Source: Tamlana crocina (GTDB lineage: Bacteria > Bacteroidota > Bacteroidia > Flavobacteriales > Flavobacteriaceae). Taken from it: a stretch of DNA of 64,000 nt. The notes under the pieces are model-generated. The model did no database searches, was not told where the DNA came from, and saw nothing but the letters and a program-made list of their open reading frames with translations. The translations under genes were made by a program, and so were the position numbers. The first letter of the stretch is position 1. The number at the start of each line of letters is the position of its first letter. Positions 1 to 64,000 of this stretch are shown here, in pieces. The stretch is taken from the NCBI GenBank assembly GCA_040429635.1, contig CP158972.1, forward strand, positions 1,622,001-1,686,000, written 5' to 3'.

Positions 1-579
1 AGTACCGTGCTGATGATTGACATTAGTCACAGTATGATTCTTTACGGTGAAGACCGTATTACTCCGGCAAAAAAAGTGGCGATGGCTTTGGCTGAACTCA
101 TTACCACGCGTTACCCCAAAGACACGCTCGATATTTTGGTGTTCGGTAACGATGCTTGGCAAATTGAAATCAAAGATTTGCCTTATTTAAAAGTAGGGCC
201 GTATCATACCAATACTGTGGCGGGGCTAGAATTGGCTTTAGATTTGCTCAGACGAAAGCGAAACACCAACAAGCAAATTTTTATGATTACCGATGGTAAA
301 CCGAGTTGTTTGCGTTTGCCCAACGGTGAATATTTTAAGGACAGCTTTGGATTGAACCCCAATATTGTAAACAAGTGCTACATGATGGCACAGCAAGCTC
401 GTCGTTTGCACATTCCCATTACCACTTTTATGATTGCGAAAGATGATTATTTAATGCAGTTTGTCAGGGAGTTTACCTATGCCAATCAGGGCAAGGCCTT
501 TTACACTGGAATTAAAGGATTGGGTGAAATGATTTTTGAAGATTATGAAACCAATAGAAAAAAACGGATAAGGGGGTAA
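1..579 (+). CDS. VWA domain protein, C-terminal part (cut by window edge)
   Basis: The reading frame is open at base 1, so the gene starts outside the window and about 192 residues are visible. They carry the metal-ion-dependent adhesion site of von Willebrand factor A domains: DISHS at visible residues 7-11, Thr residues around 70-72, and the ITDGKPS loop near 97-103. The visible C-terminus ends in a basic tail. A gene for a MoxR/Mg-chelatase-like AAA+ ATPase follows after 104 bases on the same strand. VWA plus AAA+ pairs of this kind generally act as chaperone-like machines that insert metals or remodel partners; the target here is unknown. The order is VWA first, ATPase second. Family assignment is firm, specific function is not. 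Confidence 0.85.
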   Translation, partial: STVLMIDISHSMILYGEDRITPAKKVAMALAELITTRYPKDTLDILVFGNDAWQIEIKDLPYLKVGPYHTNTVAGLELALDLLRRKRNTNKQIFMITDGKPSCLRLPNGEYFKDSFGLNPNIVNKCYMMAQQARRLHIPITTFMIAKDDYLMQFVREFTYANQGKAFYTGIKGLGEMIFEDYETNRKKRIRG

Positions 580-641
580 AATAGTTTAAAAGTTTGAAGT
601 TAGAAGTAAAAAGTTCCTCCCTAAAATTTGAAGCATAATTG

Positions 642-665
642 TACATCGAGCGGAGTCGAGATGTA
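642..665. repeat. Short palindromic repeat, GAGCGnAG core (copy 1)
   Basis: TACATC at 642-647 pairs with GATGTA at 660-665 around the core CGAGCGGAGTCGAG. The same core occurs inverted at 54294-54307, and related cores TGAGCGAAGTCGAAG and TGAGCGTAGCCGAAG lie at about 35163-35177 and 61603-61617. All copies are intergenic. This copy separates the VWA gene from its ATPase gene. Confidence 0.6.
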
Positions 666-683
666 TCTTAAGTAAATTAAAAT

Positions 684-2150
684 ATGAAAATAGAAAAGAT
701 AAACACACTAGGTGAATTAAAAATAACAGGTTATCAAAGTAAATCCATAAAAGATGAATTGCGAGATAACCTCATCAAGAAAATAAAAAATAAAGAAACG
801 ACATCTCAGGGCGTGCATGGTTACGAAAACACCGTAATCCCAGAATTGGAACGTGCCATTTTATCACGACATAATATCAATTTACTGGGGCTTCGAGGAC
901 AGGCCAAAACTCGATTGGCACGTTTAATGCTCAATTTATTGGATGAATATATCCCTTTTGTTGAAGGTTCCGAAATTAATGACGACCCATTCAATCCGAT
1001 TTCGAGGTACGCCAAAGAATTGATAAACGAAAAAGGAGATGATACCCCTATTTCTTGGTTGCACCGAAGTGAGCGTTTTGCAGAAAAACTAGCCACCCCC
1101 GATGTTACGGTAGCCGATATTATTGGCGATGTAGATCCCATAAAAGCGGCCAATTTAAAACTAAGTTATGCCGATGATAGAGTGATTCATTACGGTATGA
1201 TTCCTCGAGCCAACCGCTGTATTTTTGTAATAAACGAATTACCCGATTTGCAGGCCAGGATTCAGGTGGCGCTGTTCAATATTTTACAGGAAGGCGATAT
1301 TCAAATTAGAGGATTTAAGCTGCGCTTGCCGCTCGATATTCAATTTCTGTTTACAGCAAACCCCGAAGATTACACGAACCGCGGCAGTATTGTAACGCCA
1401 CTGAAAGACCGTATAGGTTCACAAATTTTAACCCATTATCCCATCGATATTGAAACCGCCAAACGGATTACCGAACAAGAAGCTAAATTGGTTGAAAATC
1501 AAAAAAGCAATGTGGTTGTTCCCGATTTGGCAAGAGATTTATTGGAGCAGATTGTTTTTGAAGCCCGTAAGAGCGACTACATTGATGCCAAAAGTGGGGT
1601 GAGTGCCCGATTGAGTATTACAGCTTTAGAGAATTTGATGAGTACCGCCGAGCGCCGAGCGCTAATTAGTGGCGACGCTAAAACCACCGTACGGCTTTCA
1701 GATTTTGTGGGTATCATTCCGGCTATAACCGGAAAAGTGGAGCTGGTTTACGAAGGCGAGCAGGAAGGTGCTGCAGTAGTGGCTTACAATCTGATTGGTG
1801 AAGCCGTAAAAAGTATCTTTCCAAAGCTGTTCCCAAAAATAGAAAAATTGCAAAAGCAAACCGATGAAAGTCCATATGACGACTTGGTATCGTGGTTTTT
1901 CAACGAAAAAGATGGTTTTGAACTGTTGGACGATATCAATGATGCCGAATACAAAAACTTGTTGGATGCTATTGCTCCATTAAACGATTTACTAGACAAA
2001 TTTCAGCCCGAAACTCAAAAGAAAGACCAGTATTTTATTAAAGAGTTTATTCTTTGGGCATTGGTAGAATTTAAACTTTTAAGTAAAAAGCGCTTTTCGG
2101 AAGGACTTCAGTTTAAAGATCCCTACGGTAGTTTTATTAGTGGTATTTAA
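684..2150 (+). CDS. MoxR/Mg-chelatase-subunit-I-like AAA+ ATPase
   Basis: A 488-residue AAA+ ATPase. Visible motifs are Walker A GLRGQAKT (69-76), a Walker B-like strand CIFVINEL (179-186), sensor 1 FTANPEDY (223-230) and a conserved basic stretch PLKDRIGS (239-246) that may supply the arginine finger. Walker B reads NE where most relatives have DE; the glutamate that activates water is kept, the magnesium-coordinating aspartate is replaced by asparagine. The rest of the protein is helical, including an acidic C-terminal region (about 390-450). The upstream VWA gene is its probable functional partner, since such ATPases remodel substrates through a VWA protein. A chelatase role cannot be assigned, because no tetrapyrrole genes are nearby. 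It starts at the first ATG, 104 bases past the VWA stop. Confidence 0.85.
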   Translation: MKIEKINTLGELKITGYQSKSIKDELRDNLIKKIKNKETTSQGVHGYENTVIPELERAILSRHNINLLGLRGQAKTRLARLMLNLLDEYIPFVEGSEINDDPFNPISRYAKELINEKGDDTPISWLHRSERFAEKLATPDVTVADIIGDVDPIKAANLKLSYADDRVIHYGMIPRANRCIFVINELPDLQARIQVALFNILQEGDIQIRGFKLRLPLDIQFLFTANPEDYTNRGSIVTPLKDRIGSQILTHYPIDIETAKRITEQEAKLVENQKSNVVVPDLARDLLEQIVFEARKSDYIDAKSGVSARLSITALENLMSTAERRALISGDAKTTVRLSDFVGIIPAITGKVELVYEGEQEGAAVVAYNLIGEAVKSIFPKLFPKIEKLQKQTDESPYDDLVSWFFNEKDGFELLDDINDAEYKNLLDAIAPLNDLLDKFQPETQKKDQYFIKEFILWALVEFKLLSKKRFSEGLQFKDPYGSFISGI

Positions 2151-2163
2151 TTGAAAGGAGTTG

Positions 2164-2219
2164 CCCGAGGATTTGCATCGGGTTTCCATTGAAATTGTCA
2201 TTCCCGTAAAAACGGGAAT
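2164..2219. repeat. Composite palindromic repeat: CCCGA/TCGGG hairpin plus ATTCCCGT hairpin
   Basis: Two hairpins in a row. CCCGA (2164-2168) pairs with TCGGG (2178-2182), and ATTCCCGT (2200-2207) pairs perfectly with ACGGGAAT (2212-2219) over an AAAA loop. The spacer contains TTGAAATTGTC. The same order of parts recurs at 35109-35190, where the second hairpin has a further palindrome in its loop. Confidence 0.7.
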
Positions 2220-2230
2220 CTAAATAAAAG

Positions 2231-2268
2231 AATACGATTTAGCATTCAAGGTTTAATCGTATTTTTTT
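2231..2268 (+). terminator. Rho-independent terminator after the VWA/AAA+ pair
   Basis: AATACGATT (2231-2239) pairs perfectly with AATCGTATT (2255-2263), with a 15-base loop and a T-rich tail. It lies 80 bases past the ATPase stop. The 318 bases between 2150 and 2469 hold only this terminator, the composite repeat just before it and an AT-rich leader for the next gene; the short open frame there resembles nothing. Confidence 0.75.
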
Positions 2269-2468
2269 ATTCCATTATTTTCAGTGCTTCAAATTTTCAA
2301 ATCTGTATTAAAAACCGTCTAATTTTTCGGGGTCTTGAAAAAGCACATTTTCAATTCGTATGAGGTAGTTTTTACTTTCCATTTTCATTATATTAAGCCA
2401 ATGAACATGTTTTTTAGGCTGTTTTTGATAAAAAAACGTCAAAAAACGCAAAATTTTGTTTTTAATAT

Positions 2469-4553
2469 ATGGATACAGATCTTGCAAAAAAGTACCCTAT
2501 CAAATTATTGTCGTTCGACATTGATAATACCTTAATTGAGTTTCACACCTTAAAGGGAAATTTTACAAAAATTTGGAATAAATACAAGGATGATACCGAT
2601 GTCCTGCTCACCTATAATACCGGCCGGCTTATTGGTGATGTAAAGAACTTAATAGAAACTGGGGTGCTGCCCGAGCCAGATTATATTATTTCTGGCGTGG
2701 GTACCCATATTTACGACTACCCAAACAAAAGGGTTGTAAAGGAATTTAACGATATACTGGACGAGGGGTGGGATTTATCAGCCGTTGAAAATATTGTTCA
2801 GAGCATAAATCACCCTATTAGCGAGCAGCCATTGCGGTTTCAGCACTCCTATAAAAGAAGTTACTTTTTTTACGATGCTACTCCAAATCTTATTGAAGGC
2901 ATTGAAAAGGATTTTGAAAAAGCGAATATGCACATCAACGTGGTATATTCTGGTGATAAATTTTTGGATATTCTGCCCAAATGGGCGAATAAAGGAAATG
3001 CTTTGCAGTGGTTACTTCAAAAATTGGATATAAATACCAGTGAAGTGCTTGTGGCTGGAGATAGTGGTAACGATTCGGCGATGTTCGATTTAGAGGATGT
3101 TAAGGGTATAGTTGTGGCCAATGCGCATGAAGAATTATATAAGTTTACAAAATACCGACAAATTTATCACGCTGAAGGCGAGCATGGCAACGGTGTTGTT
3201 GAAGGATTGGTGTTTTATGGTATTTTACCAAAAGAAGCATTGGCTTGTATGGATAAAGACCATTCCGATGATTTTATTATTCAAAAGGAGCTTAGCAATA
3301 TTGCGCAAGAGGATGAAGACGAGAAAATAGCATTAATAAAAGAAGGTTACGTAAAAGCGGTTGAAGCGCTTAAAAAGAACATCACGCCATTGGGTTTTTC
3401 GGCTTGTTCGATAGAAGATAACGTTCCAAGCGGTACCGATGAAAACTATCACAGCGTTTGGGCGCGAGATGGGGCTATCACAGTTATTGGCTCGTTGCCT
3501 TTAATTCGCGATAAGGAAATCCACCAATGCCAACGGCAAACTTTGATTACCTTGTTTGAACACATTTCACGCAACGGGCAAATTCCTTCTAATGTGCGGA
3601 TTAAGGATAATGTGCCCGATTATTCAGGGGTAGGGGGCATTTGCTCTATCGACAGTGGAATTTGGGTAGTGATTGCCTTTTACGAATATGTAAATGTTAC
3701 AAAAGATATCGATTTTCTTCGAAAGTATATTTCAGATATAAAAGAAACCATGCGTTGGTTGGGGGCGCACGATAGTAACAACGATGCACTGTTGGAAATA
3801 CCTGAAGCTGGCGATTGGACCGATTTATTCGGCGGAAGCTACAACATCCTTTATGACGAAATCCTTTGGTATCGAGCTAATGTTTGTTTCGGTAGAATGC
3901 TGGAAATGTTGGGTGAATACGAAGAAGCCGGTGAATACATCCGATGGTCACAAGTCATAAAAAAAGAAATACTCATAAACTTTTGGCCCTCCACGCAACA
4001 AAAATTATTTCAGTCCGTTTCTTTCGCCGAGCGACAGTTCACATTGGGAGATACCTCGTATTTAATTGCCCAAACCACGCCTTTCGATTTTGGTTGGCGT
4101 TGCGATGTATTTGGCAATGTTTTGGCCTTTTTGCACGGCACCGTCGATGCCGAAAAGGCGCACCAAACCTTTAAGTTTATGTTGGGTGTTGGGGTAAACG
4201 ATCCTTTTCCGGTTTCGAATGTGTATCCCGTAGTTACTCCCGGAGATCCTGATTGGAAACCTTACTATACTGTTAATTTATTGAATCTTCCGCACCATTA
4301 CCACAATGGTGGTATTTGGCCTTTTGTAGGCGGATTTTGGGTGAAATTCATCAATAAACTGGGCTTAAAGGATGTCGCGGTTTCCGAGTTGTATAAGCTA
4401 GCATTAATCAACAAAGAAGGCTTGACCGAAGAATGGGAGTTCACCGAATGGGCGCACGGTACCACTGGAAAAGCTATGGGGAAAGCCTATCAAGCTTGGT
4501 CGGCGGCCCAGTACATTTCAGCATGTCATGATTTAAACATAATTAACAAATAA
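2469..4553 (+). CDS. Fusion: sucrose-phosphate-phosphatase-like HAD domain + GH100/neutral-invertase-like domain
   Basis: A 694-residue two-domain protein. Residues 1 to about 255 are a HAD-IIB phosphatase of the sucrose-6-phosphate phosphatase type: motif I D17-I-D19-N-T, TYNTGR (48-53), Lys175 in NKGNAL, and GDSGND (197-202). Residues about 285-694 form an (alpha/alpha)6 glycosidase region. Its landmarks match alkaline/neutral invertases in order: VWARDG (330-335), SIDSGIW (393-399), EAGDWTD (446-452), DEILWYRA (463-470), YHNGGIWPF (611-619) and a C-terminal GK...GKAYQAWS stretch (668-678). Asp395 and Glu660 are my candidates for the catalytic acids. Similarity to glycogen-debranching glucosidases of the same fold cannot be excluded. 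The gene precedes a sucrose-phosphate-synthase-like glycosyltransferase by 10 bases, so one operon encodes synthase, phosphatase and hydrolase. Substrate identity is inference. The start is the first ATG before motif I. Confidence 0.8.
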   Translation: MDTDLAKKYPIKLLSFDIDNTLIEFHTLKGNFTKIWNKYKDDTDVLLTYNTGRLIGDVKNLIETGVLPEPDYIISGVGTHIYDYPNKRVVKEFNDILDEGWDLSAVENIVQSINHPISEQPLRFQHSYKRSYFFYDATPNLIEGIEKDFEKANMHINVVYSGDKFLDILPKWANKGNALQWLLQKLDINTSEVLVAGDSGNDSAMFDLEDVKGIVVANAHEELYKFTKYRQIYHAEGEHGNGVVEGLVFYGILPKEALACMDKDHSDDFIIQKELSNIAQEDEDEKIALIKEGYVKAVEALKKNITPLGFSACSIEDNVPSGTDENYHSVWARDGAITVIGSLPLIRDKEIHQCQRQTLITLFEHISRNGQIPSNVRIKDNVPDYSGVGGICSIDSGIWVVIAFYEYVNVTKDIDFLRKYISDIKETMRWLGAHDSNNDALLEIPEAGDWTDLFGGSYNILYDEILWYRANVCFGRMLEMLGEYEEAGEYIRWSQVIKKEILINFWPSTQQKLFQSVSFAERQFTLGDTSYLIAQTTPFDFGWRCDVFGNVLAFLHGTVDAEKAHQTFKFMLGVGVNDPFPVSNVYPVVTPGDPDWKPYYTVNLLNLPHHYHNGGIWPFVGGFWVKFINKLGLKDVAVSELYKLALINKEGLTEEWEFTEWAHGTTGKAMGKAYQAWSAAQYISACHDLNIINK

Positions 4554-4563
4554 ATACAAAACT

Positions 4564-5841
4564 ATGAAGTCAATTTTAATGATATCTCTGCACGGATACG
4601 TTGGTGCAAACGCCGAATTAGGAAAACCAGATACAGGAGGGCAAGTAGTTTATGTGTTAGAGCTGGCCGAGCGTTTTAGCCGATTGGGAAAGCGTGTGGA
4701 TTTGGTAACCCGACAATTTGAAGACCAACCAGAATACGACCATGTGGATGAAAATTATAGCGTTTGGCGTATTCCTTTTGGTGGAAAGAAATTCATCCGA
4801 AAGGAAGATATGCACGACCATCTAAAAAAGTTCGTTACCAATTGCTTGGCGGCGATTAAAAAGGAACGAAAAAAATACGATGTCGTTTACAGCCACTATT
4901 GGGATGCTGGTTGGGCCGGACAAAAAATTGCTGAAGAGTTGGGCATTTCGCATGTGCATACGCCGCATTCTTTAGGGTGGTGGAAACAGCATACCATGGG
5001 CAGCGATATGGACGAAAAGGAAATGGAACAGAAGTACCGTTTTAAGGAACGCATTAGAAAGGAATATTTCGTCTACCAAATGTGTAATTATGTCATCGCG
5101 ACCACATTGCCGCAAGTAGATTTGCTCACCCAACAATATGATGTATTGCCGAGAAATTGCGGAATGATTCCACCGGGAATTGATGAAAATAGATTTTACC
5201 CCGTACCTTCAAAAGAAAATGACAAAATACGAGCGAAATATGATATCCATCCCACTGATATTTTAGCATTGGGAAGAATGGCACACAACAAAGGGTATGA
5301 CTTGCTTTTACAGGCTTTGCCCACCGTTTTCGAATTATGCCCAGAAGCTAGGTTGGTGGCTGCCATTGGAGGAGACAATTCCAAACAAGACGACAAGGGG
5401 GTAGCAGGTTTGAAAAAATTGGCCAGTGAATTGGGAGTGGCCGACAGAATTGCTTGGAAAAGTTATATCGCTGACGAAGATTTAGCCAACGTATACCGCT
5501 CGGCGAATATTTTTGCCATGCCATCACGATACGAACCTTTTGGAATGGTGGCGATTGAAGCTATGGCCTGTGGAACACCAAGTGTGGTAACTGTACACGG
5601 TGGTTTGTACGATTTAATAGATTTTGGAAACCAGGCTTTGTTTGCCGATCCGCATAGACCGCTTGAATTTGGCGCGATGTTGTCAATGCCTTTATTGTAT
5701 CCTAAAATGCGTAACGAACTATCGGTTGAAGGAGCGCGATTTGCCCGCCGAAATTTTGGCTGGACAGGAATTGCAAAGCGGATGATTAAAGTATTTGAAA
5801 ATTCCATTAACCAACGCACCATGGAATCCAATATTTTTTAG
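4564..5841 (+). CDS. Sucrose-phosphate-synthase-like GT4 glycosyltransferase
   Basis: A 425-residue retaining glycosyltransferase of family GT4. The N-terminal loop SLHGYVGANAELG (8-20) followed by DTGGQVVYVLELA (23-35) is the sugar-acceptor signature of sucrose/sucrose-phosphate synthases. The nucleotide-sugar half has GRMAHNKGYD (237-246) and the E-x7-E pair Glu324/Glu332 within SRYEPFGMVAIEA. It lacks the C-terminal phosphatase domain of plant enzymes; that activity is supplied by the HAD domain encoded just upstream. A likely reaction is transfer from a nucleotide-hexose to fructose-6-phosphate. Mannosylfructose-phosphate synthase is a closely related alternative that sequence reading alone cannot separate. 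It is in the same operon as the upstream fusion gene and converges on the next gene with only 8 bases between stops. Confidence 0.85.
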   Translation: MKSILMISLHGYVGANAELGKPDTGGQVVYVLELAERFSRLGKRVDLVTRQFEDQPEYDHVDENYSVWRIPFGGKKFIRKEDMHDHLKKFVTNCLAAIKKERKKYDVVYSHYWDAGWAGQKIAEELGISHVHTPHSLGWWKQHTMGSDMDEKEMEQKYRFKERIRKEYFVYQMCNYVIATTLPQVDLLTQQYDVLPRNCGMIPPGIDENRFYPVPSKENDKIRAKYDIHPTDILALGRMAHNKGYDLLLQALPTVFELCPEARLVAAIGGDNSKQDDKGVAGLKKLASELGVADRIAWKSYIADEDLANVYRSANIFAMPSRYEPFGMVAIEAMACGTPSVVTVHGGLYDLIDFGNQALFADPHRPLEFGAMLSMPLLYPKMRNELSVEGARFARRNFGWTGIAKRMIKVFENSINQRTMESNIF

Positions 5842-5849
5842 CCTTTTTA

Positions 5850-6419
5850 TTAAGCTCTGGATTTTATGTTACTAGCGCATAATCGGATAATTTCGGTAAT
5901 GCGCTTTTTTCGTGTTTCTTCCCGTTTGGCTTGGTGGAGCCAGTACAGATAGCTTTTTCTGTAAGAAGGCGCAAAGTTTTTATAATTGGCGAAAGCCACT
6001 TTGCTTTTATCGAATGCTATTTGAAGGTCTTCAGGGATAATTCCATTTTCAACATCGTCCAAAGCGCTCCAGCTACCGTTTAGTTTGGCTGTTTCAACGG
6101 TTTTTAGTCCGCTGTCGTGCATTAAATCTTGGGCAATTAGTTCTTCAATGTATGTTTTGTTCAACGCACTCCAAACACTTTTTGAGTTACGTGGGGTAAA
6201 ATATTGGCGCCGTTTACCATTGCCTAAACTTTTTACCGTAGAATCTATCCAACCGTAGCAAAGGGCTACTTTTACTGCTTCCTCCCAGCGCATACTTTCT
6301 TTTTCGTGGTCAACTTTGTAAAATATCAGGTAAACGCCCTTGCTCGATGCGTGGTTTTCGTGTAGCCATTGCCGCCACTCGGTGTCGGTTTCAAAATATA
6401 ATTCGGGAAGTTTTTTCAA
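5850..6419 (-). CDS. YdeI/OmpD-associated-like protein (TTG start)
   Basis: A 189-residue soluble protein. The order FETDTEWRQWLHENHA, then VYLIFYK, then WEEAVKVALCYGWIDS, then FTPRNSKSVWSALNK is characteristic of the YdeI/OmdA-associated family, whose function is poorly defined. The conserved N-terminus begins at MKKLPELYF, which forces a TTG start at 6417-6419; the next in-frame ATG would remove the conserved start of the domain. It is the last gene of a minus-strand unit with the M1 and M28 peptidases, starting 2 bases past the M1 stop. The C-terminus is basic (REETRKKR). No signal peptide is visible, so it should be cytoplasmic. Family call is fairly sure, role unknown. Confidence 0.8.
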   Translation of the reverse strand: MKKLPELYFETDTEWRQWLHENHASSKGVYLIFYKVDHEKESMRWEEAVKVALCYGWIDSTVKSLGNGKRRQYFTPRNSKSVWSALNKTYIEELIAQDLMHDSGLKTVETAKLNGSWSALDDVENGIIPEDLQIAFDKSKVAFANYKNFAPSYRKSYLYWLHQAKREETRKKRITEIIRLCASNIKSRA

Positions 6420-6421
6420 AA

Positions 6422-8059
6422 CTAAAGGGCTTTACTTTCTACGTAAAAATCGTCATCTACTTTAAAGGTTTCAATATTCTCTTCAGCGGTTAATGTATTC
6501 CATGCTTGTTTTGGAAACAACCATTGTTCTTTACCGTTAATCGAAATCTGAACAGGCATATCGAAATTTTCAACCACATTATTCCAACGGAATTTAAGCG
6601 TGTTCTTTTTTATTGAATACTCTAAAGTAGGTACTTTCACGGTTCTTAAATACTGATTGAAAAATTCGGTTAAATCGATGCCTGTTTCAACAGAAAGGAA
6701 GTTTTCAATTTGTTGGGTGGTCACCGTTTGGTGATAAAACTGAACATTCATTTTTCTAAGAATATTTCGCCATTTTTCATCATCTTCAATCAATTGCCGA
6801 AGTGTATGTAGCATATTGGATCCTTTGTAGTACATGTCGCCAGAGCCTTCGTGGTTTACATTGTAAATACCTATTAAGGGACGGTCGTTTAAAATATTTT
6901 TTCGAGTGCCGATAACATATTCTGCTGCGGCTTGCTTTCCGTAAAAATAATCAAGAAATAGGTTCTCCGAATAAGCGGTAAAGCTTTCGTGAATCCACAT
7001 ATCGGCAATATCTTTATTGGTTATATTATTTGCAAACCATTCGTGCCCTGATTCATGGATGATGATAAAATCGAACTTTAAGCCCCATCCGGTACCCGAT
7101 AAATCGCGGCCCAAATAGCCATTTTTATATTGGTTACCATAGGTGACGCTGCTTTGGTGCTCCATGCCCAAATAAGGTACTTCTACCAATTTATAGCCAT
7201 CTTTATAAAAGGGGTACTGCCCAAACCAATGCTCGAAAGCTTCCATCATCTTTGGGGCATCTTTAAATTGCTCTTTGGCTTTTTCTAAATTGTATTTTAA
7301 CACGTAATAATCCATATCGAGATTTCCGGCCATGCCATCGTAAACTTCAGAAAAATGAGCATAATTGGCAATGTTTATATTAACACCATAATTGTTAATC
7401 GGGTTGCTAACAAACCAACGGTAAGTTTTGGTGTCGCCGTATTGCTCAACGCTTCTTAGCCTACCGTTTGAAACATTCATTAAATGGGAGGGCACATTAA
7501 CGCTTATTTGCATGCTGTCCACCTCATCGTACATGTGGTCTTTGCAAGGCCACCATACGCTAGCTCCCAAACCTTGACAGGAGGATGCGATAAAATGCTC
7601 GCCGTTTTGGTCTTTTTTCCAAGAAATGCCGCCGTCCCACGGGGCATTTACTGCCTGTTTTGGGTGTCCTTCATAAAACAATTCGATACTTTTAATATCG
7701 CCCATTTCTTGAGTCTCGGCAAGTGTTATAAAATGAGCATTGCCATCCTGTTCTATTTGTAAATCGGTACCATTTTGTGTGGCTTTCATCAATTTCATTG
7801 GTGCTTGCAAATCGATTTGCATCACCGAGTGGTTTTTCAAAACTTGGTACTGAACTATGTTTTTTCCTGAAATGAACTTATTGTCTGGGTCGACCTTAAT
7901 ATCGAGGTGATAATAGGTTAAATCCCACCATTCGCGCTCTGGGGTAATGCTACCTCTAAGAGTGTCTTGCCTTGTGAAATTAGCCTTGCCACTTAAAAGG
8001 CCTTGGGAAAAGCCAGTGCTTAACCATAGTAGAGTTATAATGGAAATTAGATTTTTCAT
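6422..8059 (-). CDS. M1 family metallopeptidase, secreted
   Basis: A 545-residue zinc aminopeptidase-like protein with a signal peptide ending near FSQ19. The zinc site is HESGH (335-339) with the third ligand Glu358 in WIHESF, exactly 19 residues further on, as in M1 enzymes. The exopeptidase loop reads GMEHQ (298-302), a variant of GAMEN seen in some M1 proteins. It lacks the long C-terminal helical domain of PepN and ends after a short beta-rich region. It lies 10 bases downstream of the M28 peptidase gene, so the two secreted peptidases are probably co-transcribed and act together on peptides in the periplasm or outside the cell. Family assignment is firm; endo- versus exopeptidase activity is not settled. 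Confidence 0.92.
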   Translation of the reverse strand: MKNLISIITLLWLSTGFSQGLLSGKANFTRQDTLRGSITPEREWWDLTYYHLDIKVDPDNKFISGKNIVQYQVLKNHSVMQIDLQAPMKLMKATQNGTDLQIEQDGNAHFITLAETQEMGDIKSIELFYEGHPKQAVNAPWDGGISWKKDQNGEHFIASSCQGLGASVWWPCKDHMYDEVDSMQISVNVPSHLMNVSNGRLRSVEQYGDTKTYRWFVSNPINNYGVNINIANYAHFSEVYDGMAGNLDMDYYVLKYNLEKAKEQFKDAPKMMEAFEHWFGQYPFYKDGYKLVEVPYLGMEHQSSVTYGNQYKNGYLGRDLSGTGWGLKFDFIIIHESGHEWFANNITNKDIADMWIHESFTAYSENLFLDYFYGKQAAAEYVIGTRKNILNDRPLIGIYNVNHEGSGDMYYKGSNMLHTLRQLIEDDEKWRNILRKMNVQFYHQTVTTQQIENFLSVETGIDLTEFFNQYLRTVKVPTLEYSIKKNTLKFRWNNVVENFDMPVQISINGKEQWLFPKQAWNTLTAEENIETFKVDDDFYVESKAL

Positions 8060-8069
8060 GTATTAGTTT

Positions 8070-9404
8070 TTAATCTCTAAATATTTGATTTGGAAATACC
8101 GCTACGCTTTCAAATCCGTGTTCACCGACCGAAGCGACGCCAAAATAGTAATTATCTATAATAATGCCTTCTAAAGTAAAAGAGGAAACATCACCTACAT
8201 AGCGACTGTGGTCCCAAGTGGGGGAGGTGGTGTCGCGCCAATAGATTTTATACCCCTTAGCTCCGATAACTTTATCCCATTTGAGTTTGGTTGAAGGCTC
8301 AACTATGCCACCAATACTTACATTTTTTGGGGGAGGTGGGGCAGATGCCAAACTTGCTAAATTTATGGCGTTTACGGCTGTTAGTTTTTTTGCATAATCA
8401 AATTTAACGTGTTCAATAACATCACCATACTTTATACCATTTTCTTCCCGAATATCCTGATGTTGCTGGGTGTAATTCTCATGGGCTTCCATAATTCTTA
8501 TACCGGCAAAACCCAAATCGTTAAAGGGCCGGTGGTGGCCACCACGTCCAAACCTATCCAATCGATATATCATTTTGGGGTTCATTTCAGGCATGTATGA
8601 TTTTACGGTTTTATGCACATAGCGTGCCAATTGTCTGGAAACACCATCTACTTCGCCGCCGTAAAAGCGTCGCATGGTACGTTCACGTTCTGTTTCATTT
8701 GGGGGAACGGGTTCAGAGAAAATTCTAAACGTTCTGTTGTCAATTACACCATCAACACCCTTAATGTTTCCAATCATATCGTTATTAAAGACTCCTATAA
8801 TGTCCCAACCTTTTTCTTTAGCATACTGAGCTAAACCTTGGCCGCCAAATAGACCTTGTTCTTCGCCAGATAGCCCCACATAAACGATACTGCTGTTAAA
8901 TTTGTATTTAGTGAGCACCCGAGCGGCCTCTATGGTTCCCGCCATTCCTGAAGCGTTATCATTGGCCCCAGGGGCGTCGGTCGTAAAATCCATCGTGTCG
9001 CTGGCGCGAGAATCAATATCTCCACTCATGATAATGTAACGGTTGGGGTATTTTATACCTTTTTGAATGGCAACAACATTAACTACCCAAGCATCGTGGG
9101 GCACGCGAGAGTTGCCTTTTTGGGTAACGAAATCTTTTTGGTAAAATACATCCAAGCAGTCTCCGCAATGAGTCGATATGGTTTCAAATTCTTTTTTTAT
9201 CCATCGGCGTGCGGCGCCAATACCCCTTGTGTTGGATAGTGTATCGCTAAATGTGTTTCTTGTGCCAAAATTCACCAAAGTTTGTATGTCGTTTTTAATG
9301 CGTTCGGAAGAAACAGAATCGATGATGTTGTAAATTTGTTGAGTGTTTTGAGCGTTTGCCAATACACCAAAACAGAATAGTAAGGAAAAAACTAAACGTT
9401 TCAT
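8070..9404 (-). CDS. M28 family peptidase with C-terminal beta-sandwich domain
   Basis: A 444-residue secreted protein with a signal peptide cleaved near ANAQ19. The M28 metal-binding order is visible: SGDIDSR (127-133), APGANDNASG (144-153, Asp149), SGEEQGLFG (179-187), NNDMIGN (207-213) and QQHQDI (313-318, His315). The first ligand, usually His in GHYDS, is Asp129 here. Two cysteines (Cys80, Cys83) lie in the N-terminal part. Residues about 356-444 look like a fibronectin-III/beta-sandwich domain after a proline-rich linker (PPPP). It is first in the peptidase operon. Likely an aminopeptidase working beside the M1 enzyme; the Asp129 substitution may be a natural variant within this subgroup. 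Confidence 0.88.
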   Translation of the reverse strand: MKRLVFSLLFCFGVLANAQNTQQIYNIIDSVSSERIKNDIQTLVNFGTRNTFSDTLSNTRGIGAARRWIKKEFETISTHCGDCLDVFYQKDFVTQKGNSRVPHDAWVVNVVAIQKGIKYPNRYIIMSGDIDSRASDTMDFTTDAPGANDNASGMAGTIEAARVLTKYKFNSSIVYVGLSGEEQGLFGGQGLAQYAKEKGWDIIGVFNNDMIGNIKGVDGVIDNRTFRIFSEPVPPNETERERTMRRFYGGEVDGVSRQLARYVHKTVKSYMPEMNPKMIYRLDRFGRGGHHRPFNDLGFAGIRIMEAHENYTQQHQDIREENGIKYGDVIEHVKFDYAKKLTAVNAINLASLASAPPPPKNVSIGGIVEPSTKLKWDKVIGAKGYKIYWRDTTSPTWDHSRYVGDVSSFTLEGIIIDNYYFGVASVGEHGFESVAVFPNQIFRD

Positions 9405-9436
9405 ATTTTAAAATTTATCTAAAAATAACTAAAAAT

Positions 9437-9468
9437 AAATGCGCCTCAAATAATAATTAGGCGCATTT
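9437..9468 (-). terminator. Terminator of the beta-oxidation operon
   Basis: AAATGCGCCT (9437-9446) pairs perfectly with AGGCGCATTT (9459-9468), with a 12-base loop. Read on the minus strand the stem is followed by ATTTTTAGTTATTTTT. It lies 28 bases past the acyl-CoA dehydrogenase stop and just ahead of the M28 gene. Confidence 0.8.
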
Positions 9469-9496
9469 AAATATTGAGTTAGTCACTTACGTCTGC

Positions 9497-11299
9497 TTAA
9501 TAGCAGTATTTGTTTTCTTTTATAACTTTATCGGCGATAATGTGTCTTAGTTCGATAATGTTAGGCATGTTTACATATTTAATGTAGCGTTTAAGCCCCA
9601 TGAGCATCATACGTTGTTCATCGCCTTTGGAAAATGAAATAATGGAATGTTTTCCTGCAGTTTCTATCACATCGATAGCATGGAATAGGTTGAGTTTAGC
9701 CATAGCTATTTGTTCCTTTATGTTCTCTTCGCCTTCTTTTTTGGCCATCTTTTCAGCTCTTAAAATCGCAGATTCGGCTAAGTAAATTTGAATCAGAATA
9801 TCGGATGCAGCTAGCATCAACTGTTGTTGCTTTTCAATTTCTTCGCCGTATTTTTTTAGTGCTGCACCGGCAACCATTAAAAATAGTTTTTTAAGGTTTT
9901 TTACAATGCTTTTTTCTTCTGAAAATAATTCTGAAAAATCTTGAGGTTCAAATGAAGGGATACCCACCAATTCTTCGGCAACCTCCTGTGCTGGGGTTAG
10001 TAAATCAACGTGACCTTTCATGGCTTTTTTAATCAGCATACCTATGGAAAGCATACGGTTAATTTCGTTGGTGCCTTCATAGATTCGCGAAATACGTGCA
10101 TCGCGCCAAGCGGATTCAATAGGTGTTTCTTCCGAAAAGCCCATTCCACCAAAAATCTGGATGCCTTCATCGGTACAACGCTGAATAAATTCTGAAACGG
10201 CTACTTTAAGAATAGAGCATTCAATGGCATATTCTTCAACACCTTTAAGTTCAGCTTCTTGGTGGGTGTCTTTACCGTTATTTTTTCTGATGGTAATGCG
10301 GTCCTCAATGTTTTTTGAGGCACGATAGGTTGCGGCCTCTCCAACCCAGCAATTGGTGGCCATTTCGGCAATTTTTTGTCTGATGGCTCCGAAGCTGGAA
10401 ATAGGCACTTTAAACTGAATACGCTCGTTGGCATATTTAACCGATTCTGTAATGGTACGCCTTTGGGCATCCAAACAGGCAGCAGCTAATTTTATACGCC
10501 CCACATTAAGGGCATTCATGGCAATTTTAAAACCGTTGCCACGGGTAGAAAGCATGTTTTCAACAGGTACAACGGTGTCGTTAAAAAACACTTGTCTGGT
10601 GGAAGAGGCCCGGATGCCTAATTTATGTTCTTCTTCGCCCATGGTAATACCGTTAGGGTTTTCGGGGTCGTATTCTACAATAAATCCGGTGATGTTTTTA
10701 TCGTCTTCAATACGTGCAAAAACAATCATTAAGCTACAAAAACCGGCATTGGAAATCCACATTTTCTGCCCCGTAATTTTATAATGTGTGCCATCTTCAG
10801 AAAGTACCGCTTTGGTCTTCCCGGAATTGGCATCACTACCGGCACTGGGTTCGGTTAAGCAGTAGGCGCCAAACCATTCGCCAGTGGCCAATTTTGGGAC
10901 ATATTTTTGTTTTTGCTCCTCGTTTCCGTAAAGCGTGATGGGCATTGTGCCGATTCCGGTGTGGGCACCAAAGGCCGTGCTGAATGATCCCGTAGCTCCC
11001 GAAATAAAATCGCAAACCAAAACGGTATCAACAAACCCCATGCCCATACCACCGTACTCTTCGGGCACGGCAATACTTAAAAAACCAAGTTCCCCAGCTT
11101 TTTGCATGCAGGATTCGGTCAAGGCGTAATCTTTCTTTTCAAACTGGGCTTTTTTTGCCCAAACTTCGCGGTCAACAAATTCGGTTACCGCTTCCTTCAT
11201 CATTAATTGGTCCTCGTTGAAATCTTCGGGTGTGAAGATGTCCTCGCAGTTGGTTTCCTTAACCAAAAACTGTCCGCCACGTAAAATATCTTTTTCCAT
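9497..11299 (-). CDS. Acyl-CoA dehydrogenase, long form
   Basis: A 600-residue FAD-dependent acyl-CoA dehydrogenase for the first step of fatty-acid beta-oxidation. Visible signatures are YCLTEPSAGSD (146-156), KMWISNAGF (179-187), QIFGGMGF (381-388) and RIYEGTNEI (405-413), whose Glu408 is the probable catalytic base. The canonical domain ends near residue 430. The extra 170-residue helical C-terminus resembles that of very-long-chain-type acyl-CoA dehydrogenases. It is the last gene of a minus-strand operon behind thiolase, with 18 bases between them, and is followed by a clear terminator. It is probably under the MarR regulator encoded at the head of the operon. Confidence 0.93.
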   Translation of the reverse strand: MEKDILRGGQFLVKETNCEDIFTPEDFNEDQLMMKEAVTEFVDREVWAKKAQFEKKDYALTESCMQKAGELGFLSIAVPEEYGGMGMGFVDTVLVCDFISGATGSFSTAFGAHTGIGTMPITLYGNEEQKQKYVPKLATGEWFGAYCLTEPSAGSDANSGKTKAVLSEDGTHYKITGQKMWISNAGFCSLMIVFARIEDDKNITGFIVEYDPENPNGITMGEEEHKLGIRASSTRQVFFNDTVVPVENMLSTRGNGFKIAMNALNVGRIKLAAACLDAQRRTITESVKYANERIQFKVPISSFGAIRQKIAEMATNCWVGEAATYRASKNIEDRITIRKNNGKDTHQEAELKGVEEYAIECSILKVAVSEFIQRCTDEGIQIFGGMGFSEETPIESAWRDARISRIYEGTNEINRMLSIGMLIKKAMKGHVDLLTPAQEVAEELVGIPSFEPQDFSELFSEEKSIVKNLKKLFLMVAGAALKKYGEEIEKQQQLMLAASDILIQIYLAESAILRAEKMAKKEGEENIKEQIAMAKLNLFHAIDVIETAGKHSIISFSKGDEQRMMLMGLKRYIKYVNMPNIIELRHIIADKVIKENKYCY

Positions 11300-11317
11300 T
11301 CGTTTGTAGTTGTCTTT

Positions 11318-12508
11318 TTAGTTTAAAAATTCAAAAATCCCACAGGCGCCTTGTCCGGTTCCTACGCACATGGTTACGGCACCATATTTGTTTTTCATAT
11401 TGCGTTTGCGCATTTCGTCAAATAATTGCACAGAAAGTTTAGCGCCCGTGCAGCCTAAAGGATGACCTAGAGCAATGGCTCCTCCGTTTACGTTTACAAT
11501 ATCGGGGTTGAGGTTTAGCTCCCGAATTACGGCAATAGATTGCGAAGCAAAGGCTTCGTTGAGTTCGATTAACTCTAAATCGTCTTGTTTTAACCCTGCC
11601 AATTTTAAGGCTTTTGGAATGGCCTTTACAGGACCAATGCCCATTATTCGAGGTTCAACTCCGGCGGCGGCATAATTTACCAATCGTGCAATAGGTTCTA
11701 AGTTGAGTTCCTTTACCATGTCTTCACTCATTAGCATTACGAATGCTGCACCGTCACTCATTTGTGATGAATTGCCCGCAGTTACGCTTCCACCTTGCGC
11801 GAAAACGGGTCTCAGTTTAGCCAAAACTTCTAAACTCGTATCTTTTCGAGGACCTTCATCCTTGGTAACAGTATATGATTTCGTAGCTTTTTTTCCGTTG
11901 GAATCGATATAAGTTTCTTCGACTTCAATGGGAACAATTTGATCTTGAAAACGGTCTTCGGCTTGAGCTTTTATCGCTTTTTGATGCGAATTGAAAGCGA
12001 ATTCATCCTGATCTTCGCGAGATACTTTAAACTGATTGGCAACAGCTTCGGCCGTATTTCCCATGCCCCAATAATAGTCGGGGTGACCAGCTTTAACGGT
12101 GTCGTAGTTCAATTCGGGTTTAAACCCGGTCATGGGTACAGCGCTCATGCTTTCGGCACCACCGGCGATGATGCAATCGGCCATTCCAGACTGGATTTTT
12201 GCCGCAGCAATGCCAATCGTTTCAATTCCCGAAGCACAAAATCGATTGATAGTTACACCAGGCACTTCCACGCTATTCAAACCAATGAGCGAAATGAATC
12301 GGGCCATGTTAAGTCCTTGAGAACCTTCGGGCATGGCGTTGCCGACAATAACATCGTCAATTCGTGTTTTATCGAAATCTGGCAACTGTTTCATCATATA
12401 CTGAATGGTCTCAGCCGCCAATTCGTCTGTACGTTTAAATCGGAACACGCCCTTTGGGGCTTTTCCAACGGCGGTTCGGTATGCTTTAACTATATATGCT
12501 TGTTTCAT
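11318..12508 (-). CDS. fadA: Acetyl-CoA C-acyltransferase (beta-ketothiolase)
   Basis: A 396-residue thiolase that cleaves 3-ketoacyl-CoA to acetyl-CoA and a shortened acyl-CoA. The nucleophile is Cys91 in INRFCASG, and the C-terminal acid/base residues are His349 in GHPLGC and Cys381 in MCVGTGQG. All three catalytic residues are present and the length is normal. It lies between the HADH/enoyl-CoA hydratase gene (upstream, beyond an inserted four-helix-bundle gene) and the acyl-CoA dehydrogenase (downstream). Degradative rather than biosynthetic function is inferred from these neighbours. Confidence 0.95.
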
Positions 12509-12534
12509 AAATTCTGAATTAAGATTTTAGTAAA

Positions 12535-12941
12535 AAGTATTAAGACTTTTGGATTGATTTTTGAAGGGAATAGTTCATTTTAGTAACTTCAATTACCTTA
12601 TTGATTATTGGTCGAACATTATTTTCGGTGATAAGGTTTAACCTTTTCGAAAGATATAATTGAGTTAATAGTTCAAATGAAGAACCGTTTGCAATGCCTA
12701 GAAACTGTTTAAATTCACCATTTGTATTTCTTCCTGCACCTTCAGCAATATTCGAAGGAATTGAAATTGCACTTCTCCTTAATTGAGAAGTAAGTCCATA
12801 TTTTTCTTCAACAGGAAAATTTTCTGTTGCTTTATAGCAACTTTCCGTAATATCCATTGCTTTTTGCCATATTTTCAAATCTTCAAATCTGTGCATAGTT
12901 TTATTGTTCTTAATACTGAATACTGCTTACTTAATACTTAA
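12535..12941. repeat. 10-bp inverted repeat flanking the four-helix-bundle gene
   Basis: AAGTATTAAG at 12535-12544 is matched by its exact reverse complement CTTAATACTT at 12932-12941, with an additional CTTAATACT at 12911-12919. The left arm overlaps the stop codon of the enclosed gene. The flanks consist of degenerate TTAATACTGAATACT-like sequence, unlike the tight spacing elsewhere in this operon. It suggests an inserted cassette. Confidence 0.5.
12540..12896 (-). CDS. Four-helix-bundle protein (S23/TIGR02436-like)
   Basis: A 118-residue protein that starts with FEDLKIWQKAMDI and contains LTSQLRRSAISIPSNIAEG and FLGIANGSSFELLTQL. These are the signatures of the small four-helix-bundle family first found inside intervening sequences of 23S rRNA genes. 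Stand-alone copies are common in Bacteroidota; their function is unknown. No rRNA is present here. The gene sits between the HADH/hydratase and thiolase genes in the same orientation, framed by a 10-bp inverted repeat and low-complexity sequence. It is probably an accessory insertion that the operon reads through, not a beta-oxidation enzyme. Confidence 0.9.
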   Translation of the reverse strand: MHRFEDLKIWQKAMDITESCYKATENFPVEEKYGLTSQLRRSAISIPSNIAEGAGRNTNGEFKQFLGIANGSSFELLTQLYLSKRLNLITENNVRPIINKVIEVTKMNYSLQKSIQKS

Positions 12942-12945
12942 TGCG

Positions 12946-15354
12946 TTAATTGCGCAATGGTTTTCCAGTTTTGAGCATATGCTGTATGCGTTCTAAAGTT
13001 TTACGTTCGGTACACAAACTCAAAAAAGCTTCGCGTTCTAGATCTAGTAAATATTGTTCGCTTACCAAAGTGGGTTCAGATAAATCGCCACCAGCCATAA
13101 CGTAGGCCAATTTATTGGCAATTTTTTGATCGTGCTCACTAATGTAATGAGCAGCTTCCATAGAATCTGTGCCTACTAAAAACATGCCTAGGGCCTGTTT
13201 TCCCAAAACTTTTACATCGGTTCGTTTTACGGGTTTGGTGTAGCCCGCCTCGGCCATTAATCTGGCATGAGCTTTCGCTGTGGCTATTTGTCGGTCTTTG
13301 TTGACTACCACAATATCTTTTCCTTTTTGAAGCACTCCCAAATCGAAGGCTTCGTAGGCTGAAGTCGATACCTTTGCCATACCAATGGTTAGGAAATATT
13401 CCTGAAGAACATTCAATTCCACATCGCCTTTTCTGAAGGTATCTGAGGCACGAAGGGCCATTTCTTTTGATCCTCCGCCACCAGGAATTACTCCAACGCC
13501 AAATTCTACCAAGCCCATATAAGTTTCGGCTGCAGCCACTACTTTATCGGCATGCATGGAAAGTTCGCAAGCACCTCCGAGCGACATGCCGTGAGGCGCG
13601 GAAACTGTTGGGATGGCCGAATAGCGCATACGCATCATGGTGTCCTGAAAATATTTAATGGCGCCGTTAAGCTCATCGTATTCCTGTTCTACAGCCATCA
13701 TAAAAATCATACCGATGTTGGCACCTACAGAAAAGTTGGCACCTTGATTGCCAATAACCAATCCCTCGAAATCTTTTTCGGCAATATCGACTGCTTTGTT
13801 CAATCCGGCCAACACATCGCCGCCAATGGTATTCATTTTACTTTGGAATTCACAGTTGAGAATACCATCGCCCAAATCTTCAATAACCACATCGGCATTT
13901 TTGAATACTTCTTTTGATTTTCTGATGTTATCCAAAATAATGAAGGCGTCCTGTCCGGGAACTTTTTCCTGTGATTGCGATGGGATATCGTAAAAATAAG
14001 TAGCGCCCTCTTTTACAGTGTAGAATGAGTTATTTCCAGAGGAAAGCATTTCGTTAACCCAATCGGCGGGTTGAAGGTTTTCAGCTTTTATGAGTTCGAT
14101 ACCTTTTTCAACACCAATGGCGTCCCAGATTTGGAAAGGGCCATGTTCCCAACCAAAACCTGCTTTCATGGCGTCGTCAATTTTATAAAGCTCATCTGAA
14201 ATCTCGGGAATTCTGTGCGACACATAAGCGAATAACGCAGCGAACGTTTTTCGGTAAAACTCGCCTGCTTTGTCTTTTCCTGAAACTAAAATTTCAAAAC
14301 GATCAATGACTTTATCAACCGATTTGGTAAGTTCTAAAGTCGCGAATTTTGCTTTTTTTGAAGCTCGATACTCCATGGAATCAAGGTCGAGCGACAAAAT
14401 TTCACTTTTACCGTCGTCACCTTTCATTTTTTTGTAAAAGCCTTGTCCGGTTTTACTGCCGTACCATTTGTTTTCCATCATGGTATTGATGAAATCGGGT
14501 AGTTTGAACAGTTCCAAACGTTCGTCATCTTTGCAGTTTTCGGCAATACCATTGGCAACGTGCACTAAAGTATCGAGCCCAACAACATCGACAGTACGAA
14601 AGGTGGCCGATTTTGGCCTGCCAATAACGGGGCCGGTAAGTTTATCGACCTCTTCAACGGTTAGTCCCATATGTTTCACGGTGTGAAACAAGCTCATGAT
14701 GCTAAAAATACCAATGCGATTCCCGATAAAAGCCGGTGTGTCTTTGGCTACCACTGATGTTTTTCCTAAAAACTGTTCGCCGTAACCATTTAAAAACTCT
14801 AAAACAGCCGGGTCTGTTTTTGGTCCTGGGATAATTTCAAACAGTTTTAAATAGCGCGCCGGATTAAAAAAATGGGTTCCACAAAAATGTTTTTGAAAAT
14901 CTTCGGTACGCCCCTCGCTCATAAATTTGATGGGAATACCAGAGGTGTTGCTGGTAATTAGCGTTCCGGGTGTTCTATGTTTTTCGAGTTTTTCGAAAAC
15001 CTGTTTTTTTATGTCTAGCCGTTCAACAACTACTTCCATAATCCAATCTACATGCGCCACTTTTGCGATATCGTCCTCTAAGTTTCCCGTAGTTATCCTA
15101 GAAGCGAATTTTTCATGATAAATAGGGGAGGGTTTCGATTTTAAGGCGGTTGCCAAAGCATCGTTAACCAACCGGTTTCGTACCACTTTGTCTTCGAGTG
15201 TGAGACCCTTTGCCTTTTCCTTTTCGTTTAGTTCTCTGGGAATAATGTCTAATAAAAGTACATCTACACCAATGTTGGCGAAATGGCAGGCAATACCGCT
15301 GCCCATAATTCCTGAACCGATAATGGCTATTTTATTTATCCGTCTTTTACTCAT
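12946..15354 (-). CDS. 3-hydroxyacyl-CoA dehydrogenase / enoyl-CoA hydratase
   Basis: An 802-residue bifunctional beta-oxidation enzyme with the dehydrogenase half first. IAIIGSGIMGSGIACHFAN (8-26) is the NAD-binding Rossmann loop, followed by VVKDTPAFIGNRIG and a C-terminal dehydrogenase segment. The crotonase half covers roughly residues 480-700 and shows FSVGANIG, PHGMSLGGACELSMHAD with the first catalytic Glu candidate, and GLVEFGVGVIPGGGG with the second. This domain order is that of FadN-type proteins and opposite to E. coli FadB, which has the hydratase first. It hydrates enoyl-CoA and oxidises the hydroxyacyl-CoA for the thiolase encoded downstream. Its ATG is 9 bases past the marR stop, so marR and this gene are transcribed together. 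Confidence 0.93.
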   Translation of the reverse strand: MSKRRINKIAIIGSGIMGSGIACHFANIGVDVLLLDIIPRELNEKEKAKGLTLEDKVVRNRLVNDALATALKSKPSPIYHEKFASRITTGNLEDDIAKVAHVDWIMEVVVERLDIKKQVFEKLEKHRTPGTLITSNTSGIPIKFMSEGRTEDFQKHFCGTHFFNPARYLKLFEIIPGPKTDPAVLEFLNGYGEQFLGKTSVVAKDTPAFIGNRIGIFSIMSLFHTVKHMGLTVEEVDKLTGPVIGRPKSATFRTVDVVGLDTLVHVANGIAENCKDDERLELFKLPDFINTMMENKWYGSKTGQGFYKKMKGDDGKSEILSLDLDSMEYRASKKAKFATLELTKSVDKVIDRFEILVSGKDKAGEFYRKTFAALFAYVSHRIPEISDELYKIDDAMKAGFGWEHGPFQIWDAIGVEKGIELIKAENLQPADWVNEMLSSGNNSFYTVKEGATYFYDIPSQSQEKVPGQDAFIILDNIRKSKEVFKNADVVIEDLGDGILNCEFQSKMNTIGGDVLAGLNKAVDIAEKDFEGLVIGNQGANFSVGANIGMIFMMAVEQEYDELNGAIKYFQDTMMRMRYSAIPTVSAPHGMSLGGACELSMHADKVVAAAETYMGLVEFGVGVIPGGGGSKEMALRASDTFRKGDVELNVLQEYFLTIGMAKVSTSAYEAFDLGVLQKGKDIVVVNKDRQIATAKAHARLMAEAGYTKPVKRTDVKVLGKQALGMFLVGTDSMEAAHYISEHDQKIANKLAYVMAGGDLSEPTLVSEQYLLDLEREAFLSLCTERKTLERIQHMLKTGKPLRN

Positions 15355-15363
15355 TTTGAATGA

Positions 15364-15807
15364 CTAATCGTTTTGGTTGTATATTTTTTTATTACAAACC
15401 ATTTCGTTGATGACCTCGGCCACCTCATAAAAATGGTTGATTTTTTCTTCGGAAATATTAGCGCGTATTACATCGTTAAATGTTAGTACTTTTTCTCTGG
15501 ATTGCGCCCTTTTTTCACGACCAAATTCGGTAAGGGTAATGATAACGCCGCGGCCGTCGTCCGGGTTGGGGTGTCGCTCAATCAATCCTCTCTTTTCCAT
15601 GGTTTTTAAAATTCTGGATAAGCTGGTGGCCTCCATTCCCATTTTTGGCCCCAAAGCTGTTGAGGGCGTCCCTTTTTCGGGGTCTATACTCAATAATGTA
15701 AAGCCAGTAGCCATCGTGCTTTCAAATTTTGCAGCTTCTTCATTGTACATTTTTTGAACACTTAGCCAAGTGGTTCGCAACACATAGTCGATGGTTTTGT
15801 CTTTCAT
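15364..15807 (-). CDS. MarR family transcriptional regulator of the beta-oxidation operon
   Basis: A 147-residue winged-helix regulator. The recognition region LSRILKTMEKRGLIERHPNPDD and the wing GRGVIITLTEFGRE are typical of MarR proteins, with helical dimerisation segments at both ends. It is the first gene of the operon encoding HADH/hydratase, thiolase and acyl-CoA dehydrogenase. A 26-bp perfect palindrome lies 78 bases upstream of its start, directly upstream of a good TAnnTTTG -7 box. MarR dimers bind palindromes of this kind, so I infer autoregulation and repression of fatty-acid degradation, relieved by an acyl-CoA or fatty-acid ligand. The ligand is unknown. Confidence 0.9.
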   Translation of the reverse strand: MKDKTIDYVLRTTWLSVQKMYNEEAAKFESTMATGFTLLSIDPEKGTPSTALGPKMGMEATSLSRILKTMEKRGLIERHPNPDDGRGVIITLTEFGREKRAQSREKVLTFNDVIRANISEEKINHFYEVAEVINEMVCNKKIYNQND

Positions 15808-15872
15808 CTATTAATTTAATTATCACTTTTGGGTTGCAGCTTTTGCTGTTTTGGTTTAAGTTTGTTATAGCC

Positions 15873-15880
15873 CAAATATA
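15873..15880 (-). promoter_or_regulatory. -7 box (TATATTTG) of the marR operon
   Basis: On the minus strand the sequence reads TATATTTG, a perfect match to the Bacteroidota -7 element TAnnTTTG, about 65 bases upstream of the marR ATG. No clear TTG -33 element is visible; that region is occupied by the palindrome at 15885-15910. Confidence 0.65.
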
Positions 15881-15884
15881 AAAA

Positions 15885-15910
15885 AAAATATTATGCATGC
15901 ATAATATTTT
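15885..15910. promoter_or_regulatory. 26-bp perfect palindrome, probable MarR operator
   Basis: Every base from 15885 to 15910 pairs with its mirror position about the centre of GCATGC (15895-15900); the inner 16 bases are ATTATGCATGCATAAT. It begins 5 bases upstream of the -7 box and so covers the -33 region of the marR promoter. It also lies 42 bases beyond the stop of the acyl-CoA ligase gene, which is transcribed towards it. Position and symmetry fit a MarR operator. Confidence 0.75.
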
Positions 15911-15951
15911 AGCTAAATCTTGTGATTTTTAAACGGGATAAATAGAATCAT

Positions 15952-17721
15952 TTAAGACCGATAGATCTTTTCGATAAGTTTATCGTACTTCTGCTTAATG
16001 ATATCCCGTTTCATTTTCATAGTTGGGGTGAGGTGCCCGCCTTCAATAGACCAGATTTCGGGGGTCAATTCAAACTTTTTTATTTGCTCCCACTTACCGA
16101 ATTTTGTATTGCATTGATCGATTTCTTGCTGAATTCTTTCTTGCACCACACTGGAATTAGAAATTTCAGCTTCAGATTTTCCAATTTCGAGGCCCTTTTG
16201 TTGAATCCATTCTTGTATAAATTCAAAATTAGGCTGAATTAATGCGGCTGGCATTTTTTCGCCTTCGCCAATAACCATAATTTGTTCAATAAAACGCGAT
16301 TGTTTTAGGTCGTTTTCAAGTAGGGTAGGAATGATGTATTTTCCGCCTGAGGTTTTAAACATTTCTTTTTTTCGTCCTGTAATTTTCAGAAAGCCATCGG
16401 CATCAATTTCGCCTTTGTCACCGGTGTGGAAATAGTCATTCGTCATCACGCTGGCGGTTTTTTCAGCGTCTTTGTAATAGCCCATCATCACGTTGGGACC
16501 TTTTACTAAAATCTCTCCGTCTTCGGCGATTTTTACTTCTACGCCATCAATCACTTTTCCAACGTGCCCAATTTTCCAGTTTCCGTTTCTTTTATCGCTG
16601 GCCGATACGCCTGGCGAAGTTTCGGTTAATCCATAGCATTCCATAATAGGCATATTTGCAGCACCAAATATTTTGCCCAAACGGGGTTGGAGTGCGGCAC
16701 TACCAGAGGCTAAAAAAACAATGTTTCCGCCTAAAGCCGCTTGCCATTTGCTAAAAATGAGTTTTCTGGCAATGCTCAATTTTAATTCGTACCAAAAACC
16801 GTTTGCTTTGTAAGGTTTGTAGTTGGCGCCAACTTCAACAGCCCAAAAAAACAATTGTTTCTTTATGCCTTTTAATTCTGTGCCTTTGGCCATAATTTTA
16901 TCGTACACCTTTTCAATTAACCTCGGAACCACGGTCATGGTATGTGGCTTAATCTCTTTGGCATTGTCGCCAATTTTATCGATGGCTTCAGCAAAATAAG
17001 TTTCAATGCTTACATATTGATATAGATAGGTGAACACGCGCTCAAAAATATGGCATATGGGCAAGAAGCTCAATGCACGGTCGCCATAGCCTAACGGAAA
17101 TCTTTTTCGGGCGGCGAGTACATTAGATACTATATTATTGTGCGATAGCATAACCCCTTTTGGTTTTCCTGTGGTGCCCGAAGTATAGATTATGGTGGCC
17201 AATTCATCAGGTTTTACATTGGCTTTTCTGTCTTCCACTTCATTTTGATTGCTGGGGTCTTTACCGAGTTCAAATAATTCGGAATAATGTGGGCAATCTT
17301 TAATAGTGTCAAAAGAATAAACGGCCTTCAGCTGTGTTCTTGATTTAACTTGATTGATTTTCTCAAGCACCTCTTCATCTGAAACAAAACAATAAATGGA
17401 CTCGCTATGGTTTAATATATATTCGTAATCCTCAGCGCTTATTGTTGGGTAAATAGGGATGTTTTGCGCACCCACTTGAAGTACGCCAATATCCACAATG
17501 TTCCATTCGGTTCGGTTGGTAGATGAAATTACGGCAATTTTATCGTTTTTATTTATGCCCAGTTTTAACAATGCCCGACTTATGGCATTGGCCTTGTCTA
17601 TATATTCTTGGGTTGAGGTTTTTACCCATTTGCCAGTGTATTTTGTAACCAAAGCGGCCTCTAAAGGGTGGTTTTCTAATTGGTGGTAAGGAAAATCAAA
17701 AAGTCTGGTGATGTCTTTCAT
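15952..17721 (-). CDS. Long-chain fatty-acid--CoA ligase (AMP-forming)
   Basis: A 589-residue adenylate-forming enzyme that activates fatty acids to acyl-CoA for beta-oxidation or lipid synthesis. The AMP-binding loop YTSGTTGKPKGV is at 179-190. ECYGLTETSPG and YFHTGDKGEIDADGFLKITG are the adenylate-binding and hinge motifs, followed by RKKEMFKTSGGKYI. Length and order match the eukaryote-like long-chain ligases (TIGR/FAA1 type) common in Bacteroidota. It is transcribed towards marR but the palindrome-bearing promoter lies between them, so it is probably a separate unit. It is divergent from pflB across a 381-base gap. Confidence 0.93.
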   Translation of the reverse strand: MKDITRLFDFPYHQLENHPLEAALVTKYTGKWVKTSTQEYIDKANAISRALLKLGINKNDKIAVISSTNRTEWNIVDIGVLQVGAQNIPIYPTISAEDYEYILNHSESIYCFVSDEEVLEKINQVKSRTQLKAVYSFDTIKDCPHYSELFELGKDPSNQNEVEDRKANVKPDELATIIYTSGTTGKPKGVMLSHNNIVSNVLAARKRFPLGYGDRALSFLPICHIFERVFTYLYQYVSIETYFAEAIDKIGDNAKEIKPHTMTVVPRLIEKVYDKIMAKGTELKGIKKQLFFWAVEVGANYKPYKANGFWYELKLSIARKLIFSKWQAALGGNIVFLASGSAALQPRLGKIFGAANMPIMECYGLTETSPGVSASDKRNGNWKIGHVGKVIDGVEVKIAEDGEILVKGPNVMMGYYKDAEKTASVMTNDYFHTGDKGEIDADGFLKITGRKKEMFKTSGGKYIIPTLLENDLKQSRFIEQIMVIGEGEKMPAALIQPNFEFIQEWIQQKGLEIGKSEAEISNSSVVQERIQQEIDQCNTKFGKWEQIKKFELTPEIWSIEGGHLTPTMKMKRDIIKQKYDKLIEKIYRS

Positions 17722-18102
17722 GCAAGTTTAGCTAGAGTGATAATGCAAATTATGAAATTAAATGAATTAATCAAACATGGGGTTATTCAGAAATTTTTTA
17801 ATGTAGGTCTATATTTTGGATTTTGATGGTGGGTTTTTGCAAAAAAAACCACTAAAATATTAAGAATTTTATAAAATATTTCAGCTTGTGTTGGATTTGT
17901 CAATGTTTTGTGTTTTAAAAATGTTAAATATTTGAATATTCTTTAAATCGAAATTCGTTTTTCAAACGTTTTCGTAAAAATTTGAAGGTCGAATTTGTTT
18001 TTGATATGGTTTAGCTGATAAATGTCATCTTTATTTAGCGTGTTGGGGTTTAATTTTATACCACGTTAACCACGAAAGGTTACAATATAAATAAAAGTAA
18101 AG
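17722..18102. other. Divergent intergenic region between acyl-CoA ligase and pflB
   Basis: 381 AT-rich bases with no plausible gene. They must carry the promoters of both flanking genes, but neither has a perfect TAnnTTTG box; TAATTTTA at 18051-18058 is the nearest candidate for pflB. An imperfect hairpin (about 17828-17852, around TTTTTGCAAAAA) is present. TGATAAATGTCA at 18016-18027 fits the loose TGA-N6-TCA pattern of CRP/FNR sites but only six bases are constrained. Confidence 0.4.
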
Positions 18103-20328
18103 ATGGAAGTAAAGCAATTTAAACCTGGAACTTGGACAAACAAAATCGACGTAAGGGATTTTGTTGTTAACAATGTAACGCCTTACCACGGGGATTACCA
18201 ATTTTTGGTTGGCCCCAGTGCAAAAACCCAAAAATTATGGGATATATGTAAAGAAGCCACGAAACTTGAAAGGAAGAATAACGGTGTACTTGCTTTAGAC
18301 ACCGATGTAATTTCTACAATTAGTGCTTTTGATGCCGGTTATATCGATAAAGAAAACGAAGTTATTGTTGGTTTGCAGACCGATCAATTGCTTAAACGAA
18401 CCATGAAACCATTTGGTGGGTTTAAGGTGGTTCAAAAAGCACTGTCTGAGCAAGGCGTAAAACCCAACGACAACCTTACCGAGTTGTTTTCAAAATATGT
18501 GAAAACGCATAACGACGGCGTGTTTTCGGCTTATAATGCAGAAATTAAAAAGTTCCGGTCTTTGGGCTTTTTAACAGGGCTGCCCGATAATTATGCAAGA
18601 GGGAGAATTATTGGAGACTACCGTCGTGTAGCGCTTTATGGTATTGACTTTTTAATTGCCTCCAAAAAAGAAGATTTGTCCAAAATTAATGGCCCAATGA
18701 CCGATGCGGTTATCCGTTTGCGCGAAGAAGTTTCAGATCAAATTAAGGCACTTAAGGAAATGATTGAGCTTGGTGCCAAATATAATTTGAATTTAAGGCG
18801 CCCAGCCGAAAACGCCAAAGAAGCCGTGCAATGGACCTATATGGCTTATTTGGCAGCGGTAAAGGAACAGGATGGAGCGGCCATGTCTTTAGGAAATGTA
18901 TCTACCTTCCTTGATATATTTATTGAAAACGATTTGGAAGATGGGTTGATAACAGAAAACGAAGCCCAAGAGTACATCGATCAATTTGTAATGAAACTGC
19001 GTATGGTACGCCATTTAAGAATGGCTGCCTACGATGAGATTTTTGCCGGCGATCCCACTTGGGTTACTGAAGCCATTGGTGGTATGTTTGAAGATGGAAG
19101 AACGAAAGTTACCAAAACTTCTTTCCGTTTCTTGAATACACTTTACAATTTAGGGCCTTCACCAGAGCCGAATATGACGGTGCTTTGGTCTAAAGATTTG
19201 CCAGAAAACTTTAAAAATTACTGTGCAAAAGTAGCTATCGATACGTCATCCATCCAATTTGAAAATGATGAATTGATGCGTACCATTCGGGGTAACGACG
19301 ATTATGGTATTGCTTGCTGTGTATCTTACCAATCCCTTGGTAAATCCATTCAATTTTTTGGAGCGCGAACCAATTTGGCGAAAACCTTATTGCTAGCCAT
19401 TAATGGTGGCCGGTGCGAAATTACAGGAACCCAAATGGTTGAAGGTATTGAGCCTTGCTATTGCGAATATTTAGACTTCGATAAGGTCATGGCCAACTTT
19501 AAAATAGCCATGAAAGAAGTAGCGCGGGTCTATAATGATTCTATGAATATTATCCACTACATGCACGACAAGTACTATTACGAAAAAGCCCAAATGGCAT
19601 TGATTGATACCAACCCAAGTATTAATATAGCTTATGGTATTGCTGGTTTGTCAATTGTTGCCGATTCGTTATCAGCTATAAAATATGCCAAAGTAAAACC
19701 TATAAGAAATGAAGAAGGATTAACGGTCGATTTTAAAATTGAAGGTGAGTTTCCATGTTATGGCAATGATGACGACCGAGTGGATGTTTTGGCAGCAAAT
19801 GCAGTGTCCGATTTTAATAACGAACTTAAAAAGTTGCCGGTATATAAAAATGCTTATCCAACACTATCTGTGCTCACCATCACCTCAAACGTTGTGTACG
19901 GTAAAAAAACAGGAGCCACACCAGATGGCAGGGAAAAAGGCGTTCCGTTTGCGCCTGGAGCCAATCCTATGCATGGAAGAGATTCGCACGGAGCGATTGC
20001 TTCTTTAAACTCAGTCGCAAAAATCAATTATGAAGATTCGCAAGATGGTATTTCCAATACCTTTTCTATTGTGCCCAAATCTTTAGGAGCCAATAGTGGG
20101 GAGAGAATAGAGAATATGGTAGATATTTTAGATGGTTACTTTTCCAGAAAAGCCCAGCACGTTAATGTTAATGTGTTGAATAAGGAAACCTTGCTCGATG
20201 CCATGGAGCGTCCCGAGCAATATCCGCAGTTAACCATTCGTGTGTCTGGCTATGCCGTAAACTTTGTGAGGCTTACCAGAGAACAGCAAATGGAAGTTAT
20301 AACAAGATCGTTTCACGAATCCATCTAG
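18103..20328 (+). CDS. pflB: Formate C-acetyltransferase (pyruvate formate-lyase)
   Basis: A 741-residue glycyl-radical enzyme that converts pyruvate and CoA to acetyl-CoA and formate under anoxia. The adjacent active-site cysteines are Cys405-Cys406 in [10 protein letters not shown], and the radical glycine is Gly716 in [10 protein letters not shown], 26 residues from the C-terminus as expected. Length matches true PFL. The activase gene follows after 73 bases that contain a strong hairpin. The presence of PFL implies fermentative or microaerobic metabolism in an organism otherwise equipped for beta-oxidation. Oxygen-linked control is expected from the family, but I see no convincing operator. 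Confidence 0.96.
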
Positions 20329-20351
20329 TTTATATTTAGTGTTTTTCATGT

Positions 20352-20397
20352 GTCTGAAAAACAAATTGTGGTGATTTGTTTTTCAGGCGCATTTTTT
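20352..20397 (+). terminator. Strong hairpin with T tract between pflB and pflA
   Basis: CTGAAAAACAAAT (20354-20366) pairs perfectly with ATTTGTTTTTCAG (20374-20386); two more pairs (one G-U) extend it to 15. The loop is 7 bases and TTTTTT follows at 20392-20397. The pflA start lies 5 bases beyond, so this is either an attenuating terminator that lowers pflA relative to pflB or a 3' stabiliser of the pflB mRNA. Confidence 0.75.
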
Positions 20398-20401
20398 AAA
20401 G

Positions 20402-21160
20402 TTGAACATTATCAAATCAAAAGAAAACATATTAAGAATTCACTCGATAGAGTCCTTTGGCACGCACGATGGTCCGGGAATAAGAATGGTGGTGTTTATG
20501 CAAGGTTGCAATCTAAAATGCCTGTACTGCCACAATCCCGATACCATCGATAAATGCGGAGGAAAAGAAATGCATATTGATGAATTGGTGCAAAAGGCTA
20601 TCAATTTGAAATCTTATTTCGGTAAAAGAGGCGGGGTAACAGTATCTGGTGGTGAGCCGCTGCTGCAATCCAAAGCGCTGCTGACTTTTTTTAAACGCTT
20701 AAAGGCGGAAGGTATCCATACCAATATCGATACCAATGGCAGGATTTTAAACCATTTTACTGAAGATTTATTGGATAATTACGCCGATTTGGTGATGCTC
20801 GATATTAAACACGTTACAGAGCAGGGCTATGAATTTTTGGTAGGGCAGAAAAACAAAGAAACCAGTTTTGAGTTTGCCAAGTACAGAGAAGCTTCAGGAA
20901 AAAAAATGTGGTTGCGCTACGTGCTCATTCCTGGGATAACCAATAAACCCGAGTTGCTTCATCAGTTGGGCGACCGCTTTAAAGACTATAAAACCATTGA
21001 AAAGATTGAGATTCAGCCTTACCATAAATTGGGCATCCATAAATGGGAAACCCTTGGATGGAATTACGAATTAAAAGATGCCAGAGAGAACACAAAAGAG
21101 GAAATTGATGCTGCGGCAGAAATCTTAAAAAACTATTTCAGGGAAGTGAAAGTAAATTAA
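20402..21160 (+). CDS. pflA: Pyruvate formate-lyase activating enzyme (radical SAM, TTG start)
   Basis: A 252-residue radical-SAM enzyme that installs the glycyl radical on PflB. The [4Fe-4S]-binding motif is CNLKCLYC (Cys36, Cys40, Cys43). GGEP appears in TVSGGEPLLQ, and DIDTNG-like and MLDIKH stretches follow as in PflA. The conserved N-terminus LRIHSIESFGTHDGPGIR lies upstream of the first ATG, so translation must start earlier; the TTG at 20402-20404 is the only suitable start after the hairpin. A weak start plus an upstream hairpin fits the low amounts needed of an activase. It is followed 35 bases later by a membrane-protein gene. Confidence 0.95.
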   Translation: MNIIKSKENILRIHSIESFGTHDGPGIRMVVFMQGCNLKCLYCHNPDTIDKCGGKEMHIDELVQKAINLKSYFGKRGGVTVSGGEPLLQSKALLTFFKRLKAEGIHTNIDTNGRILNHFTEDLLDNYADLVMLDIKHVTEQGYEFLVGQKNKETSFEFAKYREASGKKMWLRYVLIPGITNKPELLHQLGDRFKDYKTIEKIEIQPYHKLGIHKWETLGWNYELKDARENTKEEIDAAAEILKNYFREVKVN

Positions 21161-21195
21161 GTCCGTTTTTACTTCTGCAACCAAAAAATGAGTAC

Positions 21196-22698
21196 ATGAA
21201 AACCTATAAAGAACTTCATAAGCCGGCTTCAGCCTTCAAAAATAGAGCAGATTATTTAAACCACGAATTGCAAATCATGAAACCCAAAAGGTTCAGATTG
21301 AATCTGCCTGGAAGAGATTTTAGGTTTGAATGGGAAGATTTGGTTCCAGCACTTGCTGGTACACTAGGTATTATAGCCATGTATTCTTCAGTAATGATGG
21401 CCTGGGCCAATGGACTAAGCGAAGCTTGGGATAACATTACTCTGGGTAAAGAATTTGCCATTGAAGTGTCTCGTGTAGAAATGATTATACCGGCTATTTT
21501 ATTTGTGGTTTTGGCATCGGGCTTTCTTAATCCCCGAGCTAATTTAGCTGGCAACCATGGCCCTATGATTCCGCTTATTGCAAGTATTGCGTTAGCAGGG
21601 GCACATCCTTTGGCATTAGCAATCCTTATTGGTCTATTGGGGCTTTTGCTTAGTGTGTTTAAAGGAGGGTCTCGTTTGGTTAATTTAACGAGTAAAGGTG
21701 TAGCCGGCGGGTTGCTCATTTTTTTAGGGTTTACTGGTGCGTTTGGTCAAATAACGGCAGTACAAACTTGGGGAATGGGTTTGGAGTCTCCGGAAGTTGC
21801 TTTGGGGTCAATGGGATTTTTGGGACTAATAATTTTGGGCGTTACGGTGGTAGTGTATAGTTTTTTAGCAAGAATTGATAAACGTTGGTTGGCTATTCCA
21901 GCATGTGCCATAACAGCTTTGGGTATAGCTTTGCTGGGTGGAGCTGGTTTCGACCTTCAGTTTACAACCGAAATGGGCTTGCCTAATTTAAACCCGGTAC
22001 ATTGGTGGGGTAGCACAGAAGAAGGCTGGATGCTCGGTTTGCCAAATACACAGCATTTTATAGCGTCTTTACCTTTTGCGATTTTGGCGGTTGCCATGTG
22101 GTCTCCAGATTTTTTGGGGCATCGTATTTTTCAGGAAATGAATTATCCAAAACATACAGATAAGGTTTTAATGGATGTAGATGATACCATGACCATGTGT
22201 TCACTGCGGCAAATGGTGGGCACGGCCGTTGGCGGTGGGAACATTACATCTTCGTGGGGTACCTACATGATTCCGGCCGCGATAGCCAAAAGACCTATTC
22301 CTGGAGGTGCCATTCTTTTAGGATTGATGGTTTTGGCGGTAGCTGTTTTGGGAAGTCCTATGGATGTTGCTGTTTGGCCACCTGTTAGATGCATAGCTCT
22401 TCTTGTGGGCGTGTTTTTGCCCATGATTGAAGCGGGCATTCAAATGGTGAAAAAAAGCGCATGTGCACAAGCTGCAGGTATTTGTGTTTTTACAGCTATG
22501 GTAACCAATCCCGTGTTGGCGTGGGCATTGGCCATGTTTTTAGATAATAACGGATTGATTGGAGATAAAGAAAGGGCCGCTAAGCTTTCTGTAGTGGATA
22601 AGTTGGTGATACCTTTAAGTATTTTACTAATATGTATTTCGGCAATATTAACTGTTGGAATGTTTAGAGGAAGCTATGGCATACAAGCATTTTTGTAA
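21196..22698 (+). CDS. DUF3360-like polytopic membrane protein, putative transporter
   Basis: A 500-residue protein with about 11-12 hydrophobic segments starting near residue 48, after a basic, charged N-terminal tail. The sequence has the look of DUF3360 proteins, which resemble sulfate- and xanthine/uracil-permease-like carriers. Notable polar stretches in or near membrane segments are NPRANLAGNHGPMIP (about 112-126), WSPDFLGHRIF and CSLRQMVGTAVGGGN. It lies 35 bases after pflA on the same strand, so co-transcription is likely. PFL operons usually carry the formate channel FocA at such a position; this protein is unrelated to FocA by motif. A role in exporting formate or importing a fermentation substrate is only inference. 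Confidence 0.7.
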   Translation: MKTYKELHKPASAFKNRADYLNHELQIMKPKRFRLNLPGRDFRFEWEDLVPALAGTLGIIAMYSSVMMAWANGLSEAWDNITLGKEFAIEVSRVEMIIPAILFVVLASGFLNPRANLAGNHGPMIPLIASIALAGAHPLALAILIGLLGLLLSVFKGGSRLVNLTSKGVAGGLLIFLGFTGAFGQITAVQTWGMGLESPEVALGSMGFLGLIILGVTVVVYSFLARIDKRWLAIPACAITALGIALLGGAGFDLQFTTEMGLPNLNPVHWWGSTEEGWMLGLPNTQHFIASLPFAILAVAMWSPDFLGHRIFQEMNYPKHTDKVLMDVDDTMTMCSLRQMVGTAVGGGNITSSWGTYMIPAAIAKRPIPGGAILLGLMVLAVAVLGSPMDVAVWPPVRCIALLVGVFLPMIEAGIQMVKKSACAQAAGICVFTAMVTNPVLAWALAMFLDNNGLIGDKERAAKLSVVDKLVIPLSILLICISAILTVGMFRGSYGIQAFL

Positions 22699-22752
22699 CA
22701 CTATTAAGTATTTTATTTGAGTTTTTCATTAAACTGTTTTAGTTTCAACTTG

Positions 22753-22780
22753 CCCCATTTGAGATAATCTTTTGGGGTTT
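22753..22780. terminator. Possible hairpin between convergent transporter and yigZ genes
   Basis: CCCCA (22753-22757) pairs with TGGGG (22773-22777), followed by TTTCTT. The stem is short and the loop imperfectly paired, so terminator function is uncertain, but it lies where two convergent genes end. Confidence 0.4.
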
Positions 22781-22781
22781 C

Positions 22782-23399
22782 TTAATTTTGGTCAGTTGGT
22801 TTTATGTCAACTTCAAACAGGTGGTCGAAAATATCGAAGATTTTTTTGGACTCTCTTTTCCTTACGGAAATAATAATTTCGCAATCCAGCTCCATGGTTT
22901 GGTCAACGATTTTAAGTTGGTGTTCTTTAATAACCCGCATTACGGTGTTCATATTTTTATAACCGAATGAAATGGCATATTGAATATTGATGGTTTTGGT
23001 CACCATTTTTGAAGCTTCCAAAGCCATTTGTGCTGCTGATCTGTAAGCATTGATTAATCCGCCAACCCCTAATTTTACGCCGCCAAAATACCGCACCACA
23101 ATAATTAATACGTTGGTGACGTCAAACGATTGTATTTGTCCGTAAATGGGCATCCCCGCGGAATTACTCGGTTCGCCGTCGTCGTTGGCACGATAGGAAA
23201 TGGTTTCGGTGCCCAGTTGGTAAGCATAGCACCAATGACGTGCCGAATGATGTTCTTTTTTTACAGTCTCCAAATGGGTTTTTACGGCGTCTTCGTTTAA
23301 AACGGGAAAGGCATACCCGAAAAATTTGCTGTTTTTGTCTTTAAACAAAACAGGGGCGGGTGCGGTTTTTATGGTTTTATACGTGTCGTTTTCTTCCAA
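22782..23399 (-). CDS. YigZ/IMPACT family protein (TTG start)
   Basis: A 205-residue protein of the YigZ/IMPACT family. HHSARHWCYAYQ, then SYRANDDGEPSNSAGMPIYGQI, then VLIIVVRYFGGVKLGVGGLINAYRSAA are the family signatures, with a C-terminal alpha/beta domain. The frame is open further upstream to 23555, but that extension runs inside the HAD gene in another frame and shows no similarity to the family. The natural start is the TTG at 23397-23399, giving an N-terminus beginning at EENDTYKTI, 1 base past the HAD stop. Family members are linked to translation or stress responses in eukaryotes; the bacterial role is unclear. Confidence 0.9.
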   Translation of the reverse strand: MEENDTYKTIKTAPAPVLFKDKNSKFFGYAFPVLNEDAVKTHLETVKKEHHSARHWCYAYQLGTETISYRANDDGEPSNSAGMPIYGQIQSFDVTNVLIIVVRYFGGVKLGVGGLINAYRSAAQMALEASKMVTKTINIQYAISFGYKNMNTVMRVIKEHQLKIVDQTMELDCEIIISVRKRESKKIFDIFDHLFEVDIKPTDQN

Positions 23400-23400
23400 A

Positions 23401-24012
23401 TTAAAACAAATGCTTTTTGGTTTCGAATAGGGTGGTAACGTCGTCGGTTTTTGGGGTGATGTGCCAGGTGTTAAACCCCAATTTATTGGCATTTTCAATG
23501 TTACTTTGGTTATCGTCAATAAACAAGCATTGGTTGGGCTCAAGTTGATTTTCACTTAAAACAAACTCAAAAATATTGGGGTTGGGTTTCACAAGATTAA
23601 TTTCGTGCGACAGGTAAAACGCATCAAAGCAATCTTTGAATTCATTAAAAAAAGAAACGTTTTCTTTTATCCAACTGATGTGCAAATCGTTGGTGTTGCT
23701 CAATAAAATAAGTTGAAATTGGCCGTCTTCTTTAAGTTTTTTGATGAAATCGAGCCGATGCTTCGGAAAATCTTTAAGCATAAAATTCCAAATATATTTC
23801 AATTCCTCATTCGAGAATTTTGGAAAATTTTCTTGGTAAGACGCCAGAAATTCTTCGGTACTCATCAAACCTTGTTCGTAAAGGCTGTTGAAAGCCAAAA
23901 TGTCTTCCGAAAGGTTTTCCATTCCGAATTTTTCCAAAGCCAATTGTTGTGCCCCTTCAATGTCTAAATTGATAAAAACGTTCCCGAAATCGAAAACAAG
24001 TGCTTTAATCAT
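23401..24012 (-). CDS. HAD-IA family phosphatase
   Basis: A 203-residue haloacid-dehalogenase-type hydrolase. The nucleophile motif is VFDFGNVF (Asp8); the second Asp of DxD is glycine, as in the YihX-like subgroup. LLSNTND supplies motif II, Lys in LVKPNPNIF motif III, and FIDDNQSNIENA motif IV. A helical cap occupies residues about 16-85. Its start overlaps the end of ribD by 8 bases. Many bacteria use HAD enzymes for the dephosphorylation step of riboflavin synthesis, so linkage to ribD makes that an attractive but unproven role. Substrate is otherwise unknown. Confidence 0.88.
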   Translation of the reverse strand: MIKALVFDFGNVFINLDIEGAQQLALEKFGMENLSEDILAFNSLYEQGLMSTEEFLASYQENFPKFSNEELKYIWNFMLKDFPKHRLDFIKKLKEDGQFQLILLSNTNDLHISWIKENVSFFNEFKDCFDAFYLSHEINLVKPNPNIFEFVLSENQLEPNQCLFIDDNQSNIENANKLGFNTWHITPKTDDVTTLFETKKHLF

Positions 24013-24991
24013 TATGGTATATTTTTAAGGTATCGTTTAATATGTTTTCCTCTGAAATTAGTGTGCCCGAAAAAAATGGCGTTTTTGTACCATCGCCAAA
24101 AGTGTTGTTTCCTGTGAATACACGGGCTTCGTCCCAAATATTTTCGTCAATAAACATTTGCAGGGTTTTGGTTCCACCTTCAATAATTACAGAATTGATA
24201 TTGGCTTTAAAAAGAGCTTCGCAAATAGATTTAGCGGAAGTTTCTTTTAGCAAAATGGTTTCAGCTTCTTCGTTAAAAACGCTCAGTTTTTTAGGGAGAC
24301 ACTCCGTTTTATCCAAAACTATTCGAATAGGATTTTGCCCCGTCCAATCCCGAACTGTTAAACTGGGGTTATCCTGTAAAACCGTATTAGCACCAACTAA
24401 AATAGCCTGTTCTTCGGTGCGCCATTTGTGCACCAATTGGCGCGAAAACGTATTGGTAATCCAAACTGGTTTTTGCTCATTTTTGGTTTTTGGGGCAATA
24501 AAACCGTCGCTGGTTTCGGCCCATTTTAAAATAACATACGGACGTTTTTTATTATGAAAGGTGAAAAAACGTTTGTGGTGTTTTTTGCATGCTTTTTCCA
24601 AAACGCCAACGGTAACGTGGCATCCGGCTTGTTTCAGCTTGGCAATGCCTTTTCCCACCACTTGCTCGTTGTCGTCAATACAGCCAATAACCACATTCGG
24701 GATTTGGTGCTTGATGATTAAGTCGCTGCACGGCGGGGTTTTTCCGTAGTGCGAACAAGGTTCCAAAGTCACGTAAATGGTGGCTTCTTTCAGTAAATCT
24801 TTGTTTTTTACCGAATTAATGGCGTTTACTTCGGCGTGGCTGCCACCGTATGCACTGGTAAATCCTTCGCCAATAATGCTGTTGTTGTGCACAATAACGC
24901 TGCCTACCATGGGGTTGGGGCGGGTGCTGCCCAGCCCATTCTTTCCAATTTCAATGCAGCGCTTTATGTAGGTTTCGTGTATGTGGCGCAT
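24005..24991 (-). CDS. ribD: Riboflavin biosynthesis deaminase/reductase RibD
   Basis: A 328-residue bifunctional enzyme for two steps of riboflavin synthesis, deamination and then side-chain reduction of the pyrimidine intermediate. The N-terminal cytidine-deaminase-type zinc site is HAEVNAI (His52, Glu54) with PCSHYGKTPPC (Cys79, Cys88). The C-terminal reductase half (about 145-328) has KWAETSDGFIAP, TVLQDNPSLTVRDW and SVIIEGGTKTLQMFI. The ATG at 24989-24991 overlaps the TGA of the preceding lipoprotein gene by one base (TGATG), indicating translational coupling; a TTG codon directly before it is not needed. It is in a tight minus-strand operon with the HAD phosphatase and yigZ. Confidence 0.95.
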   Translation of the reverse strand: MRHIHETYIKRCIEIGKNGLGSTRPNPMVGSVIVHNNSIIGEGFTSAYGGSHAEVNAINSVKNKDLLKEATIYVTLEPCSHYGKTPPCSDLIIKHQIPNVVIGCIDDNEQVVGKGIAKLKQAGCHVTVGVLEKACKKHHKRFFTFHNKKRPYVILKWAETSDGFIAPKTKNEQKPVWITNTFSRQLVHKWRTEEQAILVGANTVLQDNPSLTVRDWTGQNPIRIVLDKTECLPKKLSVFNEEAETILLKETSAKSICEALFKANINSVIIEGGTKTLQMFIDENIWDEARVFTGNNTFGDGTKTPFFSGTLISEENILNDTLKIYHND

Positions 24992-25452
24992 CAATATTTT
25001 ATTTTTACGTTTTCAGTAAAATCAACGGAATAGGTATGCGAAAATCCAAAAACCTTATATTTTATGTCGCCTTTGTACTGTACTTTTACCTGCTTGCTGA
25101 ACAGGCTGCCAATCAATCCGCCTAGATTTTTATTGCTGAAAATACTATCGGTAGGCACGTGGGTTTTCAAAGGAATACTGAATTCTTTTTTAGCGGGGAC
25201 TTCAAAACTCTCGGTAGAAAGGGTGGCCATTTCATTGTTGTTTACAAAAACCTTTATTTCGTCGGTTTGCAGTTCACCACCAATATCATTTGGGTTTAAA
25301 AATTGGGCCTTTGCTGTAAAGGTTATAAATTTAGGCGTTGACTCAATGATTTCAATGTGTTCAATACCAATAAATTGTGGTTTTTCGGTAACGGTACAGG
25401 CGAGTTGCATAACGCCTATTGTTAATAAGATTATCAGTTTTTTAACGGCCAT
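24991..25452 (-). CDS. LEA type-2-like lipoprotein
   Basis: A 153-residue probable lipoprotein with a hydrophobic N-terminus ending in the lipobox MQLAC (Cys19). The mature part is a single beta-rich domain of the LEA-14/WHy type: FITFTAKAQFLNPNDIGGELQTDEIKVFVNN followed by VPAKKEFSIPLKTHVP. Such domains are structural and often found on envelope proteins; no enzymatic residues are apparent. It is the first gene of the operon ending in yigZ and its stop overlaps the ribD start, so expression of the two is coupled although their functions look unrelated. It is divergent from the GNAT gene across 48 bases. Confidence 0.8.
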   Translation of the reverse strand: MAVKKLIILLTIGVMQLACTVTEKPQFIGIEHIEIIESTPKFITFTAKAQFLNPNDIGGELQTDEIKVFVNNNEMATLSTESFEVPAKKEFSIPLKTHVPTDSIFSNKNLGGLIGSLFSKQVKVQYKGDIKYKVFGFSHTYSVDFTENVKIKY

Positions 25453-25500
25453 TTTTTAGGATTTAGTGTATCTTCACTCTTTAAAACGAGTGCAATAACA

Positions 25501-25992
25501 ATGGGTAAAGATACTATAGTTATTCGAGAAATTGAACCTGGAGATAACCAGCAAATCGAGCAGGTTATAAAGGCTTGTTTCCATGAGTTTAAAATACCGT
25601 TGGAAGGCACAGCATACACTGACCCTGAAACCTCGAAAATGTATGAGGCTTACCAAAATGAAAACGACGTTTACTATGTAGTTGAAGCCGATGGCGAAGT
25701 GTTGGGTGGTGGCGGCATAAAACCTTTAAGGGATTATGAAAAGGGCGTTTGCGAAATCCAGAAAATGTATTTTTCACCCAAAGTTAGGGGCAAAGGTTAC
25801 GGAAAAATCCTTTTTGAAAAATGTATGGAAGCTGCCAAAAATATGGGATACAAAACCTGTTATTTAGAATCGGCTTCGCAATTAAAAGCCGCCATCCATA
25901 TTTACGAGAGTTACGGTTTCAAACATTTAAAAAGTGCTTTGGGCAATACGGGGCACTATTCCTGCGGCGTGTGGATGACAAAAACGTTATAA
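25501..25992 (+). CDS. GNAT family N-acetyltransferase
   Basis: A 163-residue GNAT fold protein. The acetyl-CoA loop is KVRGKGYGKILFEK (about 97-110), preceded by VCEIQKMYFSP and followed by TCYLESASQLKAAIHIYESYGF, the usual beta-alpha arrangement. The substrate is unknown; the order resembles small amino-acid or antibiotic-type acetyltransferases. It lies 4 bases before prmC on the same strand, and PrmC and LigA follow with overlaps, so all three are probably one transcription unit. Confidence 0.9.
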   Translation: MGKDTIVIREIEPGDNQQIEQVIKACFHEFKIPLEGTAYTDPETSKMYEAYQNENDVYYVVEADGEVLGGGGIKPLRDYEKGVCEIQKMYFSPKVRGKGYGKILFEKCMEAAKNMGYKTCYLESASQLKAAIHIYESYGFKHLKSALGNTGHYSCGVWMTKTL

Positions 25993-25996
25993 TTAA

Positions 25997-28847
<2,851 letters not shown>

Positions 28848-28897
28848 AAATTATCGATAAAAAGAATGTTTTTACGTTTAATAACGAATTATTTATA

Positions 28898-28905
28898 TAT
28901 ATTTG
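28898..28905 (+). promoter_or_regulatory. -7 box (TATATTTG) that fixes the start of the next gene
   Basis: Perfect TAnnTTTG match 24 bases upstream of the ATG at 28929. An in-frame ATG at 28866 lies upstream of this box and would put the promoter inside the coding region, so the shorter start is preferred. Confidence 0.6.
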
Positions 28906-28928
28906 CGTACCAGTTAAAAACGTCTCTC

Positions 28929-29669
28929 ATGTCCAAGTCGAAAGTCTTGATAGGTTTTGTGTTAATGTGCTATATGTTATTTGCTATTTTTGAGTTTAGC
29001 GGATATGAGACGGTTGCCTATTATTTATATAGTATTATGGTGCCTTCCATTACTTTGGCGTATTTACTATTAGGTAATAAAAAGAATAGTCTGTTTTCGC
29101 TTTTTTTGGTATTTTATTCGTTGTCAGATTTGATGGGACTCCTGATTAGTAGTCTTCCTTATGATGGATCACAAATGTTATATGATTTTGAGTATTACTT
29201 CGGTAACTTGTTATACTTGCTTTCGTATTTGTTTCTCATTGTAAATATTAGTAAATCAATTAATATAAAACATGTGGTAAAACATTTTAAAATCCATATT
29301 GTGGTACTAACTGCACTCAGTATTTATTTGGTTCATGTTTTGCAAAATATTATTGGCGATGGTTTAGTATATAAAAGCGATTATTACTTCGAGTTGATTT
29401 ACAATATCACATTGGTGGTATTGCTTCCTATGTCGTTGCTAAATTATTTGTACAGAGATAACAGAAAAGCGCTTTACTTGTTTTTAGGTTCTTTATTTGT
29501 TATGTTTTCAGAAGTTATGTTGGTCGCTCATATTTACGTTAAAGAGATGAGCATATTGAATTTTTTATCAGCTACATTCACCTTAATAGCTTTTTATTTC
29601 TACTACCAGCAATCAAAGTTCAAAAATGTTGGTAATCAACACAAGCATTTCAGGGTAATTGAAAATTAG
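28929..29669 (+). CDS. Polytopic membrane protein of unknown function (about 8 segments)
   Basis: A 246-residue very hydrophobic protein with about eight predicted transmembrane segments and a short basic tail. I do not recognise a family with confidence; size and topology allow a YhhN-like protein, but no diagnostic motif is evident. The start at MSKSKVLIGF is chosen because a perfect -7 box lies just upstream, between this ATG and an earlier in-frame one. A hairpin at 29683-29726 ends the unit. The next gene encodes another membrane protein of nearly the same size with its own promoter, and the two could be distant relatives. Confidence 0.65.
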   Translation: MSKSKVLIGFVLMCYMLFAIFEFSGYETVAYYLYSIMVPSITLAYLLLGNKKNSLFSLFLVFYSLSDLMGLLISSLPYDGSQMLYDFEYYFGNLLYLLSYLFLIVNISKSINIKHVVKHFKIHIVVLTALSIYLVHVLQNIIGDGLVYKSDYYFELIYNITLVVLLPMSLLNYLYRDNRKALYLFLGSLFVMFSEVMLVAHIYVKEMSILNFLSATFTLIAFYFYYQQSKFKNVGNQHKHFRVIEN

Positions 29670-29682
29670 TTTTACTTTATGC

Positions 29683-29735
29683 TTTATCGATGAATGGCAT
29701 TTTGATTTTGGTGTTTCATCGATAAAATGCATTTT
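29683..29735 (+). terminator. Hairpin after the first orphan membrane-protein gene
   Basis: TTTATCGATGAA (29683-29694) pairs perfectly with TTCATCGATAAA (29715-29726), with a 20-base loop and ATGCATTTTTATT following. It lies 14 bases past the stop codon. Confidence 0.65.
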
Positions 29736-29761
29736 TATTCGATTAACGAATTGTAAGTCAT

Positions 29762-29769
29762 TACATTTG
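29762..29769 (+). promoter_or_regulatory. -7 box (TACATTTG) of the second orphan membrane-protein gene
   Basis: Perfect TAnnTTTG match ending 23 bases before the ATG at 29793. Confidence 0.55.
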
Positions 29770-29792
29770 TAGTACCTACTTATGTTTTGATT

Positions 29793-30551
29793 ATGAGAAA
29801 ACCGAGTCTTACCCATGCCGGCAACCTGTTCTTTGGGTTGTTTTTGTTAATGTTCCTCGCTATTGGCAGCACTTATTTTTCTAGAAATATTATGGTGTTA
29901 CGCGCAGTTTTGCTTTTGGCGGTTCCATTGCACCTCACGTTCTATTTTTACAAGAAAAAGCGCTTGAGTGTAGCCGTTATTTCTTTTTTATTGTTTGTCT
30001 TTTTAGGAAATGCCTTTACGGCGATATTTTACGAAGCCAATTATACGGGGATTTCAAATATATTGTATTTGGTGGCATCAGTAAGTTTAATGATGGTATT
30101 GGGGCAAAACTATAAAGCACAATTACAAATAAAAAATAAATTGATTATTGGTTACTTACTGGTCATGTTTACAATAGGTTTGTGCTTTTTATTGGAAATT
30201 AGCCATATTTTTAGTGCTCTGGTTACGAATGAGATGGAATTTTATGTTTTTGTGTTTCAGGGTTTAAGCTTATTGGTGTTGGGCTTGCTGTCCTTTGGGT
30301 TATTTTTATCCAATGCAAGGTATTCAGCCATTTATTTTTTTGTGGCCATTGTCTGTTTTGGATTTGCGCTGGCAGTTAATTACGTATCGATTTTTTATCT
30401 CTACGATTTTGTTTTCGAATTATTGAGCGCCTTATTTTATGTTAGTGGCCTTTATTTCCTTTTTAAATTTCTACTGAAGGAAAACCATGTAAAACCACAA
30501 AAATCTATCAAAGACCACAACGTGTCTTATTCTGAAATTGTATTTACTTAA
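29793..30551 (+). CDS. Polytopic membrane protein of unknown function (about 8 segments)
   Basis: A 252-residue hydrophobic protein with about eight transmembrane segments, basic loops such as FYKKKRLSV, and a polar C-terminal tail. No family is recognised. The ATG at 29793 is preferred over a TTG two codons upstream. It has its own TACATTTG box. Its end overlaps the end of the convergent metallophosphatase gene by 4 bases, leaving no room for a terminator. Confidence 0.65.
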   Translation: MRKPSLTHAGNLFFGLFLLMFLAIGSTYFSRNIMVLRAVLLLAVPLHLTFYFYKKKRLSVAVISFLLFVFLGNAFTAIFYEANYTGISNILYLVASVSLMMVLGQNYKAQLQIKNKLIIGYLLVMFTIGLCFLLEISHIFSALVTNEMEFYVFVFQGLSLLVLGLLSFGLFLSNARYSAIYFFVAIVCFGFALAVNYVSIFYLYDFVFELLSALFYVSGLYFLFKFLLKENHVKPQKSIKDHNVSYSEIVFT

Positions 30552-31459
30552 ACAATAATAGAAGTTCCATTGGCCGACTTGTTCTTACTGGCGTCAAAAT
30601 AAAAATCTATTTTTCCAAGGTTGATGCCATAACAGCCCACTTGGTTAACTAACATGTTGTTGCCATCTAAATTTTTAACCACAGTTGGTTTTGAAAGAAA
30701 GGTATGCGTGTGTCCTCCAATAATTAGGTCTATGTCTCTTGTGGCTTCGGCTAGTTTCAAATCGCTTATTTTGTTGCCTTTATAGTGATAGCCCAAGTGC
30801 GATAAACAGATAATTAAATCGCATTGTTCCTGTGTTTTTAAAATACGTGTCATTTCTTGCGAAGTCTCAACAGGGTCTAGATACTTAGTTTCCTTGAACA
30901 TAGCAGGGTCAACCAAACCGTCCAGTTCGATCCCAAGACCGAAAACACCAATTTTTATATTTCCCTTTTTAAATACTTTGTAGGGCTTGGTATGGGTGTC
31001 CATAATGGTGTTCGAAAAATCGTAATTAGCTGAAATAAACTCAAATTCGGCATGTGGTAATTGGGCGTATAGACCCTCAATACCGTTGTCGAAATCGTGG
31101 TTGCCAATAGTGGCGGCATCATACTTTAGTTTGCTCATCAATTTAAACTCCAATTCGCCGCCGTAATAATTAAAATAAGGAGTGCCTTGAAAAATATCGC
31201 CCGCATCGAGCAAAAGCGTATTGGGATTTTCCTTTCTAATAGAATCAATTAAACTGGCGCGTCGGGCGACACCGCCTTTGTTGGCATTTCGGCCATCTTC
31301 GGGGCCAAAGGCATCGATATGGCTGTGCACGTCGTTAGTGTGAAGAATCGTTATTTTTTCTACGTTTTCTAAAGAAGCAAAAGATTGAAGCCCCAAATTT
31401 CCTATGGTAGCCAAAGCAGCTCCGGCAGCGGTGTGTTGAATAAATTTTCTGCGTTTCAT
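30548..31459 (-). CDS. 5'-nucleotidase-type metallophosphatase, stand-alone catalytic domain
   Basis: A 303-residue protein equal to the N-terminal catalytic half of UshA/5'-nucleotidases. The dimetal site is ILHTNDVHSH (38-47), LLLDAGDIFQG (82-92), TIGNHDFDNG (118-127), LSHLGYH and GGHTH near residue 250. The N-terminus MKRRKFIQHTAAGAALATIG is a twin-arginine-like signal, so it may be exported folded. It ends where the metallophosphatase domain ends. The substrate-recognition half is encoded by the gene immediately upstream, 5 bases away, on the same strand. The two products probably form one enzyme acting on nucleotides or a similar phosphoester outside the cytoplasm. Confidence 0.9.
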   Translation of the reverse strand: MKRRKFIQHTAAGAALATIGNLGLQSFASLENVEKITILHTNDVHSHIDAFGPEDGRNANKGGVARRASLIDSIRKENPNTLLLDAGDIFQGTPYFNYYGGELEFKLMSKLKYDAATIGNHDFDNGIEGLYAQLPHAEFEFISANYDFSNTIMDTHTKPYKVFKKGNIKIGVFGLGIELDGLVDPAMFKETKYLDPVETSQEMTRILKTQEQCDLIICLSHLGYHYKGNKISDLKLAEATRDIDLIIGGHTHTFLSKPTVVKNLDGNNMLVNQVGCYGINLGKIDFYFDASKNKSANGTSIIV

Positions 31460-31464
31460 TCTTG

Positions 31465-32223
31465 TTATTTTTGCTGAATAAATCTATTGTCCCGCACTGG
31501 GGCAATCGTGTCTTTTCGTTTGAAGTTATCGATTAAGGCGTTTCTAATTTTATAGTTTAAAACATAGACGCTATCGTTGGGTTTAAAAAAGCTCATGTTG
31601 TCGCCGCCGTTATAAAGGTAGTCGTTAGTGGCCACATAATACGTGCTGTCTTCAATAATGCCCTTGCTATCTATTTTGGCTTCAGAAACATTGAAACCTT
31701 GATCTAAAGTGAGTTCTAATTTCGATATGGGGTGCGCCCTTTTGGCACGACTTAAATAACTTACCAACTCATTGACCTGCGTTCCTTTTAATGCCACTAC
31801 AACAATGCTGTTTTCAAAAGGCATAAGCTGGAACGCGGTACGTTTGGTAACCTTCCCCTTTGATAAAATGGAGCGGATGCCACCGTGGTTGAGCAGTACC
31901 ATATCAATATCTTTTTTTGTTCGTTGTTTAAAAATGGGATTGGCTTCTTCGTAAACGGCATCGGCCATAAAATTGCCCAATGCGGTATTGAACTCTCCAT
32001 CATTTTTGGTGTAGGTATCGGCCGAATAGGCCAAAACACTATCCAAATCCTTTTCAATATTATCACGGTATGGCTTAACAAAAGCTTCAATTTCGGGATT
32101 CAACGGAAGTGAATCGATAATGGCTATTTGCTTGCCTTCAATTTTTGAGAGGTGCCGTTTGGAAGGTTTGCACCCACAAAAAATTAAAAAATTTAACAAA
32201 ATAAATAAAAGTGTAATCCTCAT
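31465..32223 (-). CDS. 5'-nucleotidase C-terminal-domain lipoprotein
   Basis: A 252-residue protein equal to the C-terminal substrate-binding half of 5'-nucleotidases. NHGGIRSIL (112-120) and TNDYLYNGGDN (about 203-213) are the motifs that hold the nucleoside. The N-terminus ends in IFCGC, so Cys18 is a probable lipid anchor. The catalytic metallophosphatase is encoded directly downstream. UshA-type enzymes normally have both halves in one chain; here they are separate and carry different export signals. It is divergent from the gene at 32281 across 57 bases that hold good -7 boxes for that gene. Confidence 0.88.
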   Translation of the reverse strand: MRITLLFILLNFLIFCGCKPSKRHLSKIEGKQIAIIDSLPLNPEIEAFVKPYRDNIEKDLDSVLAYSADTYTKNDGEFNTALGNFMADAVYEEANPIFKQRTKKDIDMVLLNHGGIRSILSKGKVTKRTAFQLMPFENSIVVVALKGTQVNELVSYLSRAKRAHPISKLELTLDQGFNVSEAKIDSKGIIEDSTYYVATNDYLYNGGDNMSFFKPNDSVYVLNYKIRNALIDNFKRKDTIAPVRDNRFIQQK

Positions 32224-32245
32224 GTGTAAATCAAATAAATGAATG

Positions 32246-32262
32246 TACTTTTGCTACCTTTG
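32246..32262 (+). promoter_or_regulatory. Tandem -7 boxes TACTTTTG and TACCTTTGC
   Basis: TACTTTTG at 32246-32253 and TACCTTTG at 32255-32262 both match TAnnTTTG. The second, followed by C, is the stronger Bacteroidota consensus and lies 18 bases before the ATG at 32281. Confidence 0.65.
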
Positions 32263-32280
32263 CGGAAAGGATAAAGGTAA

Positions 32281-32799
32281 ATGATTTTAAAGGGTTTTAA
32301 GGAAAAATCTAATAAAAAATACTTGAACAAATTGTTATCGGAAAGGCATGTAAATGTTAACGATGGCAAGATTGTAAGTTTAGGAATTATCTTTAATGTA
32401 GACGAAGTTGATAGCTTTGAGCAGTTTAGGAAATTGGCCGATTATATTGATGTTAGGTCCAATAGGGTGAAAATTATCGCCTTTTCGGAAAAAGAAAAAG
32501 AAAACATAAATACTTGGGATGCCTGTTACAATCCGAAGGATTTTGGTTGGAAGGGCACCGTTAAAAATAGCGAGCTTCAAGAGTTTTTAAATACCGAATT
32601 TGATGCACTGGTAAGCTATTATGAAGATGATGTTTTGGAGTTGAAGTTGATAACGGCGCTTTCAAAAGCAAAATTAAAAATTGGTATTTTACAGACCGAT
32701 GAGCGTTTAAACGATTTAATAATAAAAACCCCTTTAAAGGAATTCAATTCTTTTAAAAAGGAAGTACATAAGTACCTAACCATTTTAAATAAAATATAA
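32281..32799 (+). CDS. DUF6913-like protein
   Basis: A 172-residue soluble protein of unknown function. The start MILKGFKEKSNKKYLNKLL and the stretch YNPKDFGWKGTV, together with the position directly upstream of dapA, fit the DUF6913 family of Flavobacteriaceae; the name is given from memory. No catalytic motif is visible. Residues 40-115 look like an alpha/beta fold. It has its own good promoter and probably carries dapA as the second gene, 6 bases on. Its conserved neighbour suggests a link to lysine/cell-wall precursor synthesis, but nothing in the sequence proves this. Confidence 0.75.
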   Translation: MILKGFKEKSNKKYLNKLLSERHVNVNDGKIVSLGIIFNVDEVDSFEQFRKLADYIDVRSNRVKIIAFSEKEKENINTWDACYNPKDFGWKGTVKNSELQEFLNTEFDALVSYYEDDVLELKLITALSKAKLKIGILQTDERLNDLIIKTPLKEFNSFKKEVHKYLTILNKI

Positions 32800-32805
32800 G
32801 GAATA

Positions 32806-33684
32806 ATGAGTAGTAAGTTTTTAGGAACGGGAGTGGCATTGGTAACACCTTTTAATTCAGATTTGAGTGTGGACCATAGCGCTTTGTTCGATATTGTAAA
32901 TTTTAATATAGACAATGGCGTGGAGTACCTTGTGGTATGTGGTACCACGGCCGAAACGGCAACCCTTACTAAAGAAGAGAAAAAAGCAGTTTTACAAACC
33001 GTTATAAAAGCAAGCAGCGGGCGCGTTCCCATTGTTTTGGGTATTGGCGGTAACAATACTGCGGCGGTAATCGAAGAAATACAATCCACCGATTTTAGTG
33101 GTGTCGATGCCATATTATCGGTTACACCATATTATACAAAGCCAACCCAAGAAGGCATTTACCAGCATTTTAAAGCGATTTCTGAAGCTTCACCAATCGA
33201 TATTATTTTGTACAATGTACCTGGTAGAACAGCTAAAAACATGGAAGCACAAACCACGTTAAGATTGGCCAATGATTTTAAAAACATTGTTGGCGTAAAA
33301 GAAGCCGGCAACAGCATTTCGCAATACTACGAATTGATTAAAAACAAACCGGAAGATTTCTTGATCATTTCGGGCGATGACGATTTAGCACTGGGTGTCG
33401 TTTTGGCAGGTGGAGCGGGTGTGATTTCAGTCATCGGGCAAGGGTTTCCAAAGGAATTTTCAGAAATGATCCGCTTAGGGTTAAAAGGCGAAGCCAAGGA
33501 AGCATTCAAGTTACACTTCAAATTAATTGATGTTATTGGTTATATTTTCGAAGAAAATAATCCAGCCGGAATTAAAGGTGTTTTTGAAGCTTTAGGACTT
33601 TGTAAAGACGCCGTTAGGTTACCATTGGTGCCAGCTTCAAACGGGTTGAAAGCCAAAATTGCCGACTTTGTAAAGCAGTTTTAA
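32806..33684 (+). CDS. dapA: 4-hydroxy-tetrahydrodipicolinate synthase DapA
   Basis: A 292-residue aldolase of the DapA family that condenses pyruvate with aspartate semialdehyde on the way to lysine and diaminopimelate. The Schiff-base lysine is Lys165 in VGVKEAG, the catalytic tyrosine Tyr136 in LYNVPGR, and Thr-Thr of the proton relay is in CGTTAET (45-51). Length is normal. It follows the DUF6913-like gene by 6 bases. Confidence 0.96.
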
Positions 33685-33821
33685 AAGCTGTTTCATAATT
33701 AAAAGAGCATATTTCAAAAAAGGAAACACAGTTGTTAAATATTACTTAAACCTTCCTTTTACAGCCTTTAAGCCATTATTTTAGCGAAGAAATAATATTT
33801 TTAAAATCCATAATAATAGCT

Positions 33822-33829
33822 TAATTTTG
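33822..33829 (+). promoter_or_regulatory. -7 box (TAATTTTG) of bamD
   Basis: Perfect TAnnTTTG match 19 bases before the bamD ATG, within a 164-base AT-rich gap after dapA. Confidence 0.6.
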
Positions 33830-33848
33830 CAAGCTGTAATAAAAATAA

Positions 33849-34679
33849 ATGAATAGATTTTTTTACATACTCATGCTAGCTGCCGTTTTAACAGGGTGTA
33901 GCGAATACCAAAAGGCCTTAAAGTCTGAAGATATTGCTACCAAGTTTAAAATGGGGGAAGAGCTTTATAACGAAGGCCATTACTCTAAGGCTAATCGCTT
34001 ATTTGCCCAAATAGTCCCAAACTACAGAGGGAAACCGCAAGCCGAAAAATTGATGTACCTATACGCCAATTCATTTTACAAAATGAAGGACTATTACGTT
34101 TCGGGTTATCAATTTGAGCGTTTTGCGACCAGTTACCCCAATAGTGAAAAATTGGAAGAAGCCTCGTTTTTAAGTGCCAAAAGTTATTACATGCTTTCTC
34201 CGGTGTATTCGAAAGATCAAACCGAAACCAAAGATGCTATTGAAAAACTTCAGGATTTCATCAACGTGTTTCCAGATTCCGAATATGTTTCCGAAGCCAG
34301 TAAATTGGTTCATGAGTTGGATTATAAATTAGAAAAAAAGGCATTCGAAATTGCCAAACAATATAATACCATTTCAGATTATCCGGCCTCCGTAAAGTCG
34401 TTCAGCAATTTTATTTTTGAATTTCCTGGGTCGAGATTACGCGAAGAGGCTTTGTTTTACAGACTGGATTCAGCCTATAAATTAGCGATGAACAGTGTGG
34501 AAATGAAGCGTACTATTCAAGACGGTATCGTGATGCTGAAAAAAAACAGATTGGAAGAAGCCAAAGAATTTTCGGAGGCATTTAAGGAAACTTACAGTAC
34601 TTCCAAGCATATTGAAGAAGTGAACAAAATGCAGGCAGAGATTGCCGAAGAATTAAAGAGTTACAGCGCAAAAAGTTAA
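33849..34679 (+). CDS. bamD: Outer-membrane assembly lipoprotein BamD
   Basis: A 276-residue lipoprotein with lipobox LTGC (Cys17). The mature part is built of TPR-like helical repeats: LYNEGHYSKANRLFAQIVP, KDYYVSGYQFERFATSYP and QDFINVFPDSEYVSEA, as in BamD/YfiO, the essential helical subunit of the beta-barrel assembly complex. It is anchored to the inner face of the outer membrane. It is the first gene of a unit with the RNA polymerase omega-like gene, 11 bases downstream. Confidence 0.92.
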   Translation: MNRFFYILMLAAVLTGCSEYQKALKSEDIATKFKMGEELYNEGHYSKANRLFAQIVPNYRGKPQAEKLMYLYANSFYKMKDYYVSGYQFERFATSYPNSEKLEEASFLSAKSYYMLSPVYSKDQTETKDAIEKLQDFINVFPDSEYVSEASKLVHELDYKLEKKAFEIAKQYNTISDYPASVKSFSNFIFEFPGSRLREEALFYRLDSAYKLAMNSVEMKRTIQDGIVMLKKNRLEEAKEFSEAFKETYSTSKHIEEVNKMQAEIAEELKSYSAKS

Positions 34680-34690
34680 ATATAACAACA

Positions 34691-35017
34691 ATGGATTTAA
34701 AAAAAATCAATGCTCCGGTGAATACGGTAACGTACGACAGAAATCAAATAGATGAGCCAACAGAGAACATCTACGAGTCTATTTCTATCATTGCAAGACG
34801 TGCAGAACAGATCAATACAGAAATCAAAAAAGAGCTTATTGATAAACTGGAAGAATTTGCCACTTACAACGACAGCCTAGAGGAAGTGTTTGAAAATAAA
34901 GAGCAAATTGAGGTATCTAAATTTTACGAAAAGTTACCTAAGCCGCACGCATTGGCCGTACAGGAATGGCTTACCGATAAAATTTATTTTAGAAATACAG
35001 AAGAAGATTCTAAATAA
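34691..35017 (+). CDS. rpoZ: RNA polymerase omega/Rpb6-like subunit
   Basis: A 108-residue protein. ENIYESISIIARRAEQINTEIKKEL is the omega/Rpb6 signature that wraps the C-terminus of beta-prime and helps enzyme assembly; the acidic C-terminal extension is usual in Bacteroidota. The gene is downstream of bamD and upstream of coaBC, the order common in Flavobacteriaceae. A strong hairpin at 35045-35084 probably ends the bamD-rpoZ transcript. Confidence 0.88.
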   Translation: MDLKKINAPVNTVTYDRNQIDEPTENIYESISIIARRAEQINTEIKKELIDKLEEFATYNDSLEEVFENKEQIEVSKFYEKLPKPHALAVQEWLTDKIYFRNTEEDSK

Positions 35018-35044
35018 TTATTTCTAAATTTAATCACCATTTAG

Positions 35045-35084
35045 CAAACTCCAAAACCGTTTTTAAAAATGGCTTTGGAGTTTG
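35045..35084 (+). terminator. Terminator after rpoZ
   Basis: CAAACTCCAAA (35045-35055) pairs perfectly with TTTGGAGTTTG (35074-35084), with an 18-base loop and a T-rich tail (TTTGGTTATTG). Confidence 0.65.
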
Positions 35085-35108
35085 TTTGGTTATTGTTGAA
35101 AAGGAATT

Positions 35109-35190
35109 CCTCGACGTTCTGCGTCGGGGTATTAGTTGAAATTGTCATTCCTGTGTGGTCACTGAGCGAAGTCGAAGTGAAAACGGGAAT
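35109..35190. repeat. Composite palindromic repeat with a nested palindrome
   Basis: Hairpin 1 is CCTCGACG (35109-35116) with CGTCGGGG (35122-35129). After TTGAAATTGTC comes hairpin 2, ATTCCTGT (35147-35154) with ACGGGAAT (35183-35190). The loop of hairpin 2 holds a further palindromic unit CACTGAGCGAAGTCGAAGTG (35160-35179). The copy at 2164-2219 has the same two hairpins but only AAAA in the loop. Confidence 0.7.
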
Positions 35191-35206
35191 CTAGGATTTT
35201 ATTTTC

Positions 35207-36418
35207 ATGAGTATTTTAAGCGGAAAAAACATACTATTGGGAGTTACCGGTGGCATTGCGGCCTATAAAACAGCATGGCTGGTTAGACTGTTGGTTAAGG
35301 CCAACGCCAACGTAAAAGTAGTAATGACCCCGGCTGCCAAAGATTTTATTACACCGCTAACGCTTTCCACGCTTTCAAAGCATCCAGTACATTCGTCTTT
35401 TACCAATGAAGAAGATGAAAATGCCGTTTGGAACAACCATGTCGATTTGGGTTTGTGGGCCGATTTGTTTGTTATCGCGCCGGCTACCGCAAATACGCTT
35501 TCAAAGATGGCTAATGGAGTTTGTGATAATTTATTGATGGCGACGTATCTGTCAGCTAAATGCCCCGTGTATTTCGCTCCAGCCATGGATCTGGATATGT
35601 ACAAACACGAAAGTACCTTGCGTTCGTTGGATACTTTAAAAAGCTACGGGAATATCATGATTCCTGCCGAAAGCGGGGAATTAGCCAGCGGATTGGTAGG
35701 CGAGGGTCGAATGGCCGAGCCTGAAACTATCGTTGGTTTCATTGAAAATGATATTTTAGGAAAATTGCCGTTACGCGGAAAAAAGGTGTTGATTACGGCT
35801 GGGCCAACTTACGAAGCCATAGATCCCGTGCGTTTTATTGGTAATCATTCCAGCGGCAAAATGGGCTTTGAAATTGCCAAAGCAGCCGCCAACCTTGGTG
35901 CAGAAGTGATTTTGGTTTCAGGGCCAACGCACCAAAAAGCATCACATAGTTTAATTGAAGTGATTCCGGTAACCAGTGCTCAAGACATGTATGAGGCCGT
36001 TCATCAATATTTTGAAAGTGTTGACGTGGCCATCCTTTCAGCGGCGGTGGCCGATTTCACCCCAAAAGAAGTTGCCCAACAAAAAATAAAAAAGAAGTCC
36101 GATACGTTAACTTTAGAGTTGACCAAAACCAAGGATATTTTGGCATCTTTGGGCGACATTAAAAAACAACAATATTTGGTCGGTTTTGCGTTGGAAACCC
36201 ATAATGAATTGGAAAACGCAAAAGGAAAACTAAAAAAGAAAAATTTAAACTTAATTGTTTTAAATTCGTTAAATGATAAAGGTGCCGGATTTAAAGGCGA
36301 CACCAATAAAGTGACTTTTATTGACCGTAAAAATCAAATCACTGAGTTCGAGTTAAAATCTAAAGCTGAAGTGGCGGCCGATTTAATGAATAAAATTATA
36401 TCTGAGATTGATGCGTAA
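35207..36418 (+). CDS. coaBC: Bifunctional phosphopantothenoylcysteine decarboxylase/phosphopantothenate-cysteine ligase CoaBC
   Basis: A 403-residue two-domain enzyme of CoA synthesis. The FMN-dependent CoaC half (1 to about 185) has the catalytic His78 in NNHVDLG, APATANT (91-97) and the substrate clamp APAMDLDMY (124-132). At the position where E. coli has Cys158 in an ACGD motif this protein reads ELASGLVGEGRM, with Ser161. The CoaB half (about 190-403) has LITAGPTYEAIDPVRFI and GNHSSGKMG for CTP and substrate binding, and KKNLNLIVLN near the end. Its last 8 bases overlap the next gene. Confidence 0.95.
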   Translation: MSILSGKNILLGVTGGIAAYKTAWLVRLLVKANANVKVVMTPAAKDFITPLTLSTLSKHPVHSSFTNEEDENAVWNNHVDLGLWADLFVIAPATANTLSKMANGVCDNLLMATYLSAKCPVYFAPAMDLDMYKHESTLRSLDTLKSYGNIMIPAESGELASGLVGEGRMAEPETIVGFIENDILGKLPLRGKKVLITAGPTYEAIDPVRFIGNHSSGKMGFEIAKAAANLGAEVILVSGPTHQKASHSLIEVIPVTSAQDMYEAVHQYFESVDVAILSAAVADFTPKEVAQQKIKKKSDTLTLELTKTKDILASLGDIKKQQYLVGFALETHNELENAKGKLKKKNLNLIVLNSLNDKGAGFKGDTNKVTFIDRKNQITEFELKSKAEVAADLMNKIISEIDA

Positions 36419-37298
36419 CATACTGTTTTTATTTATATTTTGTTTTTCCGTAAACGGGTTTTCACAAGAATTGAATTGCAATTTAGTCGTGAATGCCGAA
36501 CAAACGGGCAACGAAAACTTTCCCATTTTTAAAACACTCGAAAAAGAACTCACCGAGTTTGTGAACAACAGAAAATGGACCAATAAAACCTTTAAACCAC
36601 AGGAGCGCATCAATTGCAGTATGGTCATTAACATCAGCAATTACAGTGGCGAAACCTTTCAAGGAACGCTTCAAGTGCAATCGTCACGCCCAGTTTACGG
36701 CTCGTCATTCAGTACGCCGGTTTATAATTTCAATGATAAAGATTTTACATTTCGGTATTTGGAATATCAGAATTTAATTTACAATCCGTCGCAATTCGAG
36801 TCGAATTTAGTATCGGTTTTAGCCTATCATATTTACATGATTTTAGCTTTAGATGCCGATACTTTTGAACAAAATGGTGGCGACGAATATTACAAACAGG
36901 CGCAAATTATTACCAATTATTCGCAGCAAGGCAATTTTAAAGGCTGGAAGGTTGAAGACGGCCTACAAAGCCGCTTCGCTCTAATCGATAATGTATTGTC
37001 GCCTACTTTTAAAGAATATCGCGATGTGCTATACACCTATCACCGTAAAGGTTTAGATGTAATGAGCGACAATGTTAAACAGGGAAAGGACGAAATCGCA
37101 TCGTCGCTACAAAGTTTTCAAGCGATGAACAGCCGTCGCCCGAACTCTTTTTTGTTGCGTACCTTTTTCGATGCCAAGGCCGATGAAATTGAGCAGATTT
37201 TCACCGATGGGCCAAACGTAAATATTGCAAAAGTTAAAGAAACGCTTCAAAAAGTAGCGCCGATGCACAACAGCAAATGGCAAAATATCAAATTTTGA
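36411..37298 (+). CDS. DUF4835-like exported protein
   Basis: A 295-residue protein with an N-terminal signal peptide (MRNILFLFIFCFSVNGFSQ). It begins at the ATG at 36411, overlapping coaBC by 8 bases; a TTG one codon earlier is not needed. The mature protein starts ELNCNLVVNAEQTGNENFPIFKTLEKELTEF and continues through ISNYSGETFQGTLQVQSSRPVYGS, which fits the DUF4835 family found next to coaBC and recN in Flavobacteriaceae. The fold and role are unknown; a periplasmic or outer-membrane-associated location is likely. Confidence 0.82.
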   Translation: MRNILFLFIFCFSVNGFSQELNCNLVVNAEQTGNENFPIFKTLEKELTEFVNNRKWTNKTFKPQERINCSMVINISNYSGETFQGTLQVQSSRPVYGSSFSTPVYNFNDKDFTFRYLEYQNLIYNPSQFESNLVSVLAYHIYMILALDADTFEQNGGDEYYKQAQIITNYSQQGNFKGWKVEDGLQSRFALIDNVLSPTFKEYRDVLYTYHRKGLDVMSDNVKQGKDEIASSLQSFQAMNSRRPNSFLLRTFFDAKADEIEQIFTDGPNVNIAKVKETLQKVAPMHNSKWQNIKF

Positions 37299-37374
37299 TT
37301 TTTGGCTGTAAGTTTGAAGACTGAAGCCCGATGTGTTGATTGCTAACGGAGTACTGAAAACTGAATACTAAAAT

Positions 37375-39027
37375 ATGCTAACCGCTTTATCCATAAAAAA
37401 TTACGCCTTAATCGATAATTTACAAATCGATTTCAACGATGGTTTTTCCATTATAACCGGGGAAACTGGTGCGGGAAAATCTATTTTGTTAGGTGGCTTG
37501 TCCTTAATTTTAGGGAAACGTGCCGATTTGAGTAGTTTGAAAGACACTTCAGAGAAATGTATTATCGAAGCTGTTTTCAATATTTCAAATTACAATTTAA
37601 GAACGCTTTTTAAGGCGCAGGATTTCGATTTTGAGGAACAAACCATCATCCGTCGTGAAATTTTGCCGTCCGGAAAGTCGAGAGCTTTCGTCAACGATTC
37701 GCCCGTAAATTTAAGCAGTCTTCAACTTTTGGGAGAGCGTTTAATCGACATCCATTCGCAGCACCAAACCTTGGAATTGACGAGCAACGAATTCCAATTT
37801 CAGGTTATTGATGCTTTGGCGAAAAACGAAGCGAAACTCAATGAGTATAAAGTAGCCTTTAAAGCTTACAAAAGGCTGAAAAAGGAACTTGACGAATTGG
37901 TAGCCTCGAAAGCTGAAGCCATTAAAGAGCACGATTACAACGTGTTTTTGCTCAATGAATTGGTGGAGGCGCAATTGGTTGACGGTGAATTGGAGCTATT
38001 GGAAGAAGAGTACGAAACCTTAAATAACATTGAAGGCATCAAGGAAAAATTGGGCGAAGCTTATCAATTGCTTAGTGATGACGAAATAGGCCTACTGTCT
38101 TCGTTAACCACTTTAAAAAATGCTTTCCAGAAGTTATCTGGATTCTCTTCAAAATACGAAGACCTTTACAATCGTGCCAACAGCAGCTTAATTGAAATGG
38201 ACGACTTATTTGGCGAAGTCAATAATCTGCAGGAAGAGTTGGATGCCGATCCGCAGCGTTTGGAAGTGGTGGATGCGAAGTTGAAAACGCTTCACAATTT
38301 AATGCAGAAACATGCTGCTGCTGATGTATCGGAATTGATTGCCATTAAAAACGACTTGGAAGAAAACGTATCGGTTACTGAAAATCTCGATGGAAACATT
38401 CAGAAAAAAGAAGCAGAAATCGCTTCAAAAGCCAATGAGCTAAATACTATTGCAGCAGACCTTCATAAAAAACGTACCGAGGTTATTCCATCGCTAAAAA
38501 AGCAATTGGAAACCATTTTGGCAAGTTTAGGCATGCCTAACGCACAATTTAAAATTGAGGCTGTTTTAGGTAAAACCTTATTAGCTAACGGAAAAGACGA
38601 ATTGTCATTTTTGTTTTCCGCTAATAAAGGCGGTCATTTCAACGAGCTTAAAAAAGCTGCTTCGGGCGGTGAATTGTCTCGTATTATGCTGGCTATAAAA
38701 TCGGTTTTAGCGAAATACATTCAGCTGCCTACTATTATGTTTGATGAAATTGATACGGGGGTTTCTGGTGAAATATCCAATAAGATGGGCGATATTATGC
38801 TCGAAATGAGTAAAACCATGCAGGTGTTTTCCATTACGCATTTGCCTCAAATTGCTGCCAAAGGGCATTCGCATTTTAAGGTGTTTAAAGAAGATGTAAA
38901 CGAGGTAACCCAAACCAATTTAATAAAGTTGAACCACGATGAGCGCATTGTGGAAATTGCACAAATGCTGGGCGGTAAAGAGATGTCGTCTTCGGCCATT
39001 GCCCACGCCAAGGAGTTGCTCAACTAA
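37375..39027 (+). CDS. recN: DNA repair protein RecN
   Basis: A 550-residue SMC-like ATPase used in double-strand-break repair. Walker A is GETGAGKS (29-36). A long coiled coil covers about 160-380. The C-terminal head has the ABC signature ASGGELSRIMLAIKS and Walker B IMFDEIDTGVSG. Length and order are normal. The 76-base gap after the DUF4835 gene contains only degenerate AT-rich sequence with a TACTGAAAACTGAATACT motif. Confidence 0.96.
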   Translation: MLTALSIKNYALIDNLQIDFNDGFSIITGETGAGKSILLGGLSLILGKRADLSSLKDTSEKCIIEAVFNISNYNLRTLFKAQDFDFEEQTIIRREILPSGKSRAFVNDSPVNLSSLQLLGERLIDIHSQHQTLELTSNEFQFQVIDALAKNEAKLNEYKVAFKAYKRLKKELDELVASKAEAIKEHDYNVFLLNELVEAQLVDGELELLEEEYETLNNIEGIKEKLGEAYQLLSDDEIGLLSSLTTLKNAFQKLSGFSSKYEDLYNRANSSLIEMDDLFGEVNNLQEELDADPQRLEVVDAKLKTLHNLMQKHAAADVSELIAIKNDLEENVSVTENLDGNIQKKEAEIASKANELNTIAADLHKKRTEVIPSLKKQLETILASLGMPNAQFKIEAVLGKTLLANGKDELSFLFSANKGGHFNELKKAASGGELSRIMLAIKSVLAKYIQLPTIMFDEIDTGVSGEISNKMGDIMLEMSKTMQVFSITHLPQIAAKGHSHFKVFKEDVNEVTQTNLIKLNHDERIVEIAQMLGGKEMSSSAIAHAKELLN

Positions 39028-39047
39028 AATAAAGGTGTCATTTACAG

Positions 39048-39079
39048 TTGCGTAAACATAAAATTAAATACTATCTTTA
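39048..39079 (+). promoter_or_regulatory. Possible fabI promoter
   Basis: TTG at 39048-39050 and TATCTTTA at 39072-39079 are 21 bases apart, approximating the Bacteroidota -33/-7 pair with one mismatch in the -7 box. The fabI ATG is 45 bases further on. Confidence 0.35.
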
Positions 39080-39123
39080 CCCTCTCATAAAATAAAGACT
39101 AATCAACGTATAAAACACGACAT

Positions 39124-39942
39124 ATGTATAATTTACTAAAAGGAAAAAAGGGAATTATTTTCGGAGCTTTAGATTCAAATTCAATCGCTTGGAAAACAGC
39201 CGAACGCGTACATGAAGAAGGCGGTGAGTTTGTATTGACCAACGCTCCGGTGGCGATGCGCATGGGGCAAATCAACGAATTGGCCGAAAAAACAGGCGCG
39301 CAAATCATTCCTGCCGATGCCACTTCCGTGGAAGATCTAGAAAACTTGATTGAAAAATCAATGGAAATTTTAGGCGGTAAAATTGATTTCGTTTTACACT
39401 CCATCGGAATGTCTATTAACGTTAGAAAAGGAAAACACTACACCGATCAAAATTACGACTGGACGCAAAAAGGTACCGATGTTTCGGCGATGTCGTTCCA
39501 TAAGTTGATGCAAACATTGTACAAAAAAGATGCGATGAACGAGTGGGGAAGTATTGTAGCCCTAACTTACATGGCTGCTCAACGCGTGTTCCCAGATTAC
39601 AACGATATGGCCGATAACAAAGCCTATTTGGAAAGTATTGCCCGTAGTTTCGGTTATTTCTTCGGAAGAGACAAAAAAGTACGTGTTAACACCATTTCGC
39701 AATCGCCAACCCCAACAACAGCGGGTAGCGGTGTAAAAGGATTTGATGGATTTATTGCTTACGCCGATAAAATGTCGCCACTGGGCAATGCCACAGCAAT
39801 GGATTGCGCAAATTATACCGTAACCCTGTTTAGCGATTTAACCAAGCGTGTAACACTGCAAAACCTTTATAACGACGGCGGTTTCAGTAACATGGGTGTT
39901 AGTGATGCCGTAATGAGCACCTTTATGGGCGAGGACGAATAA
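39124..39942 (+). CDS. fabI: Enoyl-[acyl-carrier-protein] reductase FabI
   Basis: A 272-residue short-chain dehydrogenase/reductase that completes each cycle of fatty-acid elongation with NADH. The cofactor loop GALDSNSIAWKTAE (about 14-27) is the FabI form of the glycine motif. The active-site run TYMAAQRVFPDYNDMADNKA holds the Y-x6-K arrangement (tyrosine in DYND, lysine in NKA). ISQSPTPTTAGSG follows as the substrate loop region. It stands alone, ended by a strong terminator. Confidence 0.94.
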   Translation: MYNLLKGKKGIIFGALDSNSIAWKTAERVHEEGGEFVLTNAPVAMRMGQINELAEKTGAQIIPADATSVEDLENLIEKSMEILGGKIDFVLHSIGMSINVRKGKHYTDQNYDWTQKGTDVSAMSFHKLMQTLYKKDAMNEWGSIVALTYMAAQRVFPDYNDMADNKAYLESIARSFGYFFGRDKKVRVNTISQSPTPTTAGSGVKGFDGFIAYADKMSPLGNATAMDCANYTVTLFSDLTKRVTLQNLYNDGGFSNMGVSDAVMSTFMGEDE

Positions 39943-39961
39943 TACAATTTGAACGATATAG

Positions 39962-39992
39962 AAAAAGCCACCTTTTTAGGGTGGCTTTTTTT
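39962..39992 (+). terminator. Terminator after fabI
   Basis: AAAAAGCCACC (39962-39972) pairs perfectly with GGTGGCTTTTT (39980-39990), loop of 7 bases, T tract to 39992. The -7 box of the next gene begins only 3 bases later. Confidence 0.85.
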
Positions 39993-39994
39993 GT

Positions 39995-40002
39995 TACATT
40001 TG
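39995..40002 (+). promoter_or_regulatory. -7 box (TACATTTG) directly before a start codon
   Basis: A perfect TAnnTTTG box ends 4 bases before the ATG at 40007, so transcription would begin at or next to the start codon. This suggests a leaderless mRNA. Confidence 0.5.
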
Positions 40003-40006
40003 TGCT

Positions 40007-41014
40007 ATGCAATTACAATTTTCATTCATAATTCCGGTGTATAACCGTCCTGACGAAATTCAGGAATTGTTGCAAAGTTTTAGTGCTTTGGAAGGCGCTA
40101 CCGATTTCGAAATTGTTATTGTTGAAGATGGCTCGGAACAATCATCAAAAACAGTAGTTGATGGATTTTCTGAAAAGTTAAATATTTCTTATTTCTATAA
40201 GGAAAACTCGGGGCCGGGCGATTCTCGAAACTTCGGTATGCAGCACGCCAAAGGCAATTATTTTATCATTTTGGATTCCGATTGCATTTTGCCCAAGCAG
40301 TATTTAAACGAAGTTAGAAAAAGCTTGCAAACCGATTATGTAGATTGCTTCGGCGGGCCCGATGCAGCACACCAATCGTTTACCAATTTGCAAAAGGCCA
40401 TTAATTTTTCCATGACCTCTTTTATCACCACCGGAGGTATTCGTGGCAGCAAAAATAGCGTGGATAAGTTCCAACCGAGAAGTTTCAATATGGGACTTTC
40501 GAAAAAGGCATTCGAGGCTTCAAATGGGTTTGGGCGCATCCATCCCGGAGAAGACCCCGACCTTTCGATTAGGCTTTGGAATTTAGGTTTTAAAACCAAA
40601 CTGATTCCCGAGGCTTATGTGTTCCATAAACGCCGAATTTCGTGGAGCACCTTTTACAAACAGGTACATAAGTTCGGGCTGGTTCGCCCGATTTTGAACA
40701 GTTGGCATCCGTCAACAAAAAAACTGACGTATTGGTTTCCGTTGCTGTTTAGTTTGGGGTTGGTAGTTTCGGTTTTATTTCTCGCGTTTCAAATAGATTG
40801 GCTCTTTAAATTGTATTTGCTGTATTTTGTTTTGGCATTTATTTTGGCCTTATTAAGTGCGAGTAACCTGGTGGTCGCCATATTGTCCGTGCCTGCTATT
40901 TTGGTGCAGTTTTTGGGGTATGGTTACGGATTTTTAAAATCTACGTGGGCTATTTCAGTGTTAAAAAAGGATCCTGAAATACATTTTCCAAAATTATTCT
41001 TTAAACAGAAATGA
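40007..41014 (+). CDS. Family 2 glycosyltransferase, membrane anchored
   Basis: A 335-residue GT2 protein. SFIIPVYNRPDEIQELL (6-22) opens the GT-A fold, EDGSE is at 40-44 and the metal-binding LDSDC (89-93) supplies Asp90/Asp92. EDPDLSIRLW provides the acceptor-side ED motif. The C-terminus (about 240-315) has two or three hydrophobic segments that should anchor it in the inner membrane. The acceptor is unknown. It is the head of an operon with ybbR and coaE; its last 4 bases overlap ybbR (ATGA). Confidence 0.88.
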   Translation: MQLQFSFIIPVYNRPDEIQELLQSFSALEGATDFEIVIVEDGSEQSSKTVVDGFSEKLNISYFYKENSGPGDSRNFGMQHAKGNYFIILDSDCILPKQYLNEVRKSLQTDYVDCFGGPDAAHQSFTNLQKAINFSMTSFITTGGIRGSKNSVDKFQPRSFNMGLSKKAFEASNGFGRIHPGEDPDLSIRLWNLGFKTKLIPEAYVFHKRRISWSTFYKQVHKFGLVRPILNSWHPSTKKLTYWFPLLFSLGLVVSVLFLAFQIDWLFKLYLLYFVLAFILALLSASNLVVAILSVPAILVQFLGYGYGFLKSTWAISVLKKDPEIHFPKLFFKQK

Positions 41015-41967
41015 TTAAAAAAATAAAAAGCAACATAATCTCTTCCATAAAGAACAAACGCATCAATGTATTTTTGCTGTTCTTTTTATTTGCTTTTATT
41101 ATTCTAATTTTTACCAAGCTTTCAAAAGCATACACCAAAACTATTGTTTTGGATGTTGAAAAAATAAATGTGCCGCAGGAATACATTATTTTAAACGATT
41201 CCTCAAAAATCAATATCACCCTAAAAACCCATGGTTTTAGATGGTTGAAATATGCATTTTCACGCCCGAAAATTCAAATAGACTTTAGCCAAGATGTGTA
41301 TAAAAAAGGAGCGGTTTTCGAGTGGAGCAAAAGTAAGGCGTTCTTAAATAACACACAGTTTGATAAACAGGTGGAGTTGTTGAGCATGAGCCCCGATACC
41401 TTAAGGTTCCGATATGGCGTCAATTTGATAAAAAAAGTGCCTGTAAAAATCAACTCAGACATCACATACAGTTTGGGTTACGATATTTCGGGAAAAATGG
41501 AGGCAGAACCCGATTCGGTAACGGTGGTGGGCCCCAACATTGTGGTTTCAAAAATTGAGGCTTTGGAAACCGAAAAGTTGAGTTTAACCGATGTGCGTTC
41601 AAATGTAAATCAAAAGGTAAAATTAAAATTACCGGATCAAGGCGATTTACAGTTTTCTGAGAAACAAGTTACCTTAAAAGCGCAGGTTGAAAAGTTTACC
41701 GAAGGCACTTTAAAAGTACCCGTAACCATTGCGAATGTTCCGGCAGGTGTGGTTTTAAAGTATTTCCCGAAAACGGTAAGTGTATCATACTATGTGAGCT
41801 TAAGTAAGTTTGCTTCGATCACTGAAAAGGATTTTAAAGTGGTTTGTGACTATGCCAAAACCACCGAAAACCAGTCGTTTTTAATACCCGAATTAACGGT
41901 TTGGCCAGAAGCGGTTAAGAGTGCCAAGGTGAACCAGCAGCATGTAGAATTCATAATGACAAAATAA
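41011..41967 (+). CDS. YbbR-like domain protein
   Basis: A 318-residue protein with one N-terminal transmembrane helix (about 18-36) and an extracytoplasmic part made of YbbR-like beta repeats. LSLTDVRSNVNQKVKLKLP and VPVTIANVPAGVVLKYFPKTVSVSYYV are the recognisable repeat edges. In Firmicutes such proteins (CdaR) regulate diadenylate cyclase; in Flavobacteriaceae they are found between a GT2 and coaE, as here, with no cyclase nearby. Its ATG overlaps the GT2 stop and its stop overlaps the coaE ATG by one base. Confidence 0.85.
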   Translation: MIKKIKSNIISSIKNKRINVFLLFFLFAFIILIFTKLSKAYTKTIVLDVEKINVPQEYIILNDSSKINITLKTHGFRWLKYAFSRPKIQIDFSQDVYKKGAVFEWSKSKAFLNNTQFDKQVELLSMSPDTLRFRYGVNLIKKVPVKINSDITYSLGYDISGKMEAEPDSVTVVGPNIVVSKIEALETEKLSLTDVRSNVNQKVKLKLPDQGDLQFSEKQVTLKAQVEKFTEGTLKVPVTIANVPAGVVLKYFPKTVSVSYYVSLSKFASITEKDFKVVCDYAKTTENQSFLIPELTVWPEAVKSAKVNQQHVEFIMTK

Positions 41968-42548
41968 TGATAGTAGGGCTTACAGGAGGTATTGGTAGCG
42001 GAAAAACAACCGTAGCGAAGGAATTCGAAAAGCTGGGCATTCCGGTATATATTGCCGATGAGGAAGCAAAAAAACTCATGAATCGCTCACCGGTTATCCA
42101 GCGCGAACTAACTCATTTGTTTGGTAAGGACGCTTATGTGGATGGCGAACTCAACCGGCCATTCATTGCCAATATCATTTTTAACGATAAGTCTTTTTTG
42201 GAAAAAATGAACGCCATCGTGCACCCCAGGGTGGCCAAGCATTTCAATAAATGGATTTTTAAGCAAAACGCTCCTTATGTGATTAAGGAAGTGGCCATTC
42301 TATTTGAAAATGGGGGAGACCAAGCTTGCGATTACATCATCACCGTTGTGGCGCCAAAAGCGGTTCGGGTTAAACGTTTGCTGCAACGCGATAACACTTC
42401 AAAGGAAAAAATAGAGGCCATTATGAACAATCAGTGGAGCGACGAAGAAAAAGCCAAACGTTCGCACTTTGTTATCAATAATATAGATTTAGAAGATACC
42501 AAGGCTCAAGTTTTGCAAATTCACCAAGAAATCCTTAAAAAATCTTAA
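41967..42548 (+). CDS. coaE: Dephospho-CoA kinase CoaE
   Basis: A 193-residue P-loop kinase for the last step of CoA synthesis. The Walker A loop is GLTGGIGSGKTT (4-15), followed by IADEEAKKLM, HPRVAKHF and AVRVKRLLQRD, all typical. The start shares one base with the ybbR stop (TAATG). With coaBC at 35207 the window encodes two of the CoA-pathway enzymes at separate sites. Confidence 0.95.
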   Translation: MIVGLTGGIGSGKTTVAKEFEKLGIPVYIADEEAKKLMNRSPVIQRELTHLFGKDAYVDGELNRPFIANIIFNDKSFLEKMNAIVHPRVAKHFNKWIFKQNAPYVIKEVAILFENGGDQACDYIITVVAPKAVRVKRLLQRDNTSKEKIEAIMNNQWSDEEKAKRSHFVINNIDLEDTKAQVLQIHQEILKKS

Positions 42549-42562
42549 ATTTTAACATTTTT

Positions 42563-42609
42563 GTTAACGTTAGGTTAAAAGCCCTATTTCCTAAATGTTA
42601 AAATGTTAA
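42563..42609 (+). promoter_or_regulatory. GTTAA repeats upstream of the sensor kinase gene
   Basis: GTTAA occurs at 42563-42567 and 42574-42578 (11 bases apart), then at 42597-42601 and 42605-42609. Exact 11-base spacing is typical of direct repeats bound by OmpR/PhoB-type regulators. TTTTAACATTT (42550-42560) and AAATGTTAAAA (42593-42603) also form an 11-bp inverted repeat. A candidate autoregulatory site for the response regulator. Confidence 0.35.
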
Positions 42610-42614
42610 TTTTG
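42607..42614 (+). promoter_or_regulatory. -7 box (TAATTTTG) directly before the kinase start
   Basis: A perfect TAnnTTTG match ends 1 base before the ATG at 42616 and 4 before the second ATG at 42619. Transcription is expected to start at about the second ATG, so the mRNA may be leaderless. Confidence 0.5.
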
Positions 42615-42615
42615 A

Positions 42616-44187
42616 ATGATGAGCAAAAAATTATTTGTCCTGTTGATAATACTGATGAGCCTATCGCTTATCGGTATTATTTCCATTCAAGCTTATTATA
42701 TCAACGATTCGGTACAGAACGAAAAGGAGCGTTTTAAGTCGAATGTGGTTACGGTACTCAACAACGTATCGAACACTATCGAAGAGAACGAATTCGAGAA
42801 GTACTTTTCAGAATATTTAAGCTTGGATAAGGAAAAGAAGGCGGATGAAGATGCCGTTTCGCAGCTATTAATTTACCGAAAAAACAACAGCACCAAAGAA
42901 ACGCTCATTTACAGAAGCAACGTTTTAGAAGAGAACTATAAACTCTCTTCATCGCTCTTTGACATTGGTTTAGATAGCCTCGATATCACCAATATTATTG
43001 GCAATTCCAGTACCGAAATTTATAAGGATTTGGAATCGACCGATAGGGATTTAAAGAGTCCCATTTCAAAAATTATTAGAAGTGGAACTATTGATGAAGC
43101 CCAAAAACTCACCTTTAAAAAGAACTTTAAAGAAGTATTTAAAAGGAAGCCAGTGCATAAGCGGGTTTCAGGAAGTGAAGTTCGGGCATTGCTTTCCGAA
43201 AGGTTAAAAAAATACGGTATCAACATCGATTTCGAATTTGCCATTTACGGTAACGATTTGGCTACTAAGGTAAAAAGCGAAAATTTTGAATACGAAGCCA
43301 ATTCTACCTTTGGGGTACCTATTTTTTACGATGAAAATAACCGAAGCCTGTACCGGCTGTTAGTGAATTTTCCAGACGATAGAAAGTTCATTTTATCAAC
43401 CGTAATTGGTATGGTATTATTGTCGGTGGTATTTACCTCTGTAATTATTTTGGCCTACGGAAGCGCCCTGATGCAGTTGGTGAGACAGCGAAAAATATCG
43501 GAAATAAAAACCGATTTTATCAATAACATGACGCACGAGTTTAAAACTCCGATTGCGACCATCAATTTGGCTTTGGATGCCATCCGGAACCCGAAAGTTA
43601 TTGAAGATAAAGATAAGGTGATGCGCTACCTTTCCATGATTAAGGAAGAAAACAAGCGCATGCACGCACAAGTTGAAAATGTGTTGCGCATATCTAAACT
43701 AGAAAAAAACGAACTGAACATTAGTAAAGACCGTGTAGATTTACACGATTTGGTTGAAGATGCCTTGACCCACGTAGAACTTATTGTTGAAGACCGCCAA
43801 GGCTACATAAAAACGTTTTTAAATGCCGAACAGTCTTCGGTTTTGGCCAATGAAACCCACTTTACCAATGTGATAGTTAATATGCTGGACAATGCCATTA
43901 AGTATTCTCCAGATGCACCAAAAATAGAGGTCTATACCGAAAATGTTGGAAACAATGTTCTGTTAAAGGTAAAAGACCACGGTAGCGGTATGAGCAAAGC
44001 GGCTGCCAAACGGGTGTTCGAAAAATTTTATCGAGAGCACACCGGAAACATCCACAACGTAAAAGGCCACGGCTTAGGTTTGGCTTACGTTAAACGGATT
44101 GTTGAAGACCACCAAGGTCACGTATCAGTAGAAAGTGAAAAAGACAAAGGAAGCACCTTTATAATCAAGCTTCCGTTAATATCGTAA
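42616..44187 (+). CDS. Sensor histidine kinase
   Basis: A 523-residue membrane sensor kinase. TM1 is about residues 6-26, TM2 about 258-282, with a 230-residue periplasmic sensor between them that I cannot assign to a family. The phosphoacceptor is His307 in NNMTHEFKTPIATI. The ATPase part has NMLDNAIKYSP (N box), VKDHGSGMS (G1) and GHGLGLAYVKRIV (G2). No HAMP domain is obvious. Either ATG (42616 or 42619) may be used; the second fits a leaderless transcript. The response regulator gene follows 3 bases later. The pair resembles RprX/RprY of Bacteroides in layout; the stimulus is unknown. Confidence 0.92.
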   Translation: MMSKKLFVLLIILMSLSLIGIISIQAYYINDSVQNEKERFKSNVVTVLNNVSNTIEENEFEKYFSEYLSLDKEKKADEDAVSQLLIYRKNNSTKETLIYRSNVLEENYKLSSSLFDIGLDSLDITNIIGNSSTEIYKDLESTDRDLKSPISKIIRSGTIDEAQKLTFKKNFKEVFKRKPVHKRVSGSEVRALLSERLKKYGINIDFEFAIYGNDLATKVKSENFEYEANSTFGVPIFYDENNRSLYRLLVNFPDDRKFILSTVIGMVLLSVVFTSVIILAYGSALMQLVRQRKISEIKTDFINNMTHEFKTPIATINLALDAIRNPKVIEDKDKVMRYLSMIKEENKRMHAQVENVLRISKLEKNELNISKDRVDLHDLVEDALTHVELIVEDRQGYIKTFLNAEQSSVLANETHFTNVIVNMLDNAIKYSPDAPKIEVYTENVGNNVLLKVKDHGSGMSKAAAKRVFEKFYREHTGNIHNVKGHGLGLAYVKRIVEDHQGHVSVESEKDKGSTFIIKLPLIS

Positions 44188-44190
44188 ACT

Positions 44191-44895
44191 ATGGAAGAGC
44201 TTAAAAAAAGAATATTATTAGTTGAGGACGACCCCAATTTCGGAACCGTGCTTAAAGATTATTTAATGATGAACGATTACGAAGTTACCCATGCCAAAAA
44301 CGGTATGGAAGGCTTTGAAAAGTTTAAAAAAGACGATTTCGATTTGTGCATCCTCGATGTGATGATGCCTTACAAAGACGGCTTTACACTAGCCAAGGAA
44401 ATTCGCGAAAAAAATAGCGATGTGCCTATTATATTTTTAACCGCCAAAACCATGAAGGAAGACGTGTTAAAAGGCTATAAAGTGGGGGCGGACGATTATT
44501 TGAACAAACCGTTTGATAGCGAAGTGCTGCTCATGAAAATAAAGGCTATTATTCAACGTAAGGCTACCGAAACCATTTCAGATAGTAAGCAGTTTGAGTT
44601 TAAAATTGGAAAGTTCGATTTAAACTCCAAACTACGGTTCTTGCGTTTTAATGGTGGAGACCCCATAAAATTATCGCCAAAGGAAAACGAATTGTTGCGT
44701 TTGTTGGCATTGCATGAAAACGATTTAATGCCCCGCGAATTGGCACTTACCAAAATATGGCGCGACGATAACTATTTTACCTCGCGTAGTATGGACGTGT
44801 ACATTGCCAAATTACGTAAATATCTAAAACCAGACCCCAAAGTGGAAATCCTGAACATTCACGGCGAAGGTTTTAGATTGGTGGTTAACGAATAA
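44191..44895 (+). CDS. OmpR-family response regulator
   Basis: A 234-residue response regulator. The receiver (1-120) has VEDDPNF (11-17), the phosphorylated Asp56 in LDVMMP and Lys in YLNKPF. The C-terminal winged helix (about 135-234) ends in TSRSMDVYIAKLRKYL and ILNIHGEGFRLVV, typical of OmpR/PhoB DNA-binding domains. It is co-transcribed with the kinase and resembles RprY. It may bind the 11-base-spaced GTTAA repeats upstream of the kinase gene. Confidence 0.93.
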   Translation: MEELKKRILLVEDDPNFGTVLKDYLMMNDYEVTHAKNGMEGFEKFKKDDFDLCILDVMMPYKDGFTLAKEIREKNSDVPIIFLTAKTMKEDVLKGYKVGADDYLNKPFDSEVLLMKIKAIIQRKATETISDSKQFEFKIGKFDLNSKLRFLRFNGGDPIKLSPKENELLRLLALHENDLMPRELALTKIWRDDNYFTSRSMDVYIAKLRKYLKPDPKVEILNIHGEGFRLVVNE

Positions 44896-44917
44896 AATCT
44901 AATTGGTTTGAATATTG

Positions 44918-44946
44918 AAAAATCCAGCCAAAAGCTGGATTTTTTG
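44918..44946 (+). terminator. Terminator of the two-component operon
   Basis: AAAATCCAGC and GCTGGATTTT form an 11-bp stem (44918-44928 with 44934-44944), loop CAAAA, followed by a T-rich run. It lies 23 bases past the response regulator stop. Confidence 0.8.
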
Positions 44947-44975
44947 TTTTGAAAGTTGATTTTTAGTATTTCGTT

Positions 44976-45112
44976 TAATGGTCTTGTGTATGATTTCGTT
45001 GCGTGTTTAAGCAACTAATTTAGCAAATACAAACCAAATAGAAAATCCGCGAGGATTTTCGTAAGTAGGCGAGTACTAGCAATGAATTATACACGTTGTT
45101 GTGGTGTCGTTT
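44976..45112. repeat. Intergenic element with a GAAAATCC/GGATTTTC hairpin
   Basis: Within the 313-base gap before the next gene lies a block distinct from its AT-rich surroundings. GAAAATCC (45041-45048) pairs perfectly with GGATTTTC (45053-45060) over a GCGA loop. GTTGC and GCAAC (about 44998-45014) form a second small stem, and TACACGTTGTTGTGG is at about 45090-45104. No coding potential is seen. It looks like a dispersed element; its ends are not defined by clear repeats. Confidence 0.4.
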
Positions 45113-45208
45113 TTTATTCAGAAACTTTATGTCAGTAATTTTCAGTTTATTTTTTTTGATGACATTTCCGTTTTGTTTCGATGTATAGATAAATAACACC
45201 AAACTATT

Positions 45209-46483
45209 ATGAAAAAAAGCATCTTTTTATTGTTTCTAATATCCTTTTTAATAGGATGTACATCAGACGACAGCAATCCAAATACTAGCAATGTCACAGT
45301 CTCAATTGAAGCCTCAGGGCTTAACGATGACAAACTGGCGCTGAACAATTCAGCAACTTTTACAGCCAGTATTTCTGGTTTTGAAGGAGATGCGACTTCT
45401 TTAACCTATAGATGGAGGTTATCTACAGAAAATGGCGAACTCTCACAGAGTGGAAATCCGCTTCCCAATCCTTCGGTTAGTGGTAGTTCCATAAGCTGTG
45501 TCGGCAAATCGGAAGGGGACGAAGAGATTATTGTAGAAGTGTTGGATGCTTCAAATGATATATTTATATCAACATCCTACAACTTTACAATAGTTGATTC
45601 TGGAAACCAAACGAGTTTTGGCTGTTTTGATCAGCCAAAATTAATCTACAGAAACGGAACATTTAACTTTGTACTTAATTTTGATGGCACGAACGAAGAG
45701 TCTCTTGGTATAGGTGGTGGTACAGGTGTGGACATATCACCAGATGGTGAATGGATTGCCCAAGCTCGAGACACTCAATTTGGATGGCAAATGCACATTT
45801 TTAGGTGTGATGGTAGTACCGGATTAATACCCATTCCTGTAACATTTCTGGAACTTGATAATTCTCCCCAATTCTCACTAGATAGCAAAACATTATATTT
45901 TACAGGAGCTGTAGATGTACCGAATCCCCCTGTAAATGGGCACTTCTATGAAATTTTTGCCTACGATCTTGAGACTGGGGCTTTGACTCAATTGACCTCC
46001 GTAGCTGAACAACGCGATATTATTTTAGGCTATTTTACACTATCTCCTGTAACTGGCGATATCGCTTTTACACGTACCAATATTGATACAAATTTAACAA
46101 AACTTGCATTCCTTCAGCCAGAATCTGGACTCATTACAGATTTCTATACCTTTCCAGATGGTCTCAGCACTTATAGTTTAGACTGGTCGCCAGATGGCGG
46201 CGATATTATATTTACTGCATATTTTAATAGCACGCCTGGCATTTACAGGATAAACGTGACTAGTGGATCGCAACCGCTACTTGTTTTTGAGGATCCTTCA
46301 CCCAATACCTTACCGCCAGGTTATCCTACCTACTACAACGGTGGAAACCGGATTGCCTATGCGGGTTCAGAGAATGGGCAGTCAGGTTCAAGTCTCTGGT
46401 CAATAGATGCTAATGGAGAAGACTTTCAACTGTTGTTGGATGCAAATTCAAGTATTTTGGAGCTTTATGGGATCCTGCGTTAA
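45209..46483 (+). CDS. Lipoprotein with Ig-like and beta-propeller (PD40-like) domains
   Basis: A 424-residue lipoprotein with lipobox LIGC (Cys17). Residues about 28-130 look like a PKD/Ig-type sandwich (LTYRWRLSTENGELSQSG, IIVEVLDASND). Residues about 140-424 contain repeated propeller blades of the TolB/PD40 kind: VDISPDGEWIAQARD, PQFSLDSKTLYFTG, LSPVTGDIAFTRT, LDWSPDGGDIIFTAYF and GNRIAYAGSENG. The fold suggests binding of a protein or glycan at the outer membrane surface. No partner gene is adjacent. It is a single-gene unit ended by a hairpin; its promoter is not obvious. Confidence 0.8.
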   Translation: MKKSIFLLFLISFLIGCTSDDSNPNTSNVTVSIEASGLNDDKLALNNSATFTASISGFEGDATSLTYRWRLSTENGELSQSGNPLPNPSVSGSSISCVGKSEGDEEIIVEVLDASNDIFISTSYNFTIVDSGNQTSFGCFDQPKLIYRNGTFNFVLNFDGTNEESLGIGGGTGVDISPDGEWIAQARDTQFGWQMHIFRCDGSTGLIPIPVTFLELDNSPQFSLDSKTLYFTGAVDVPNPPVNGHFYEIFAYDLETGALTQLTSVAEQRDIILGYFTLSPVTGDIAFTRTNIDTNLTKLAFLQPESGLITDFYTFPDGLSTYSLDWSPDGGDIIFTAYFNSTPGIYRINVTSGSQPLLVFEDPSPNTLPPGYPTYYNGGNRIAYAGSENGQSGSSLWSIDANGEDFQLLLDANSSILELYGILR

Positions 46484-46504
46484 AATAATGATTGACAAAG
46501 GTTC

Positions 46505-46534
46505 AAAAAAGGGTGCTATTTGGCATCCTTTTTT
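46505..46534. terminator. Bidirectional terminator between propeller lipoprotein and esterase
   Basis: AAAAAAGGGTGC (46505-46516) pairs with GCATCCTTTTTT (46523-46534), with one G-U pair and a 6-base loop. A and T tracts on either side allow it to work for both convergent units. The rest of 46535-46753 holds no recognisable gene. Confidence 0.75.
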
Positions 46535-46753
46535 GATTGATGAAAAAAATCATTTACTTTTTCTTTCAGGACTGCGCACGGGTCAAAATGCACCACAACT
46601 TTAATGATATGCGTCGTTTCAATGACTTATATCAGACGTTAAACGAAGGTAGTTGAAATTATTTACAAATTCAAGGTTCAAAATGAAAAGTCGCAAAAGC
46701 GATATGGAGCTTAAAAAAAAAGAGAGCTAAGAATAGTTTGTGGAGGGTGTTGG

Positions 46754-47410
46754 TTAAATCCGCTCTGCCAACCAAGCCTTAAATTCGTAAAAATTCTGTG
46801 GTGCCACACCATGCCCAACCGGAAACTCCGAATATTGGTGTTTAATGTTCAAACTTTTTAAGAAAGTAGGGGTTTGCCGCGCCCAATCTACTGGAATCAC
46901 TTGGTCTACACTGCCATGCGAGCAGTAAAAATCCAAATGGGAATAGTCGGGTGTTTCCAAATCTTTTGGAAGTATGTCGTGGTTTACATAGCCGCTTAAA
47001 GCCACGATGTTTTTTACTTTTTCGGGATAAGTCAATGCCACGGCATAACTTAATATGCTGCCTTGACTAAAGCCCAAAAGGTTTACGTTCGTTTTGTTTA
47101 CTGGATAAGCCTCAACGGCCTCATCAATAAACTGGGCAATTAAATCGCGCGATTCCTTGGCCTGCTCGTTGTCGTTCCATTTGCCTTTTTCGGCATCAAA
47201 ATTAATGGCGTACCATGCATTACCGAAAGGTTGCATGGGGTAGGGCGCTTTCACCGAAATGATAAACAATTCTTCGGGCAATTCTTGTGCAAACGAAAAT
47301 AAATCGTTTTCATCACTGCCGTAACCGTGCATCATAATCAGCAACGGAGCGTTTTCGGTTAAAGTCGATTTTCGAATAATATGTTCTAAAGACAATGCGG
47401 TGTTTTCCAT
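46754..47410 (-). CDS. Alpha/beta hydrolase, carboxylesterase/phospholipase type
   Basis: A 218-residue serine hydrolase. The oxyanion region is MMHGYGSDENDL (27-38), the nucleophile Ser116 in LLGFSQGSI, with Asp169 in GSVDQVIP and His200 in VGHGVAP completing the triad. Size and spacing are those of the YpfH/acyl-protein-thioesterase-like esterases. No signal peptide is seen. It is the last gene of the BatA-dihydroorotase-like operon, 1 base after the small membrane protein gene. The substrate is unknown. Confidence 0.9.
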   Translation of the reverse strand: MENTALSLEHIIRKSTLTENAPLLIMMHGYGSDENDLFSFAQELPEELFIISVKAPYPMQPFGNAWYAINFDAEKGKWNDNEQAKESRDLIAQFIDEAVEAYPVNKTNVNLLGFSQGSILSYAVALTYPEKVKNIVALSGYVNHDILPKDLETPDYSHLDFYCSHGSVDQVIPVDWARQTPTFLKSLNIKHQYSEFPVGHGVAPQNFYEFKAWLAERI

Positions 47411-47411
47411 G

Positions 47412-47750
47412 TTAAGCGCCTAAGTTTGCAAATAATTTTTGATAAAATGCCCCGACTAAAGGAACTTCGGTGGTTTTTCGTGAAATGGCTCCCGAAAACC
47501 CGTAAATAAAAAGTACGGCAAAAAAGAGGTAAAATGCCGAAGTAACCATCCAACTGTCAAAGCTCCCAACCGGGTAGCCCAAGGCCCAAAACGTGAGCCA
47601 AAGCCCCAACGATTGCCGAATGTGAAAACTAGCAAAGGCACTTTTGTTTTTCTCTTCGTTGTTTAAAAAATAGGCGATAATCACCCCAATAATGGTAATA
47701 TAGCTGATGATGGCGTTGCTGCGCCCGCGGTCAATATCTTGTTCGGTCAT
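47412..47750 (-). CDS. Small membrane protein (DUF4870/Tic20-like)
   Basis: A 112-residue protein with about three hydrophobic segments. The pattern AIISYITIIGVIIAYFLN, then SFHIRQSLGLWLTF, then a final YLFFAVLFIYGFSGAI is that of DUF4870/Tic20-like small membrane proteins, where FHxRQSL is a frequent landmark. Function is unknown. It lies between the dihydroorotase homologue (5 bases upstream) and the esterase (1 base downstream), so co-expression is very likely. Confidence 0.75.
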   Translation of the reverse strand: MTEQDIDRGRSNAIISYITIIGVIIAYFLNNEEKNKSAFASFHIRQSLGLWLTFWALGYPVGSFDSWMVTSAFYLFFAVLFIYGFSGAISRKTTEVPLVGAFYQKLFANLGA

Positions 47751-47755
47751 GTTGT

Positions 47756-49012
47756 TTATGGATTTAAAACCACTTGGTTGTTGGCTACAATGCCGTACAC
47801 CTTTCCTTTTAGGGTTTCGTTTTCAAAAATGGCATTTTTCGATTTTGAAACGATATTGTTTTTACTGAAAGTGAATTTAGTATTCGGGTTGAATAGCGTT
47901 AAATCGGCCGTGTTTCCTACGTTAATGCTCGTGGATTCTAAACCGAATCGGTTTTTTCCTTTAGTGAGCAGTTCGATGGTTTTCTTTAAAGTGAATACAT
48001 TTTGAAGTGCCCCAAATGCACTTTCCAATCCGATAGTGCCATATTCCGCATGGTCAAATTCCACTTTCTTTTGTTCGACATCGATGGGGTTGTGGTCGCT
48101 GGTTACCATATCGATGGTGCCGTCTTTCACGCCTTCAATTAAAGCATCCACATCGGTTTGTGTGCGCAATGGCGGCAATACTTTAAAATGGGTGTTGAAA
48201 TCGCCCAACACATCATCCGTAAAGTATAGATTATGGATGGCCACGCTACAGGTTACATCCAGTTTTTTCTTTTTGGCTTCGCGAATTAACTGCACGGATC
48301 CAGCCGTTGAAATGGTGGGGATATGTAGTTTCCCGCCGGTATATTCCAATAAAAATAAGTCGCGGGCAATTTGTAGTTCTTCTGCTAAAGCGGGAATCCC
48401 TTTAAGTCCCAATCTAGTACTGCTAATATGTTCGTTTACCACACCCTTGCCAACAATTTTGTTTTCCTGCGGAAAGGAGCACACCAAACCATCAAAATTA
48501 CTCGCATATTGCAATGCGATTTTCATCAGGTTGGGGTTGGCAATCGGTTTTTTATAATCGTAAAAAGCCACCGATCCAGCTGTGTTCATATCGTAAAGTT
48601 CGGCTAAATCCTCGCCCTCGCTTTTAACGGTTAAGGCACCAATCGGCAACAGGCTTACCGCATGGTTTTGGGCTTTCGATTTTAAAAAAGTAATATCGGA
48701 ATTCGAGTCAATCACCGGGTTGCTGTTTGCATTAACGGCCACGGAGGTAAACCCAGAAGCTGCTGCAGTTTTCAATCCGTTTTGTATGGTTTCGCGTTCC
48801 TCGTATCCAGGTTCGCCAAAACACACGCTGCTATCAAACCAACCTTGCGAAACGTGCAGGTTTTCGGCATCGATTTCCTGAAAATTTTTAGTGTTTTTTA
48901 TACTTGGGGCTATTTGGGTAATCGTGCCGTTTTCAATTAAAATATCCTGGGTAGTGTTGTGAAATTCACTTTTCGAATCAAGGATGGTGGCCGATTTTAT
49001 AAGTATGTTCAT
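47756..49012 (-). CDS. Dihydroorotase-like protein lacking the metal-binding histidines
   Basis: A 418-residue amidohydrolase-fold protein with the overall outline of type I dihydroorotase: QGWFDSSVCFGEPGYEERE (56-74), HIPTISTAGSVQLI (230-243), DMVTSDHNPID (301-311) and a C-terminal barrel. The catalytic metal site is missing. The canonical D-x-H-x-H-x-R reads D60-S-S62-V-C64-F-G66; the HCED-like histidine position reads VCSFPQ (177-182); the HVSTA histidine is Thr233; only Asp306 remains. Catalysis of the pyrimidine ring-closing step is therefore unlikely. Inactive dihydroorotase homologues exist elsewhere, for example those needed to hold aspartate transcarbamoylase together, and that is one possible role. 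It overlaps the BatA gene by 4 bases. Confidence 0.85.
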   Translation of the reverse strand: MNILIKSATILDSKSEFHNTTQDILIENGTITQIAPSIKNTKNFQEIDAENLHVSQGWFDSSVCFGEPGYEERETIQNGLKTAAASGFTSVAVNANSNPVIDSNSDITFLKSKAQNHAVSLLPIGALTVKSEGEDLAELYDMNTAGSVAFYDYKKPIANPNLMKIALQYASNFDGLVCSFPQENKIVGKGVVNEHISSTRLGLKGIPALAEELQIARDLFLLEYTGGKLHIPTISTAGSVQLIREAKKKKLDVTCSVAIHNLYFTDDVLGDFNTHFKVLPPLRTQTDVDALIEGVKDGTIDMVTSDHNPIDVEQKKVEFDHAEYGTIGLESAFGALQNVFTLKKTIELLTKGKNRFGLESTSINVGNTADLTLFNPNTKFTFSKNNIVSKSKNAIFENETLKGKVYGIVANNQVVLNP

Positions 49013-50934
49013 TTAAAGAATTTTAAGATGAGCATTTCTACAAGCAGTAGCGCTAGTGCAAAAATAACAAACCATTTCCATAGCGCATTAACTTTTGAGT
49101 CACTTTTTAAGGCATCAAAAATTTCGGGAATGGAATCGCTAACGGTTACATTTTCTGCCGAAGACAGGTCGCGGTAGCTTAAATGGCTTTCGGTTCTGTT
49201 GTAATTGTAACTGACGTTTTTTAAGGTTTCTTCTTTATTTTTAATGGTGTAAACACCCGAAATATCTGGGGTTTCAGAAGTATTGACGACGACTTTATTG
49301 TTGAAATATTGCTGTTTCGGGATGATGCTCGTGCCGTTATGTTCCATATTTAAAACGGCATCTTGCTGCATTTGGGTTTCCACATCAAAAGTGTTTTCCT
49401 TTCCAATAGTGTAATACAGTTCGGGAATTTTTAAACTTTGCTTGGCCATATTGTACAACGAAGGAACGATGAGCGGTGAATTTTGAAAGTTTGAATTTTT
49501 AGTGTTGATGGCCGAAGTAAACACATAAACATTGTTGTTTTGGCCCAAAAACGGTTTGCCATCTTCAAACTGTAGGACAGAAGCCATATTGTTTGAAGCG
49601 AGGTTATAAAAGCTATTGACTTTAGGGTATTGAAAATTTTCCACCTGTTTTTCGAACACGCCATTGCTAAATAGTGGGTGACCGTAATTGATGGTGGTTA
49701 CTCGTTTTTCGGATGGATTCAATTCGGAAAACCCGTTGCCAAAATGTCCCAAAAATGAACTGTACGATTCCACATTGATGTCTTCCGAAGGAATAACAAT
49801 AACAATGCCTTCTTGCTCGGTAAACTGTTTTAGGGCGGCGGATAACGATACGGGAATGTCAGTCAATTCATTTAAAACAATGAGATGTTGCTCGTCAATG
49901 AGGTTGTAATTTAATTGGTTCGGAGCAGTTGAAATATAGTTGAATTCATCATCGGTGTAAATGCGTTTTAAAAAGGAATCGTCCGCAGCATTCACCGCCA
50001 AAACATTAATTTTTGATGCTTTGTTGATGTTGAAATACAAATTATTGTCGAATTGTAAATGCGCATCGTTAATGCTGATTTTTCCGTTAATGACTTCATT
50101 CGCCGGAATGGAAAATGTGGTTTCGGCAGTGTCGTCAATAGCCACTGAAGTTTTTGCAATAAGGTTATCGTTGTTAAACAGCGACACCGGTAAATTTTCA
50201 ACGGCGGCACCACTGTTTTTTAAAATAACGTTGAGTTCAATGGTGTTGGCTGTGTTTTTTGAAATATAGGCGCTGTCAATCGAAATATTGTTGGTGTTTA
50301 CGGGCGCCAATTTTACAAAATGGATTTCTGTAAGCGAGTCCGTTGGAATCTCAAAACTACCGTTGTTATCTTGAAAATCGGAAATAAAAACCAGATGTTT
50401 CAAAACACCATTTTTTTTACTGAAAGCACTTTGGCTTTTCAAAAAAGCGGCCTCGGTACTAAGGCTGTTCGAGGCATAATCCCATTGCAGCATGTCGTTT
50501 TTTAAGGCTTTAATGTTGGTGTTTTTAAAACTATTGCTGTTGGTGATTATCGAGATATTTTCATTTTCGGGAACGTTGGCAATCAAATCCTGAACGGCAC
50601 GTTTAAACAGTTCGCCTTTGTCGCCCTTGGCCTGCATGCTGAACGAATTGTCCAAATAAATCACGGTTTCCTTTTCCGTTTTAAACGCATCGCTTTTTGC
50701 CGTAAACGGTTGTGCAAATGCAAATACCAAAGCAGCCAAAAGCAGCATGCGGGTAAAAAGCACTAGCCACTTTTTTATTTGTGAACTTTTTCGGGTTTGC
50801 AGCGTCGCTTCCTTTAAAAAAGCCACGTTGGTAAAATCGACCTTTTGGAATTTACGAAGCTGAAAAAGATGGACAATAATGGGAATGAGCAGTAAAAATA
50901 AGGCGTAAAGAATTTCGGGGTGTTTAAACTGCAT
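49009..50934 (-). CDS. BatA-domain VWA membrane protein
   Basis: A 641-residue protein with an N-terminal BatA/aerotolerance domain: TM helix about 5-24, then LRKFQKVDFTNVAFLKEA, then a second TM about 56-74. It continues with a VWA domain whose MIDAS is DNSFS (Asp95, Ser97, Ser99), a large extracytoplasmic region of about 430 residues and a C-terminal TM (about 617-638). Proteins with this architecture are widespread in Bacteroidota beside, or instead of, the Bat operon proteins; their role is unsettled. It is the first gene of the operon with the dihydroorotase homologue (ATGA overlap), the small membrane protein and the esterase, and has its own -7 box. Confidence 0.87.
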   Translation of the reverse strand: MQFKHPEILYALFLLLIPIIVHLFQLRKFQKVDFTNVAFLKEATLQTRKSSQIKKWLVLFTRMLLLAALVFAFAQPFTAKSDAFKTEKETVIYLDNSFSMQAKGDKGELFKRAVQDLIANVPENENISIITNSNSFKNTNIKALKNDMLQWDYASNSLSTEAAFLKSQSAFSKKNGVLKHLVFISDFQDNNGSFEIPTDSLTEIHFVKLAPVNTNNISIDSAYISKNTANTIELNVILKNSGAAVENLPVSLFNNDNLIAKTSVAIDDTAETTFSIPANEVINGKISINDAHLQFDNNLYFNINKASKINVLAVNAADDSFLKRIYTDDEFNYISTAPNQLNYNLIDEQHLIVLNELTDIPVSLSAALKQFTEQEGIVIVIPSEDINVESYSSFLGHFGNGFSELNPSEKRVTTINYGHPLFSNGVFEKQVENFQYPKVNSFYNLASNNMASVLQFEDGKPFLGQNNNVYVFTSAINTKNSNFQNSPLIVPSLYNMAKQSLKIPELYYTIGKENTFDVETQMQQDAVLNMEHNGTSIIPKQQYFNNKVVVNTSETPDISGVYTIKNKEETLKNVSYNYNRTESHLSYRDLSSAENVTVSDSIPEIFDALKSDSKVNALWKWFVIFALALLLVEMLILKFFK

Positions 50935-50950
50935 AGTGATTTAAATTAGT

Positions 50951-50958
50951 CAAAACTA
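50951..50958 (-). promoter_or_regulatory. -7 box (TAGTTTTG) of the BatA operon
   Basis: On the minus strand a perfect TAnnTTTG lies 16 bases upstream of the BatA gene ATG. Confidence 0.55.
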
Positions 50959-51039
50959 CATATTTTTTCTGATTGTTTGTATGCGGTGCTAAAATCTTAT
51001 TCGATCTATGTTTTTAGTTATAAAATCTTGTTTTCCGTC

Positions 51040-51060
51040 ATGCTGAACTTGATTCAGCAT
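51040..51060. repeat. Palindromic repeat ATGCTGAA/TTCAGCAT
   Basis: ATGCTGAA (51040-51047) pairs perfectly with TTCAGCAT (51053-51060) over a CTTGA loop, in the context CGTC...CTC. It lies between the end of the GT2 gene and the promoter of the BatA operon. It looks like a REP-type element of a different family from the GAGCGnAG repeats. Confidence 0.6.
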
Positions 51061-51141
51061 CTCAATTTGTTTGTAAATTTTGTAAAACTATTCGTGTATT
51101 CGTGGCAGCTAAATACATTTTTAAACCTTGAGTCATTTTTA

Positions 51142-52149
51142 CTAACAAAAGAAAACATAATCCTTAACGGGCTTTAAATCTAAGTTTTTTAAATAGGCCC
51201 GTATTTCCTTTTGAGCTGCTTTGTTGGCCACAGTAATGATGCTTTGCGGATTTTTAATTTTTGAAAGTGTTTCAAACGGTAGCATGGATTTTCCGTAAAT
51301 ATCCTTACCGATTTTTTTCGGGTTGTCGCAAATCCATTCAAAATCTATGTTTCTTTCAACAAGCGTTTGCGCAATAATTTTGCCTTTGCTTCCGGCGCCC
51401 CAAACCACCAATGTTTTATTGGGGTTGAAATCAATATCCAAAAAATGATTGATTTTTAACGATGTAAAATGGTTTTGCGCATAATGCACATGCGTTCGGG
51501 AAGTTCGGGTGCTATAATCTCGCCATTGGTGCAAAATATCGTTACACGGAATACATTTATAGCTGCTTTTGTAAAACCGGAACGTGAGGTCGTAATCTTC
51601 GGGGTAAATATGCGGATTAAAGGCATCGCAGGCCAGTAAATCGTCGCGGTGTAGCATCCAACAGGGTGAGGGAATAACGCACTCTTTATAAATTTCATCA
51701 TAATTACTTCCCGTTTTCGTTAGCTTGTTCAACCAGTTTTCGTAGCTTTTATAGCCCGGTTTTACGCCGCCTTTCGCAAAGTATTTTACCAAACCAACGG
51801 CAACATGTTTCTTTCCGTGGGTTAAAAGATTGTTGGTCAATACTTCAATCTTATTAGGCATCATAATATCGTCGCTATCCATTCGGGTGATAAATTCACC
51901 TTTACTTTTTGATAGGGCCATTTGCAGGGCATCGATAATACCGCTTCCTGAATTTTTAAAAACATGTATTCTGGCGTCTTTTTCCGCGAAAGCGTTAACC
52001 GTATTATAACTGCCGTCAGTTGAGTCGTCATCAATCATTACCATTTCCCAATTTTGATAGGTTTGTTCAATAACGGATTGAATACATACAGCCAAAAAAC
52101 GTTCGGTATTTTTAAACGGCACTAAAATGCTCACTAAGGGCGGTTCCAT
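51142..52149 (-). CDS. GT2 glycosyltransferase with C-terminal Rossmann-like domain
   Basis: A 335-residue protein. The N-terminal half is a GT-A glycosyltransferase: VSILVPFKNTERFLAVCIQSV (6-26), IDDDSTDGS (39-47), and the metal site RMDSDD (89-94), with PEDYDLTFRFY as the acceptor motif. Residues about 245-335 form a separate alpha/beta domain that begins TLVVWGAGSKGKII (246-259) with the glycine loop GAGSKG, followed by ICDNPKKIG. This resembles the nucleotide- or sugar-binding tails of C-methyltransferases and PglD-like proteins. The fusion may modify or sense the sugar it transfers. No lipopolysaccharide or capsule genes are adjacent. Last residues are hydrophobic and end in cysteine. 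Confidence 0.82.
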   Translation of the reverse strand: MEPPLVSILVPFKNTERFLAVCIQSVIEQTYQNWEMVMIDDDSTDGSYNTVNAFAEKDARIHVFKNSGSGIIDALQMALSKSKGEFITRMDSDDIMMPNKIEVLTNNLLTHGKKHVAVGLVKYFAKGGVKPGYKSYENWLNKLTKTGSNYDEIYKECVIPSPCWMLHRDDLLACDAFNPHIYPEDYDLTFRFYKSSYKCIPCNDILHQWRDYSTRTSRTHVHYAQNHFTSLKINHFLDIDFNPNKTLVVWGAGSKGKIIAQTLVERNIDFEWICDNPKKIGKDIYGKSMLPFETLSKIKNPQSIITVANKAAQKEIRAYLKNLDLKPVKDYVFFC

Positions 52150-52186
52150 TTTCAGTTTTATTAAAAATTTATGACTTATTTTTAGG

Positions 52187-52201
52187 CACCCATTATGGGT
52201 G
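52187..52201. promoter_or_regulatory. CACCCA-TTA-TGGGTG palindrome in a divergent intergenic region
   Basis: CACCCA (52187-52192) and TGGGTG (52196-52201) form a perfect inverted repeat with a 3-base spacer. It is midway between the divergent GT2 and M61 peptidase genes, so an operator is possible, but no regulator gene is nearby. Confidence 0.3.
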
Positions 52202-52295
52202 GATACGCTGCGAATTTAACAAAACCTTAAGAAAGGAGGCCGTTACATAATGGTATTTTGCACGTCAATTTATAAACTTTTAAAACTACTCATAA

Positions 52296-54188
52296 ATGAA
52301 TTCAAAATCGGTAATGGCAGTAATGGCCGGAATATTATTGGCCAGTTGCGGGTCGGCCAATAAAACAGGAAATGATTTGGCTACCAGTTTGCCCATTGAA
52401 GCGACCATAGATTTATCGAAAATTAATGATGATAAAGCGCCCGTAACCATCGATCCGGGGCGATTTACCGTTAAAACCGTGACTTACCGTTTGCCAAGGG
52501 TGATTCAGGGAACTTATTCGGTGAGTGATTTTGGAAAGTACGTGGAAGCTTTTAAAGCTTACGATTACTCTGGAAACGAAATAGAGGTGAACCAATTGGA
52601 TACCAATACTTGGACGATTGAAAATGCCAAGAAGCTGGATAAAATCACTTATTTGGTGAATGATACTTACGATATCGAGGAAGAAGGCGGTATTGGTAAA
52701 GACCAACCGTTTTCGCCTGCAGGAACGAATATTGAACCCAAAAACTACGTGCTGAATCTGCACGGTTTTGTGGGCTATTTCGATTCCTTAAAAAGCAACC
52801 AATACAAATTGAATGTGACCGCCGATGCCGGTTTTGTACGTACTTCGGCCTTGCAAAATGTTAATTCCACCAAAAGTGAAGACGGCAAATATTTAACAAC
52901 AACTTATTTGGCACCGCGTTATTTTGATATTACCGACAACCCCATGATGTACGGTAATTTAGATGTTGAAGAATTTCAAGTGGGCGATATAAAAATTGTA
53001 TTGAGTGTATATTCTCCAAACAAGAAGCACTCGGCAGCATCGCTTAAAGAAACCATTTTTAAAATGATGCAGGCTCAAAAAGCCTATTTGGGCGATATTA
53101 ACTCGACGCTGCGTTATGATATTTACTTGTATTTATCGGATGGTGAGGCCGATTCACCGAAAGGTTTTGGAGCTTTAGAGCACCATACTTCAACCGTTGT
53201 GGTTTTACCAGAATCGATGGACGAACAAACGTTGGCCGATGCCATGATTGACGTGGTGTCGCACGAGTTTTTCCACATTGTAACGCCGCTGAGTGTACAC
53301 TCTGAAGATGTGCATTATTTCGATTATAACAACCCTACTTTTTCAAAACACCTATGGATGTACGAAGGCGTAACGGAATACTTTTCAACCTTGTTTCAAA
53401 TTGACCAAGGTTTAGTAGATGAGAAAAAATTCTACGGCGATATTTATGAAAAAATACAAGCCTCTAGAAGAATGAACGATGCGATGAGTTTCACTATTAT
53501 GAGTGAGAATGTTTTAAAAGCACCTTACAAAGATGAATATTTAAACGTGTACCAAAAAGGCGCGTTAATTGGAATGTGCATCGATATTTTAATGAGAGAG
53601 GAAAGCAACGGGCAACGCGGTATTTTATCATTAATGAAAGAACTTTCCAATAAATACGGAAAAAACAAGCCTTTTGAAGACGACAATTTAATTGCCGAAA
53701 TTACTGAGATGACCTATCCTTCGGTTGGAGAGTTTTTAAACACGCACGTGGTTGGCGATATTCCAATTGATTACAATGTGTTTTTTGAAAAAGTAGGCTT
53801 GGAGATTGGTGAAGGACAAGTGGAGGCCAACTATATTTTAATGGACGGCGTACCCATAGTAAGTGGCGATGCTCAAACGGGTACAATCTTTTTCACCGAT
53901 AAAGTGTTGGAAAATAGCTTTTGGAAAGCACAGGGCGTTCAGCCCAACGATGTGATAAAAAGTATTGATGGCACCGAGTTGACTATGCAAAATGCCAACC
54001 AAGTGTTACAGCAAGTGTTTATGTGGAAACCTGGTCGTGTTATTGAGGTGAAGTTGGAGCGTAACGGCGAAGAAGTTGAAATTAAAACAACTACCACTAA
54101 AGCTTATACCAGCGGTGAAATGATTGTTGAAAATCCTGAAGCAACTGAAGCCCAAAAGGCTTTGCGAAAAGCGTGGTTGAAAGGGTAG
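52296..54188 (+). CDS. M61 family metallopeptidase lipoprotein with PDZ domain
   Basis: A 630-residue lipoprotein with lipobox LASC (Cys18). The zinc site is HEFFH (323-327) with the likely third ligand Glu357 in MYEGVTEYF. N-terminal beta domains (about 35-240) and the central thermolysin-like helical part are as in M61 glycyl-aminopeptidase-type proteins. A C-terminal PDZ domain covers about 530-600 (WKAQGVQPNDVIKSIDGTEL). It should act in the periplasm or on the cell surface in peptide turnover. It is a single-gene unit, ended by the unusual long-loop hairpin at 54210-54340. Confidence 0.9.
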   Translation: MNSKSVMAVMAGILLASCGSANKTGNDLATSLPIEATIDLSKINDDKAPVTIDPGRFTVKTVTYRLPRVIQGTYSVSDFGKYVEAFKAYDYSGNEIEVNQLDTNTWTIENAKKLDKITYLVNDTYDIEEEGGIGKDQPFSPAGTNIEPKNYVLNLHGFVGYFDSLKSNQYKLNVTADAGFVRTSALQNVNSTKSEDGKYLTTTYLAPRYFDITDNPMMYGNLDVEEFQVGDIKIVLSVYSPNKKHSAASLKETIFKMMQAQKAYLGDINSTLRYDIYLYLSDGEADSPKGFGALEHHTSTVVVLPESMDEQTLADAMIDVVSHEFFHIVTPLSVHSEDVHYFDYNNPTFSKHLWMYEGVTEYFSTLFQIDQGLVDEKKFYGDIYEKIQASRRMNDAMSFTIMSENVLKAPYKDEYLNVYQKGALIGMCIDILMREESNGQRGILSLMKELSNKYGKNKPFEDDNLIAEITEMTYPSVGEFLNTHVVGDIPIDYNVFFEKVGLEIGEGQVEANYILMDGVPIVSGDAQTGTIFFTDKVLENSFWKAQGVQPNDVIKSIDGTELTMQNANQVLQQVFMWKPGRVIEVKLERNGEEVEIKTTTTKAYTSGEMIVENPEATEAQKALRKAWLKG

Positions 54189-54209
54189 TTTATAATTTTT
54201 TAAAACGAT

Positions 54210-54340
54210 AAAAGCTGTCTGAAAAGAGTGTTATTCAGTGCGAAGCGAAGAATCTTTTAAATGAGAAATTTTATTTTCAATATGATGAGATTTCTCGACT
54301 CCGCTCGAAATGACAAAGATTTTCTTTTCAGGCAGCTTTT
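54210..54340. terminator. Bidirectional terminator stem with a 95-base loop holding two repeats
   Basis: AAAAGCTGTCTGAAAAGA (54210-54227) pairs with TCTTTTCAGGCAGCTTTT (54323-54340) at 18 positions with a single G-U. The 95-base loop contains the inverted GAGCGGAGTCGAG repeat (54294-54307) and a GTGCGAAGCGAAGAATC unit (about 54238-54254). It lies between the ends of two convergent genes. Confidence 0.7.
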
Positions 54341-54361
54341 TTATATTGCATCATCAAGGAT

Positions 54362-56164
54362 TTAATAAACTAAATAGGTGTTTGCATCATCAGTTAATGC
54401 ATTTAAAAACGCAATAATATCCTGCTTTTCTTCTTCCGATAGGTTTAACGGGTCGGGAGGAAGGGTTTGGTTTTCCATCTCGATGCCCAAACCGGCAGCA
54501 CCACCAATATTGTAAAAGTGCAACACTTCATCCAACGAATTGTAAACCCCGTTGTGCATGTAGGGAGCCGTAAGGGCAATATTCCTAAGGGTTGGTGTTT
54601 TAAAGAAATGTTTCCGTTCTTCGGTATGAAACAAGTCGTAGCGACCTAAATCGTCGTCAATTTTCGCGTTAATGGTATCGGTAGTTTCCGGTACTCCTAT
54701 CAATTCCATTTCAGATTCTTTATAAGTGGTGGGCACCGTGCCGTTAAATAGTGGCGCGAAATGGCAAGTGGCACATTTGGCCTTTCCGTTGAAAAGGTTA
54801 AACCCATTGATTTCAGATGCGGTTAACGTATTTTCAAGGTTGTTGATGTTTCTGTCGAATTTGGAATCGAACGGTGCCAAACTTCTAATAAAACTGGCTA
54901 TGGCGTGCCTAATATACTCTTGTTTAATTGAATCCTTAAAAACGGACTGAAATGGTTTGGTGTATTCCGTGTTGTTTTTTAAAGCCTTTTCAAAAGTTTG
55001 CAAATCGCTGTGGAATTCATTTTCATTATTGATTACAGAAACAATCTGCCCTTCTAAACTCCCCGCTCTGTTATCGTAAAAGAAGCCTTTTTGCAGCCCG
55101 GCATAAAGTAGGGTAGGGCTGTTGCGTGTTACCCCTTTTGAAATGGCGAGGCCATCGGTATAACCTTTTTCGGGAATGTGGCAGGTGGCGCAGTTTATGG
55201 TTTTTGAAGCTGAAAGTTCTTTTTCAAAAAAGAGTTTTTTGCCCAGGTTGACTTTTTCTTCGGTTAAACTGTCGTTGTAAACCGAAAAGTGGTAGAGGTT
55301 AAATGTGTTGTTTGAAAACAGTGAAGTGGCGTTATTATTTATGGATTTGGTAAACGGAAATTCTACTTGCCAATCGGCCACCGTTGCGTTCCAAAGCTCT
55401 AAATTTTTGTGGGTATGGTTTTTAATGAAGCTGTAACGATCAAAGGAATTGAAATCGGCATTTAAGTCTATTTGTGCCTTTTTAATCGCTTCGGTCCATT
55501 GGTTGTAAATTTCAGTATTATTAAATTCCGATTGATACACCTCTAAATACTGTTTTACGGCCTCATAAGAGGTTTGCGCTTCTGTGAGCGATTGCTCTAA
55601 TGCGGGCGAGTCGAAGCCAGTAATTCCTGTTAGGGCAGTTCGGATAATTTGGTCCCTCACCATCCAAAGTACATGGTATGGCTTTATGTAGTTTAAATTC
55701 AGGTTTTTCTTTATAAGTTGCAGCCTTTCGGATGTTTTTTTGGCGTGCAGTGTTATACTTTCAAAATCGGGATTTTCATTAAAGATGTTTTCCTCCAAAA
55801 CCTGAAATCCGGTGGGTTGCTTTATTTTAATATCGGTAGCATCTTCTTCTTCAATTTTTAAAATATTGGGCTGATTCAAAAATTTATAATTTTCAGAATC
55901 TACAAATGCTAAAACGGGTTCGGCCATTTTAAAATGATGCCTAGCATTTAGGTAATGTTTTTCTAAAGATACTGCTTCCTTGGCGGTTTTTATACTGTCC
56001 AGAGCAGTTATGGCTGCCGAAAGGGTGTTAGAAAATGTGTTTTCCAACACTCGGGTTGGATTGTTTTTTGTTTGATGATCTTGCTGTTGGTTTAAGCAAG
56101 CATTTAATAATATTGAAAAGAGGCCTATGAAAACATAAGCCCCTTTTTTGGTATTGAAATTCAT
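54362..56164 (-). CDS. Di-haem cytochrome c peroxidase-like lipoprotein with extra N-terminal domain
   Basis: A 600-residue lipoprotein with lipobox LNAC (Cys23). The C-terminal half (about 300-600) is a di-haem peroxidase of the CcpA/MauG type with two haem sites, CATCH at 325-329 and 464-468; the usual GYTDG, FFYDNRAGSLEGQ and FKTPTLRNIALTAPYMHNG stretches are present. Residues about 35-290 are a helical domain not found in standard peroxidases; EPVLAFVDSENYKFLNQPNI and YHVLWMVRDQIIRTALTGI are its landmarks, with loose similarity to imelysin-like iron-uptake proteins. It is 6 bases downstream of a PhoX-like lipoprotein gene, so both are probably made together. Electron donor and substrate are unknown. 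Confidence 0.85.
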   Translation of the reverse strand: MNFNTKKGAYVFIGLFSILLNACLNQQQDHQTKNNPTRVLENTFSNTLSAAITALDSIKTAKEAVSLEKHYLNARHHFKMAEPVLAFVDSENYKFLNQPNILKIEEEDATDIKIKQPTGFQVLEENIFNENPDFESITLHAKKTSERLQLIKKNLNLNYIKPYHVLWMVRDQIIRTALTGITGFDSPALEQSLTEAQTSYEAVKQYLEVYQSEFNNTEIYNQWTEAIKKAQIDLNADFNSFDRYSFIKNHTHKNLELWNATVADWQVEFPFTKSINNNATSLFSNNTFNLYHFSVYNDSLTEEKVNLGKKLFFEKELSASKTINCATCHIPEKGYTDGLAISKGVTRNSPTLLYAGLQKGFFYDNRAGSLEGQIVSVINNENEFHSDLQTFEKALKNNTEYTKPFQSVFKDSIKQEYIRHAIASFIRSLAPFDSKFDRNINNLENTLTASEINGFNLFNGKAKCATCHFAPLFNGTVPTTYKESEMELIGVPETTDTINAKIDDDLGRYDLFHTEERKHFFKTPTLRNIALTAPYMHNGVYNSLDEVLHFYNIGGAAGLGIEMENQTLPPDPLNLSEEEKQDIIAFLNALTDDANTYLVY

Positions 56165-56170
56165 AAATGA

Positions 56171-57610
56171 TTATCTCTTTAAACCTTTAATAACATAAAG
56201 CATACTGCCTTCGTTTCTGTCTGGTGTTGGGTTGGCCAACGGGTCGGTAAACGATGGGTTTTCCCAGCCGTGGTTTTGGGTAATCAGTAAAAAGGTGCGG
56301 TCTACATCAATAGTTTCAGAAATATCAATCATACCAGTAATTTCCCAGTTTCTATTGGCAGTTCCGTAACCCAAAGAAGCGGCATAATCTTGGTTGCACT
56401 CTAAAACGGTTTTAAGGTTTTTAGACTTGATATTGTATTCGTACAATTGCGCGTAGTGGTCTTTTTCTGGAGTGTCTGGGTATCCGTTTGGATCTTCTTG
56501 AATGTACACGTAGTTTTCAGTCACCACGATGTTATCTGGACTGTGGAAAGCTTTTGCTTTTCCATCTAAAATATCACCATCTAAAACACACTCAATAGTA
56601 CCTTTAAGCGGATTGTTTTCATTAAGTACTACGTGGTAGATCCTTCCGTAAAATGTTCCTTTTCCTAAAAGTGCGTCTTTTTTTCTTCCAGTAACTACAA
56701 AGAAAAACTCTCTGTTGTTGCTTGCCGAACCTCTTCTCCAGTCGATATCCTCAACTCTTGAAAAGCCCATGATGCCTTTGGCTCTCGATTCGGCCTCAAG
56801 TTCATCTAAAGTTCTTTCGTTGTACTCTTCAAAAGTAACATCGTAGCTTACGCCTTCTTCCATGTCCATTTCGTAGTTAATGCCTTCGGTAATAACTTTT
56901 AAACCGTAAAGTTTTCCACCGTTTAAATCGCCTTTGTTGCCCACGTACATGGCCAATTGACCGGAAGGTGTTTCGTTATCACTGGTATCGTCACCAATTA
57001 AAACGACTGTTTTTCCAGGGAAAGCATTTTGGTGCATGGCAACTGCATTTTCGGTAGACCACTGGCCCAAAGCAGGCAAGGTTTGCGCGATGGATGCATT
57101 GGCAGCATCTTTGTATGGATCGATTGAAAATACAGCTTTTGAAGCACCACCCCACTCGCCACCAGAAAGGTAAAGTGGACCAAAACCATGCTCTTCTGGA
57201 GTAATTAACGAACCAGAACATTGTGCGGTACGAGCTGAAGCTTCAGCATTTAAGATGTACTCGCCGCTTACTGGTTTGAAAGTTTCATCTAAAGTGATTC
57301 TGGCTACCGAATAATCGGCTTCAATATTATTAATTAAGGTGTAAGTGCCGTCGCTGTTTTTTAATAACCCGGCACCGTCGGCCATACTTCCGTAAACAAA
57401 GTTTGGAGAGTCTTCCAATTGGTCTTCAGAAGAAAGCAACGTGGTAATTTCAACGTTTTCAAAACCAGACTTCAATTCAAGAAGGTTGGGGGTTTTAGAG
57501 TGGTTAACAAGCTCAATTTTTTTGTTATCTCCTTTAATGGTGCCATCTTTAGTGTCGCATGATGTTATAAATGCACAAGCTAAAATGCCGTAAAGAATAG
57601 AATGTTTCAT
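56171..57610 (-). CDS. PhoX-like (DUF839) lipoprotein
   Basis: A 479-residue lipoprotein. Starting at the ATG at 57608-57610 gives MKHSILYGILACAFITSC with Cys18 as lipid anchor; an in-frame ATG at 57649 would place 13 extra residues over the -7 box and spoil the signal. The mature protein is a beta-propeller of the PhoX/DUF839 type (GADGAGLL-like MADGAGLLKNSDGTY, CSGSLITPEEHGFGP, YIQEDPNGYPD, LLITQNHGWENPSF). PhoX proteins are Ca/Fe-dependent phosphatases, but not all DUF839 proteins are. It precedes the di-haem peroxidase-like gene by 6 bases. Whether it is a phosphatase or a partner of the haem protein is open. Confidence 0.82.
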   Translation of the reverse strand: MKHSILYGILACAFITSCDTKDGTIKGDNKKIELVNHSKTPNLLELKSGFENVEITTLLSSEDQLEDSPNFVYGSMADGAGLLKNSDGTYTLINNIEADYSVARITLDETFKPVSGEYILNAEASARTAQCSGSLITPEEHGFGPLYLSGGEWGGASKAVFSIDPYKDAANASIAQTLPALGQWSTENAVAMHQNAFPGKTVVLIGDDTSDNETPSGQLAMYVGNKGDLNGGKLYGLKVITEGINYEMDMEEGVSYDVTFEEYNERTLDELEAESRAKGIMGFSRVEDIDWRRGSASNNREFFFVVTGRKKDALLGKGTFYGRIYHVVLNENNPLKGTIECVLDGDILDGKAKAFHSPDNIVVTENYVYIQEDPNGYPDTPEKDHYAQLYEYNIKSKNLKTVLECNQDYAASLGYGTANRNWEITGMIDISETIDVDRTFLLITQNHGWENPSFTDPLANPTPDRNEGSMLYVIKGLKR

Positions 57611-57646
57611 TTTTGATGTTTTTGGATTAGTTCTATTTATTTTTTC

Positions 57647-57654
57647 CAAAAGTA
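57647..57654 (-). promoter_or_regulatory. -7 box (TACTTTTG) of the PhoX-like operon
   Basis: On the minus strand a perfect TAnnTTTG lies 36 bases upstream of the ATG at 57610. It overlaps the alternative ATG at 57649, which supports the shorter start. Confidence 0.6.
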
Positions 57655-57762
57655 TGTGCTCGGCACTTCAAAAATGTTAGCTTAAGTTTGGCTTTAAGTG
57701 AAGAATTTGTGAATGCAATGTTACTTATGTAAAGTTAAGCTTAATATTTAAAATGAATCTAA

Positions 57763-58533
57763 TTAAAACTTTTCAAAAACTCCCAATCCGAAAAGCGCGA
57801 AATCGTATTTTACGGGGTCTTTGGGGTCCAGTTGCCTTAATGCAGTGTCCAGTTCTAATAGGGCTTTAGCGTCGTTTTGCTTTCGGTTTAGTAATCCTAG
57901 TTTTCGGGCCACATTACCAGAATGGACATCCAAAGGGCAGGAGAGCTGGCTGGGCGAAAGGTTCTCCCAAATACCAAAGTCTACACCAGTATTGTTGGGG
58001 CGCACCATCCATCGTAAAAACATGTTAATGCGTTTTGCAGCCGAATTTTTCAATGGGTCGCTCACGTGTTTTTGTGTTCGTGCCAAATGTTCAATTTCAA
58101 AAAATACAGATTTGAATTTTGAAATGGCAGGCTGCAGCGAATCGGTTTCAGCATGTTGGGCAAATACCTGTTCCAAACCTTTGTGATGCGTGTAAATGTG
58201 TTTTAATGAAGTAATAAATTGAATACAGTCGGTGCCGTTAAAAGTGCGGTGTACAAACGGTAACAATTTTTCCATATCGGCTTCTTGGTGGTTCATCACA
58301 AAATCGTGTGGGGCGTTGTCCAGTAAACCCATCAGTTTTTTTGCATTGTTGATAATACTTTTTCGATTGCCCCAAGCAATTGTAGATGTTAAGAATCCCG
58401 CAATTTCAATGTCTTCCTTTTTTGAAAATTGATGCGGAATTTGAATGGGATCACTTTCAATAAAATCAGGGTTGTTGTAGGTTTCGACTTTGGCGTCAAG
58501 AAACTCTTTTAATTCCGATGGTTTTATTTTCAA
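57763..58533 (-). CDS. TIGR02757-like protein (TTG start)
   Basis: A 256-residue soluble protein. EIAGFLTSTIAWGNRKSIINNAKKLMGLL, FVHRTFNGTDCIQFITSL, KRINMFLRWMVR, and PSQLSCPLDVHSGNVARKLGLL are recognisable landmarks of the TIGR02757 family, widespread in Bacteroidota and of unknown function. Its general form is reminiscent of helix-hairpin-helix DNA glycosylases, but I see no clear catalytic motif. The frame runs upstream to 58713, yet that extension is not family-like and crosses a -7 box. The TTG at 58531-58533 gives LKIKPSELKEFL as the N-terminus and a usual length. Confidence 0.82.
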   Translation of the reverse strand: MKIKPSELKEFLDAKVETYNNPDFIESDPIQIPHQFSKKEDIEIAGFLTSTIAWGNRKSIINNAKKLMGLLDNAPHDFVMNHQEADMEKLLPFVHRTFNGTDCIQFITSLKHIYTHHKGLEQVFAQHAETDSLQPAISKFKSVFFEIEHLARTQKHVSDPLKNSAAKRINMFLRWMVRPNNTGVDFGIWENLSPSQLSCPLDVHSGNVARKLGLLNRKQNDAKALLELDTALRQLDPKDPVKYDFALFGLGVFEKF

Positions 58534-58563
58534 AAATGTGGTTTTATGTTTAAAAATCAAGTT

Positions 58564-58571
58564 CAAAAATA
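58564..58571 (-). promoter_or_regulatory. -7 box (TATTTTTG) of the TIGR02757-like gene
   Basis: Minus-strand TAnnTTTG match 30 bases upstream of the TTG start; it argues against the longer open frame. Confidence 0.5.
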
Positions 58572-58747
58572 CAATTTTCGGGAGTTTTAACTGTTGAAAA
58601 ACCAAAAAGTAAACCAAAAACTCAGCGAAAAGAACATGAAAAACATCGACGAAATGCGTAAAATCATGATTTAAGTGTGAATTGGAACGGTTGAAGTACA
58701 CTAAAATTAACATTTATTGCGTTATTTGGTGAACTAAATTTTATATT

Positions 58748-59557
58748 ATGAGAAAATTTATTTTCCCCATTTTAGCCATTCTATTTATGGCTTGCGAAGA
58801 AACCGAAAAAGTAAAAGAGAGTATTGATGCGGCAGCGGTACGAGAAGCTTTAATTGAGTATGCCACTGTAAACAAGGTGTTTCAAGATGTTGGAAACAAC
58901 AGTGGCGATGCCGTGTTGTCTGCTGAAAGTTCAACCGAATCGAAAGCAGGAAAATCAGAAACCGATGGACCAGCCATTACTGTTGAACCGTTGGATTTAA
59001 CCTCGTTCCCAAAAACCACAACCATCGATTATGGCGACGGTGTTTTGTGTAAAGATGGTGTTACCCGAAAAGGCATTGTTACTGTAGTATCAACGGGTTG
59101 GTACAGAGAGGAAGGTAGTGAGCACACTTCAACATTCAGCAATTATTATCACGAAGATTTTAAAGTAGAGGGTACGCATGTAGTAACGAACTTAGGAACA
59201 AATGAAGATGAAAACCCAGAATACAGTGTGGTTATCAATAACGGAAAAATCACAACTTCAACAGACGCAAGCATCAATTACACCGAAAATTCTACCCGAA
59301 CTTGGGTGGCCGGTGCCGATACGCCTTTCAATATTTGGGATGACGAATATACTTTAGATGGTTCGCAATCTGGAGTAAGCTCTAAAGGAGTGGAATATAC
59401 TTTAACGGTAGAGGAGGAACTTCATTTTGTGCTATTGCCTCGCGGTATTGAAGCAGGTATTCTGGATGTGAGTATTGGTAATATCGATGATATCAAAATT
59501 AATTATACCAACGCTACCATTACTATTTTTGGCCAAACTTTTCCTTTTGGTGAGTAA
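58748..59557 (+). CDS. Lipoprotein of unknown function
   Basis: A 269-residue probable lipoprotein with lipobox LFMAC (Cys16). The mature protein begins with an acidic helical stretch (EETEKVKESIDAAAVREAL), then a Ser/Glu-rich linker, then a beta-rich domain with alternating hydrophobic strands (TTTIDYGDGVLCKDGVTRKGIVTV, VVTNLGTNEDENPEYSVV) to the C-terminus. I do not recognise a family. A single cysteine (in VLCKDG) is left besides the lipid anchor. It stands alone, divergent from the TIGR02757-like gene and ended by a good terminator, so it is independently expressed. Confidence 0.75.
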   Translation: MRKFIFPILAILFMACEETEKVKESIDAAAVREALIEYATVNKVFQDVGNNSGDAVLSAESSTESKAGKSETDGPAITVEPLDLTSFPKTTTIDYGDGVLCKDGVTRKGIVTVVSTGWYREEGSEHTSTFSNYYHEDFKVEGTHVVTNLGTNEDENPEYSVVINNGKITTSTDASINYTENSTRTWVAGADTPFNIWDDEYTLDGSQSGVSSKGVEYTLTVEEELHFVLLPRGIEAGILDVSIGNIDDIKINYTNATITIFGQTFPFGE

Positions 59558-59582
59558 TTAAAGAACGATTAAAATAAATTAG

Positions 59583-59615
59583 AAAAAGCTTGTTGGGTAT
59601 TCAGCGAGCTTTTTT
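59583..59615. terminator. Bidirectional terminator before the ABC ATPase gene
   Basis: AAAAAGCT (59583-59590) pairs with AGCTTTTT (59607-59614); four further pairs including two G-U extend the stem. A and T tracts flank it. It serves the orphan lipoprotein gene and possibly the convergent ABC ATPase gene. Confidence 0.7.
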
Positions 59616-59617
59616 GT

Positions 59618-60292
59618 TTATCTTGGTTGGTCGTTTATAATTTTGCCATCCACCATGGTGAGTTTCCTATCGGCCATATCGGCGAGTTCTTCGTTGTGGG
59701 TAACAATCACGAAGGTTTGCCCAAATTCATCCCGAAGTTTAAAAAACAAATTGTGTAGGTTTTCTGCACTTTCACTATCCAAATTTCCCGAAGGTTCATC
59801 GGCAAAAATTAATTCGGGGTTGTTTATCAATGCCCGAGCCACGGCCACGCGTTGCTGTTCGCCGCCCGAAAGCTCATTGGGTTTATGGTCGTAGCGGTGC
59901 GATAGCCCTAAAAAGTCCAACAATTCTTTGGCGCGTTTTTCGGCATCAGCTTTATGGGTGCCTTTTATAAAAGCGGGAAGGCATACGTTTTCAATCGCAG
60001 TAAATTCCGGTAATAATTGATGAAACTGAAAGATGAACCCAATATGCTCATTTCTAAATTTCGCCAAGGCTTTATCCCTCAGAGAGCTTACATCGGTATT
60101 GTTAATTTCTAGGCTGAAAGATGTCTTAGAGGAAGCTTTGTCCAGCGTACCCAAAATTTGAAGCAAAGTGGTTTTTCCGGCACCCGAGGCCCCGACAATA
60201 GATACCACTTGTCCTTTTTCAATATGCAGGTCAACGCCTTTTAAAACCTGTAAATCGCCATAATATTTATGAATGTTTTTCGCTTGAATCAT
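59618..60292 (-). CDS. LolD-like ABC transporter ATP-binding protein
   Basis: A 224-residue ABC ATPase. Walker A is GASGAGKTT (34-42), the signature [16 protein letters not shown] (about 140-155), Walker [13 protein letters not shown] and the switch His in [10 protein letters not shown]. The features match the LolD/MacB-type ATPases that drive lipoprotein release or mechanotransmission. No permease gene is next to it, so the membrane partner must be encoded elsewhere. It is divergent from the small MITE-like region and folE. Confidence 0.92.
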
Positions 60293-60390
60293 CTGTATGA
60301 AATATCAGTGGGGAAATTACTATTTTATGCCGTTCTGTACAATTTCAAATCGCTTTTTATTGCCGTATGCGTTTTATGGGCTATATTTAG

Positions 60391-60550
60391 GAGCCTGTTT
60401 AGGAATTTATGATTTGATTTTTTATAGCTTATTTTTAGTGCAGTATGAGGCAAAATTTTCAAGCATAGCAGGGCTACGGTTTAAAATTTTAACGAAATAA
60501 TGCGGAAAAAGAAGCGTAAAGGACTAATTGATAAATTCCTAAACAGGCTC
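60391..60550. mobile_element. 160-bp MITE-like element with 19-bp perfect terminal inverted repeats
   Basis: GAGCCTGTTTAGGAATTTA at 60391-60409 is matched by its exact reverse complement at 60532-60550. The 122-base interior contains no plausible gene, only AT-rich sequence with a GCAGGGCTACGG patch. Flanks read TTTAG and TAATT, with no clear target duplication beyond TA. The element sits in the gap between the ABC ATPase gene and folE. Its transposase partner, if any, is outside the window. Confidence 0.6.
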
Positions 60551-60576
60551 TAATTAAAAATTAAAATTACCAAGGC

Positions 60577-61164
60577 ATGCCGTACAAGCATTTTGAAGAA
60601 TACAATATCAAGATTACCGACGACGTAAAAAACAGATACGAAAATATTATAAAGGATTTGGGCGAGGATGCCAATCGTGAAGGCTTACTAAAAACGCCCG
60701 AACGCGCCGCCAAGGCCATGCAGTTTTTAACCCAAGGTTACCATCAAGACCCAGTAGAAATTCTAAAAGGGGCCATGTTTAAGGAGTCGTACAACGAAAT
60801 GGTGATAGTAAAGGATATTGAATTGTATTCACTATGTGAGCACCATATTTTACCTTTCTTTGGAAAAGCCCATATAGCATACATTCCCAACGGACAAATT
60901 GTAGGGTTGAGTAAATTGCCACGTATTGTTGATGTATTTGCCAGACGCTTACAGGTGCAGGAACGTTTAACCGAGCAGATTCTCGATTGTATAAACGATA
61001 CTTTAAAACCACAAGGCGTTGCTGTGGTAATTGAAGCGTCGCATATGTGTATGATGATGCGAGGCGTACAAAAGCAAAACTCGGTAACTACCACTTCTGG
61101 GTTCCGTGGACAGTTCGAAAAAATTGAAACCCGTAATGAGTTTTTAAAGCTTATCGGGAAGTAG
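60577..61164 (+). CDS. folE: GTP cyclohydrolase I FolE
   Basis: A 195-residue zinc enzyme that turns GTP into dihydroneopterin triphosphate, the first step of folate and pterin synthesis. Zinc and catalytic residues are Cys87, His89 and His90 in [10 protein letters not shown], and Cys158 in [31 protein letters not shown] is the nucleotide-binding stretch. Length is normal. It starts 26 bases downstream of the MITE-like element, which may therefore carry or disturb its promoter. Confidence 0.95.
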
Positions 61165-61206
61165 GTTTTGGTACATTTCTTGTTCTTGACAAAGAAAAAT
61201 TATTGA

Positions 61207-61470
61207 ATGAATAAATACAAAAAACTACTTATCGGTATCGTTTTGGATGCTTTGGGCTATGTTTCGTTTTTTATCCCCGGGGTGGGCGAATTCTCCGATA
61301 TCGTTTGGGCGCCCGTTTCTGGTTGGTTAATGACTAAACTTTATAAAGGAAAGCCCGGAAAAATAGCTGGGATTATTTCTTTTATCGAAGAAGCATTACC
61401 CGGATTGGATGTTATTCCCACGTTTACGTTAATGTGGATTTACACCTATATTTTCAAAAAGGAAAAATAG
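61207..61470 (+). CDS. Small membrane protein of unknown function
   Basis: An 87-residue protein with two or three hydrophobic stretches: LLIGIVLDALGYVSFFIPG (8-26), a central IAGIISFIEEALPGLDVIP and a C-terminal FTLMWIYTYIF. The DALGYVSFFIPGVGEFSDIVWAPVSG stretch, with its acidic residues in and near membrane segments, is distinctive, and I have the impression of similar proteins in other Bacteroidota. No function can be given. It follows folE by 42 bases and is ended by a strong terminator. Confidence 0.7.
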   Translation: MNKYKKLLIGIVLDALGYVSFFIPGVGEFSDIVWAPVSGWLMTKLYKGKPGKIAGIISFIEEALPGLDVIPTFTLMWIYTYIFKKEK

Positions 61471-61549
61471 GCACGGATTTTGTAAATACACAAGTATTCC
61501 TGTCTGGACCATGGAAATAATTCGTATCCAGAATATCTTAATTTTATAA

Positions 61550-61580
61550 AAAAAACCGATAGAATTTCTATCGGTTTTTT
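61550..61580. terminator. Bidirectional terminator between small membrane protein and secA
   Basis: AAAAAACCGATAG (61550-61562) pairs perfectly with CTATCGGTTTTTT (61568-61580) over a 5-base loop. Symmetric A and T tracts fit convergent transcripts. Confidence 0.85.
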
Positions 61581-61597
61581 GTGTTTGTATTAATCTG

Positions 61598-61621
61598 TTC
61601 CCTGAGCGTAGCCGAAGGGAA
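61598..61621. repeat. Short palindromic repeat, GAGCGnAG core (copy near secA)
   Basis: TTCCC (61598-61602) pairs with GGGAA (61617-61621) around TGAGCGTAGCCGAA. The core matches the family seen at 642-665, 35160-35179 and 54294-54307. It lies 9 bases past the secA stop. Confidence 0.6.
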
Positions 61622-61629
61622 ATCTAGTT

Positions 61630-64000
61630 CTATTCCTCAACCAAAACCCAATCGCCTTTAGCAATTAAGGGTTCGGCTTGTTTGTATTTTAAGGTTTTGT
61701 TTTCACCATTCAGCACATGCTTGATTGTTACACGATCGTTTCGTCCAATTTTGGGCTTATCGCGCACAATGGTTTCCAAAACTTCTGGTTGGCGTTGGGT
61801 GTTCCCAGCCGCACGACTTTGAGCAGAACGCTCGTCAAGATTAGGTATTTCCTCTTTTGTGGTCTGTACCTTTTCTTGTTTACGTGCTCTAGCTTCTTGG
61901 ATGGTATCTTGCGTTTCCTGTGGCAATTCGCCTTTAAACAAGAATGAAATCACATCTTTGTTCACTTGGTCAATCATGGCTTTGAACAATTCGAACGCCT
62001 CAAATTTATAAATCAATAAAGGGTCTTTTTGTTCGTGAACCGCCAATTGCACCGATTGTTTCAGCTCGTCCATTTTGCGTAAATGTGTTTTCCAAGCATC
62101 ATCAATAATGGCCAGAGTGATGTTCTTTTCAAAATCGGTAATCAATTGCTTTCCTTGGCTTTCGTATGCTTTTTCAAGATCGGTAACAACATTCAAACTT
62201 TTTGTTCCGTCGGTAAACGGCACGACGATGCGCTTAAATTTATCGCCTTGGTTTTCGTAAACATTTTTAATAACCGGGAAGGCAAGCTCGGCATTGCGCT
62301 CCATCTTTTCACGGTAATGTTCAAATGCCGCTTTATAGATTTTTGAAGTGATTTCTTGAGCGGAAAGTTTGCCAAATTCAGCTTCGGAAACCGGTGAACT
62401 CATTGAGAAATAACGAATCAATTCAAATTCGAAATTCTTGAAATCGTTAGCGTTTTTGTTGGTTTCGGCAATACCTTCCGAAGTATCGAAAATCATGTTC
62501 GCCAAATCCACACGAAGACGTTCACCATGCAAGGCGTGCTTTCTACGTTTATAAACCACCTCACGTTGAGCGTTCATCACATCGTCGTATTCCAACAATC
62601 GTTTACGAACCCCAAAGTTGTTTTCCTCTACTTTTTTCTGGGCACGTTCAATCGATTTTGAAATCATGGAATGTTGGATTACTTCGCCTTCCTTCAAGCC
62701 CATACGGTCCATCATTTTGGCGATACGCTCACTACCAAACAGACGCATTAAATTATCTTCAAGCGATACATAAAATTGTGAGCTTCCTGGGTCTCCTTGA
62801 CGGCCAGCACGACCACGTAGCTGTCTGTCTACACGTCGCGAATCGTGGCGTTCGGTACCTACAATGGCCAAACCACCCGCTTTTTTCACCTCGTCGCTCA
62901 ATTTAATATCGGTACCACGACCCGCCATATTGGTGGCAATGGTTACCTGTCCGGGTTGTCCCGCTTGTGCCACAATGTCGGCCTCTTTTTTATGTTGTTT
63001 TGCGTTCAATACGTTGTGCGGAATTTTTCGGATGCTCAACATTTTTCCGAGTAATTCTGAAATTTCAACCGAAGTAGTACCAATTAGTACCGGGCGACCC
63101 GCTTTTGACAGTTGGGTAACCTCGTCGATAACCGCGTTGTATTTTTCACGCTTAGTTTTATAAACCAAATCCTCACGGTCGTCTCTGGCAATAGGGCGGT
63201 TGGTTGGGATTTCAACCACATCCAATTTATAAATTTCCCAGAATTCGCCCGCTTCGGTTACCGCAGTACCCGTCATACCTGATAATTTGCGGTACATTCT
63301 GAAGTAATTTTGAAGTGTTACCGTAGCAAAAGTTTGGGTAGCATCTTCAATTTTTACGTTTTCCTTCGCTTCGATAGCTTGGTGCAGTCCGTCGGAATAA
63401 CGACGACCGTCCATAATGCGACCCGTTTGCTCGTCAACAATCATCACTTTGTTGTCCATCACCACATATTGGGTGTCTTTTTCAAACAAAGCGTAAGCCT
63501 TTAAAAGTTGGTTTAAAGTATGGATGCGTTCCGATTTTACACCGAAATCCTTAAATAATTCTTCTTTAAGTTCGGCCTCTTTTTCCTTCGGAAGGTTTTG
63601 CTCTTCAATTTTGGCAATTTCAACACCAATTTCTGGAAGGATGAAAAAATCTGGGTCGTCTTTTCCAGAAATATATTCTACACCTTTATCGGTCAACTCT
63701 ATTTGGTTATTTTTTTCTTCAATCACATAATACAATTCGGCATCAACCTTTGGCATTTCACGGTTATTGTCCTGCATGTAGAAATTTTCGGTTTTTTGAA
63801 GCAATTGCTTTACGCCTTCTTCACTTAAAAACTTGATAAGTGCTTTGTTTTTTGGCATACCGCGGTACACACGCAACAATTGGAAGCCGCCTTCTTTGGT
63901 ATCGCCAGAAGCAATTAGTTTTTTAGCTTCGGCCAAAACGCCTGTTAAATATTTTCGCTGTACGGCAACAATATCGTCTACTTTGGGTTTCAGTTCGTTA
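61630..64000 (-). CDS. secA: Preprotein translocase ATPase SecA, C-terminal part (cut by window edge)
   Basis: The frame is open to base 64000, so 789 C-terminal residues of SecA are visible and the N-terminal nucleotide-binding part lies outside. Visible are the second motor domain with LIGTTSVEISELLGKML, TNMAGRGTDIKL, GTERHDSRRVDRQLRGRAGR and QGDPGSSQFYVSLEDNLMR, then the helical scaffold and wing (MDELKQSVQLAVHEQKDPL). The tail ends KGDWVLVEE and lacks the cysteine-rich zinc motif found at the end of many SecA proteins. SecA drives Sec-dependent export, including that of the many lipoproteins in this window. The apparent TTG at 63936 is internal, not the start. Confidence 0.97.
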   Translation of the reverse strand, partial: NELKPKVDDIVAVQRKYLTGVLAEAKKLIASGDTKEGGFQLLRVYRGMPKNKALIKFLSEEGVKQLLQKTENFYMQDNNREMPKVDAELYYVIEEKNNQIELTDKGVEYISGKDDPDFFILPEIGVEIAKIEEQNLPKEKEAELKEELFKDFGVKSERIHTLNQLLKAYALFEKDTQYVVMDNKVMIVDEQTGRIMDGRRYSDGLHQAIEAKENVKIEDATQTFATVTLQNYFRMYRKLSGMTGTAVTEAGEFWEIYKLDVVEIPTNRPIARDDREDLVYKTKREKYNAVIDEVTQLSKAGRPVLIGTTSVEISELLGKMLSIRKIPHNVLNAKQHKKEADIVAQAGQPGQVTIATNMAGRGTDIKLSDEVKKAGGLAIVGTERHDSRRVDRQLRGRAGRQGDPGSSQFYVSLEDNLMRLFGSERIAKMMDRMGLKEGEVIQHSMISKSIERAQKKVEENNFGVRKRLLEYDDVMNAQREVVYKRRKHALHGERLRVDLANMIFDTSEGIAETNKNANDFKNFEFELIRYFSMSSPVSEAEFGKLSAQEITSKIYKAAFEHYREKMERNAELAFPVIKNVYENQGDKFKRIVVPFTDGTKSLNVVTDLEKAYESQGKQLITDFEKNITLAIIDDAWKTHLRKMDELKQSVQLAVHEQKDPLLIYKFEAFELFKAMIDQVNKDVISFLFKGELPQETQDTIQEARARKQEKVQTTKEEIPNLDERSAQSRAAGNTQRQPEVLETIVRDKPKIGRNDRVTIKHVLNGENKTLKYKQAEPLIAKGDWVLVEE

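Follow-up and report, generated by a model that had tools for sequence, protein, structure and literature searches.

The fused phosphatase-glycosidase gene and the adjoining glycosyltransferase (GT) gene described here appear to form a make-and-break cassette. The sugar concerned would be a non-reducing disaccharide that contains fructose, most probably a compatible solute; we give this reading a probability of roughly 0.7. Both genes lie in the window, i.e. the whole analysed stretch of 64,000 nucleotides from Tamlana crocina, and together they constitute a putative operon that unites a predicted disaccharide-phosphate synthase with its phosphatase and with a hydrolase (Table 1). The two ORFs and the 10 bases between them, reported in a preliminary description of this DNA, were both recovered. 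The proposal made there, that one operon makes and breaks the same sugar, is partly supported, by the domains, the catalytic residues and the shared putative operon, whereas the identity of that sugar as sucrose was not established. A search of window positions 2100-6450 against Rfam at the gathering threshold gave no match, and for the upstream regions of the window and 14 loci no motif is put forward.

Table 1. Positions of the cassette and its domains in the window
Feature	Window position	Strand	Remarks
Intergenic stretch 5' of the fusion gene	2151..2468	+	
Fused gene, S6PP-type HAD phosphatase + GH100-like glycosidase	2469..4553	+	694 aa
HAD/S6PP domain, residues about 12-251	2502..3221	+	Pfam match; DIDNT (D17/D19), GDSGND (197-202)
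GH100-like domain, residues about 285-694	3321..4550	+	Asp452 = 3822-3824, Glu660 = 4446-4448
GT4 glycosyltransferase gene	4564..5841	+	425 aa; putative disaccharide-phosphate synthase

In the proposed pathway the GT4 enzyme would use a sugar nucleotide as hexose donor and fructose-6-phosphate as acceptor, as its family and acceptor-site residues suggest. The N-terminal HAD domain, with its intact residues, would then remove the phosphate and free the disaccharide, which the C-terminal GH100-like domain could hydrolyse to hexose and fructose by means of Asp452 and Glu660. The fructose would be returned to fructose-6-phosphate by a PfkB fructokinase, whose gene adjoins the cassette in roughly half of the relatives and lies at another place in this genome. 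Joined in one protein, phosphatase and hydrolase would presumably always be present at 1:1; net accumulation would then depend on how the hydrolase is regulated or on solute conditions, not on expressing the two activities separately. The sugar may be sucrose, in which case the cassette consists of a divergent sucrose-phosphate synthase (SPS), a sucrose-phosphate phosphatase (SPP) and an invertase of the GH100 type. It may also be mannosylfructose, the GT then being a mannosylfructose-phosphate synthase with GDP-mannose as donor and the glycosidase a mannosylfructose hydrolase. We consider each of these two identities a serious candidate that falls somewhat short of an even chance.

The phosphatase half belongs to the S6PP family: the Pfam profile PF05116 matched residues 12-251 of the fusion protein with an E-value of 1.5e-61 and 208.6 bits (cut-off 20.3). 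The HAD motifs are kept, and their conservation across loci bears out the earlier recognition of an SPP-like domain with intact motifs. The domain scored below the cut-offs of both SPP equivalog models (TIGR01485, 157.5 of 183.65; TIGR02471, 136.6 of 209.75), but this is a weak argument against sucrose, because the SPP part of a control SPS-SPP protein (L093) likewise falls below both. Residues Q120, K129 and N201 align with Q107, K116 and N189 of Synechocystis SPP, the match of Q120 being aligner-dependent (in one alignment Q107 is one residue off). The available part of PMC9971976 gives these three residues as glucose-ring contacts of the Synechocystis enzyme. Their retention favours sucrose and speaks against mannosylfructose.

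The GH100 landmarks noted earlier in the C-terminal half are indeed present. As a single sequence, this part matched Glyco_hydro_100 (PF12899; 3.1e-14, 53 bits against a cut-off of 23.6) and, nearly equally, GDE_C (5.5e-14, also over its cut-off). The latter match would fit an enzyme acting on another glycan (e.g. alpha-glucan ends), with the fusion coupling storage-glycan breakdown to disaccharide synthesis, as would the weak matches of debranching and GH63-type hydrolases to an 18-row profile of the GH domain. With the same profile, however, GH100 invertases were matched over nearly their full length (3.9e-24 to 9.2e-20), whereas the best glycogen debranching enzyme reached only 1.3e-8, about 15 orders of magnitude worse. 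Taking into account also the fructokinase linkage of the locus (see below), we regard an activity on such glycans as improbable. A glycogen-debranching identity of the domain was rejected on this search; placement with glycogen-acting enzymes, the outcome that the preliminary description had named as contrary to its view, did not occur.

Asp452 and Glu660 align, in two alignments, with Asp188 and Glu414 of InvA, the catalytic pair of that enzyme according to the available part of PMC6995568, and neither varies in any of the 18 aligned rows, the window included. Of the two acids originally proposed Glu660 was right, but Asp395, although also invariant in the aligned rows, has to give way to Asp452. 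The position of InvB R430, which the same part of PMC6995568 describes as an arginine conserved among GH100 enzymes, falls in a three-residue gap of the alignment, and the domain does not show this conserved arginine. Its identity with the Acidithiobacillus GH100 protein is 21%. The substrate of GH100 enzymes is sucrose; this weighs against mannosylfructose, and the position of GH100 invertases as best profile match argues for sucrose.

Marine bacteria related to Flavobacterium carry the pair of fusion and GT genes. The proposed survey of Bacteroidota for the same fusion found it, with the GT gene following, in every one of the 53 close-relative loci; a more distant member of the phylum (genome G219) also has both (57% identity over the fusion). 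All of these 53 loci keep the motifs VWARDG, SIDSG, AGDWTDLF, YHNGGIWPF, F(T/N/S)EW, GDSGND, HTPHS and NKGYD, and 52 keep the HAD motifs DxD and KPDTGGQ, the exception (L048) having broken frames. Conservation across loci rules out a chance occurrence of the motifs. A single pair, the window and L001, gave usable synonymous rates for all parts; its dN/dS values of 0.032 (phosphatase), 0.004 (glycosidase) and 0.007 (GT) mean that neither fused half is decaying, and a degenerate fusion was rejected on motifs and dN/dS. The GH domain could in principle be a non-catalytic sensor or regulatory domain, which would suit fusion to a biosynthetic enzyme, with nothing direct pointing to it. We consider such a role very improbable, since both catalytic acids are invariant and this half changes at a slower rate than the phosphatase (dN 0.003 vs 0.028 in the closest pair). 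In eight pairs the GH domain is 87-99% identical and the phosphatase 69-95%.

The glycosyltransferase, whose translated ORF contains PDTGGQVVYVLELA, was confirmed by domain search as a member of the GT4 family; its earlier description as SPS-like held to this extent, but an SPS identity was not established. Against the SPS model TIGR02472 it scored 206.2 bits (curated cut-off 576), whereas among the SPS-SPP controls the Acidithiobacillus protein (654.9) and L080 (650.0) pass and L093 (551.2) just fails. In the tree it lies in a clade of eight rows (100/98) with GTs from Paracoccus (59% identity) and from a phage (44%). The nine SPS rows all fall outside this clade, and none of them exceeds 33% identity to the window GT. 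By sequence, the GT thus lies apart from the main clade of bacterial SPS; resemblance to SPS is not enough to take sucrose as the product, and SPS was not accepted as a settled name. Both the score and the separate clade speak against sucrose, and the company of the Paracoccus and phage GTs, each of which also adjoins an S6PP-type HAD gene, favours mannosylfructose.

The opposite claim, that the GT is firmly not an SPS, is not upheld either. The solved SPS of the cyanobacterium T. elongatus scored 144.8 bits in the same model (aligned part of the chain only), which is less than the window GT. TIGR02472 therefore does not cover every true SPS, and failing it does not rule out SPS activity or sucrose. 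Moreover, eight bacterial SPS form one clade (100/97) while the T. elongatus enzyme falls with MshA, so the SPS rows are not a single group; that a genuine SPS also sits outside the main clade weakens the case for mannosylfructose. At the level of residues, R105, R178, R249, H158 and E331 of SPS (6kih) correspond to K80, R163, R238, H135 and E324 of the GT, and five of the six 6kih contacts to S6P, UDP or glucose are kept or changed from Arg to Lys (with an inferred numbering offset of 3). N242 stands at the position of R253, where SPS rows have R, K or H, and this substitution favours mannosylfructose.

In 28 of 53 loci the ORF directly following the GT is a PfkB-type (fructokinase-like) gene, as Pfam confirmed for one of these loci (L003), while the remaining 25 and the window have no intact kinase gene at that place. 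Among 199 genomes of the family, 16 of the 17 that carry the fusion have a PfkB kinase (E <= 1e-70), vs 57 of the 182 without the fusion (one-sided Fisher p 4e-7, kinship not corrected). GH relatives without the phosphatase were found in 16 genomes of the phylum, and a PfkB match adjoins in 4 of them (short flanks only). In one of these (L063) the opposite flank of the GH relative carries an MFS gene that matches a sucrose/proton symporter model (102.5 bits, with 511 required; E 2.4e-29), an arrangement that favours sucrose. GH relatives without the phosphatase, those outside the phylum included, are only 23-37% identical to the window GH domain, so their specificity is not transferable. The closest, from Deinococcus (35%), have ABC-sugar-transport, ROK or other sugar genes as neighbours, none of them specific to sucrose. 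A further GH relative, in a record without annotation, occurs in Variovorax.

Weighing these lines of evidence, we estimate that sucrose and a mannosylfructose-type sugar each stand a little below even odds, while some other product is improbable; the failure of the true T. elongatus SPS in TIGR02472 moved the estimate slightly towards sucrose. The mannosylfructose enzyme family is alphaproteobacterial, and the Agrobacterium enzyme is reportedly SPS-like. To our knowledge, there is no dedicated intracellular mannosylfructose hydrolase. A complete mannosylfructose cycle of marine Bacteroidota, in which a mannosylfructose-phosphate phosphatase is fused to a mannosylfructose-specific hydrolase as an osmotic switch, with related GT/phosphatase pairs on plasmids and phage, is unlikely but worth stating: salt conditions would then determine the fate of the newly freed solute, retention or cleavage. 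In the available part of PMC7356697, mfpsA does no more than name a gene in the legend of a figure, and in that of PMC13308351 mannosylfructose appears only through citation of the Agrobacterium paper.

If the make-and-break reading is right, a solute pathway can be named for a widespread group of marine bacteria, and a function assigned to a fusion whose parts otherwise bear only general family names. The protein would also offer a simple test case for the avoidance of futile cycles when the last synthetic and the degrading enzyme are one molecule.

The preliminary description regarded the linkage of making and breaking as odd, which over-read the case, as the same clustering recurs with unrelated breaking enzymes. 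Elsewhere SPS-SPP genes adjoin sucrose synthase, GH32-like or GH100 genes. GH32-like genes lie beside SPS-SPP in 8 of 26 S6PP loci, and one lies beside the Paracoccus member of the GT clade, both of which are in line with sucrose. Only the covalent phosphatase-hydrolase fusion is unusual. Searches of open-licence PubMed Central full texts gave no description of such a fusion, and as far as these searches show it is the new part.

Among known systems, the GH100 enzymes InvA and InvB of Anabaena and CINV1 resemble the window GH domain as its best profile matches, nearly full length and with the catalytic Asp/Glu aligned, but they differ from it in that the window domain is fused to a phosphatase and the InvB R430 position is missing. 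The plasmid cluster of Paracoccus sp. TOH (GH32-like, HAD, GT) shares the related GT and an S6PP-type HAD gene; unlike in the window, the HAD gene is separate and the neighbour is GH32-like, not GH100-like. This cluster is possibly a relative of the Agrobacterium mannosylfructose pathway, although its record does not label the genes as such. Plasmid relatives of the Paracoccus HAD occur in 7 records. The record with the related phage GT was recognised as phage by its portal, head and tape-measure matches, and a search of it for terminase (PF03237) found none. The S6PP-GT20 fusion L105 (glucosylglycerol-phosphate synthase type), from the same phylum, also begins with an S6PP-type phosphatase, but its partner is a GT20 synthase. 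Finally, the bidomain SPS-SPP proteins of Bacteroidota and of Acidithiobacillus p6 (MFS, PfkB, GH100, SPS-SPP) likewise fuse an S6PP-family phosphatase to a partner and have a probable fructose-releasing enzyme next door, in two cases with a PfkB kinase too. There the phosphatase is joined to the synthase, whereas in the window it is joined to the hydrolase and the GT, of another clade, is separate.

The phosphatase-glycosidase fusion is a real, conserved domain fusion. Its residues 12-251 match S6PP (Pfam, E 1.5e-61), followed by matches to Glyco_hydro_100 (3.1e-14) and GDE_C (5.5e-14), each above its own cut-off. The motifs named in the preliminary description are present in the two proteins, and its family calls for both domains stand. 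No description of this fusion was found in searches of open-licence PubMed Central full texts; the pathway around it is of a known kind.

Coordinates of the gene pair and of related loci
Feature	Location	Strand	Description
Fusion gene	window 2469-4553	+	single open frame, 694 residues
GT gene	window 4564-5841	+	single open frame, 425 residues; GT4 by Pfam
L075	7677-11269		Paracoccus sp. TOH plasmid p1, GH32-like/HAD/GT cluster
L105	1-2199	-	S6PP-GT20 fusion
L115	5692-8525 (G000:C1 about 201691-204524)		lone fructokinase orthologue, window's genome
L119	4744-7698		row of GT4, GH100-like and deacetylase-like genes
L120	4932-7916		same row
L121	5297-8301		same row
L123	4829-7964		phage GT and phosphatase, IMG/VR UViG 3300033149_003834 (with L124/L125)

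Domains, residues, gene order, conservation and linkage are seen directly in the DNA. A scan of one genome per species (84,980 species), sensitive only to close relatives, gave 64 candidate stretches; 53 encode a relative, and in all 53 the fusion gene is followed by the GT gene (with broken frames in L048, a 7.6 kb contig). Genera in the record titles include Algibacter, Tamlana, Polaribacter, Aestuariibaculum, Winogradskyella and Lutibacter; four rows checked (L002, L025, L042, L053) are labelled Flavobacteriaceae, to which the other titled genera also belong, and a few loci are MAGs named at a higher group level only. One Tamlana nanhaiensis contig (NZ_JTDV01000010.1) carries two such neighbourhoods (L011, L012), equally identical to the window, representing either a recent duplication or an assembly artefact. 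The fusion occurs in 17 of 199 genomes of the window's family (sampled at nearly one per genus), and the GT at E <= 1e-90 in two of 395 phylum-wide genomes. One of the two is the window's genome; the other, G219, belongs to a different family of the phylum and has the same fusion (57% identical) preceding a GT 69% identical.

The fusion is under selection, with the strongest constraint in its GH half. In the eight pairs compared, the phosphatase domains share 69-95% identity, the GH domains 87-99% and the linkers 45-90%. The dN/dS values of the L001 pair, the sole one with usable synonymous rates throughout (dS being saturated in at least one domain of the other seven), were 0.032, 0.004 and 0.007 for phosphatase, GH and GT, respectively.

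In the phosphatase domain, the HAD DxD is kept in 52 of the 53 loci and GDSGND in all. Residues Q120, K129 and N201 align (L-INS-i) with Q107, K116 and N189 of Synechocystis SPP, which are reported to contact the glucose ring (PMC9971976). Phmmer places Q107 one residue off, so the assignment of Q120 depends on the aligner. All three residues are present in a phage HAD, and a Paracoccus plasmid HAD lacks the glutamine.

Pfam scores of a single fusion sequence did not separate GH100 from GDE_C. A GH profile was therefore built from 18 rows, which share 68-92% identity with the window inside the fusion group and 23-37% outside it. It matched solved invertases over nearly the full length (E 3.9e-24 to 9.2e-20); the match of the best debranching enzyme was local (1.3e-8). 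In two separate alignments Asp188 and Glu414 of Anabaena InvA, the residues reported in PMC6995568, correspond to Asp452 and Glu660, taking Asp188 as residue 189 of the chain by the entry's count (offset inferred). Of the catalytic acids proposed previously, Glu660 is thus retained, while Asp395, also invariant among the aligned GH rows, falls on the InvA PVDS motif and gives way to Asp452. The alignment revealed no counterpart of InvB R430 in the GH domain. Because the invertase profile and the acids match, yet this arginine does not, the predicted glycosidase is named GH100-like. Its best plasmid relatives are three Deinococcus proteins (33-35%) recorded as GH100 family, with general sugar genes as neighbours.

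Against the SPS model the GT reaches 206 bits where 576 are required, and against the MshA model 222 where 462.5 are required. In an 18-row tree (PDB rows as aligned parts only; long branches for MshA and H. orenii SPS), the window GT, four flavobacterial orthologues and the G219, Paracoccus and phage GTs form a clade of eight (support 100/98), apart from eight bacterial SPS rows (100/97). The window GT shares 59% identity with the Paracoccus GT, 44% with that of the phage and 25-33% with SPS. Control sequences from Acidithiobacillus (655) and L080 (650) pass the SPS model. The solved T. elongatus SPS, so named, scores 144.8 there and 285.8 in the MshA model (aligned part), and groups with MshA, apart from the GT clade. 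True SPS therefore occur in more than one clade, which undercuts a strong conclusion on GT identity; the enzyme could represent a third type of SPS or a synthase of some other kind. The contacts of SPS 6kih named in PMC9971976 map to K80, H135, R163, R238, E324 and N242, the last in place of R253 (assuming a numbering offset of 3).

L123 lies on a tailed-phage contig (portal, major head and tape-measure matches), where an S6PP-type phosphatase gene (2.4e-55) comes right after the phage GT; a 320-aa ORF 5' of this GT had no match in Pfam or PHROGs. These are possibly phage-borne disaccharide synthesis genes.

All activities, the product, its role as a solute and the purpose of the fusion are our inferences. 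In 28 of the 53 loci the first ORF 3' of the GT is of PfkB type (Pfam-confirmed in L003); it apparently overlaps the GT gene in L036 and elsewhere lies up to 431 bases away. L053 has an apparent kinase fragment at this position. In the window an opposite-strand gene follows the GT instead, and the genome carries a kinase elsewhere (69% identical to that of L003). Among the 199 family genomes, the kinase (E <= 1e-70) is present in 57 of the 182 that lack the fusion and in 16 of the 17 that have it (uncorrected for kinship). The kinase linkage suggests that free fructose is produced. The lone orthologue in L115 is preceded by a DNA-cytosine-methyltransferase-like ORF (by eye) and a second ORF, perhaps a restriction-modification insertion. 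The SPP contacts and GH100 likeness fit sucrose, and the separate GT clade leaves room for another donor, so that sucrose and mannosylfructose are about equally likely as the product.

A survey of 296 phylum genomes (E <= 1e-25) yielded 26 S6PP genes: 23 SPS-SPP fusions, two SPP-GH fusions (window and G219) and one S6PP-GT20 fusion, that of L105, whose GT20 scores 565.4 of 569 bits in the glucosylglycerol-phosphate synthase model (partial sequence). The SPS-SPP fusions adjoin a GH32-like gene in 8 of 23 cases (the L098 gene by Pfam, with 28.5 bits against a cut-off of 22.1) and a sucrose-synthase-kind ORF in 10 (Pfam on one, in L122, which also has a PfkB gene); five have neither within the short flank. 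Acidithiobacillus p6 carries a row of MFS, PfkB, true GH100 (E 9e-188) and SPS-SPP, and the Paracoccus plasmid a row of GH32-like (24.6 bits, cut-off 22.1), HAD and GT. The GH32-like protein of L075 is 41-45% identical to ones that adjoin SPS-SPP genes elsewhere in the window's phylum. Clustering of synthesis and breakdown is therefore common, with unrelated breaking enzymes.

GH matches (E <= 1e-10) occur in 18 phylum genomes, 16 of them without the phosphatase, as ORFs of 381-425 residues in 15 and of 719 residues in L060; a PfkB match adjoins the GH in four of the 16. In L063, the GH is flanked opposite the PfkB match by an MFS gene resembling sucrose/proton symporters, with a score under the model cut-off. 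In three other phylum genomes (L119-L121), GT4 and GH100-like genes (by Pfam in L119) stand alongside a gene whose start resembles PIG-L/LmbE deacetylases (by eye), recalling MshA/MshB pairs.

The special feature of the present system is that the phosphatase and the hydrolase are covalently joined: in SPS-SPP proteins the phosphatase is joined to the synthase, whereas in the window it is joined to the hydrolase.
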